From an uncultured Sphingomonas sp. (GTDB lineage Bacteria > Pseudomonadota > Alphaproteobacteria > Sphingomonadales > Sphingomonadaceae): a DNA stretch of 36,164 nucleotides. The position numbers and the translations under genes are program-made. Below the pieces are notes generated by a model, which worked only from the letters and a program-made list of their open reading frames with translations, searched no databases and was not told the DNA's origin. Below, piece after piece: positions 1 to 36,164 of this stretch. The DNA lies in contig NZ_CALMAW010000130.1 of the NCBI RefSeq assembly GCF_937859915.1, forward strand, positions 1 to 36,164, given 5' to 3'. The first letter of the stretch is position 1. The number at the start of each line of letters is the position of its first letter.

Positions 1-2
1 CC

Positions 3-290
3 GGCAGCCGGATGGACGAGGTGATCTTCGAGGAGTTCAAGGGCACCGGCAATTCCGAGATCATCCTCGACCGCAAGGTGGCGGACAAGCGCATCTTCCC
101 CGCGATCGACGTCGGCAAGTCCGGCACGCGCAAGGAAGAGCTGCTGATCGACAAGACCAAGCTCTCCAAGATGTGGGTGCTGCGCCGCATCCTCATGCAG
201 ATGGGCACCACCGATGCGATGGAGTTCCTGCTCGACAAGATGAAGGACTCGAAGACCAACGAGGATTTCTTCGACTCGATGAACAGCTGA
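3..290 (+). CDS. rho: Transcription termination factor Rho, C-terminal end (5' truncated by window)
   Basis: The frame is open from the first bases of the window, so only the last 95 or so residues of Rho are present. Rho is the hexameric RNA helicase that ends transcription of untranslated RNA. The visible part is the end of the RecA-like motor domain: [17 protein letters not shown], then the [12 protein letters not shown] and SGTRKEELL segments, which are highly conserved across Rho proteins, and a helical tail. The ATG at 12 is an internal methionine and not the start. A strong hairpin follows the stop codon. Identification is from strong family resemblance. Confidence 0.95.
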
Positions 291-296
291 GCCTGC

Positions 297-320
297 GTTC
301 CCCGGCGAAGGCCGGGGAAC
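297..320 (+). terminator. Hairpin after rho
   Basis: A perfect 10-bp stem (GTTCCCCGGC / GCCGGGGAAC) with a GAAG loop starts 7 bases after the rho stop. No long T-run follows, so it may act as an RNA 3'-end stabiliser or a weak intrinsic terminator. Confidence 0.6.
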
Positions 321-350
321 TGTATCGGTCGATATGCTAGCCTCGGCCCG

Positions 351-986
351 ATGAACTACCTTGCCGACATCGTATCCGCCGGCGGCCTCGCCGCGCTCGC
401 CCAGGTGCTGGCGATCGACCTGATGCTCGCCGGCGACAATGTCGTCGTGCTGGGCACCCTCGCCGCCGGACTGCCCCCCACGCAGCGGCGGCGGGTACTC
501 GGGCTGGGTGTCGGGATCGCGCTGGTCTTCCTGATCGGCTTCGCGCTGATCGCGACGCAATTGCTCAAGGTGGTGGGGCTGCTGCTTGCCGGCGGGCTCT
601 TGCTGCTGTGGGTTGCCTGGAAGCTGTTCCGCGAGCTGCGCGACGCGGACCACGCGGCGCACGTCGCCGAGGGCATCGCCCCCGCCAAGAGCTTCGGGCG
701 CGCCGCGGTGCAGGTCGCGATCGCAGATCTGTCGATGAGCCTCGATAATGTGCTGGCGGTGGCGGGCGCGGCACGGGCGCATCCTGCGGTACTGCTGATC
801 GGGCTGGCGACCTCGGTGACGCTGATGGCGGTCGCCGCCAACCTGATCGCGCGCGTCATCGCACGGCACCGCTGGATCGCTTATGTCGGGCTGTGCGTGG
901 TGCTGTTCGTCGCCGGGCGGATGGTCTGGCAGGGGGTCGTCGACGAGGATGTCGGCGTGCTCGGGGTTGTGCGCGCCTATCTTTAG
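351..986 (+). CDS. TerC/YjbE family integral membrane protein
   Basis: This 211-residue protein is almost entirely hydrophobic, with about six or seven membrane spans. It carries the two internally related acidic motifs of the TerC superfamily: DLMLAGDNVVVLG in the first half and DLSMSLDNVLAVAG in the second. These intramembrane Asp and Asn residues are thought to bind metal ions. Members called YjbE are implicated in metal export (notably manganese) or in metallating exported proteins. The gene stands alone between rho and a convergent yggS. The ATG at 351 begins directly at the first hydrophobic segment. The family is secure; the transported ion is not readable from sequence. Confidence 0.9.
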   Translation: MNYLADIVSAGGLAALAQVLAIDLMLAGDNVVVLGTLAAGLPPTQRRRVLGLGVGIALVFLIGFALIATQLLKVVGLLLAGGLLLLWVAWKLFRELRDADHAAHVAEGIAPAKSFGRAAVQVAIADLSMSLDNVLAVAGAARAHPAVLLIGLATSVTLMAVAANLIARVIARHRWIAYVGLCVVLFVAGRMVWQGVVDEDVGVLGVVRAYL

Positions 987-996
987 GAAAGCCGGG

Positions 997-1012
997 CCGG
1001 ATCTCGATCCGG
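997..1012. terminator. Convergent intergenic hairpin
   Basis: CCGGATC-TC-GATCCGG forms a perfect 7-bp stem between the convergent TerC and YggS genes. It is part of a 93-bp spacer (987-1079) whose remainder resembles dispersed intergenic repeat sequence, with a fragment translating as IPDQVRHDG in one frame. Confidence 0.45.
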
Positions 1013-1079
1013 TATCCGAGCCTCGAGCGGCAGCGTGTGATGCCCTCGATCCCCGATCAGGTCCGGCATGACGGTCGGA

Positions 1080-1766
1080 TCACGCCGCCGACGGTCGCAC
1101 CCCGAACAGCGCCGTCCCGATCCGCACATGCGTCGCGCCGAGCATGGCGGCGGTCTCGTAATCGCCCGACATGCCCATGCTGAGCTGGTCGAGATCATGG
1201 TCCCTGGCGAGCTTGGCGAGCAGCGCGAAATAGGGGGCGGGCTCGGTGTCGCTGGGGGGCACTGCCATCAGTCCGACGACGGGAAGCCCGGCGGTGCGCG
1301 CCTCGGCAAGCAGCGCCGGCAGTTCGGCGATCGCGCAGCCGCCCTTTTGCGGCTCGTCGCCGATATTGACCTGCAGGAAGCAGTCGGGGCGGCGGTCGCT
1401 TGCCGCGATCGCCTTGCCGAGCGCCTGGACCAGCGAGGGACGATCGACCGAATGGATCGCGTCGAACGTCGCCACGGCGTCCGCCGCCTTGTTCGACTGG
1501 AGCTGGCCGACGAGATGCAGCGCGACACCCGCATAGCGCGCGCGCAGATCCGGCCACTTGGCCTGCGCCTCCTGCACCCGGTTCTCGCCGAACACGCGCT
1601 GGCCCGCGTCGAGCAGCGGGACGATCCCGTCCGCGGGGATTGTCTTGGAGATGGCGATCAACGTGACCGCGTCGGCCGGACGGCCGGCGAGCGCGGCGGC
1701 GCGTGCGATCGAGTTGCGGATGGTGGCAAGGCGCGCGGCGGCGTCGGAGGCTGCGGTATCGGGCAT
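1080..1766 (-). CDS. YggS/PROSC family pyridoxal-phosphate homeostasis protein
   Basis: The protein has 228 residues, the normal length for the family. It adopts the alanine-racemase-type TIM barrel that binds PLP but has no known substrate turnover; family members buffer free PLP and affect amino-acid metabolism. Visible signatures are AISKT with the PLP lysine near residue 41, FGENRVQEAQAKWP, HLVGQLQSNK, LSMGMSGDYETA, and the terminal phosphate-binding RIGTALFG. It is divergent from the ThiE-like gene, with only 20 bases between the start codons, so promoters must overlap the coding ends. All key motifs are intact. Confidence 0.93.
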   Translation of the reverse strand: MPDTAASDAAARLATIRNSIARAAALAGRPADAVTLIAISKTIPADGIVPLLDAGQRVFGENRVQEAQAKWPDLRARYAGVALHLVGQLQSNKAADAVATFDAIHSVDRPSLVQALGKAIAASDRRPDCFLQVNIGDEPQKGGCAIAELPALLAEARTAGLPVVGLMAVPPSDTEPAPYFALLAKLARDHDLDQLSMGMSGDYETAAMLGATHVRIGTALFGVRPSAA

Positions 1767-1786
1767 GCCGCGCTATAGGGGCCGCG

Positions 1787-2347
1787 ATGCCGCGCCGCCA
1801 ACCCCGCCGTTCATGCCCCGCGGTCTTCCTGATGACCGACGAGCGGCTCGGCGACGGGCTGTGGACGGCACTGGAGCGGTTGCCGCGCGGGGCCGGCGTG
1901 GTGGTCCGCCATTACAGCCTGCCCTCCGCCGTCCGTCGGACACTGTTCGAAGCCGTGCGGCGCGTGGCGCGGCGACGGGGACTGGTGCTGCTCCTCGCCG
2001 GGTCGCCGCGTGAGGCGGTCGCCTGGCGCGCGGACGGCGCGCACGGCCGCTCGCCGCATCGTGCCGCCACGCGCCCGCTGATTCGCACCGCCCCCGCGCA
2101 TGATCGTGCCGATTGGATCCAGGCCCAGCGCGCGGGCTGCGACCTGATCTTCGTCTCGCCGCTGTTCGCGACTCGCTCGCATCCGGGGGCCGTGCCGCTG
2201 GGCCACGTGCGCGCCGGATTGTTGATCGGCGCTGGCCGCGACCGGGCGGTGTTGCTCGGCGGGATGACGCGCGCCCGGTTTCGCGCGTTGCGAGCGATGG
2301 GCTTCGGGCGCTGGGCGGCGATCGACGCGTGGGGTGCGGTAAACTAA
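1787..2347 (+). CDS. Thiamine-phosphate-synthase-like (ThiE/TenI fold) protein
   Basis: From the ATG at 1787 this encodes 186 residues with an early VFLMTD strand, a DLIFVSPLFATRSHPG segment matching the FGPVFPT-type loop of ThiE, and a late LLGGM strand near the expected phosphate-binding end. ThiE joins HMP-pyrophosphate and thiazole phosphate to thiamine phosphate. The protein is short and arginine-rich, and other ThiE substrate-binding signatures are weak, so it could be a divergent homologue with another role. An upstream in-frame start at 1703 would lie within the divergent yggS gene and is less likely. Confidence 0.75.
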   Translation: MPRRQPRRSCPAVFLMTDERLGDGLWTALERLPRGAGVVVRHYSLPSAVRRTLFEAVRRVARRRGLVLLLAGSPREAVAWRADGAHGRSPHRAATRPLIRTAPAHDRADWIQAQRAGCDLIFVSPLFATRSHPGAVPLGHVRAGLLIGAGRDRAVLLGGMTRARFRALRAMGFGRWAAIDAWGAVN

Positions 2348-2352
2348 ATTGT

Positions 2353-2394
2353 CACCGCGCGGTGCCCGTTATTCCCGACCGGATCGCAATCCGG
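2353..2394. terminator. Two hairpins between convergent genes
   Basis: CACCGCGCGGTG at 2353-2364 is a perfect palindrome. CCGGAT-CGCA-ATCCGG at 2379-2394 is a perfect 6-bp stem. They lie in the 118-bp spacer between the ThiE-like gene (+) and the outer-membrane protein gene (-), and could end transcription from both sides. Confidence 0.4.
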
Positions 2395-2465
2395 CGCAAC
2401 GAAGGTCGCCGCGCGCGCTGGATGCGGATATCGGTCGGCCTGACGAGCGCGACGTGCAGACGGAA

Positions 2466-3209
2466 TCAGAAGCGGAAGGCGGTGCCCACATAGACCGCCT
2501 GGCTGTCGCGGCGGTTGTCGGACAGCTCCATCAGCTGGTCCTTCTCGCTGCGATAGCGGACGCCGCCGGTAAGCTCGAGGCGACTATTGATCGAATAGGA
2601 GCCACCCAGATCGACCGCGACGCTGCGGTCGGTGCCGACGAACTGCGCGGCGTCACCGATGCTGCGATCGGCTGCGACCGCGAGGCGCGTGCTCCAGCGA
2701 TGACCGGCGAAGCTGAGCGCGACATCGGCCGCCTCGCGGCTGCCCGGCTCGACACCGAGATCGACGCGGCTGTAATCCGAGTTGACCGCGAAGCGCTTCC
2801 AGCCGACCGCGACGCCGAGGTTATAGGCATAGGGCGTCATGCCCGCGAGCGAGCCCGAGAAGGCGCTGCGCTCGGCCTGTTCGGGCGTCGCCGCGCGGGC
2901 GCGCACCGCAACCGTCACATGGCGTGCGCCGCCTGGCGTCAGCGACGGGGTGAAGCGAAAGCCCGAGGCACCGAGCCCGGCGCGGCCGAAGCTCGCCCCG
3001 AAATGCGCGTCGGCGGCGGCGGGAGTAAACGACCCGATCGCGCTCGACACCAGCGTGGCGGTGTGCGCCGGGCGCCGCTTGTGGAGCTGCTGCTGGGTCT
3101 GGGCGGAATGGGCCAGCGCCGGCACGAGCGTCAGCGCGAGCATCGCGATGGCGATCCCCCCCTTATTGCCGCCGATCGTCCGATTCTTCGTCATTGTCTC
3201 TTCTGGCAT
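2466..3209 (-). CDS. Predicted small outer-membrane beta-barrel protein, unknown function
   Basis: The 247-residue product has a basic N-terminus and a hydrophobic core (IAIAMLALTLVPALA) ending in AHSAQ, a good signal peptide for the Sec pathway. The mature part has alternating polar and apolar strands. It ends in AVYVGTAFRF, a terminal aromatic strand typical of proteins inserted by the BAM complex. No enzymatic motif is visible. A second ATG at 3194 is closely preceded by AGAAGAG and may be the real start; the signal peptide is kept either way. The gene is convergent with the ThiE-like gene and divergent from the DUF3576 gene. Barrel assignment is inferred from pattern, not family recognition. 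Confidence 0.7.
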   Translation of the reverse strand: MPEETMTKNRTIGGNKGGIAIAMLALTLVPALAHSAQTQQQLHKRRPAHTATLVSSAIGSFTPAAADAHFGASFGRAGLGASGFRFTPSLTPGGARHVTVAVRARAATPEQAERSAFSGSLAGMTPYAYNLGVAVGWKRFAVNSDYSRVDLGVEPGSREAADVALSFAGHRWSTRLAVAADRSIGDAAQFVGTDRSVAVDLGGSYSINSRLELTGGVRYRSEKDQLMELSDNRRDSQAVYVGTAFRF

Positions 3210-3407
3210 CCCTGTTCGTGCCGCCTAGCATGAGCAAAACGCGGGTGTCATCGTAAGGATCGGTGACGTAACCGAATTGGCGAGGCTGTTGCATGGTATC
3301 CACAGCCGAGGACGGCAGAGATGGCGTCCTCGGCCCGCCGCTCGGCGCTTGCGGGCGGCGGGCGAGCCTCTATAGATGCCCCATTCCCTGCGTTCCGAAG
3401 GCACCAG

Positions 3408-3869
3408 ATGATGCTCCTAGCCCGCTTCCCGCGTCCGCTCGCCGGCGCTCCCGTTGCCATCCTGGCAGCCGCCGTCCTGCTCGCGGGGTGCGCGCACCAC
3501 AAGAAGCCCAAGGTCGACGCCGACCTCGCCGCCTCCAAGGTGACGCAGATCGGCGTCAACGCCTATCTGTGGCGCGCCTCGCTCGACACCGTGTCGTTCA
3601 TGCCGCTGGTCCAGGCGGATTCGAACGGCGGCGTCATCGTCACCGACTGGTACGCCAATCCGACCACGCCGACCGAGCGGATGAAGCTGACGATCACGAT
3701 CCTCGACCAGGATCTGCGTGCCGACGCGATCCGCGTCGCCGCCTCGCGCGAAGTCAGCCAGAACGGTCAATGGATCGAGGCGCCTGTCGCCGCGCAGACC
3801 GTCCAGAAGCTCGAGGAGATCATTCTCGAGCGTGCCCGCGATCTGCGCCGTGGCGCCGTCACGGGCTGA
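3408..3869 (+). CDS. DUF3576 family lipoprotein
   Basis: Starting at tandem ATG codons (3408/3411), this gives about 153 residues. A hydrophobic segment runs into LLAGCAHHK, a lipobox with the acylated cysteine, so it is a predicted lipoprotein. The mature domain contains [19 protein letters not shown] and [10 protein letters not shown], conserved in the alphaproteobacterial DUF3576 family, whose function is unknown. It lies 28 bases ahead of leuS on the same strand, an arrangement seen in related genomes, suggesting co-transcription with leuS-lptE-holA. An upstream ATG at 3321 would bury the signal peptide and is rejected. Confidence 0.88.
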
Positions 3870-3897
3870 TCGACGCCCCAGGACCTATATACCGACG

Positions 3898-6483
3898 ATG
3901 GAACAAGACCGCCGCTTCAATCCGCTCGCTGCCGACGGCCGCTGGCAACAGGCCTGGGACGAGCAGCAGGCGTTCCGCGCCGACGACGCCAGCCCCAAGC
4001 CCAAGGCCTATGTGCTGGAGATGTTCCCCTATCCGTCGGGGCGCATCCACATGGGCCATGTCCGCAACTATGCGATGGGCGACGTGCTCGCGCGCTACAA
4101 GCGGATGACCGGGCATGAGGTGCTCCACCCGATGGGCTGGGACGCATTCGGCATGCCCGCCGAAAATGCCGCGATGGAGAAGAAGGTCCATCCCGGCGCC
4201 TGGACCCGCGCCAATATCGAGGCGATGAAGGTGCAGCTCAAGCGCCTCGGCTTCGCGCTCGACTGGAGCCGCGAGCTGGCGACCTGCGAGCCCGAATATT
4301 ATGGCCAGGAGCAGGCGCTGTTCCTCGACCTGATGGAGGCGGGGCTCGCCTATCGCAAGGAAAGCGACGTCAATTGGGATCCGGTCGACATGACCGTGCT
4401 TGCCAACGAGCAGGTGATCGACGGACGCGGCTGGCGCTCGGGCGCGCCGGTCGAGCGGCGCAAGCTCAGCCAGTGGTTCCTCAAGATCACCGACTTCGCC
4501 GAGGATCTGCTCGACGGGCTCGATGGGCTCGCGCATTGGCCCGACAAGGTCAAGCTGATGCAGGCCAATTGGATCGGCCGGTCGAAGGGTCTGCGATTTA
4601 GTTTCGCGCTCGACAAGGGTCCCTCGACTGCGCTCGGGACGAACGGGGATGGCGGAACGTCCCCGTTCGTGTCGAGCGAAGTCGAGACACGCTTCCCGAC
4701 CATCGAGGTCTATTCCACGCGCCCCGATACGATCTTCGGTGCGAGCTTCGTCGCGATCGCGGCGGACCATCCGCTCGCGCTGGCCTTGGCCGAGACCAAC
4801 CCGGCCCTTGCCGCCTTCGCCGACGAGTGCCGCCACACCGGCACCGCCACCGCCGATCTCGAGACCGCCGAGAAGAAGGGCTTCGACACCGGGCTGAGCG
4901 CGGTTCACCCGTTCGATCCGGACTGGAAATTGCCGGTCTTCGTCGCGAACTTCGTGCTGATGGGCTATGGCACCGGCGCGGTGATGGGCGTGCCCGCGCA
5001 CGACCAGCGCGATCTCGACTTCGCGCGCAAATATATTCTGCCGGTGCCGCGCGTCGTCGCCGCCGACGGCGAGGCCGACACGCCGATCCATGACGAGGCC
5101 TATACCGGCCCGGGCCGGCTGGTGAACTCGCGCTTCCTCGACGGCATGACCGTCGACGAGGCCAAAGCGACCGTCATCGCGCGCGCCGAGCTCGACCATT
5201 GGGGCCAGGGCACCACCGTCTGGCGGCTGCGCGACTGGGGCGTCTCGCGCCAGCGCTATTGGGGCACGCCGATCCCGATCATCCACTGCGAGACCTGCGG
5301 CCCCGTCCCCGTGCCGCGCGACCAGCTGCCCGTCGTGCTGCCCGAGGACGTCAGCTTCGACAAGCCCGGCAATCCGCTTGACCATCACCCGACGTGGAAG
5401 CATGTCCCCTGCCCGACCTGCGGCGGCGCAGCGCGGCGCGAGACCGACACGTTCGACACCTTCGTCAATTCGTCCTGGTATTTCCTGCGTTTCGCCAGCC
5501 AGCCGGCGGACCGGCCGTTCGACCCCGCGGTGGTCGCGCAGTGGCTGCCGGTCGGCCAGTATATCGGCGGCGTCGAGCATGCGATCCTGCATCTCCTCTA
5601 CGCGCGCTTCTGGACGCGGGCGTTGCAGCGTGTCGGCAAGATCGACGTCGCCGAGCCCTTCGCGGGGTTGTTCACGCAAGGGATGGTCACGCACGAGACC
5701 TATCAGGCGCCCGATGGCCGCTGGCTCTCGCCCGAGGAAATCGACAAGGGCATCGTCATCGCGACGGGCGAGCCGGTGACCGTCGGCCGTATCGAGAAGA
5801 TGTCGAAGTCGAAGAAGAACACGGTCGATCCGGCGCCGATCATCGAGCAATATGGCGCCGACGCCGCGCGCTGGTTCATGCTCTCCGACAGCCCGCCCGA
5901 GCGCGATCTCGAATGGTCCGAGGCGGGCATCGAGGGCGCCTGGCGTTTCGTCCAGCGCGTCTGGCGTCTGGCGATCGACCGCACCCCCGGCGCCGATGAA
6001 GACGGGGGTCGCGACCTCGCGATCGACCGGCGGCTGCACAAGACCATCGCCGGCATCGCCGCAGACATCGAGGCGCTGTCGTTCAACAAGGCGGTGGCGA
6101 AGCTGTTCGGGCTGGTGGGCGCGCTCGAGAAGGCCGAGCCGACCGCCTCGCGCGCCGAGGCGATCGACACGCTGCTGCGGCTCGTCGCGCCGATGATCCC
6201 GCATGTCGCCGAGGAGGGCTGGCACGCCCGTGGCCATGACGGGTTGATCGCGCTGGCGCCCTGGCCCGCGGTCGATCCGGCGCTGCTGGTCGACGACGAG
6301 GTGACGATCGCGATCCAGGTCAACGGCAAGCTGCGCGACACGCTGACCGCCCCCAAGGGCGCCGACAAAGCCGTCCTGGAAGCGATGGCGCGCGGATCGG
6401 ACAAGATCGTCGCCTTCCTCGAGGGCCGCGAGCCCAAGAAGGTGATCGTCGTCCCCGATCGGCTCGTGAACCTCGTCGCATGA
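3898..6483 (+). CDS. leuS: Leucyl-tRNA synthetase
   Basis: This 861-residue class I synthetase charges tRNA-Leu in the cytoplasm. The catalytic HIGH motif appears as HMGH (residues 51-54) within [20 protein letters not shown], and KMSKS is at about 634-638. The CP1 editing domain follows WIGRSKG and contains STRPDT (273-278), [15 protein letters not shown] and other hydrolytic-pocket segments. The C-terminal domain ends in RVKV-type [15 protein letters not shown]. Residues about 240-265 are an insertion encoded by a palindromic repeat, listed separately. The ATG at 3898 fits the family N-terminus; longer frames upstream overlap the DUF3576 gene. The stop overlaps the lptE start as ATGA. Confidence 0.98.
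4617..4692 (+). repeat. Imperfect palindromic element inserted in frame in leuS
   Basis: Two 33-base arms (4617-4649 and 4660-4692) are near-perfect reverse complements around a 10-base loop. The inner 10 bases of each arm (CGAACGGGGA / TCCCCGTTCG) match exactly. In frame it encodes about 26 residues (240-265) absent from the family at this place, between the FALD strand and [11 protein letters not shown]. Read on the other strand it gives [16 protein letters not shown], a pattern recalled from sphingomonad intergenic repeats. The codon frame is preserved with no stop. That the element inserted into a pre-existing gene is inference from its absence in other LeuS proteins as remembered. Confidence 0.85.
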
Positions 6484-6977
6484 TGCGTTTTGCCGCCCTG
6501 CTGCTGCCGATCGCCCTCGCCGGCTGCGGGCTGCATCCGCTGTATGAAGGCGGCGCGCACGGTCCGGTCGCGCAGAAGCTGGCGCAGGTCGAGATCGAGC
6601 CGATCGGCGGCCAGTCGGGCTGGCTGATGCACAATGCGCTCGAAGACCGTATCGGCGCGAGCGGCCATGACACGCCGCGCTACAAGCTGATCGTCGAACT
6701 CAACGACCAGATCGTCGGGCTCGGTATCCGCTCGGACAACACCGTCACGCGCGAGCGCCGCACGCTGCGCGCCCGCTTCCGGTTGGTCACCGCGGACAGC
6801 CTCGGCACGACCCTGCTCGACGCCAGCGCGGGTTCGGACGCGGGCATCGACGTGGTCAGCTCGGACTATGCGACGGTCGCGGCCGAACAGACCGCGCTGG
6901 AGAATCTCACCGACGAGGTTGCCGACCAGATCGTCGCGCGCGTCGCGGTGTTCGCGCGTCACGCGCAGGGTCGCTGA
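6480..6977 (+). CDS. lptE: LPS-assembly lipoprotein LptE
   Basis: The product has 165 residues with a short signal sequence ending in [10 protein letters not shown], a lipobox followed by the GLHPLY start of LptE family proteins. LptE plugs the LptD barrel and helps deliver lipopolysaccharide to the outer leaflet. The rest alternates strands and ends in a helix ([21 protein letters not shown]), as expected. Its ATG overlaps the leuS stop, and holA begins 14 bases after its stop, so the three are one operon. The order leuS-lptE-holA is widely conserved and supports the call despite low sequence conservation. Confidence 0.9.
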
Positions 6978-6991
6978 GATGAGCCGCTGAG

Positions 6992-8014
6992 ATGGCCAAG
7001 AGCGCCGCGATCGAGCGGGCGCTGGACCGGCCCGATCCGGCGATCCGCTGCTATCTCCTCTACGGCCCCGACGAGTCGGGGTCTCGGGCGCTCGCCAAGC
7101 GGCTTGAGGCCGCGATGGGCGCCGATGCCGACCGCATCGATCTCGAACCCGCGCGGCTGACCGCAGACCCCGCGCTGCTCGCCGACGAGGCCGCTGCAGG
7201 ATCGCTGTTCGGCGGCCCGCGGCACATCCGCGTCGAGGGCGTCACCGACAGCTGTCTGGCGGCGGTCGAGGCGCTGCTCGAGGCGCCCGCGGCGGGCAAT
7301 CCGGTGGTGCTGATCGCGGGCGCGCTCAAGAAGGACGCCAAGCTCGTCAAGCGGCTCGACGGTGACAGGGCGGCGATGAGCTTTCAGAGCTGGCCGCCGA
7401 CCGACGCCGATTTCGATCGGCTGGCGATCGAGCTCGGTCGCGCCCAGGGGCTGCGGATCGACGATGATGTCGCGCGCCGGCTTGCGCATGCCGCCGAAGG
7501 CGATCGCGCGGTGCTGGGCTCCGAGATCGTCAAGCTCGCGCTGTACGCCGATGCCGCGCCCGATCGGCCCGTCGAGGTGACCCATGCGCTGTTCGACGCG
7601 ATCAGCGCCGGGCATGGCGAAGCCGACACGACGCGCTTCGTCGATGCGGTGCTGGGCGGCGATCCGGCGAAGCTCGAGGGGGAATTGGCGCGGCTCGCCG
7701 GCGAGGGTCAGGAGGGGATCACACTGGTCCGCGCCCTGCTGCGCCGTCTGCTGCCGATGGCGGCGGCGCGCGCCGAGCTGGAACGCGGCGCCTCGCCGAG
7801 CATGGCGGCGGAGCGCCATGGTCGCGCGATGTCGCTCAAGGACCGCAAGGGCGTCGAGCGCGACGTCGGGCGCTGGCCCGCTGCCCGCCTCGCACGCGCG
7901 ATCGAACGGCTCGGCGCGCTCGACCGCGAGCTACGCCACACCGCGGGGCCGGGCACGATCGCGGCGGATGTGGAGTTCTTCGCGATCGCGCGGGCGGCGG
8001 GGCGGCGGCGGTGA
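6992..8014 (+). CDS. holA: DNA polymerase III subunit delta
   Basis: This 340-residue protein is the delta subunit of the clamp loader, which opens the beta clamp. Early residues RCYLLYGPDESGSRALAKRLEA show the AAA+-like fold with a degenerate Walker A, as is usual for delta because it does not hydrolyse ATP. SLFGGPRHIRVEG is the conserved clamp-contacting region, and the C-terminal collar has the LVRALLRRLLPM and LERGASPSMAAERHG segments. It is last in the leuS-lptE-holA run and converges on parB. Confidence 0.92.
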   Translation: MAKSAAIERALDRPDPAIRCYLLYGPDESGSRALAKRLEAAMGADADRIDLEPARLTADPALLADEAAAGSLFGGPRHIRVEGVTDSCLAAVEALLEAPAAGNPVVLIAGALKKDAKLVKRLDGDRAAMSFQSWPPTDADFDRLAIELGRAQGLRIDDDVARRLAHAAEGDRAVLGSEIVKLALYADAAPDRPVEVTHALFDAISAGHGEADTTRFVDAVLGGDPAKLEGELARLAGEGQEGITLVRALLRRLLPMAAARAELERGASPSMAAERHGRAMSLKDRKGVERDVGRWPAARLARAIERLGALDRELRHTAGPGTIAADVEFFAIARAAGRRR

Positions 8015-8040
8015 CCCCCTCGCGCTTGCTTTGCCTCCGC

Positions 8041-8128
8041 CGTCATTCCTGCGAAAGCGGGAATCCCTAGACGCTGAGTCGAACTTTCGGACGCTGCGCG
8101 TATCGATCCCGGACCAAGTGCGGGATGG
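8041..8128. repeat. Dispersed intergenic palindromic repeat between holA and parB
   Basis: The 138-bp convergent spacer carries ATTCCTGC-GAAA-GCGGGAAT (8045-8064), an 8-bp stem with one G-T pair, and a second short inverted repeat around TCCCG...CGGGA near 8109-8126. The left part (CGTCATTCCTGCGAAAGCGG) is a widespread alphaproteobacterial repeat as remembered. It may double as a bidirectional terminator. Confidence 0.6.
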
Positions 8129-8152
8129 CGAGCAATCAGCCTCGCAACACCC

Positions 8153-9040
8153 CTAGATCTTTTCACCGCTGAGCCGCTGGCAGATCATGTCGAGCTGGTC
8201 GAGCGACGAATAGGCGAGCGAGACCACCCCGCCCTCGCCGTCGTTCGCGATCCGGACGCTGAGCCCGAGCATGTCGCCAAGTTGCCGTTCGAGCGCGGCG
8301 ATGTCGGCATCGGGTGCCGGCGCGGCCTTCGCGCCTCGCGGCGCGCCCTCCCCCTTCGGCTTGCTCAATCGCGCGAGCTGCTCGGTCTCGCGCACCGACA
8401 GGCCGCGGCGGATCACGTCGGCGGCGAGCGCCTGCGGATCGGGCGCGGTGATCAGCGCGCGGGCATGACCCATCGACAGCGCGCCGTTGGCGACGTCGTC
8501 GCGCACCGATTCGGGAAGGTCGAGCAGCCGCAGCAGGTTCGCGACATGGCTGCGAGATTTGTGGACGAGCTTGCCCAGCTCCTCCTGGCTGTGCCCGAAA
8601 TCCTTGGTAAGCTTATGATAAGCCTGCGCTTCTTCGATCGCGTTGAGATCGGCGCGCTGGATGTTCTCGACGATCGCGATCTCGAGCGTCTCGGTGTCGG
8701 TGAACTCGCGGACGATCGCGGGGATCTCGTGCAGCCGCGCCCGCTGCGACGCGCGCCAGCGCCGCTCGCCCGCGACGATCTGATAGCCGGTGCCAAGCCG
8801 GCGCACCACGATTGGCTGCAGCACGCCACGTTCGGAAATCGATTGGGCGAGCTCGTCGAGCTTATCCTCGTCGAAATGGCGGCGCGGCTGCTCGGGATGC
8901 GGCTTGATGTCGGCGATCGACAGCATGCGGATATTCTGGCCTTGCGGCTCGCCGACCGAAATCCGGTCGATCTCGCCCATCAGCGCCGACAGGCCGCGTC
9001 CCAGCCCCGCTGGTTTGCGCCGGGTCGGGTCGATGCTCAT
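8153..9040 (-). CDS. parB: Chromosome-partitioning protein ParB
   Basis: From the ATG at 9040 the protein has 295 residues. ParB loads at parS sites as a CTP-dependent clamp and spreads to form the partition complex moved by ParA. Visible parts: the conserved GLGRGLSALMGE N-terminus that contacts ParA; the CTP-binding core with IKPHPEQPRRHFD, GERRWRAS and ENIQRADLNAIEEA; a helix-turn-helix around HSQEELGKLVHKSRSHVANL; and a C-terminal dimerisation domain. The ATG overlaps the parA stop by 4 bp. Two perfect candidate binding sites lie about 1.3 and 3.2 kb upstream. Confidence 0.97.
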   Translation of the reverse strand: MSIDPTRRKPAGLGRGLSALMGEIDRISVGEPQGQNIRMLSIADIKPHPEQPRRHFDEDKLDELAQSISERGVLQPIVVRRLGTGYQIVAGERRWRASQRARLHEIPAIVREFTDTETLEIAIVENIQRADLNAIEEAQAYHKLTKDFGHSQEELGKLVHKSRSHVANLLRLLDLPESVRDDVANGALSMGHARALITAPDPQALAADVIRRGLSVRETEQLARLSKPKGEGAPRGAKAAPAPDADIAALERQLGDMLGLSVRIANDGEGGVVSLAYSSLDQLDMICQRLSGEKI

Positions 9041-9822
9041 GCCGCCGCGCGCTCGGGCCGCGGCAGCCGCGTCATCAGTTCGCGCGCAAGACCGATATAG
9101 GCCTCCGAGCCCGAGCAGCGGTGATCGTAGATCAGTGCCGGCATGCCATGGCTGGGCGCTTCGGAGAGGCGGACGTTGCGCGGAATGATCGTCTCGAAGA
9201 CGAGCTTGCCGAGACAGGCGCGGACATCCTGCGCGACCTGCTCGGACAGGCGGTTGCGCCGGTCGTACATGGTGAGCGCAACGCCGAGGATCTGCAGTTC
9301 GGGGTTGAAGCGTGCGCGGACCTGCTCGATCGTCTGGAGCAGCTGGCTCAGCCCCTCCAGCGCGAAGAACTCGCACTGCAGCGGCACCAGCAGCGACGAC
9401 GCCGCGGACATCGCGTTGATCGTCAGCAGGCCGAGAGACGGCGGGCAGTCGATCAGGATCACGTCCCAGCGACCGGCGGGCGCTTCGCTGAGCGCGATGT
9501 CGAGCCGATGCGCCCGACGCTCCATATCGACCAGCTCGATCTCGGCGCCGGACAGGTCGACGGTCGAGGCGACGATGTCGAGCCGCGGCACGCGCGTCGG
9601 GATCGAGGCTTCGGCGACGTCGCAGGCACCGACGAGCAGGTCGTAGCTCGATCGCACGCGGTCGGCGCGGTTGATGCCGAGCCCGGTCGAGGCATTGCCC
9701 TGCGGGTCGAGGTCGACGATCAGCACCTTCCAGCCGGTAGCCGCCAGCGCGGTACCGATGTTGATTGCGGTCGTGGTCTTGCCGACGCCGCCCTTCTGGT
9801 TGGCCACTGCGATCCGTATCAT
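9037..9822 (-). CDS. parA: Chromosome-partitioning ATPase ParA
   Basis: The 261-residue deviant-Walker ATPase binds DNA non-specifically when ATP-bound and pulls ParB-parS complexes across the nucleoid. It begins [20 protein letters not shown], containing the KGGVGKTT Walker A with the signature lysine. LIVDLDPQGNASTGLG is the A' motif and ILIDCPPSLG the Walker B region. Its start overlaps the rsmG stop, and its stop overlaps the parB start, each by 4 bp, so translation is probably coupled along rsmG-parA-parB. Confidence 0.97.
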   Translation of the reverse strand: MIRIAVANQKGGVGKTTTAINIGTALAATGWKVLIVDLDPQGNASTGLGINRADRVRSSYDLLVGACDVAEASIPTRVPRLDIVASTVDLSGAEIELVDMERRAHRLDIALSEAPAGRWDVILIDCPPSLGLLTINAMSAASSLLVPLQCEFFALEGLSQLLQTIEQVRARFNPELQILGVALTMYDRRNRLSEQVAQDVRACLGKLVFETIIPRNVRLSEAPSHGMPALIYDHRCSGSEAYIGLARELMTRLPRPERAAA

Positions 9823-10418
9823 CGAGCCCGTCTCCGTCGAACGCCTTCGGCTATCACGATCGCGGCATCGCGATCCGTGCTGCTGGCCACCAGGCGAAAA
9901 TCACCCTGCCATGTCTTGCGCGCCTCTGCCAGTTCGGATGCGGCGGACCGCCCCTTGGGCAGCACCCAGCGCGTCTTTTCGTCGGCGATATGGGCGGCCA
10001 TCGCGAACAGCCGATCAAGCGATGCGACCGCGCGCGCCGTGATCGTCTGCACCGGCGGTAAGGCGACCCGCTCGATCTTGCACGCATGGATATCGACATG
10101 CTCGGTCAGCCCGAGATCGGCGGTCACCGCGGACAGGAAGGCGGCGCGCCGGGCCCGCGGCTCGACGAGATGGCATCGGTCGGTCCGTACGCAGGCAAGC
10201 ACCATTCCGGGAAAGCCGGCGCCCGATCCGATGTCGAGCAGCACGCCCGGACGGATCAAGGGTGCGAGCTGGAGCGAGTCCTGGAGGTGGCGCTCGTCGA
10301 ACGTCTCCATCGATTGAGCGGAGATCAGATTTTGTCGCTGCGCCTCGTCGAGCACCAGCGCCTTGAGGCGATCGAGCCGCGATTCTGTTCCACGTGGAAC
10401 ATCGAGCATGTCGGTCAT
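9819..10418 (-). CDS. rsmG: 16S rRNA (guanine-527-N7) methyltransferase
   Basis: This 199-residue SAM-dependent enzyme methylates G527 of 16S rRNA. The SAM-binding motif I is [39 protein letters not shown] is the conserved N-terminal substrate region; and LPKGR occurs near the end. The gene starts at ATG 10418, overlapping the mnmG stop by 4 bp, and overlaps parA at its end. Codons 6-11 (DVPRGT) are formed by a parS site, a constraint on the N-terminal protein sequence seen in other bacteria. Confidence 0.95.
10386..10401. promoter_or_regulatory. parS: parS centromere site inside rsmG
   Basis: TGTTCCACGTGGAACA is a perfect 16-bp palindrome matching the bacterial parS consensus (TGTTNCACGTGAAACA type). 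It lies in rsmG codons 6-11, about 1.3 kb upstream of parB. ParB binding here would load the clamp near its own operon. Confidence 0.92.
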
Positions 10419-12187
10419 GCTACCTTCCGTTGCAGCGCAACGAGGAGCGCAGTGAGGCCCGCCGGCGTCATCCCTACGAGGCGCGAGGCCTGATCGAACG
10501 AATCGGGACGCGCCGCGGTCAGCCGTTCGATCATTTCGCTCGACAGCCCCGGTATGGCGCCGAAGTCGAAGCCTGGCGGTACCGGTCGCGAGGCCTCGCG
10601 CGTGCGGCGGGCCGCGATTTGCTCACGCTCGACATAGGGTGCGTAGCGGCGGTCGATACGAAGCTCGCCGAGAATGGCCGACCCGATTGCCGACCAGTGT
10701 GGATCGGACGCGGCGAGCGACTCGATCCGGGTGTCGGGCCATTGGTCGGCCTCGGCGAGCAGCGGCCGCCCCGCCGCGCGTCGCGCCTGACGATCCTGCA
10801 AGGCGACCGCCCGTGCTTCGCCGAGCGCGCCACTGGCGATCGCGGCATCGCCGAGCCGCGCCTCGGCATTGTCGGCGCGAAGATGGAGGCGATGCTCGGC
10901 GCGCGAAGTGAGCATCCGGTAGGGTTCGGTCACGCCCTGCAGCGTCAGGTCGTCGATCATCACCCCGATATAGCTGCTCGCCCGGTCGAAGCGGATCGGG
11001 TCGCCACCGCGCACCGCCGCAGCGGCGGCGAGCCCCGCGGCCAAGCCTTGCGCGGCGGCTTCCTCATAGCCGGTGGTGCCGTTGATCTGCCCGGCTAGAT
11101 AAAGACCGGCGACTCGATCGACCTCGAGCGTCGTCGACAGGACGCGCGGATCGATATGATCATATTCCACCGCATAGCCAGGAACGACGATCTCCGCGTT
11201 CTCAAGGCCCTCGATCGTCCGGACGAACGACGTCTGCACGTCCGCCGGCAGCGACGTCGAAATGCCATTGGGATAGATCGTCGCGCCGTCGCGGGTCTCC
11301 GGCTCGAGGAAAATCTGGTGGCCGTCGCGGTCGCCGAAGCGGCGCACCTTGTCCTCGATCGACGGGCAATAGCGCGGTCCCCGCCCGGCGATATCGCCGC
11401 TAAACAGCGGCGACCGATCGAGCGAGTCGCGGATCAGATCGTGCGTTCGGAGATTTGTGCGGGTGATGCCACAGAATAGCATCGGGGATACCACGCCCCG
11501 TCCCTCGGCGGACAAGGTCCAGGGCTCGCGATCCGACGCCTGCCGCGCGAGCCGGCTCCAGTCGATCGAGCGCGCGTCGAGCCGCGGCGGCGTCCCGGTC
11601 TTGAGCCGCGCGACGGGCAGGCCGAGATCGCGGATCTGCTGCGACAGCCGATGCGCTCCACGCTCACCACGCCGCCCGCCATCGTCGCGCTGCTCGCCGC
11701 AGAACAGCCGTCCACCCAGAAACGTGCCCGTTGCCAGGATCACGACCGGCGCCGCAACGCGTGTCCCGTCAGCGAGCTCGACACCAGCGACGCGATCCCC
11801 TTGGAGGACAAGCCCGGTCACCTCGCCTTCGCCCACGACCAGCGCGGGTGTGGCCGCCAGACGCCGCTGGATCGACGCCCGGTATAGCGTGCGATCGGCT
11901 TGGACCCTTGGGCCCTGCACGGCGGGCCCTTTGCTGGCGTTGAGCATGCGGCGGTGGATCGTCGCATCGTCGGCGGCCGGCGCGATCAGTCCATCGAAGA
12001 CGTCGACCTCGCGAACGAGATGCCCCTTGCCCACCCCGCCGATCGCGGGATTACAGGACATGGCGCCGACCCCGGCGCGGTCGATGGCGAGCAGCAGGAC
12101 GGCGCAGCCCATGCGGGCCGCGACCGCCGCCGCCTCGCATCCGGCATGGCCACCGCCGACCACGATGACATCGTATCGCTCGCTCAT
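10415..12187 (-). CDS. mnmG: tRNA uridine-5-carboxymethylaminomethyl modification enzyme MnmG (GidA)
   Basis: From ATG 12187 the protein has 590 residues. With MnmE it adds the cmnm5 group to wobble uridine 34 of several tRNAs. The N-terminal FAD-binding motif is [15 protein letters not shown], followed by [28 protein letters not shown], and the catalytic-region segment [27 protein letters not shown] and [13 protein letters not shown] complete the family signatures. A longer frame to 12247 runs back through the parS site into mnmE and is not the start. It sits between its partner mnmE and rsmG. Confidence 0.97.
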
Positions 12188-12196
12188 TGATCGACC

Positions 12197-12212
12197 TGTT
12201 TCACGTGGAACA
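12197..12212. promoter_or_regulatory. parS: parS centromere site between mnmE and mnmG
   Basis: TGTTTCACGTGGAACA (reverse strand TGTTCCACGTGAAACA, identical to the classical Bacillus parS) fills most of the 25-bp gap between the mnmE stop and the mnmG start. It differs from the rsmG site by one base in the left arm. Confidence 0.93.
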
Positions 12213-13502
12213 TCATTTGCCGAGGCAGAAGCGCCCGAACAGCGCATCGAGCATCGCCTCTACATCGCCGCCGCCGATAAGCCCATCGAGATGCGCCCGC
12301 GCCACGCGGATCTCGTCTGCCGTAATCAACGGATCGTCGCTCGCAGCCGCGGAGGCCAGCGCGGCGTGAACGATGGCCAGCGCATCCCGATAGCGGCGAT
12401 CGAGGGCGACCTCGCCGTCGCGGGGCAGCAGGCCGGCGCCGACGGTGGCGATGGCCGCGCGCAGCGCCGCTAGTCCCGCGCCGGTCAGCGCCGATACGGG
12501 CAATGCCCCGGCGCGGGCCGCCGCGACGTCGGCTTTTGCCGCAACCGCGATGACATGTGCTGCGCCGGTCTGTTCGCCGGCAAGATCCAGCACGATGTCT
12601 GCGCGCGCGCGCTCGCGCAGTGCGCGATCAACCCCGATCGCCTCGATCGGATCGAGCGCGTCGCGCACGCCTGCGGTATCGACGAGCACGACCGGCATGC
12701 CGGCCAGCGCCACCGGACGCTCGATCGCATCGCGCGTCGTCCCCGCGATGGCGGAGACGATCGCGGCATCCTCGCCGACCAGCGCGTTGAAGAGCGTCGA
12801 CTTGCCGGCATTGGGCGGGCCGACGATCGCGATCCGCACGCCGTCGCGTAGCCGCTCCGCGGGTGCGGCGGCGAGTGCGGTGCCGATCTCCAGCGTGAGC
12901 GCGGCGATCGCCTCCGCCGTATCGCTGCCCTGTTGGGCCACGTCGTCGTCGCCATCATAATCGAGTGCGGCTTCGAGCGCGGCCGCTATTTCGACGAGCC
13001 GGCGCATCCAGCCATCGAGCTTGCGGCCGAGCATGCCATCGGCACGGCGCATCGCCTCGCGACGCTGGCTTTCGGTCTCGGCGGCGAGCAGGTCCGCGAG
13101 CCCTTCGACCGCGCTCAGATCGAGCCGGCCGTTGAACAGCGCGCGGCGGGTGAATTCGCCGGGCTCGGCCTGCCGCAACCCGCGTTCGGCCAAGGCGGCG
13201 AACACCGCGGCGACGACCGCGCGACCACCATGGAGATGCAGTTCGGCGAGATCCTCGCCGGTCGCGGTACACGGCCCCGGCATCCACAGCAGCAGCGCGT
13301 GATCGAGCAGCTCGCCGCGCTGGTCGCGGAGGCGGCGGAGCGAGGCGGTGCGTGGGGACGGGCACGACCCGGCCAGAGCGGCGAGCGTGGCGCCGGCATC
13401 CGGGCCGCTGATCCGAACGATCGCGATCGCGGCGGGGGGCGCCCCGCTCGACAGCGCGTAGATCGTCGAATCGGCGGCGTCGGGCTTATTTGCTCGTGCC
13501 AC
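12213..13502 (-). CDS. mnmE: tRNA modification GTPase MnmE (TrmE)
   Basis: This 429-residue GTPase partners MnmG in modifying wobble uridines. It has the N-terminal formyl-tetrahydrofolate-binding domain beginning TIYALSSG, a helical domain, and an embedded G domain: G1 GPPNAGKS (228-235), G2 AGTTRD, G3 DTAG. The G4 position reads AKAD rather than the usual NKxD. It ends in FCLGK, the conserved C-terminal cysteine motif. The start is GTG at 13502, overlapping the DUF6489 gene by 17 bp. The stop abuts the parS site. Confidence 0.96.
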
Positions 13503-13719
13503 CCATCTGATCCAGCATCTGGCGCCACATCGAAAAACCCGCCTCCCCCATCGGCGCCCAATTCTGCATCATCGACTGCATCATATCGGGCGTGATGCCC
13601 TGGTCGATCGCGGTGCGCAGCTTGGCGAGATAGACCTCGTGCAGCGGCGCAAGGTCGGGGAGCCCCATGAAGCGCCGCGCCTCCTCGGGCGTGCAATCGA
13701 CATCGACCGTGATCTTCAT
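13486..13719 (-). CDS. DUF6489 family small protein
   Basis: From ATG 13719 this gives 77 residues beginning [20 protein letters not shown], with [15 protein letters not shown] and a methionine-rich helix ([12 protein letters not shown]) followed by [11 protein letters not shown]. The pattern resembles short proteins annotated as DUF6489 upstream of mnmE in sphingomonads; the DUF number is from memory. Phasin-like or polymer-granule roles could be imagined from the amphipathic helices, but no function is established. It overlaps the mnmE start by 17 bp and follows the L,D-transpeptidase gene by 25 bp. Confidence 0.8.
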
Positions 13720-13744
13720 CGCGCCTTCTCCCTCGGCATCGCGC

Positions 13745-14245
13745 TTAGACGATATCGACTTCGGCGTCCGCCGCCAATTCGGCAAGCAGTCGGCGCATGA
13801 CGTCCGGTGCCACAGCGACGCAGCCTTCTGTCACGTCGCCCTCGCGCAGATGCAGGAAGATCGCGCTGCCCATTCCGGCTTGGGGCGGATCGTCATTGTG
13901 CCCAAGAAGGATGACGACGTCGTAAAGCCGATCATCGCGCCACATCCGTTCCGCCGACCAGCGGTGCGGATGCCGAACGGGGCGGTTGTAATCCGGGTCG
14001 TTCGGATCGTCGGACCAGCCGTCGCTCGGCCGCAGCCAGCGCCACGGCAGATGCTGCGGCGGACGCACGTCGCGGTCGGGGCGCAGCAGCGCAGCACGGA
14101 TCGGCCATGTGCCGCGCGGGGTATGGCCGTCGCCTTCGCGCTTGGCCGCAGCATCGCAGGGGCCGCTGCGACCGATCGCGCACGGGAACGTCGCGTCGCC
14201 GACCCGCAGCCGGTGTGTCGCCGTGTCGACGACGATCCGCTTCAT
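13745..14245 (-). CDS. L,D-transpeptidase (YkuD domain) family protein
   Basis: From ATG 14245 the protein has 166 residues. It has the KREGDGHTPRGTWP segment and the catalytic core ending in FLHLREGDVTEGCVAV, where the cysteine is the nucleophile and LGHN supplies the earlier histidine. YkuD enzymes cross-link peptidoglycan by 3-3 bonds or attach lipoproteins. No signal peptide is visible from this start, which is odd for a periplasmic enzyme, so either export is by another route or the protein is a divergent member. The start overlaps the ribA stop by 4 bp. Confidence 0.85.
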   Translation of the reverse strand: MKRIVVDTATHRLRVGDATFPCAIGRSGPCDAAAKREGDGHTPRGTWPIRAALLRPDRDVRPPQHLPWRWLRPSDGWSDDPNDPDYNRPVRHPHRWSAERMWRDDRLYDVVILLGHNDDPPQAGMGSAIFLHLREGDVTEGCVAVAPDVMRRLLAELAADAEVDIV

Positions 14246-15318
14246 AGGCTGTGGCCGGTGCGGTCGCGCTTGGTGGCGAGATAGTCGCTGTTGAAGGGAT
14301 TGGCGGTGATGCGATGCGGCACGCGGTCCGCGATGTCGATTCCGGCGGCCGACAGCCCGGCGACCTTGGCCGGGTTGTTGGTCAGCAGCCGGATCCGCGA
14401 CTGGCCGAGCAGGTCCAGCATCCGCGCGGCGACGCTGAAGTCGCGGGCATCGATCGCGAAGCCGAGCCGGAGATTGGCATCGACGGTGTCGAAACCCTGG
14501 TCCTGCAGCGCATAGGCGCGCAGCTTGTTGATCAGCCCGATCCCCCTGCCCTCCTGACGCAGGTAGAGCAGGATTCCCCAGCCCTCCTCCGCCATGCGCG
14601 CGAGCGCCGCGTCGAGCTGCGGACCGCAGTCGCATTTGAGCGAGCCGAATACGTCGCCGGTGAGGCATTCGCTGTGGAGGCGGACCAGCGGCGGCCTGCC
14701 GTCGGGTGCGCCGATCACCAGCGCGACATGTTCGACCGCCTCCTCGCTCGACCGAAAGGCGACGATTTCGGTAGCGGCCTGCGCCTTGACGGGCAGCTTG
14801 GCGCGCGAGGCGATCTGCAGATGCGACGAGGCGTCATAGTCGCGGATCGATTCGGCGGAGAGCTGCGGCGCATCCGCTGGCGGCGCGCCGTCACGGACGA
14901 AGAAGGCGGGCAGCAGTCCGGCGAGTCGCGCCAGCTTGAGCGCAGCGGCCGCCTCTTCGATGGCGGGCAAGGCGCGCGTCTCGAACGGGCCCTTGAACGG
15001 CGTCGACAGGTCACGCGACGGATCGGCAAGCGCGGTCGCGGTATCGAGATCGAGCCACGGCACCTGCGTGACCCGCACGGCGCCCTGCCCGACCGATTCG
15101 GCGGCGGCGCGCTGGTTGTCGAGCCGCAGCGTTGCGGCGCGCTCGGGCGACAGCAGCACATCGTGGACGCCGTCGGGTGCGAAGTCGGCGAGCCGGCCGC
15201 CGTCGGCGGCCTCGATCGACAGCAGCGTCAGCATCCGCGCCCCCGCGCCGACGACCACCGGCCAGCCGCGCCGCAACGCGTCGATGCCGCGCGCGACCTC
15301 GCGCCTGCTCTCCGTCAC
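14242..15318 (-). CDS. ribA: GTP cyclohydrolase II (riboflavin synthesis)
   Basis: The 358-residue protein has a C-terminal GTP cyclohydrolase II domain that opens GTP to start riboflavin synthesis. The zinc-binding region is RLHSECLTGDVFGSLKCDCG, with three cysteines, and RQEGRGIGLINKLRAYALQD is the substrate-binding segment. TNNPAKV is also conserved. The first 150 residues look like a degenerate DHBP-synthase-type (RibB) domain without the usual acidic active-site cluster, as in other sphingomonad RibA proteins. The gene overlaps xth upstream and the L,D-transpeptidase downstream, each by 4 bp. Confidence 0.92.
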   Translation of the reverse strand: MTESRREVARGIDALRRGWPVVVGAGARMLTLLSIEAADGGRLADFAPDGVHDVLLSPERAATLRLDNQRAAAESVGQGAVRVTQVPWLDLDTATALADPSRDLSTPFKGPFETRALPAIEEAAAALKLARLAGLLPAFFVRDGAPPADAPQLSAESIRDYDASSHLQIASRAKLPVKAQAATEIVAFRSSEEAVEHVALVIGAPDGRPPLVRLHSECLTGDVFGSLKCDCGPQLDAALARMAEEGWGILLYLRQEGRGIGLINKLRAYALQDQGFDTVDANLRLGFAIDARDFSVAARMLDLLGQSRIRLLTNNPAKVAGLSAAGIDIADRVPHRITANPFNSDYLATKRDRTGHSL

Positions 15319-16106
15319 CAGGCGAACTCGGTGACGAGCGGGACATGATCCGACGGCCGCGTCCAGCTTCGGCAGTCCTCATGCACCCGGTGCGCGATCG
15401 CGGTCTTGGCGACGTCGGGGCTCGCCCACATATGGTCCAGCCGCCGACCCCGATCGGAGGCGAGCCAGTCCTTCGCACGGTAGCTCCACCACGTCCAAAG
15501 CCGTTCCGGAGCCGGTACGAAGTGACGGCCGAGATCGACCCAGTCATGCGCCGTCTGCAGCCGCGCCAGCGCCGCAACCTCGACCGGGGTGTGGCTGACG
15601 ACCCCCAGCAATTGCTTGTGGTTCCACACGTCGGCTTCCAGCGGGGCGATGTTGAAATCGCCGACGATCAGCGTCGGTTCGCGCAGCGTCTCGGACCAGC
15701 GCGTCATCCGCTCGATGAAAGCCAGTTTCTGCGCGAATTTGGGGTTGAGCGCGGGATCGGGCACGTCGCCGCCGGCCGGTACATAGACATTCTCGAGGCG
15801 GATGCCGTTGGGCAGGCACGCGCCGACGTGCCGCGCCTCGCCATTATCCTGCCAGTCGTGGCGGCCATGCGCATGCAGCGGCAGCCGGCTCAGGATCGCG
15901 ACGCCGTGATGCATGCGCTGCCCGGCAAGCAGGCGGTGGACATAGCCGAGCCGCTCGAACGGCTCGTGGGGAAAGGTCGGGTCGTCGACCTTGGTCTCCT
16001 GCAGGCACAGCACGTCGGGCGCGACCTGCGTCAGGAAATCGCTGACGATGTCGATACGCGCGCGAACCGAATTGATGTTCCAGGAGGCGATCTTGGTGAC
16101 GGGCAT
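15315..16106 (-). CDS. xth: Exodeoxyribonuclease III (AP endonuclease)
   Basis: This 263-residue enzyme of the exonuclease-endonuclease-phosphatase fold cleaves abasic sites and degrades 3' ends during base-excision repair. Key residues are seen in KIASWNINSVRAR, LCLQETKVDD (metal-binding Glu), GDFNIAPLEADVWN (Asp/Asn), RLDHMWAS and the final SDHVPLV (Asp-His pair). It is the first gene of a minus-strand run with ribA and the L,D-transpeptidase. A terminator-like hairpin just upstream separates it from lolA. Confidence 0.95.
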   Translation of the reverse strand: MPVTKIASWNINSVRARIDIVSDFLTQVAPDVLCLQETKVDDPTFPHEPFERLGYVHRLLAGQRMHHGVAILSRLPLHAHGRHDWQDNGEARHVGACLPNGIRLENVYVPAGGDVPDPALNPKFAQKLAFIERMTRWSETLREPTLIVGDFNIAPLEADVWNHKQLLGVVSHTPVEVAALARLQTAHDWVDLGRHFVPAPERLWTWWSYRAKDWLASDRGRRLDHMWASPDVAKTAIAHRVHEDCRSWTRPSDHVPLVTEFAW

Positions 16107-16175
16107 CCGCGGCGATGTAGTCCCTCGCCGCCCGCTCCGCCAGTCGAGCCGACGCGGCCGGCCCGGACATGGAAA

Positions 16176-16207
16176 GGCCTCCGTTCCGGGGGCATGGAAC
16201 GGAGGCC
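16176..16207 (-). terminator. Strong hairpin upstream of xth, for the lolA side transcript
   Basis: A perfect 12-bp stem (GGCCTCCGTTCC / GGAACGGAGGCC) with an 8-base loop is followed on the minus strand by TTTCC. It lies in the 294-bp spacer between xth and lolA and would end minus-strand transcription arriving from lolA or the small frame after it. Confidence 0.7.
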
Positions 16208-16220
16208 GACCTAGCGTTCG

Positions 16221-16352
16221 TCACGCAGGCGGGACGCGAAGCTGATGTTCCGGACAACAGGGGGGAATTCCGGAACGGCTCCGCGACCGCATCGCCCGTC
16301 TACGGCGCGCTAGCTGTCGCGGGGATGAACGGTAAAGATGGTTTTGGTTCAT
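16221..16352 (-). CDS. Possible 43-residue arginine-rich small protein
   Basis: An ATG at 16352 opens a 43-residue frame, MNQNHLYRSSPRQLARRRRA then MRSRSRSGIPPCCPEHQLR, ending 13 bases before the strong terminator. The arginine cluster and a CC pair are visible; no clear Shine-Dalgarno precedes it. It lies on the same strand as and 49 bases after lolA. It may be real because it fills the gap between lolA and the terminator, but composition alone could produce it. No function is proposed. Confidence 0.35.
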   Translation of the reverse strand: MNQNHLYRSSPRQLARRRRAMRSRSRSGIPPCCPEHQLRVPPA

Positions 16353-16400
16353 CTTGGCGGACCGTCGCCGCCAGCGCTCGCCTGGTCGCGATGACGGCGC

Positions 16401-17018
16401 TCAATGGCGTCCCTGCGGGCGCGGATCGGTCCAGCGGAACGCGGATTCGTCGATGGCGCCGTTGAATTTCTGATCGGTCAGCCGCACCGTCGTGCGATTG
16501 TTCTGCGCGTCGAGCACCGTCCAGCCGTCGAGCATCAGCCCGCCCGGCGCGCCGCCCTGGCGCCGGAACGCCACGGTGATGCTGCCATATTCGCGGTGCT
16601 TGGGATCCTGCGCGGCGACCAGGATCAGGTCGGGGCTGCCGCTCGGCACCGTCCGGGCGATCCGGCCGATGTCCATATTGGGGTTGACGATCAGCGACAG
16701 CGGCGTGTTGCCGATCGGCCAGCGCGATACCTGCTTGACCGAATAATCGATCATTGTCAGCGCCTTGCCGTCGCCGACGACGAGCAGCGGCACGCCCTTC
16801 TCATATTGGAAACGGACCTTGCCCGGCTTCTTGAGCTGGAGCGTGCCCGACAGGGTGCGGCCGTTGCGATCGGTCTGGGTGAAGTCGGCGGTCATCGTCT
16901 GCACGCCGCGCAGATGCGCTTGGACCGACGCGAGATCGGGCGAAAGCGCGACCGGCGGGGCGGCGGCGAGCAGCGCCGGCGCGACGAGGGCGGTGGCGAC
17001 GAGAGACGGAAAACGCAT
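16401..17018 (-). CDS. lolA: Outer-membrane lipoprotein carrier protein LolA
   Basis: This 205-residue periplasmic protein has a signal peptide (LVATALVAPALLAAAPP). LolA shuttles lipoproteins from the LolCDE transporter to the outer membrane. The mature part shows the family features: VQTMTADFTQTDRNGRTLSG, GTLQLKKPGKVRFQYEKG, and later strands ending with FNGAIDESAFRWTDPR. The gene lies downstream of ftsK on the same strand, the classical ftsK-lolA order, separated here by a 223-bp spacer containing a palindromic repeat. Confidence 0.93.
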   Translation of the reverse strand: MRFPSLVATALVAPALLAAAPPVALSPDLASVQAHLRGVQTMTADFTQTDRNGRTLSGTLQLKKPGKVRFQYEKGVPLLVVGDGKALTMIDYSVKQVSRWPIGNTPLSLIVNPNMDIGRIARTVPSGSPDLILVAAQDPKHREYGSITVAFRRQGGAPGGLMLDGWTVLDAQNNRTTVRLTDQKFNGAIDESAFRWTDPRPQGRH

Positions 17019-17134
17019 GGAAGGCTCCGGTGATGAGGACGTGCGCTATCGGCGACTCGCCTTGAACCGCCTCTGAACCCGTCCGGCAAGCGATCGATCC
17101 GTCGGCGGCGATTCCGTCGCTATTGCGCCTCCGC

Positions 17135-17214
17135 CGTCATTGCGCGCAGCGAAGCGGTCCTGAGCTACGGGCGTGGGCCTGGACTGCGTCACCGCTACGT
17201 GGTTCGCAATGACG
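17135..17214. repeat. 80-bp dispersed palindromic repeat between lolA and ftsK
   Basis: Perfect 10-bp inverted ends, CGTCATTGCG (17135-17144) and CGCAATGACG (17205-17214), bracket a GC-rich centre with GCAGCGAAGC. One frame reads LDCVTATWFAMT, recalled as a common alphaproteobacterial intergenic repeat. It is a miniature non-coding element or a repeat able to fold into a long hairpin, separating ftsK from lolA. Confidence 0.65.
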
Positions 17215-17241
17215 GTGGGGTCAGGGTTTAGTGCGGCTCGC

Positions 17242-19605
17242 TCACAGCGCCTGCCCGTCGCGATCGATCAGCACCTCGCGGCGGCCGACATGGTCCGGCG
17301 CGCCGACCTTGCCGTCCTTCTCCATCCGCTCGATCAGCCGCGCGGCGCTGTTGTAGCCGATGCGGAGCTGGCGCTGGACGTAGCTGGTCGAGGCCTTCTG
17401 CGACGACGCCACCACCTCGACCGCCTTGCGGTACAGCGCGGCGTCGGGCGAATCGTCGTCGGCGGGCTGGCCGTCCAATGCGAAGCCGCCGTCCTCGGGC
17501 TCCTCGGTGACCGCCGAGATATAGTCGGGCGTCCCCTGCCCGCGCCAATGATCGGCGACCAGCCGCACCTCCTCGTCGCTGACGAACGGCCCGTGGACGC
17601 GCGCGATCTGCTTGCCGCCTGGCATGTAGAGCATGTCGCCCTTGCCGAGCAGCTGTTCGGCGCCCTGCTCGCCGAGAATGGTGCGCGAATCGATCTTGGA
17701 GGTGACGGAGAAGCTGATCCGGGTCGGCAGGTTGGCTTTGATCACGCCGGTGATGACGTCGACCGAGGGCCTCTGGGTGGCCATGATCAGGTGGATTCCC
17801 GCCGCGCGCGCCTTCTGCGCGAGCCGCTGGATGAGGAATTCGACCTCCTTGCCCGCGGTCATCATCAGATCGGCGAGCTCGTCGACGATCACCACGATCT
17901 GCGGCAGCGGCTCGAACTCGAGCTCCTCCTCCTCGTAGATCGGATGCCCCGATTCGGCGTCATAGCCGGTCTGCACGCGCCGCCCGAGCTTCTGGCCGCG
18001 CGTCTTGGCGCCGCGCACCTTTTCGTTGAACGAGGCGAGGCTGCGCACGCCGACCGACGACATCTTGCGGTAGCGCTCCTCCATCTGCTCGACCGCCCAT
18101 TTGAGCGCGCGCACCGCCTTGGCGGGCTCGGTCACCACCGGCGAGAGCAGATGCGGGATGCCGTCGTAGATGCTGAGCTCGAGCATCTTGGGATCGATCA
18201 TGATCATCCGGCACGTTTTCGGCGAGTGCCGGAACAGCAGCGACATGATCATCGCGTTGAGGCCGACCGACTTGCCCGATCCCGTGGTCCCGGCGATCAG
18301 CAGATGCGGCATCGGCGCCAGATCGGCGATCACCGGGTCGCCCGCGATATTCTTGCCGAGGATGATCGGAAGCTGCGTCGTCGGATCCTCGAAGGCGGGA
18401 TCGTTGATCAGCTCGGACAGGACCACCGCCTCGCGCTTCACATTTGGCAGCTCGATGCCGATCACGGTGCGGCCCGGGATCGTCGCGATGCGGGCGGACA
18501 GCGCCGACATGTTGCGCGCGACGTCGTCGGCGAGCGCGATCACGCGGCTGGCCTTGATGCCGGGCGCGGGTTCCAGCTCGTACATCGTCACCACGGGGCC
18601 GGGGCGGACGGCGTTGATCGTACCCTTGACGTGAAAGTCGTCGAGCACGGTGACGAGCAGCTGCGCGTTGCGCTCGAGCGCGGCCTTGTCGATCGCCTGG
18701 CCCGTGTTCGGCGGCGCCGGGGCGAGCAGGTCGATCGAGGGCAGCACGAATTCGTCGCGCAGGTCGAGCGAGGTCTGGCGCGCGCTCTCGGACTTGCGCG
18801 GGGTGCTCGCCGCCGAGCGATCGGCAATGATCGGGCGCGACGGGGCCTGCGCGGGCGCCGCGGCGGCACGGCCCTTGCGCGGCGGCGGAACGATGACGTC
18901 CTCGCCATCGTTGATATCCTCGTCGTCGGGTCGCGCGGCGGCCTCGCGCCGTGGCACCCGCACCTTGGCGACGCGCGCGACCGGCCGCGCCGCGCCTTGC
19001 CCGGCGCGCGACAGCCAGGCGCGCTCATCGGCTTCGAGCCCGATCGCGACGATCCACAGCCACAAGGCGGCGCCGACCGCGACAAGCTCGACCGCATAGC
19101 GCAGCGGCATCGCGAAGCCGTGGCCCGGGATCAGCGCGATACCCGCCTCGATCGCGCGGCTGCCGAGATAGCCGAGCGCACCGCCCCATCCGGCGGGCAG
19201 CCACAGGCTGGTCTCCTCGCGGAACAGCGCGACCGCGGTGCCGGCGAGCAGCATCGCGACGAGCGTGAGCAGCGCCGCCCTGCCCCACCGTCCCGAATCG
19301 CGGCCGCGCAGCAGCCGGACGCCGGGGACGAGGATGATCGGCACCCAGCCCGCGGCGGCAGGGCCGAACAGCATCAGCCCGAGATCGGCGATCCAGGCGC
19401 CGGGACCACCAATCCAGTTGCGCGGCGGTCCGCCCGCGACGGTGTTGAGCGCCGGGTCCGAGCGATGGTAGCTGGCGAGCGCGATCGCGAACAGAATGGC
19501 GGCGGCGATCAGCGCGATTCCGCCGACGATGCCGCCGCTGCGCGCGACCGCGGACACGATCCTTTCGCGCCAGGGTGCACCGCGCACCGCCACGTTGCTC
19601 GCCAT
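17242..19605 (-). CDS. ftsK: DNA translocase FtsK
   Basis: The 787-residue protein couples division to chromosome segregation by pumping DNA at the septum and activating XerCD at dif. The first 190 residues hold about four membrane spans. A charged, Ala/Pro-rich linker follows to about 280. The motor has Walker A GTTGSGKS (439-446) and Walker B VVIVDELADLMM, with RPSVDVITGVIKANLPTRIS nearby. The C-terminal gamma domain (about 715-787) has the SYVQRQLRIGYNSAARLIE winged helix that reads KOPS sequences. The linker is short compared with E. coli FtsK, as is usual in this class. Divergent from the UbiH-type gene. Confidence 0.96.
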   Translation of the reverse strand: MASNVAVRGAPWRERIVSAVARSGGIVGGIALIAAAILFAIALASYHRSDPALNTVAGGPPRNWIGGPGAWIADLGLMLFGPAAAGWVPIILVPGVRLLRGRDSGRWGRAALLTLVAMLLAGTAVALFREETSLWLPAGWGGALGYLGSRAIEAGIALIPGHGFAMPLRYAVELVAVGAALWLWIVAIGLEADERAWLSRAGQGAARPVARVAKVRVPRREAAARPDDEDINDGEDVIVPPPRKGRAAAAPAQAPSRPIIADRSAASTPRKSESARQTSLDLRDEFVLPSIDLLAPAPPNTGQAIDKAALERNAQLLVTVLDDFHVKGTINAVRPGPVVTMYELEPAPGIKASRVIALADDVARNMSALSARIATIPGRTVIGIELPNVKREAVVLSELINDPAFEDPTTQLPIILGKNIAGDPVIADLAPMPHLLIAGTTGSGKSVGLNAMIMSLLFRHSPKTCRMIMIDPKMLELSIYDGIPHLLSPVVTEPAKAVRALKWAVEQMEERYRKMSSVGVRSLASFNEKVRGAKTRGQKLGRRVQTGYDAESGHPIYEEEELEFEPLPQIVVIVDELADLMMTAGKEVEFLIQRLAQKARAAGIHLIMATQRPSVDVITGVIKANLPTRISFSVTSKIDSRTILGEQGAEQLLGKGDMLYMPGGKQIARVHGPFVSDEEVRLVADHWRGQGTPDYISAVTEEPEDGGFALDGQPADDDSPDAALYRKAVEVVASSQKASTSYVQRQLRIGYNSAARLIERMEKDGKVGAPDHVGRREVLIDRDGQAL

Positions 19606-19728
19606 GTCCTGTGCTCCCCGGCGGGGCCGCGCACCGGCGTGCCCCTAATGTTCCGTGATGCCAACATGACTTTCGCAATCCTACAAGTCAACTTTGTCAT
19701 CGCGCGGCGCGGCGGCTAGAGCAGGGCC

Positions 19729-20949
19729 ATGACTGAAATCCCCCGCCACGACGTGATCATCCTGGGTGCCGGCCTGGTCGGCTGCGCACTGGCGCTGGCG
19801 CTCGCCAAGGGCGGCGTGACCAGCATCCTGGTCGACCCCGCCGACCCGCAGGCGATCCGCGCCGCGACCAACGACGGCCGCGCCTCGGCGGTGTCGAGCA
19901 GCACCTGGCGGATGTTCGACGCGCTTGGGCTGGAGCCCGCCTTCGCCCCGCACGCCTCGCCGATCGAGCGCATCGAGGTCGGCGAGCAGGGCGCGCGGGG
20001 CCTGCTTGCCTTCCAGCCCGATCTCGCCAACGACGGCCCGCTCGGCATGATGGTCGAGAACCGCACCCTGAGGATGGGCTTGCGGGATGCTGCGGCCGCT
20101 GCCGAGGGCGTGACGCTGCTGATGCCGGCGACCCCGCAGACCGTCGAGCGCGATGCCGACGGCGTGCGGATCACGCTCGCCGACGGGCGCCGGATCGCGG
20201 GCGCGCTGCTGGTCGGCGCGGAGGGGCGCCGCTCGCCGACGCGCGAGGCGGCGCGAATCGCGGTCGCGCGCTGGGAGTACAGGCATGTCGCGATCGTCGG
20301 CATGCTCGATCACAGCGAAGACCATCGCAACGTCGCGCACGAGCTGTTCTACACCGCCGGCCCGTTCGCGCTGCTGCCGATGCAGGGTGGCCACCGCTCC
20401 GCGCTGGTGTGGACGGTGGCGGAGGCGGATGCGCCGGCCATGCTGACGCTCTCCCCCCGCGCCTTCCTTGCCGAGGCGGACAAGCGGATGAAGGGGATGC
20501 TCGGCACGCTGTCGCTCGCCGGCCCGCTGTCGAGCTATCCGCTCGGCTTCCACCACGCCGCGCACATCACCGACGAGCGTCTCGCGCTGGTCGGCGACGC
20601 CGCGCACGGCATCCATCCGATCGCAGGCCAGGGCGTCAATCTCGGCTTCCGCGACGCCGCAGCACTTGCCGAGGTGCTGATCGAGGGGGTGCGGCTCGGG
20701 CTCGATCCGGGCGACGCGCAGCTGCTGCAGCGCTACGAGCGCTGGCGCGGGCTCGACACCTTCTCGGTGGCGGCGGCGACCGACGGGTTGACGCGGCTGT
20801 TCGGCGTGCCGGGGCGCGCAGCGTCGCGGGTCCGGCGGCTGGGCATCGGTATCGTCGAGCGGGTGCCAGCGCTAAAAGACTTCTTCATGGCCGAGGCACG
20901 CGGCGAAAGCGGTGCGCTGCCGCGGCTGCTGAGCGGGCAGGCGATCTGA
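19729..20949 (+). CDS. UbiH/UbiF-type FAD-dependent ubiquinone-biosynthesis hydroxylase
   Basis: This 406-residue flavoprotein monooxygenase has the N-terminal FAD motif DVIILGAGLVGCALALALAK, the conserved NDGRASAVSSSTWRMFDALG segment, and the second FAD motif LALVGDAAHGIHPIAGQGVN followed by LGFRDAAALAE. These are the signatures of the family that hydroxylates the ubiquinone ring (UbiH, UbiF, UbiI, UbiL). Which ring position is used cannot be read from sequence, and alphaproteobacterial members differ in regiospecificity, so no symbol is given. It stands alone, divergent from ftsK. Confidence 0.92.
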   Translation: MTEIPRHDVIILGAGLVGCALALALAKGGVTSILVDPADPQAIRAATNDGRASAVSSSTWRMFDALGLEPAFAPHASPIERIEVGEQGARGLLAFQPDLANDGPLGMMVENRTLRMGLRDAAAAAEGVTLLMPATPQTVERDADGVRITLADGRRIAGALLVGAEGRRSPTREAARIAVARWEYRHVAIVGMLDHSEDHRNVAHELFYTAGPFALLPMQGGHRSALVWTVAEADAPAMLTLSPRAFLAEADKRMKGMLGTLSLAGPLSSYPLGFHHAAHITDERLALVGDAAHGIHPIAGQGVNLGFRDAAALAEVLIEGVRLGLDPGDAQLLQRYERWRGLDTFSVAAATDGLTRLFGVPGRAASRVRRLGIGIVERVPALKDFFMAEARGESGALPRLLSGQAI

Positions 20950-21017
20950 TCCGAGGCGGCGGATTGAGGGCGACGGTGCCCACCGGATCGTCCTCGCCAT
21001 CCCGAACGTCATCCGCG

Positions 21018-21080
21018 ATCCAGACGCGCACCGTTTCCAGCTTGGACGCTACGCGTCTGGATCCTGACCTTCGTCAGGAT
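21018..21080. repeat. Palindromic repeat and hairpin after the UbiH-type gene
   Basis: An 11-bp perfect inverted repeat (ATCCAGACGCG at 21018-21028, CGCGTCTGGAT at 21052-21062) is directly followed by a perfect 8-bp stem with a CTTC loop (ATCCTGAC / GTCAGGAT, 21061-21080). It occupies the 155-bp spacer between two convergent genes, so it may serve as a bidirectional terminator as well as being a dispersed repeat. Confidence 0.65.
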
Positions 21081-21104
21081 GACGGACGGGGCGACCGTGG
21101 GGTC

Positions 21105-21503
21105 CTACACCGACGCGGGCGCACGCCATCGATCGAGACCGACATCCGGCGACGGGGCGACCCAGCGCGCTGCCTCCTCGTCGCTGTCGAACATGCGCAC
21201 CCGATCGTCGACCAGCAGGCGCCGGGCCTGCATCCGGGACACGGATCGTCCAGCCAGAAGCGCGATCCGCTTCGCATGGTGCGGCCGCGCCGTGATGAAC
21301 TGCTGGAATATCTCGACCATCGCTTGCGACTGGAGCGCGCACGCGCGGAGATCGACGAGAACGAAATAGCCGTTGTCGACAGATAGGTCGGCGATCGCCT
21401 TTCTCAGATCGACGATGAACGCGTCCGATAGTTCGGGACTGAAAAAGCCCGACATCGTGATGTGCAGCATCCTTCGCCGAAGGTCCGTCTTAATCGCGTA
21501 CAT
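21105..21503 (-). CDS. SpoIIAA-like (STAS-type fold) protein
   Basis: A 132-residue soluble protein beginning MYAIKTDLRRRMLHITMSGF, with FVLVDLRACALQSQAMVEIF and ARRLLVDDRVRMFDSDEEAARW. The alternating strand-helix pattern and the LVDLRAC core strand fit the SpoIIAA-like family, related to STAS anti-sigma antagonist domains. Family members in proteobacteria have no clear function; several lack the phosphorylated serine of SpoIIAA, and none is obvious here. It is monocistronic in appearance. Family call is from pattern recognition. Confidence 0.65.
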   Translation of the reverse strand: MYAIKTDLRRRMLHITMSGFFSPELSDAFIVDLRKAIADLSVDNGYFVLVDLRACALQSQAMVEIFQQFITARPHHAKRIALLAGRSVSRMQARRLLVDDRVRMFDSDEEAARWVAPSPDVGLDRWRAPASV

Positions 21504-21640
21504 GCTCTACCTTCGCGCTCGCCGATCGTGGCGGGTCGCATGGCAGGGCTTTAGGATGTCTTCACCATCCGCTGCCGCCGGCTTCGATACGACCAATGTC
21601 GAAGACGTGCGGGTGCCGCGATAGTGCGGCCGTCCTTTCG

Positions 21641-21829
21641 CTAGAGCCGCCGTGCCGCCTCGATCAGCAGCACCGGCACGCCTTCGCGGATCGGGTAGGC
21701 AAGCCCGGCCTCGTCGGACACCAGTTCGCCGCGCGCGGCGTCGAGCCGGAGCGGCGTCCGCGTCATCGGGCAGACCAGGATTGCGAGCAGGTCCGGATCG
21801 ATGGCCGGGCGCACACCTGCGGGTGTCAT
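21641..21829 (-). CDS. Trm112 family protein
   Basis: This 62-residue protein contains [38 protein letters not shown], the hallmark of Trm112-type small proteins. In eukaryotes and archaea Trm112 is a zinc-binding activator of methyltransferases; bacterial versions such as YcaR keep the fold but often lack most zinc cysteines. Only one of the cysteines (VCP) is present here. Its start overlaps the LON-domain gene by 4 bp, so it is the last gene of a CnoX-like/LON/Trm112 operon. Confidence 0.9.
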
Positions 21830-22452
21830 TGCAGCGTGGCGCCGTCGTCCTCATCGCTTTCGTCGAGGCGGAAGAAGCGCAGGAACTGGACGACGAGATC
21901 GGCGCGCTCGGCGATGTCGGCCGCCTCGAGCAGGGCTTGCTTGGTCGCGACGTCGAAGGGGGCGACCTGCGCCACGCCGTTGACCAGTGCCTCGTCGTCG
22001 AGCCGCTCGACCGCGCTCCAGTCGATCGCATAGCCTTTCGCCTCGGCATAGCGCCGCGCCTCGCGCTCGAGATCGGCGCGCAGCGCCAGCCCCAGCGGAT
22101 CGGGCTCGGCGCTATCGCTCTCGAACCCGCTCCAGTCCGCCTCGACCTGGCGGAAGGCGGTGGTGACGTCGAGCTCGCGGACCAGCCGGAACCGCGTCAG
22201 GCCTTCGAGCACCAGATTGTAGCGGCCGTCGTCGAGCGCTTCGAATTCGGCGATGCGGCCGACGCAGCCGATGTCGAACAGCGCAGGCTTGGCGTGGTCG
22301 CCGTCGCGCGGCTGGATCATCCCGATCCGCCGGTCGCGCGCCATCGCGTCGCTGATCATCGCGCGGTAGCGCGGCTCGAAGATGTGCAACGGCAGCATCG
22401 CGCGCGGGAACAGCAGCGCACCGCCGAGCGGGAAGATCGAAAGACGCGCCAC
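21826..22452 (-). CDS. LON N-terminal (substrate-binding) domain protein
   Basis: From the GTG at 22452 the protein has 208 residues and begins [37 protein letters not shown], the typical start of the Lon N-terminal (PUA-like) domain. There is no ATPase or protease domain, so it is a stand-alone substrate-binding-type protein of unknown partner. A longer reading to an ATG at 22509 would extend into the upstream gene; the GTG, nine bases after that gene's stop, fits better. The tail is acidic ([10 protein letters not shown]). Same operon as the CnoX-like and Trm112 genes. Confidence 0.88.
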
Positions 22453-22460
22453 CGGCCGGC

Positions 22461-23393
22461 TCAGGTGAACAGCACGGCGGACAGCCGCCGACGCTGCGCG
22501 CTCACCCACGGATCCTCGAGCCCGACCGCGGCGAACAGGGTCAGCAACCGCTCGCGGGCGGCGCCCTCGTGCCAGGTCCGGTCGAGCGCGATGCTGGCGA
22601 GCAACTGGTCGGCGGCGCCGTCGCGGTCGCCCGCCGCCATCAGCCCGCCGGCAAGCTCGTAGCGCTTGTCGAGATCGTCGGGCGACGCCTCCACCGCGCG
22701 GCGCAGCGCCTCGAGATCGTCGACCGGCGCGGCCTGCCTGGCGAGCGCGATCGCCGCGCGCACCTGGGTGAAGGCGACGTCCTTGGCCTTGTCCTCGGGA
22801 AGCGCCGCGAGCAGCGCTTCGGCGTCGTCGGCGCGGTCGAGCGCCAACAGCGCCCGGGCATGGCCGGCGGTGGCTGTGACATGGTCGGGCGCCATCGCCG
22901 CCACCTGCTCGAAGATCGACAGCGCGCGCTCGGCGTCGCCGGCGGCGAGCAGCTCCTCGCCCATCGCGACAAACTGCTCGACGTCCTCGGCCTGGGGATC
23001 ACCCTCGCCCGCCTGGATCGGCAGCTGCGCCAGCAGCTGGTCGAGCATGCGGGTAAGCTGGCCCTCGGTGCGCGCCTGCGTCAGGTCGGCGACGGGCTGA
23101 CCCTCGAACAGCGCATAGACGGTCGGGATCGACTGGACGCGGAACTGCGCCGCGATGAACTTGTCCTTGTCGACGTCGATCTTGACCAGCTTCACGCCCT
23201 TGTCGGCATAATCCCTGGCGACCTTCTCGATCACCGGTCCGAGCTGTTTGCAGGGGCCGCACCATTCCGCCCAGAAGTCGACGATGACGAGGCTCGTCAT
23301 CGAGGGCTCGACGACGTCGCGCCGGAAGGCTTCCACCGCCTCGCGGTCCGCCGCACTCATCCCCAACGTCGCCACGCTCGTGTCTCCTGCCAT
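22461..23393 (-). CDS. Thioredoxin-TPR chaperedoxin (CnoX/YbbN-like)
   Basis: The 310-residue protein joins an N-terminal thioredoxin domain, with active site WCGPC (Cys45, Cys48) in DFWAEWCGPCKQLGPVIEK, to a C-terminal TPR-type helical region rich in ALxxxDRADDAEALL repeats. This is the layout of CnoX (YbbN), which protects proteins from oxidative aggregation and hands them to chaperones. E. coli CnoX has lost redox activity (SxxC), whereas this protein keeps both cysteines and may act as an oxidoreductase, as in Caulobacter. First gene of the LON/Trm112 operon. Confidence 0.92.
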   Translation of the reverse strand: MAGDTSVATLGMSAADREAVEAFRRDVVEPSMTSLVIVDFWAEWCGPCKQLGPVIEKVARDYADKGVKLVKIDVDKDKFIAAQFRVQSIPTVYALFEGQPVADLTQARTEGQLTRMLDQLLAQLPIQAGEGDPQAEDVEQFVAMGEELLAAGDAERALSIFEQVAAMAPDHVTATAGHARALLALDRADDAEALLAALPEDKAKDVAFTQVRAAIALARQAAPVDDLEALRRAVEASPDDLDKRYELAGGLMAAGDRDGAADQLLASIALDRTWHEGAARERLLTLFAAVGLEDPWVSAQRRRLSAVLFT

Positions 23394-23561
23394 CCGCTAC
23401 CGGTTCGATCGCCTTATGTGGGCGTGGGGGCCCCGCTGCCAACCCCTGCCCGACGGCACGGCGCGACGCACGAAATTTGTCGGCGAATCGGCTTGCCCGT
23501 TCGAAAGGCCGGTGCTAGTGGCCCACCTCCACGGCGGGGCCCTGCCCCGACGGCGCCAAGA

Positions 23562-23636
23562 GCGGGCGTAGCTCAGGGGTAGAGCACAACCTTGCCAAGG
23601 TTGGGGTCGAGGGTTCGAATCCCTTCGCCCGCTCCA
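23562..23636 (+). tRNA. tRNA-Gly (GCC anticodon)
   Basis: The cloverleaf can be folded by eye: acceptor stem GCGGGCG pairs with CGCCCGC; the D arm is GCTC-AGGGGTA-GAGC; the anticodon arm CAACC-TTGCCAA-GGTTG presents GCC; and the T arm is GAGGG-TTCGAAT-CCCTT with one mismatch-type pair. The 3' end TCCA is encoded, so CCA is in the DNA. The 3' half is the apparent integration target of the island that follows. Confidence 0.97.
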
Positions 23637-23654
23637 GTTTTCCCAAGGAAAACT
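23636..23654 (+). terminator. Hairpin directly after tRNA-Gly
   Basis: AGTTTTCC-CAA-GGAAAACT is a perfect 8-bp stem beginning at the last base of the tRNA. It may end the tRNA transcript; alternatively it may belong to the attachment region of the element. Confidence 0.45.
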
Positions 23655-23740
23655 GCATGTTAGGGATTTTCAGTTCCCTTCTCGCAATGAAATATAGCAT
23701 CTTCGGATCGTGTTCGGATTCGGAATAGGATGCTCGGATT

Positions 23741-25033
23741 TTGGCGAAGGCGAATCCTAGGCAGCCAGCACCGGTTGCACCATCTGCAGAACGCAGCGAG
23801 TCGTCAGCAAAGGGTGCGGTGGTGGACTCCCGTACGTTCAGGGACGGCCTGATCTACCTCTACAAGCGTGCCGATTACGCTAAGCCCACCTGGCTCTGCC
23901 GGGTGAAGGTGCCGGGCGCCAAAGGCTACGCTAATCGCAGCACGGGGACGGGTGACGAGCACCAAGCCTTTAAGTTCGCCGACGACCTCTACAACCGGCT
24001 TCTGGTCAACTCGCTAACCGGGGTGGCCCCGCCATCGAAGCGGATTGGTCCCGTGATCGATGCTTACATAAAGCGGCTGGAGCCGGACAAGGCTCGCAAG
24101 TCGATCGGCTACAAGATCCTGCTGATGAAGCGAGTGAAGCCAACCCTCGATCACAGGACGTTCGACGAGCTCTCGACGGCGTTGCTGTCCAAGGTGATCG
24201 ACGACCAGATTGCCCTGACCAAGAAGGGTTCTCTTTCCCCGAACACGATCAAGCGAATCTACGGCGACCTGCGGCACTTCCTGCAATGGTGCATGGACCA
24301 GGGGCACATCGATGCGTTGACGAAGTTTCCCAAGGTCATCGGCGTTGCATCCCGCCGTCCGCACTTCAATGCGAAGGATTGGCAGAAGCTGACCCGATAC
24401 CTCCAGGAGTTCGTAAAGATCGAAAATGGGGCGATTCGGCGGGATCGAAAGATGCTGCGGGATTACGTTCTGATCCTCGCCAACACGGGCATCCGTGTCG
24501 GCGAAGCCCGCATCCTCAAATGGCGAGACCTAAGCGAAGTTAGCGGGGAAGATGGTGCCCCGAACATCGTGCTGGCTGTGGCGGGTAAGACGGGCAAGCG
24601 AGACGTCGTGGCACGATCAGCCGAGGTAAAGACCTACTTCAAACGGATACGTGATCTCCGGATTGAAGAGCTGACCACACCAGAGACGCCCAAGCCAAAG
24701 CTCGATCCCGATAGCCTCATCTTCTGTCACAAGGACGGATCAGCGATCGGCACGTTCAAGAAGTCGTTTGCGGCGCTGGTCAAAGCAGCCAGGGTCGAGA
24801 AGGACACCCACGGTGACCCCCGGACGCTTTACTCGCTGCGGCACACCTATGCGACGTTCCGCCTCCATAACGGCGTCAATCACTACACGCTGGGGAGGAA
24901 TATGGGCACGACGGTCGCCATGCTGGAGCAGTACTATGGGCATACGTCGAATGTCATTTCGGCCAAGGAGTTGACCAAGATCAGCGGTGGCAAGGCAAGC
25001 GGAGCATCGTCATCCATGAAGTGGCTTGATTAG
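23741..25033 (+). CDS. Tyrosine-type site-specific integrase
   Basis: The 430-residue recombinase has an N-terminal DNA-binding region, a SAM-like core-binding domain (about 100-200), and a catalytic domain. Catalytic arginine I is in ANTGIRVGEARILKW (Arg252), the beta-hairpin lysine in AGKTGKR, and arginine II in LYSLRHTYATFRL (Arg367). The nucleophile is one of the paired tyrosines in EQYYGH (398-399). The first histidine of HxxR is replaced by Tyr364 and the later LGH is MGT, as in one branch of these integrases. The start appears to be TTG at 23741. It faces away from the tRNA-Gly gene and probably integrated the island. Confidence 0.93.
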   Translation: MAKANPRQPAPVAPSAERSESSAKGAVVDSRTFRDGLIYLYKRADYAKPTWLCRVKVPGAKGYANRSTGTGDEHQAFKFADDLYNRLLVNSLTGVAPPSKRIGPVIDAYIKRLEPDKARKSIGYKILLMKRVKPTLDHRTFDELSTALLSKVIDDQIALTKKGSLSPNTIKRIYGDLRHFLQWCMDQGHIDALTKFPKVIGVASRRPHFNAKDWQKLTRYLQEFVKIENGAIRRDRKMLRDYVLILANTGIRVGEARILKWRDLSEVSGEDGAPNIVLAVAGKTGKRDVVARSAEVKTYFKRIRDLRIEELTTPETPKPKLDPDSLIFCHKDGSAIGTFKKSFAALVKAARVEKDTHGDPRTLYSLRHTYATFRLHNGVNHYTLGRNMGTTVAMLEQYYGHTSNVISAKELTKISGGKASGASSSMKWLD

Positions 25034-25095
25034 CCCGTGGACCTCATGAGGGTCTGAACGGACCCCCGGCACGACACCATAGAAGGAGATGTGCC

Positions 25096-25452
25096 GTGGA
25101 ATTGAAGTTCGTAGCCGCAACCCGCCCCGCCAAGCCGAATGCGTCACTGCTCCGTCGTCAGAAGCTGGTTCGTAAGATCGATCAGCAGATCGGTTACGTT
25201 CGCCAGATGATCGAGGGGCAGAGCGTCCGTGCCGCATGGGCATGGATGGACGATGCGGGCAGCTACTTTCTTCCGATCAAGTACGGTCGCCAGCCGCTTG
25301 AGCTGAAGAAGGGTATGTTTGCGATCCAGTGCCCCGATCTCGACCATGCCGAGGCGGCGCTTTGCACCGTCCGTGGGATGGTCCTCCACGGAGATTTTGA
25401 CAGCCAGCTCGATAAGGTTTCGACTGACATTCGGAGCAGATTCACTAAGTGA
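25096..25452 (+). CDS. DUF6641-like small protein
   Basis: This 118-residue protein starts at GTG 25096, preceded by AAGGAGAT. It begins MELKFVAATRPAKPNASLLR, then RRQKLVRKIDQQIGYVRQM, and has a central FLPIKYGRQPLELKKGMFAI strand region and a charged helical end. The arrangement (short basic N-terminus, Arg-Lys helix, YG-x-x-x-LEL-x-KG core) matches what I remember of DUF6641 proteins carried on alphaproteobacterial plasmids and islands. Function is unknown. It follows the integrase by 62 bases and ends at a strong terminator. Confidence 0.7.
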   Translation: MELKFVAATRPAKPNASLLRRQKLVRKIDQQIGYVRQMIEGQSVRAAWAWMDDAGSYFLPIKYGRQPLELKKGMFAIQCPDLDHAEAALCTVRGMVLHGDFDSQLDKVSTDIRSRFTK

Positions 25453-25467
25453 TTAACGAAATTCCCG

Positions 25468-25495
25468 CCCGGAGCTGCGCATCGGCAGCTCCGGG
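25468..25495 (+). terminator. Intrinsic-type terminator after the DUF6641-like gene
   Basis: A perfect 11-bp stem (CCCGGAGCTGC / GCAGCTCCGGG) with a six-base loop is followed by GTTTGG. It lies between convergent genes, 15 bases after the stop at 25452. Confidence 0.75.
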
Positions 25496-25523
25496 GTTTG
25501 GAACCAGCAAAGATTCGGCCTTC

Positions 25524-25910
25524 TTATATCCGTTGGACGGCAACTCGATTGTGGCCATTCACCCAGAAGGGGATAAGGACGATGTCCAACAAGCAGAGCC
25601 CCCAATATCCATATAGTATATAACGCCCAAAATCGCGTATACCCTGCAAGCCCGGAACGGAGCCGCCGGTATGCTGCAAGATAAAGTCCATCTGGATGTA
25701 GATGTCTTGGATTATCGCAGGGACCGAGATCCAAGCGATGACACCCAAAGCGATTAAAAGCCTTATCACAGCATAGGTATATTTTCGCAAATAAAGTAGG
25801 TCGCCGGCCAATCCCCCTACGAGTATCAGCAACACGTATGCGGCGAGCATGGACTTCCGCTTACCGGATGCTCTGCTACCGGCATCCGCAAACGAGCTAC
25901 GTTCTCTCAC
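25524..25910 (-). CDS. TM2-domain-like membrane protein
   Basis: The 128-residue product has three hydrophobic spans. The first, MLAAYVLLILVGGLAGDLLY, followed by LRKYTYAVIRLL, and the last, YGYWGLCLLDIVLIPFWV ending in N, reproduce the TM2 pattern (two helices linked by a short acidic turn, then W-x-x-D-x-x-x-IP). TM2 proteins are small bacterial membrane proteins of unknown function. It starts at GTG 25910, overlapping the upstream lipoprotein gene by 4 bp, so the two are probably made together. Probably inner membrane. Confidence 0.7.
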   Translation of the reverse strand: MRERSSFADAGSRASGKRKSMLAAYVLLILVGGLAGDLLYLRKYTYAVIRLLIALGVIAWISVPAIIQDIYIQMDFILQHTGGSVPGLQGIRDFGRYILYGYWGLCLLDIVLIPFWVNGHNRVAVQRI

Positions 25911-26668
25911 TGGGGCAAGTTCTTAGTGAAGTCGGCTCTTGGATGGCTATCGGGACCTGTGGATGCATCGAGGTTCCCACTCGGAGCGGGGACGTCAGCG
26001 TCAGGCGGAGTTCCGTCGGAGGCGTTTCCAGACCCAGCGGGCTGTGCCGGCAACGCGTCCGGGTCGGGCTGGTTTGCAACGGGCTGTTCAACCGGTGAAG
26101 CAACGCTGGTTTGGCGGGTCGACTTCATCGATTCGGCCTTCGCTACGAAAGCCAGCACGATCGCAGCAACCTGAGGCGATCTCTTGAGAATTATGGCGCT
26201 GTTCGTGCCGTCAGCCGTCCGCTGAGCGCTGTAAGAGATTTGGTACGCAATGTGATCTGGAGATTGATCGTTAATCGGGAGCGGCGAATCGAGAGCATCT
26301 GGATCAGAACCTCGACCAGCAACAATGGCGTCTTGAGGACCGGTCAAGGTCAACAGCCCATTGCAAGAAACCCTGCCGGTATCCTTATCAACCGCATCGA
26401 CGGTCGGCATTTTGAACGACACGTAGGAGCTGACCAGCTTGAGAAATGCATCAGGAGAGAAGTTGCCCCCTAGGCTTGCGGCTAAGGCAGTCTTGGCGTC
26501 CCCATCAGATGGGGCGCCGGATACGATCACCTTTTCGAGAGCATCATAAGTCTGTTGCGTGGAGCAAACCTCGCCAGGCCTCTGCAAATAGGAACAGCCT
26601 GAAAGAGCTACGATGCCCGCCAAAGGGATCACGGCCCGTAGCTTTCCCGATTTCTGAAGCAATTTCAT
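25907..26668 (-). CDS. Predicted lipoprotein, unknown family
   Basis: A 253-residue protein with a basic start and hydrophobic stretch ending LSGCSYLQ, a lipobox with the acylated cysteine at about 25. The mature part has a globular region (about 35-190) with a cysteine pair (EVCSTQ, VSCNGLL) and a Pro/Asp-rich unstructured tail (DPDALPAQPAGSG onward) that could span the periplasm or cross a wall. No catalytic motif was recognised. The stop overlaps the TM2-like gene, pointing to a shared envelope function. It is divergent from the XRE regulator gene. Confidence 0.75.
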   Translation of the reverse strand: MKLLQKSGKLRAVIPLAGIVALSGCSYLQRPGEVCSTQQTYDALEKVIVSGAPSDGDAKTALAASLGGNFSPDAFLKLVSSYVSFKMPTVDAVDKDTGRVSCNGLLTLTGPQDAIVAGRGSDPDALDSPLPINDQSPDHIAYQISYSAQRTADGTNSAIILKRSPQVAAIVLAFVAKAESMKSTRQTSVASPVEQPVANQPDPDALPAQPAGSGNASDGTPPDADVPAPSGNLDASTGPDSHPRADFTKNLPQ

Positions 26669-26737
26669 TGTCCACCCCGCTCAAACATCAAAGCTAAACG
26701 GTCCACCGGAATGACGTCCGGGTCCACGCTCCCCTAC

Positions 26738-26753
26738 CTCGACGTAGGTCGAG
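26738..26753. promoter_or_regulatory. Inverted repeat in divergent promoter region, candidate operator
   Basis: CTCGAC-GTAG-GTCGAG is a perfect 6-bp inverted repeat with a 4-base spacer. It lies in the 155-bp gap between the lipoprotein gene and the XRE regulator gene, 70 bases before the regulator start. Dyads of this size are typical of XRE binding sites; the link is inference. Confidence 0.45.
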
Positions 26754-26823
26754 ACACGAGGTGGCTAGCAAATGACACGTCTGGGGGACAGACCAAAACG
26801 AGCATCCGTTGCCATGCAGGACC

Positions 26824-27042
26824 ATGGATTTGGTTCAACTCCTTGGCGAGAATGTCCGGCAAGCCCGCAAGGCGCAGGGTATGTCGCAGGAGGAGCTGGC
26901 GTTCCGAGCCGGGATGAAGCGGAGCTACCTTAGCGATCTTGAACGAGGGACACGCAATCCAACCGTTCGGGCGCTGGGTCGACTTGCTGATGCACTCGCA
27001 ATGTCACCCGGCACACTACTAGAACTATTACCAAGACCTTAG
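26824..27042 (+). CDS. XRE-family helix-turn-helix regulator
   Basis: From ATG 26824 the protein has 72 residues, essentially one XRE DNA-binding domain. VRQARKAQGMSQEELAFRAG and MKRSYLSDLERGTRNPTVR show the two recognition-region helices, with the canonical SQEELA and SYLSDLERG signatures. Nothing else is attached, so it would act as a dimer without a sensor domain. It is divergent from the lipoprotein/TM2 pair and its stop lies 3 bases from the end of the convergent DUF6414-like gene. It may control either neighbour. Confidence 0.88.
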   Translation: MDLVQLLGENVRQARKAQGMSQEELAFRAGMKRSYLSDLERGTRNPTVRALGRLADALAMSPGTLLELLPRP

Positions 27043-27045
27043 CAG

Positions 27046-27915
27046 CTATATTACTGCGTATATTGCTATCGGATCTATAATTATCTCATTCTGGGATGGA
27101 CCCGAGAAGACCTGCTCAAGAACTCTCATATGAACTGCTAAAGATCTCATTGATGATTTTACGCCGTCGCTGGTGCTTACATCTGGAGGCACAATCGACT
27201 GTTCTGTCCCGCCACCAATCTGGGTGACAAGCCCGATCATGGTGAAGTTTGACTGCGTAAATCTAGAATACTTATGCAATATCATAGATTCGCTTTCTCG
27301 CAAAAACTCCCTTTTTAGAGGAGCAGAAAACAAATATCCCGAGTGGAGCATACTAGCCTCAATCATGCCGCCAAAACCGAACTCTATTAGCTTTGATGAC
27401 GCCGCAATAAACTTCTTGTCGAGCTGCATACCTGCAGCCGCCGCGAGTTTTCGAACTTGATCATCCGGGAGAGGTTTCCCGTTACTTGTTAACGAACTTT
27501 GGCCCGTGTTCGCGACGCGCCAAAACGCTTCGCCAATCTCATTGAAGTTAGACAGCAAGCCGTGCGTTGCAGCAACATCATTGATCGTCAGACGAGCGTC
27601 TATTTTTACGAACAAGTTCGTTGACTTAACCGCGAAATCATTGTCGTCTGACGAAATAAGCATATCGTCAGTTCTAAGCTTATCTTCTAGGATCGTATAA
27701 GCATGATCCTCCAAGAACTTTAGTTCAGCTGAAGACTTCTCTTTGGAAAATATATCAGCTAGGACCTTTCCGCTCGAAAGTGGGCCTTTCTGACTCTCTT
27801 GCTCCGTTGATTTTTCCAATTCTGTTAAAAGTAGCTGGTTGGTGATTCCTTCAAAGACCTGTGACGAAATTGATCGTAATTTAGTTGAATCAAGATATAG
27901 GAAATTCCTAATCAT
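27046..27915 (-). CDS. DUF6414-like protein, third gene of an overlapping cassette
   Basis: The 289-residue soluble protein begins IRNFLYLDSTKLRSISSQ, with VFEGI after it. This start, together with a mixed strand/helix body, resembles proteins remembered as DUF6414; that number is uncertain. There is no Walker motif, nuclease motif or signal peptide that I can identify. A glycine-rich stretch (LIEFGFGGMIEASML) and a C-terminal strand (NEIIIDPIAIYAVI) are visible. It starts at ATG 27915, preceded by AGGAAG, and overlaps the 50-residue membrane protein gene by ATGA. AT content is clearly higher than the core genome, a sign of transfer. Confidence 0.8.
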   Translation of the reverse strand: MIRNFLYLDSTKLRSISSQVFEGITNQLLLTELEKSTEQESQKGPLSSGKVLADIFSKEKSSAELKFLEDHAYTILEDKLRTDDMLISSDDNDFAVKSTNLFVKIDARLTINDVAATHGLLSNFNEIGEAFWRVANTGQSSLTSNGKPLPDDQVRKLAAAAGMQLDKKFIAASSKLIEFGFGGMIEASMLHSGYLFSAPLKREFLRESESMILHKYSRFTQSNFTMIGLVTQIGGGTEQSIVPPDVSTSDGVKSSMRSLAVHMRVLEQVFSGPSQNEIIIDPIAIYAVI

Positions 27916-28064
27916 TTTCTGCGCTTCCTATTAATGTATTCGCCGTAATATTTTTTACGGGTTCTGATTGCATATGCCGTCGTGATAGCGAGGCTGATCC
28001 CGGCGGAAATCAACGTTACCGCTGGAAGCCAAGATGTCAGTACGTGGGTAAATAAGTGGATCAT
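27912..28064 (-). CDS. 50-residue single-span membrane protein, middle gene of cassette
   Basis: This short gene encodes MIHLFTHVLTSWLPAVTLIS, then AGISLAITTAYAIRTRKK, YYGEYINRKRRK. A single hydrophobic helix (about 9-32) is followed by a strongly basic tail, predicting a membrane protein with the tail in the cytoplasm. GAAGGA precedes the ATG at 28064. Both ends overlap neighbours by 4 bp (ATGA with the multi-span protein before and the DUF6414-like gene after), which is strong evidence that the frame is real despite its size. Unknown family; possibly a membrane anchor or regulator for the partner proteins. Confidence 0.8.
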   Translation of the reverse strand: MIHLFTHVLTSWLPAVTLISAGISLAITTAYAIRTRKKYYGEYINRKRRK

Positions 28065-28465
28065 TCGCTCGATCCTTCATCTGACTGTATAGAAGACCCC
28101 CAGAAAACGACCAGCCCAGACACAAATGATACAATAGCAAGAACGCCAGTGGAATCTAATATCGCGGTATCACGGAGATCCTTAATCGATAATATCGTCG
28201 TAAACAGCAGAAGTGCGTAGAGAACGATAAACAATATCGATATTACAAGATGGATATTGCTCCAAACCTCTTCGAAGTTAGATCGACTGATCTCATTTAT
28301 GTTTGCGCTGTGGACTACAAGGCCGAATGCAACCAGATCAGAAACGGCAAAGGGCTCAACCCCTTGTTTTGAAAGTTCCCAAACAAAGAGTCGTGCCACG
28401 ACAGGAATGAGGCCGAGCAGACATATATTCGTGAACCAGGACGTCAGTCGATCTCGAACGCTCAT
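28061..28465 (-). CDS. Multi-span membrane protein, first gene of cassette
   Basis: From ATG 28465, with AGCGGAG five bases before it, the protein has 134 residues; an upstream ATG at 28492 lacks a comparable site. About four hydrophobic segments are visible: NICLLGLIPVVARLFVW, SDLVAFGLVVHS, IHLVISILFIVLYALLLF and GVLAIVSFVSGLVVFW. The end is acidic (SDEGSSE). Not recognised as a known family. The stop overlaps the next gene's ATG by 4 bp, making it the first gene of the three-gene cassette. A role as membrane platform or effector is conjecture. Confidence 0.8.
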   Translation of the reverse strand: MSVRDRLTSWFTNICLLGLIPVVARLFVWELSKQGVEPFAVSDLVAFGLVVHSANINEISRSNFEEVWSNIHLVISILFIVLYALLLFTTILSIKDLRDTAILDSTGVLAIVSFVSGLVVFWGSSIQSDEGSSE

Positions 28466-28623
28466 CGCAACTCCGCTGCTAAAAACCTTCATAGCCCAAC
28501 CGTAGCTGGCCGATTGCGCAGAGAAATGATAACCGCGTATTTAGCAAGATGCAAAGCGCATGCAGCCGGTAATCTCCGGATCGTGTAGGCCGATAAAACC
28601 AATCTAAGACAGAAAACCGGCAC

Positions 28624-29265
28624 CTAGCAGCGCTCCGAGAGCCTATTAACGATGGCTTTGACGGTTTCCGCGTGGAACTTGCCGCCACGTAGGCCGCATA
28701 TACCCAGAGCGTTTAGATTGCGAGCGATAGCAGACAGAGATAGGCCCTTGATCAGCATTGGGCGAAGGATCGGTTCCAGACCGATCGCCCGGTGCATCGC
28801 GTCCTCACGGTGCAAGACAGCCAAGACGGTAGCATGGGGGCCAAGTCGGACACCTCGCTTCTTTGCTTCGGCCAACGCAGATCGGGTTCGATCGGAGATC
28901 AGCCTCCGCTCCTCCTGGGCGAGAGCGGCGAAGATATGCAGCTGAAAGTCCGTGGCATGGGGCATATCGGCAACAACGAGACCGATCCCCTGCTCCATGA
29001 TGCTAGCGATGAAGCTAACCTTCCGCGAGAACCGATCGAGCTTGGCGATCAGCAGCTTTGCAGAATGTTTCTTGGCGTGGCCGATGGCCTTCCATAGCTC
29101 GACCCGAGCATCGAGCTTCCCAGATTGCACCTCGACAAACTCGGCGATCAGCTCATCGTCTGCTTGGAGGAACTCTTGAACCTTGGATTGCTGGGCAGCC
29201 AGCCCCAATCCCGATCGACCTTGGGTGGATGTCGATACTCGAAAATAGGCCACATAACGCTGCAT
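28624..29265 (-). CDS. Serine recombinase (resolvase/invertase family)
   Basis: The 213-residue protein has the catalytic resolvase domain: YFRVSTSTQGRSGLGLAAQQ contains the nucleophilic Ser11 after the conserved YxRVS, and LLIAKLDRFSRKVSFIASIM carries the arginine-containing active-site helix. FAALAQEERRLISDRTRSAL is the dimer/E-helix region. The C-terminus is a short helix-turn-helix (LSAIARNLNALGICGLRGGK). This length is that of small resolvases and invertases, not large phage integrases. A 34-bp inverted repeat lies just upstream. Lone recombinases like this often act within islands. Confidence 0.93.
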   Translation of the reverse strand: MQRYVAYFRVSTSTQGRSGLGLAAQQSKVQEFLQADDELIAEFVEVQSGKLDARVELWKAIGHAKKHSAKLLIAKLDRFSRKVSFIASIMEQGIGLVVADMPHATDFQLHIFAALAQEERRLISDRTRSALAEAKKRGVRLGPHATVLAVLHREDAMHRAIGLEPILRPMLIKGLSLSAIARNLNALGICGLRGGKFHAETVKAIVNRLSERC

Positions 29266-29275
29266 TTTGCCGATC

Positions 29276-29309
29276 CCGTCCAGAGCATACCTTGGTTTAC
29301 TCTGGACGG
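29276..29309. promoter_or_regulatory. 34-bp inverted repeat upstream of the serine recombinase
   Basis: Perfect 10-bp arms CCGTCCAGAG (29276-29285) and CTCTGGACGG (29300-29309) flank a 14-base AT-richer spacer. The right-hand edge toward the gene is 10 bases from the recombinase start codon. Size and geometry fit a resolvase dimer-binding site (crossover or autoregulatory), but a repressor operator is equally possible. Confidence 0.65.
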
Positions 29310-29439
29310 TTCGAGATATCCGAGTCGGTAGGCAACGCTAACGCTATCGCAACATTTGATAGGCGGGTCGGATAAGATTATACGGCTACGAGGATTGGTC
29401 ACGTAGCGGCGAACAATCAGATCAGGGGTGGACTGGCGG

Positions 29440-29670
29440 ATGGAAAAAAGCATAGTCAAAAAATGCAAATGCCCACCGGGTACGAGATGGATCGAGCTGG
29501 GACCGGAAACACACAACAATTACCGCGTCGAATGCCTACACTGCAGCGACTGGATAAAGTGGGGGAAAGAGGCTCAGCTCAACGAGCTAGTGGATGCTGG
29601 GCTAGATGGCGAGTTCGTGCCGTACGAGCCCCCGGCCCCCAGAGCTACCCTTGAAAAGTTTTTCGAGTAG
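29440..29670 (+). CDS. Small zinc-ribbon-like protein
   Basis: From ATG 29440 the protein has 76 residues. Its core is KKCKCPPGTRWIELG, then VECLHCSDWIKWG, giving CxC and CxxC pairs able to bind one zinc ion. The C-terminal part ends FVPYEPPAPRATLEKFFE. The same layout occurs twice in the protein at 31700-32215 of this island. Not recognised as a named family. Divergent from the serine recombinase and convergent with the deoxyribosyltransferase-like gene. A nucleic-acid or protein-binding ribbon is plausible. Confidence 0.7.
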   Translation: MEKSIVKKCKCPPGTRWIELGPETHNNYRVECLHCSDWIKWGKEAQLNELVDAGLDGEFVPYEPPAPRATLEKFFE

Positions 29671-29698
29671 GCATTGGATCCCCCTGGTTAGTGGGAAA

Positions 29699-29714
29699 AG
29701 GCAGTCTGCTGCCT
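29699..29714 (-). terminator. Hairpin at the end of the deoxyribosyltransferase-like gene
   Basis: AGGCAG-TCTG-CTGCCT is a perfect 6-bp stem that overlaps the stop codon of the minus-strand gene. On the minus strand it is followed by TTTTCCC, an intrinsic-terminator pattern. It would also face the convergent zinc-ribbon gene. Confidence 0.6.
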
Positions 29715-30528
29715 AGAACGGAACATCGTCGTCTAAATCGGAGTCGAATGCGGAAGCTTGTTTATGCCTAGGTCTGGCGGACTCCTCTGCGTCTCTTCTA
29801 ATCTCTACGTACTGCTCTAGCAAAAGGTCTCGACCGTGATCCGATAATGCATACGCGAGATACTCGTTGTTATTATAGTCTGTCATTTGGCTGGCATGTA
29901 CGAGCCCTTCAGAAAGCAGCTTCATTGTGGCGAGGCTTGTGACGCGCTCAGGGGTTCCAGCGGCAGAAAGCGCTTTCTTGATTCCATAAGCCGAGAGGCC
30001 ATCTGGATCAGTCATTTGGGCGTCCAGTATCTCCAACATTATGCGAGTTTTAAGCTCGTCCTGTTGAAGCGGGGCCCGCGCAGTGACCGACACAGGCAGG
30101 CTAAGAGCTCGATCCGCAGCCTCGGTAATGGCAGCTTTGACAGCGAGCTCTACATCATTCGATAAGCGCTCGAAGTCACCTTGCGACTCGGTTTTGTAAA
30201 AAATAACGGGGCGGTGGGTGATATCAAAAGGCAGAACGCCTCGTCTAGCAGCGTCGCAAGCCATCACGAGGGGCACACCAAGATTGAGAGCATAGCCAAG
30301 CTCGATGAAGACGTTCGGATTATTCTCTGAGATCTCAGCGAAGGCTATATCTGCTGCCTGTAGAGCCGTTTCGATTTTCTCAATGATCGGCTTGGTGCCT
30401 AAGATTTTGTCGGCGCGCACGGCTTTTGCACCGCCCCTCGCGATGGCGGGCGCAAACGTTTCTTCGAAGCGCCGATCGTAGGGACCTGCGTCAAACGATT
30501 GCATTACGAAACACGAGACCTGAGCCAT
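29713..30528 (-). CDS. TIR/nucleoside-deoxyribosyltransferase-like protein with C-terminal winged-helix-like region
   Basis: The 271-residue protein begins with a Rossmann-like domain (1-140): VSCFVMQSFD, then AAD-IAFAEISENNPNVFIELGYAL and LGVPLVMA. The pattern matches the fold shared by nucleoside 2-deoxyribosyltransferases and TIR-like enzymes, with a conserved glutamate (Glu76 in NVFIELGYA) at the place of the catalytic residue. The remainder (about 150-240) is helical, with DGLSAYGIKKALSAAG and TMKLLSEGLV resembling a winged helix. Such proteins act as NAD or nucleotide-cleaving effectors in some defence systems, but no sensor partner is evident. GAAGG precedes ATG 30528. Confidence 0.78.
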   Translation of the reverse strand: MAQVSCFVMQSFDAGPYDRRFEETFAPAIARGGAKAVRADKILGTKPIIEKIETALQAADIAFAEISENNPNVFIELGYALNLGVPLVMACDAARRGVLPFDITHRPVIFYKTESQGDFERLSNDVELAVKAAITEAADRALSLPVSVTARAPLQQDELKTRIMLEILDAQMTDPDGLSAYGIKKALSAAGTPERVTSLATMKLLSEGLVHASQMTDYNNNEYLAYALSDHGRDLLLEQYVEIRRDAEESARPRHKQASAFDSDLDDDVPF

Positions 30529-30685
30529 TCGGATGCCTTCACCAATGCTAGCGGGATACCCAGTGTGCAGCGGATCAGCAAACCTGTTTGTGATCGCATT
30601 TGTCCCAACGACGACGCCTCACCCGTTATTCCGTGCGGCTTGCTTATTCGTTGGCGTTGAGCAAGATTCAGCTCGGGGAGCTTGT

Positions 30686-31489
30686 ATGTCGGATCTAGCG
30701 CGTTTTTCGTTAAAGTTGCGGTTCAGCGGGGAGAGCGTCGAGGCTCGGGGATTGGATCTTTATGATGGATCCACATCGCTCCACGGGCTGGCTCAGGCAA
30801 TGCAGATCGTTCTCCATGCGTACATGCGCAACGATGTGGTGACGAGAGCGACGCCGTTGAAGGGTGCCGAAATCCGGTTCAGCTCACCGCGGCAGGGAAG
30901 TGTCCTGATCGACGTCGTGGCGTTCATTGAGAAGTATCCAGCAACCCTCGGTATCGGCGCGCCAATCTTCTATGATTTTGTAAAAACGGCGTTTTCCAAA
31001 GCGCTTGGGAAACTCAGTGTCAAGGCGGAGACACCAACCATCCAAATGGTCGAGCTGGACGGAACCTTCTTTGATCAATTGAGCGAGGTTTTAGAGGGAT
31101 CTCTACAGCGAGCTCATCGAGCCATAGATCATGGCAGAGAGAAGATAACGATCGAACGTCCTCGATCCGAGCTCGTCATGCTGAACGCGACAACAAGCCT
31201 TTGGGTTAACACTCGCGACGAAAACCCCGGCGTCGAAGACTTCAGCGGCAGCATAACGCGTTATAACTCCATTACTGGAAACGGCAGAGCGCTAATTCGG
31301 GAATTAAAGAGGGTTATCCCCTTTAGACCTGGCGATGGTTTTCCCGAAGAAAAAAGGGGACTTCTTACCTGGTCGCTCCATGGAAATACCGTGTCGGGAA
31401 ATAAAGAGCTGAAGTTTAGAGCGTCCAAAATTGAGTCCGCGACGGGTGACCCGAAAAGACTCATATTGGCTGACTGCTCACAGGCATGA
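30686..31489 (+). CDS. Unknown protein, DUF7946-like (uncertain)
   Basis: From ATG 30686, preceded by GGGGAG, the protein has 267 residues. FSLKLRFSGESVEARGLDLY and STSLHGLAQAMQIVLHAYM show a strand-then-helix start, followed by ATPLKGAEIRFSSPRQGS and a region of hydrophobic helices (YPATLGIGAPIFYDFVKTAF). The C-terminal half has several short strands. The pattern resembles a family I recall as DUF7946; the name is uncertain. An upstream ATG at 30533 would give an unlike, hydrophobic leader. Divergent from the deoxyribosyltransferase-like gene with a 157-bp spacer. No catalytic motif seen. Confidence 0.65.
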   Translation: MSDLARFSLKLRFSGESVEARGLDLYDGSTSLHGLAQAMQIVLHAYMRNDVVTRATPLKGAEIRFSSPRQGSVLIDVVAFIEKYPATLGIGAPIFYDFVKTAFSKALGKLSVKAETPTIQMVELDGTFFDQLSEVLEGSLQRAHRAIDHGREKITIERPRSELVMLNATTSLWVNTRDENPGVEDFSGSITRYNSITGNGRALIRELKRVIPFRPGDGFPEEKRGLLTWSLHGNTVSGNKELKFRASKIESATGDPKRLILADCSQA

Positions 31490-31608
31490 TTGATATAGAA
31501 CCGTTTTTGTTAAGCGGTGAGGTCTCGGGATCGATATCAAACTATCTTACGCGGAATACAATCACAGTAGCTCCCCAGCGGGTCAAATCGATCTTGGAAG
31601 GCAACTGA
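31486..31608 (+). CDS. Possible 40-residue small protein coupled to the DUF7946-like gene
   Basis: An ATG overlapping the previous stop as ATGA opens a 40-codon frame, MIDIEPFLLSGEVSGSISNY to SILEGN. The overlap suggests coupling. After its stop the reading frames look broken, so it may instead be the start of a damaged gene whose rest is in another frame (31521-31699). No homology recognised. Confidence 0.35.
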   Translation: MIDIEPFLLSGEVSGSISNYLTRNTITVAPQRVKSILEGN

Positions 31609-31699
31609 TTGATGCCATCCCCTTCCAGCACATCGAACGATCGGAACGACACTTGGATCACATCAGTAGATCGGCGTTCGTTCTTGGTTTCACAAATTC
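31521..31699 (+). pseudogene. Start-less protein-like frame, probable gene remnant
   Basis: In the frame beginning at 31521, no ATG, GTG or TTG start is present in the first part, yet it reads protein-like: GLGIDIKLSYAEYNHSSS, later IDLGRQLIDAIPFQHIE and RSAFVLGFTNSYRFHG. It lies between the DUF7946-like gene and the convergent zinc-ribbon gene and continues open past 31699. It could be a frameshifted continuation of the small frame at 31486. Weak evidence; composition might also explain it. Confidence 0.25.
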
Positions 31700-32215
31700 C
31701 TACCGATTCCACGGAGCTTGTTCGTCAGCCGCAGTCCCGAGAGGGAATGGAATGACCCTCAGGTCTTCGCCGCCTTGTTGGTACCGCTTCAACTCGTTGT
31801 GATATCGCTTTGGATAGCGCTCAGGCGGGCCACCACAATTCCGGCAAACGATTGCATATTGGGGCCAATTCGAGTCAGATTGTGCGATCCAGTTCGTTCC
31901 CGCTGCGCAGTCGCATTTCATAGTTATAGTGCGCCTCTTATCGTCAACCGGCTGCCATTCGGGCGTCAGGATAGCTTCGGACTCCGGCTCGAAAGCTTCA
32001 AAAAAATCCATCCAAGGCTCGCGGGGAAGGGGCGGCGGAGGATATGGTACGATCTCCTCGCCCGCCATCTCGGAAGTACACGCCTGCTTGGATGTGAATT
32101 TTCTCTCGTGCTTGCATCGAGTGCATACAGCAAGCCACATCGCGGGAGAGCCGGGCGGCTGAGTGTACCACTTCCGCAGCCCCTTATGATCGCACCGCTT
32201 GTTTCGCATCTGCAT
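31700..32215 (-). CDS. Protein with two zinc-ribbon-like repeats
   Basis: From ATG 32215 the protein has 171 residues (a TTG at 32272, overlapping the previous stop, would give 190). Repeat one reads KRCDHKGLRKWY, AVCTRCKHERKF and ends VPYPPPPLPREPWMDFFE. Repeat two reads MKCDCAAGTNWI, IVCRNCGGPPERY and ends VIPFPLG. Each has a C-x-[CH] pair and a CxxC pair, four likely zinc ligands. The end of repeat one closely parallels the end of the 76-residue protein at 29440. Unknown family and function. Possibly co-transcribed with the preceding 69-residue gene. Confidence 0.7.
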   Translation of the reverse strand: MQMRNKRCDHKGLRKWYTQPPGSPAMWLAVCTRCKHERKFTSKQACTSEMAGEEIVPYPPPPLPREPWMDFFEAFEPESEAILTPEWQPVDDKRRTITMKCDCAAGTNWIAQSDSNWPQYAIVCRNCGGPPERYPKRYHNELKRYQQGGEDLRVIPFPLGTAADEQAPWNR

Positions 32216-32268
32216 CCTGTACTTTTTGGGACCCGCTATCTGGCGGGCTGAGCTGCCGACATCGGCGA

Positions 32269-32478
32269 TCAATCGTCGAAGTCGAAGGTTGCGGCACCCC
32301 CAAAGATACCTTTCAAATACTTTTCGAGATCATCGACTCCGCTATGGTGAACGCCGACGTCGATCCGATACGTGAGATCCTCGCCTGTATCCGCGTTTCT
32401 CACCGATTCGATCTGGAACATGCCAGCAGCACCCGCGTGTTCGGACCTTCCGTGGTCAAGTGCTACGTTGAGATACAT
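32269..32478 (-). CDS. Hypothetical 69-residue acidic protein
   Basis: This frame starts at ATG 32478, preceded by GGGGGAA, and reads MYLNVALDHGRSEHAGAAGM, then NADTGEDLTYRIDVGVHHSG, ending FDFDD. It is small, acidic and predicted to be mixed strand and helix. It was not recognised. Its stop overlaps an in-frame TTG start for the zinc-ribbon protein (TTGA), suggesting an operon. The good ribosome site and overlap are the main evidence that it is real. Confidence 0.6.
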   Translation of the reverse strand: MYLNVALDHGRSEHAGAAGMFQIESVRNADTGEDLTYRIDVGVHHSGVDDLEKYLKGIFGGAATFDFDD

Positions 32479-32565
32479 TCGGTATTCCCCCGGTGGTCGT
32501 AGCGATCAGATGTGGCCTGATCGCCGTTGGCAAATTGGCCATTGGACTCCTCATTCGCTGCGAAC

Positions 32566-33174
32566 TCAATTCTCGGTCGGCTCGCCGCCCGCAAGATGGG
32601 CAGCTGCGGCAGCCTTAGCCTCGGCAATGCCCTTGGGCTTGGACTTTGCAGGCTTACTAGCAGGAGCGTCGGCCGCAGCCTTTGCGGGGCGGCCACGCTT
32701 CTTCGGCGTCGCCGTTTCGACAACGGCTTCGGTAGCGTGAACGACGGCATCCTTGACGGTCGTGCCAGCCTTTTTGCCTAAGCCGGAGCTTTTTGCAAAC
32801 TCACCACGCATCGCTGCATAGGCAGGAGCAACCATCGGATAATCATGGGGCAGCCCCCACTTTGATCGGTAGTCCGCCGGCGTCATTTGATATTGAGTCA
32901 TCAGATACCGCTTCAGCATCTTCATCTTTTTGCCGGATTCAAGCGACACGATATAATCGTTCTTGATGCTCGATTTGATTGGCACGGCGGGCTCCTGCTT
33001 CGGGGCCTCCGGAGTCGCAGGACTGAGCGCCTCGGCCAGCGCCGAGTGAATCGACGCAATTAATGTCGCAACGTCAGCGGTCGCGATCTCATTCTTACTG
33101 ACGTATGCTGAAACAATGTCGGCGGTCATGGTGATCAGATCGGTATCGGCTTCAGACAATGGATAGCTCCGCAC
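32566..33174 (-). CDS. MucR/Ros-family regulator lacking the zinc ligands, with AT-hook-like tail
   Basis: The 202-residue protein has the MucR N-terminus (DLITMTADIVSAYVSKNEI) and DNA-binding core with TPADYRSKWGLPHDYPMVAP, AYAAMRGEFAKSSGLGKK. MucR proteins are global silencers. In Ros the zinc ligands are two Cys and two His; here the corresponding positions read SLES (Ser77, Ser80), KRYLM (Tyr90) and QYQM (Tyr95), so none remains. Zinc-free Ros homologues are known in Mesorhizobium. The tail (about 155-202) is Ala/Lys/Pro-rich with KKRGRPAK, an AT-hook-like motif. Start is GTG 33174. It may silence island genes. Confidence 0.88.
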   Translation of the reverse strand: MRSYPLSEADTDLITMTADIVSAYVSKNEIATADVATLIASIHSALAEALSPATPEAPKQEPAVPIKSSIKNDYIVSLESGKKMKMLKRYLMTQYQMTPADYRSKWGLPHDYPMVAPAYAAMRGEFAKSSGLGKKAGTTVKDAVVHATEAVVETATPKKRGRPAKAAADAPASKPAKSKPKGIAEAKAAAAAHLAGGEPTEN

Positions 33175-33299
33175 ACTTGTAGCAGCCCGTCGTACCCCTT
33201 TCGATGATCGTGTCCAAGCTCGGCTTTGGCGATCTGAGAAGCGATGGGTCTATGAGGAGAGCAACACGTTGATGTTCATTCAAAATGGGGAGCGATTAG

Positions 33300-33506
33300 A
33301 TGGCTTGGAGCAGGATCGATCAGAACAGTCCGCCGATAGGTAGACCGGTGCTCGTTCGGACGATCGAAGGCGACGACCCTATCATAGCCTTCTTAGCCCC
33401 GGACAAGATTTGGTACGCTGGAGGTGCCCTGGTGCAGAGTTCGATGACGCTGATTGCCGCTACGCCGACGGAATGGTGCGAGCCTGACGGAGCGGAGACG
33501 CTGTAG
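33300..33506 (+). CDS. Small DUF551-like protein
   Basis: This 68-residue frame starts at ATG 33300, preceded by GGGGAG, and reads MAWSRIDQNSPPIGRPVLVR, then DDPIIAFLAPDKIWYAGG and ends PTEWCEP. The W-x-I ... P-x-x-G-x-PVLV ... W ... T-x-W-x-P layout resembles DUF551, short proteins common in phages and mobile elements. Function unknown. Divergent from the mucR-like gene; the 147 bases after it hold only fragmentary frames. Confidence 0.6.
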   Translation: MAWSRIDQNSPPIGRPVLVRTIEGDDPIIAFLAPDKIWYAGGALVQSSMTLIAATPTEWCEPDGAETL

Positions 33507-33653
33507 CGAAGGGAACGCGGCTAACCTCCCAGAGAACTATCGTCACCGGGCGATGATCGACCTGATTGCGGACGTTGCAAAAAAGCGAGATAAGGTTCCT
33601 TGATACGGCGGCTGGGAACGGAATCCTACCGTCACGGCAAGAGGTCATACCGA

Positions 33654-33875
33654 ATGACGAAGAAGGGTCAGCATGTGGTCCCTAACGGCAATGGCTGGAG
33701 CGTCAAAAAGGCAGGTGGTGTTAAAGCTTCAAGTAATCACCCGACTCAAGCTGGAGCCGTACAGGCCGCAACCCAGATAGCGAAAAACCAAAAGACCGAA
33801 CTTTATGTGCATGGAAAGGATGGAAGGATCCGAGAGCACAATTCATATTCGGGCGGGCTTCGCACGAAAAAGTGA
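33654..33875 (+). CDS. DUF2188 family small protein
   Basis: From ATG 33654 the protein has 73 residues beginning MTKKGQHVVPNGNGWSVKKA, with GAVQAATQIAKNQKTELYVH and the closing GKDGRIREHNSY. This is the recognisable DUF2188 pattern: a HVVPxxxGW strand, a helix, and a final GRIxEHNSY strand. Function unknown. Its stop overlaps the GTG start of the next gene, so it is the first gene of a two-gene operon with a TIR-like protein. An ATG at 33600 would add an unlike basic leader. Confidence 0.85.
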   Translation: MTKKGQHVVPNGNGWSVKKAGGVKASSNHPTQAGAVQAATQIAKNQKTELYVHGKDGRIREHNSYSGGLRTKK

Positions 33876-34501
33876 ATGCTCCACAACCGCCCTTTGAACG
33901 GTCCGTCTTTATCAATTGCCCGTTCGATCCCGAATATGCGCCGATCCTCCAGGCAGTTGCTTTTTGTGTGATATTTCTTGGTTTCTATCCGCGGCTTGCA
34001 CCGGAGAATAGTGATAACGCCGCTGGCCGACTTGATCGCATAATCGACTTGATACGTGGATCCCGGTACGGGATCCATGACCTTACAAGATGTAAGTCGA
34101 TTGCCCCCGACGAGTTTTCTCGAATGAACATGCCTTTTGAGCTTGGACTGGATCACGCTTGCAAACGATACGGAAACGATCAACTTCCAGATAAGCAGAT
34201 ACTAATCCTGGAACACACCAAATATGATTATCAGAAAGCGCTTTCTGATATATCTGGTTGGGATATTCAGGTGCACGAGGGGAAATTTGAGAAAGCCGTT
34301 CGCAAGGTCCGTAGCTGGCTGATCGCTCAAGCTGGAGCTCCCGCAGTCGGGTCAGCGCTGATCCAAGGGAAATATCTCGAGTTTCAGGAATGGTATTGGC
34401 AGCGCGAGACCGCGGCGGGATCATCCGACGAAGATATTCAAGAATATCCGACAGCTGAACTGGTTCGAGCAATGCATGAGTGGAAAGCGGCGCAGACCTA
34501 A
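33872..34501 (+). CDS. TIR-like/nucleotide-hydrolase-fold protein
   Basis: This 209-residue protein starts at GTG 33872. RSVFINCPFDPEYAPILQAV, then VIFLGFYPRLAPENSD, LIRGSRYGIHDLTRCKS and SRMNMPFELGLDHACKRYG form a pattern I recognise from a family of bacterial proteins often found in islands, with a TIR-like or deoxyribosyltransferase-like fold. The conserved glutamate is Glu90 in NMPFELGL. The last 60 residues are helical. The family is not one whose activity I can name; NAD or nucleotide cleavage is inference. It is translationally coupled with the DUF2188 gene and ends before a hairpin. Confidence 0.75.
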   Translation: MNAPQPPFERSVFINCPFDPEYAPILQAVAFCVIFLGFYPRLAPENSDNAAGRLDRIIDLIRGSRYGIHDLTRCKSIAPDEFSRMNMPFELGLDHACKRYGNDQLPDKQILILEHTKYDYQKALSDISGWDIQVHEGKFEKAVRKVRSWLIAQAGAPAVGSALIQGKYLEFQEWYWQRETAAGSSDEDIQEYPTAELVRAMHEWKAAQT

Positions 34502-34508
34502 TGCGGAA

Positions 34509-34528
34509 AAGGCAGCATTAAGTGCCTT
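34509..34528 (+). terminator. Hairpin after the TIR-like gene
   Basis: AAGGCA-GCATTAAG-TGCCTT forms a 6-bp stem 8 bases after the stop at 34501, with CCTT following. A weak intrinsic terminator for the DUF2188/TIR-like operon. The rest of the 163-bp gap shows no gene. Confidence 0.45.
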
Positions 34529-34664
34529 CCTTCACTGATGCGGAAGCGAACGGTCGGGAGGCGCCCACCAATCGCGTTCAACGCCATGGAGCGAACGTGC
34601 ACATGCGGACATCCGTTAACTTTGAATCGCGAGTGTCGCGCAGGTAACTGCTAGACCGACGGGG

Positions 34665-35924
34665 TCACTCTTTAGACACTTCCTCCAAGGCCTTAGTCAC
34701 CATCTTCACGGCAATGCTGAGCCAAGAAGCTTGGGTCACACGAGCGGCGCTAGGTGAGATGCTCGACGCAACATCGACCGCTGCCATTACAACGGTGACG
34801 GCTACCGTGGTCGCGATGCCCGTCTTGATACCCTTTTTCACGCCCTCGTCGGCTGCGCCGAGCCAGCCTCCAAAGGTTGTGAAGACTACATTGACAAGGT
34901 TCTCGATCGTTCGGAGAGCACCGAAGACGGCGCGTTTTGACGCGGAGCGCCTTTCGCGCATGGCCTCAAGCATCCAACGGATAGTTCGCGGAACTTCAGG
35001 GTCAACAGCGTCTTTGGCTGCAACTAGGTCAGCGACGAGCTTGGTTCCTGCTTGATAGACAGCCTTCAAATCCTCGGTCGTATATTCAGCCATCGCGGCA
35101 TTCTCATTGTACCGGTTCCACTCTGGGAACTGCGCGACGTACATCGCCACGGTGACGCTGAACGCTTGAAGATACGCTGATACGATGCCAGGTAGTTCCT
35201 CGCTGTTTGCATTCACGTAAACTTGGAGGGTCATGCTTTGGATGCCGAGCGCAATGATGTCGGCTCGGCTTTTCAGACGTTCGTTGATGTCGGCTACCAA
35301 TTCAATGAGCCGCTTGTCGAAGTTGCTTCCCTCCAGCTCCTCCTTAAGCTTGACCGCACGAATGATCAGCTCCTCACGTGCCCGATCGGCGTTTGCGCTA
35401 TCGAGGTCGCCAGCGATAGCGGCACGGTGATTGATCTTCAGGATCGTGCCGGCAACCACGAACTCTACGGGGCCGAGTTGCTGCGCCGGAAGCAGACTTA
35501 GAAGTTCCTTGCTAGTGGGGCGCGGGTAGGCTGGTCGAGACTCGAAGGTAGCGATGTCCCGGCGAATGCCTGTGGTCAGGTCGCTTACCAACTCGGCGAG
35601 AGTGGAAAGATTAAGCTGACCGGCTCGAGGCGTCGCCTTTGCCAACCGCACGTTGAAGAAGGGATGAGAAGAAAGGCGTTCCAGAGCCGACGCGGCAATC
35701 TGAAGCTCCGCAAAGGCTTTGGCGAGAGGCGAGGATGCAAAGGCGCCGTCCATCATTTGACCGACATGCGCGGCCTCATTGCGCAGCGAAACCACCTCCT
35801 CCCGATCAGGCCATCTTGCCTCCTGCTTCGAGGCCTCGATCACGATCTCGCCAGCCAACACCCTCACATCGTTGCGACGGATGCGAACCCACGTTGATGA
35901 ATTCCGGATAGCTGGCTGGCTCAT
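34665..35924 (-). CDS. Unknown 419-residue helical protein with C-terminal hydrophobic region
   Basis: The protein is mostly predicted helix, with charged stretches (EELIIRAVKLKEELEGSNFD, LIELVADINERLKSRADII) that may form coiled coils around 185-225. Near the C-terminus, after TFGGWLGAADEGVKKGIK, a hydrophobic Ala/Val/Thr stretch (TGIATTVAVTVVMAAVDVAS) suggests one membrane span or a membrane-inserting helix. There is no signal peptide. No known family was recognised. It stands alone on the minus strand near the end of the window. A membrane-acting effector or phage-exclusion role would be a guess. Confidence 0.7.
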   Translation of the reverse strand: MSQPAIRNSSTWVRIRRNDVRVLAGEIVIEASKQEARWPDREEVVSLRNEAAHVGQMMDGAFASSPLAKAFAELQIAASALERLSSHPFFNVRLAKATPRAGQLNLSTLAELVSDLTTGIRRDIATFESRPAYPRPTSKELLSLLPAQQLGPVEFVVAGTILKINHRAAIAGDLDSANADRAREELIIRAVKLKEELEGSNFDKRLIELVADINERLKSRADIIALGIQSMTLQVYVNANSEELPGIVSAYLQAFSVTVAMYVAQFPEWNRYNENAAMAEYTTEDLKAVYQAGTKLVADLVAAKDAVDPEVPRTIRWMLEAMRERRSASKRAVFGALRTIENLVNVVFTTFGGWLGAADEGVKKGIKTGIATTVAVTVVMAAVDVASSISPSAARVTQASWLSIAVKMVTKALEEVSKE

Positions 35925-36129
35925 GGCGAGAGCTTAACCGCGAACCCGCTAATTAGGAATATGGCCGCCAAAACCTGGGGCCGTTCTCCGGCCACGCCGC
36001 ATGACCCGGTGGCAATTTGCGCGACTTTTTGAACGAGCGTCCGCTAGCGCAATCTGATCGTCCAATGCGATCAGGCGGCAACACACCAGAATCGAAAAAA
36101 AAGCTATCTGCTTGTAGATTCCGAGGGAA

Positions 36130-36163
36130 GCCGCCCCCCAATTCTGAAATGATGCCGCCCCCC
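36130..36163. repeat. Direct repeat of GCCGCCCCCC, possible insertion-sequence terminus
   Basis: GCCGCCCCCC occurs at 36130-36139 and 36154-36163, spaced 24 bases apart with AATTCTGAAATGAT between. Evenly spaced short repeats like this occur at the ends of IS21-family elements in proteobacteria, as remembered. The window stops here, so the transposase genes that would confirm it are not visible. The rest of 35925-36129 holds only a 7-bp hairpin (CTGATCG...CGATCAG, 36054-36074) and no supported gene. Confidence 0.35.
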
Positions 36164-36164
36164 T

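Follow-up and report, generated by a model that had tools for sequence, protein, structure and literature searches.

Kiwa consists of a membrane protein, KwaA, and a soluble protein of about 300 amino acids, KwaB, the domain of which is DUF4868. The ZorA/ZorB core of Zorya comprises a four-span and a one-span membrane protein with cytosolic partners. RexAB, known from phage λ and as RexABpp from P. putida, pairs a soluble protein of about 280 aa with a membrane protein of about 144 aa that has four predicted spans. The activated four-span RexB of RexABpp damages membranes (PMC12894663), and λ RexA binds DNA and is structurally homologous to RdgC (PMC11077077).

The locus described here, which we call the trio, lies in a window of 36,164 nucleotides, the whole stretch of DNA that was analysed (contig NZ_CALMAW010000130.1, from an uncultured Sphingomonas sp.). 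It consists of three genes, A, B and C, transcribed in this order. The features of the window that bear on the argument are as follows:

23562 to 23636, plus strand: tRNA-Gly, probable integration site of an island, judging by the adjoining integrase
23741 to 25033, plus strand: tyrosine integrase of the island (Phage_integrase, E 1.2e-8)
27046 to 27915, minus strand: gene C, DUF6414 (PF19952) protein of 289 aa, no membrane spans
27912 to 28064, minus strand: gene B, protein of 50 aa with a single span and a basic tail
28061 to 28465, minus strand: gene A, membrane protein of 134 aa (143 aa in the longest frame, from 28492)
28624 to 29265, minus strand: serine resolvase/invertase (Resolvase, E 1.3e-23), upstream of A on the same strand and outside the trio

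The initial annotation described a minus-strand cassette of three AT-rich genes joined by two ATGA overlaps, and both points are borne out: on the minus strand A and B share the ATGA at 28061-28064 and B and C the ATGA at 27912-27915, and the GC content is 44% in the trio against 69% for positions 1-23000 of the window. The clear Shine-Dalgarno sequence that it assigned to each gene holds in part; by eye, GGAG (A), AAGGA (B) and AGGA (C) are present, but their spacing is unequal. For A we prefer the ATG at 28465 (134 aa) to the start of the longest frame at 28492 (143 aa), because GGAG lies just upstream of it and relatives begin nearby. Together, the tRNA-Gly, the tyrosine integrase and the drop in GC make it plausible that the trio sits in an island. 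The tRNA-Gly region has no second copy of 14 bases or more anywhere in the window, and the far end of the island is therefore not seen.

Three further genes lie close by. A small frame at 26809-27042 on the plus strand, which by eye resembles an XRE-type helix-turn-helix regulator, runs towards C, and the two ends stand 3 bases apart. The 271-aa protein encoded at 29713-30528 on the minus strand weakly resembles nucleoside 2-deoxyribosyltransferases and TIR-like proteins (E 7.9e-7 to a PADLOC TIR effector; E 1.3e-18 to phrog_3634); its gene may be a further defence gene of this island. At 30533-31489 on the plus strand lies the gene of a DUF7946/DUF7947 protein matching phrog_13337 (E 2.6e-81), a family without assigned function.

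Conservation and distribution of the trio

The same three genes, with both overlaps and a 50-residue middle gene, recur in a member of the same bacterial family (locus L002), where C is 53%, A 51% and B 28% identical to the window. The trio is also present, at 32% (C), 28% (A) and 23% (B) identity, in PQ189350, a Vibrio phage whose integrase is of the P2/186 type. An alignment of the three C proteins from the window, L002 and PQ189350 served as the model for a scan of genome and viral collections, which returned 43 loci, 36 from genomes and 7 viral. The profiles of A, B and C match in order on one strand in 37 of the 43. Three viral loci carry operons identical base for base to those of genome loci (L052 to L035, L053 to L042 and L054 to L024), so that 34 of the 37 are distinct. 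Among the 37, A is in two pieces in L030, and C is in pieces in seven. Of the other six loci, L021 has C and a degenerate piece of B without A, the contig of L028 begins 76 bases before B, L029 and L031 hold C without A or B, and L045, cut by a contig end, holds C only. In L040, A is present and B and C share one open frame (7866-8822); a natural fusion was considered for this frame and set aside, as inspection by eye suggests a shortened copy whose reading frame has shifted.

The first profiles included many of the tested sequences, and the models were therefore rebuilt from three seeds (window, L002 and L011). At E ≤ 0.05 the models built from the seeds alone detect A in 38 of the 43 loci and B in 34, and every listed match in L012-L054 falls at the trio. 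Order, sizes and overlaps, recurring in two relatives at 23-53% identity and in most of the 43 loci, exceed chance.

Scans of viral contigs gave 12 loci from A and 18 from C, together 19 distinct contigs. All three profiles match in order in 17 of these (C is split in two in one of them, and a pair with identical operons has a weak B, E 4e-3); contig L077 starts inside the operon. A first viral scan with C alone gave no match, nor did a search of the plasmid collection with the C proteins of the window and of the Vibrio phage. A different arrangement is seen in L068 (5869-7009), which lacks DUF6414: here an A-type protein precedes a frame of 204 aa whose start resembles B and which gives a signal for sigma-70 region 2. 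This may be a variant or a chimaera.

In the window's order, A is found in 2 of 296 genomes (the window and G242) and trio-type C in the same two among 396; in a draw from the phylum, A is found in 1 of 249 genomes, the window itself. Each of the 15 trio genomes searched has A once only. Trios with an uninterrupted C occur in at least six phyla: judged by record titles, these are Pseudomonadota (by genus), Bacteroidota, Poribacteria, Ignavibacteriae, Chloroflexi and, through Bacteriovorax, Bdellovibrionota. One trio, in Chlorobiaceae, carries an interrupted C. Pairwise distances correlate among the three proteins, with host relatedness contributing to the correlation (Mantel r 0.72 for A-C, 0.65 for B-C and 0.70 for A-B, over 28, 25 and 29 shared rows, respectively; p 0.0005). 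C and A of an Aliiglaciecola strain are 96% and 98% identical to those of a Piscirickettsiaceae metagenome-assembled genome (MAG) while the downstream genes differ. The unit as a whole may thus have been transferred recently, subject to the caveat of binning that attaches to a MAG.

The view of the trio as one system, put forward in the initial annotation, is thus strongly supported by the 37 loci with all three genes in order. The refuting observation named in the initial annotation, the three genes occurring apart, was looked for and does not hold: A and B are hardly ever found without C. A small number of loci do have a C-type gene but neither A nor B. The constancy with which A and B accompany C makes it probable that the three act together. 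Six distinct loci (L017, L041, L042, L043, L044 and L047) have open A and B genes but an interrupted or truncated C, which reflects either decay of a costly part, draft errors or switching; C is intact where A is broken (L030) or absent (L021).

The three proteins

C had been called DUF6414-like, and it is a full-length member of that family: it scores 68.3 bits against Pfam DUF6414 (PF19952; cut-off 25, E 1.2e-18), the match covering residues 2-286 and profile positions 1-283 of 283. The alignment of C holds 34 rows; left out were the interrupted or truncated copies (L017, L041, L042, L043, L044, L047 and L053), the incomplete L033 and L045, the repeat L052, and L002 and L011. A hydropathy scan finds no span in any of the 34 proteins. 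Conservation is best at the N-terminus, in Y-L-D-x-x-K-x-x-S-x-S-S-Q-x-F-E-G-x-T, and at the C-terminus, in D-P-I-A-x-Y. The predicted structure (mean pLDDT 78.1) combines strands with long helices and has an uncertain stretch at 23-47. Fold comparison of C with PDB and BFVD returned nothing at E ≤ 0.001, and its profile matched PDB chain sequences in two chance rows only (E 0.58 and 0.93). Below E 0.01, the matches of C among PHROGs are phrog_9699 and phrog_16607, both families without assigned function.

A is a multi-helix membrane protein. Its AlphaFold2 model (pLDDT 85.8, pTM 0.77) has four helices, at 12-41, 50-70, 75-101 and 108-140, and a hydropathy scan of 33 proteins counts three spans in 23 of them, four in 5 and two in 5. 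The alignment of A holds 33 rows (left out were L002, L011, L017, L030 with its broken A, L047 and the repeats L052-L054). In the numbering of the 143-aa frame, W19, P30, E67 and S85 are conserved in 33 of 33 rows and R34, D52 and N66 in 32; in the AlphaFold2 model the conserved polar residues lie in or beside helices, at or near their ends. The charge pattern, with a positive N-terminus and an acidic middle loop, weakly suggests that both ends are cytosolic. Fold comparison of A with PDB (Foldseek) gave nothing at E ≤ 0.001; as neither C nor A has a fold match at this threshold, sensing and pore formation are structurally unsupported.

The middle frame, annotated from the start as a 50-residue protein with one span and a basic tail, is confirmed by its coordinates and by hydropathy: all 31 aligned B proteins have one span, following a short N-terminus and preceding a basic tail. 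They are 42-63 aa long and share a motif of approximately S-x-x-D-T-R-x-K-Y-Y; two others have a longer tail (L046, 104 aa; L085, 139 aa). With 9 bases trimmed from each end, which leaves a few A-overlapping bases in L035/L050, dN/dS could be computed for 13 of 14 pairs, which are not independent of one another; eleven of the 13 lie at 0.04-0.41, and the two remaining pairs, both diverged, at 0.61 and 0.70. B is mostly under purifying selection, and, being conserved across loci as well, the frame is strongly supported as a real gene; it illustrates that gene finders may overlook a subunit as small as about 50 residues.

DUF6414 also occurs outside the trio. PF19952 is found in 7 of 396 genomes of the order and, in a draw of 299 genomes from the phylum, in 5, with one of these five below the cut-off. 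The non-trio loci (L003-L005, L008-L010 and L097-L100) have no match to A or B. In four of them an AAA+ gene stands beside the DUF6414 gene; the AAA+ protein of L003 is IetA-like by PADLOC (E 1e-38), and those of L004, L010 and L097 are 52-53% identical to it. The pairs of an IetA-like AAA+ gene and a DUF6414 gene are located at:

L003, 185 to 2766
L004, 170 to 2787
L010, 1429 to 2961
L097, 1096 to 3744

In L003 and L004 the AAA+ gene and the DUF6414 gene share four bases. The DUF6414 protein of these pairs has about 450 aa; L010 has a starting piece of 100 aa, the remainder standing apart in L005. Within the stretch examined, L008, L009, L098, L099 and L100 have no such AAA+ gene.

Genomic setting and proposed function

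Ten of the 43 loci (9 distinct), as well as PQ189350, have a cI-like gene upstream of the trio and a P2-type integrase downstream. No other gene separates cI from the trio, and both are on one strand, in L011, L035 (repeated as L052), L036, L037, L044 and L050, the cI of L037 being a short piece only; other genes stand between cI and the trio in L030, L048, L049 and L051. Rousset et al. 2022 describe the cI-integrase interval of a K139-like, P2-related Vibrionaceae phage as a defence hotspot, and report that the hotspots of their study carry restriction-modification, Septu, a helicase with DUF2290, and PARIS (PMC9122126). Recognised defence genes also adjoin the trio. Shango SngB and SngC lie directly upstream in L043, ending 43 bases before A, PD-T4-4 A and B are neighbours in L037, a type I methyltransferase in L038 and a type II restriction endonuclease in L019, and type ISP restriction-modification domains are found in 3 of 79 hand-picked neighbours. 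The trio is a candidate anti-phage system, a reading supported by its place, in part of the loci, in the cI-integrase hotspot or beside defence genes.

As the first 79 proteins had been hand-picked from a longer list, the neighbour test was redone by rule: from either flank of 40 loci (L011-L051 without L015) it took no more than the two closest genes whose products have 80 aa or more. The control comprised all 87 called genes of nine 12-kb stretches, placed at round-number and thus non-random coordinates, in nine trio genomes. At E ≤ 1e-10, 110 PADLOC families were matched by 146 neighbours against 27 by the 87 control genes, an excess near the trio of about 2.4-fold per protein between sets that differ in host mix; we call it modest because families rather than proteins are counted and because the control has matches of its own (Cas12f-type, ATPase-like and others). 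Among the matches listed, the families below 1e-100 are all on the trio side. Two observations speak against a mobile defence operon: many chromosomal copies of the trio stand between housekeeping genes, and C is unmatched in the plasmid collection.

Among the neighbours, a KAP ATPase of the PADLOC candidate PDC-S20 accounts for 4 of 146. It lies 3' of the trio in L044 (9002-10420), in a Vibrio/Aliivibrio-type prophage, and, judging by similar starts, a similar KAP-type ATPase follows C in L030, L035 and L048, in the shared hotspot.

By analogy with RexAB, we see about an even chance that the trio is a horizontally moving anti-phage operon that acts conditionally at the inner membrane in a RexAB-like manner. 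C would recognise a cue of infection and switch A/B; B would hold C at the membrane or couple it to A; A/B would permeabilise or depolarise the inner membrane; and the infected cell would stop growing ahead of phage release. Because some Vibrio prophages have the trio immediately behind cI and in the same orientation, its expression there is likely to be lysogenic, together with cI, as for λ rexAB. The loci with a broken C and open A/B, and those with an intact C and a broken or absent A, indicate that neither part alone appears lethal, an argument weakened by possible sequencing errors in draft genomes and MAGs and by the greater length of C. More breaks are partly to be expected in C, which is longer than A plus B. 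The trio gives DUF6414, a family without assigned function, a testable role. If the mechanism is confirmed, it would become possible to study how detection of a phage is converted into membrane failure by a multi-helix membrane protein together with a soluble sensor and a very small linker.

The roles could be the other way round. Kiwa, with its membrane sensor and cytosolic effector, is the model for a rival reading, in our view rather unlikely, that C is an effector acting on nucleic acid or another cytosolic target and A/B senses the membrane or phage entry. Conserved polar positions close to the ends of the helices of A would suit a sensor, and DUF6414 is kept with other partners and, in L029 and L031, as isolated C genes. 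Several weak, non-significant Foldseek rows for C are what we take to be OB-fold nucleic-acid binders, but no fold match for C is significant, and a PADLOC match is absent at E up to 1. That C is most often the broken gene while A/B stays open suits a trigger and an effector equally.

The position beside cI in Vibrio prophages, with two of the three products being membrane proteins, could also be read as superinfection exclusion or lysogeny maintenance at phage entry, without arrest of the cell. We consider this improbable: superinfection-exclusion proteins are usually single membrane proteins, and a conserved cytosolic partner of about 300 aa fits such a role less well, as do the spread over at least six phyla and the many copies beyond recognisable prophages.

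Tight overlaps, a small membrane protein and a mobile setting would likewise suit a toxin-antitoxin system that stabilises mobile elements, with A/B as toxin and C as antitoxin or the reverse. However, six distinct loci keep A/B open beside a broken C, two have an intact C with a broken or missing A, and others hold C alone. As neither A/B nor C is seemingly lethal alone, we favour a conditional system over a classical toxin-antitoxin pair, which is very improbable. A non-defence membrane function (stress response, transport or signalling) riding on mobile elements would agree with the many loci between housekeeping genes, but the very patchy presence of the trio (C in 2 of 396 genomes of the order) and its spread over phyla, together with the prophage hotspot and the defence neighbours in part of the loci, makes it the remotest of the readings. 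As a conserved unit that crosses phyla and stands in a recognised defence hotspot, the trio is a ready target for phage tests.

Comparison with described systems

The initial annotation knew of no described system with this combination of genes, and the searches agree. The window's A, B and C match no family of PADLOC-DB 2023 at E up to 1, and those of the Vibrio phage none at E up to 0.01. In NCBIfam the window proteins are unmatched and the Vibrio phage proteins give weak rows far below the cut-offs. A search of open-access papers, with supplementary tables and preprints outside its scope, found none naming DUF6414 or PF19952, and among titles and the beginnings of abstracts none describing the trio.

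Zorya resembles the trio in having four-span and one-span membrane proteins with a cytosolic partner. The flagellar stator PomA is among the weak Foldseek rows for A, at a non-significant E of about 2, and the MotA/ExbB family is absent among the best 25 of 47 Pfam families for the 33 A proteins. The 31 aligned B proteins, at 42-63 aa, are too short for a periplasmic domain. Kiwa, like the trio, combines a membrane protein with a soluble one, of about 300 aa; however, the trio has no PADLOC match at E up to 1 in a library that presumably includes Kwa models, C carries DUF6414 only, and gene B is an addition.

RexAB comes close in layout. Its soluble and its membrane protein resemble C and A in size, and its place behind cI on the same strand is that of the trio in several Vibrio prophages. 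The four helices of the RexAB membrane protein are found for A in the AlphaFold2 model, while hydropathy counts two to four. The trio differs in having three genes, one of them for a conserved small protein, and in placing the membrane gene first. A relation to RexA and RexB was considered and is rejected at the level of sequence: in hhalign comparisons whose power is limited by a single sequence on the Rex side, the 34-row profile of C against λ RexA and the 33-row profile of A against λ RexB reach probabilities of 0.1% and 0.3%, respectively. RexA entries are absent among the best 50 of 88 Foldseek rows for C. Judged by sequence, the trio is neither RexAB nor Kiwa. Its RexAB-like layout, combined with a lack of similarity and a third conserved part, leads us to place it as RexAB-like in working and not as RexAB itself.

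The pairs of IetA-like AAA+ and DUF6414 genes offer a second comparison. As in the trio, the DUF6414 gene overlaps its upstream partner by four bases (L003 and L004); unlike in the trio, the partner is an AAA+ ATPase rather than a membrane protein, and the DUF6414 protein has about 450 aa. Since DUF6414 pairs with an IetA-like AAA+ ATPase too, it is possibly a shared module. We tentatively suggest, at somewhat less than even confidence, that DUF6414 is a shared module that senses infection or acts as a switch, and whose effector would be a two-part membrane assembly with a conserved 42-63-residue subunit here and an IetA-like AAA+ ATPase elsewhere, and that the trio would then represent a new, widespread, membrane-acting immune system unrelated by detectable sequence to RexAB, Kiwa and Zorya.
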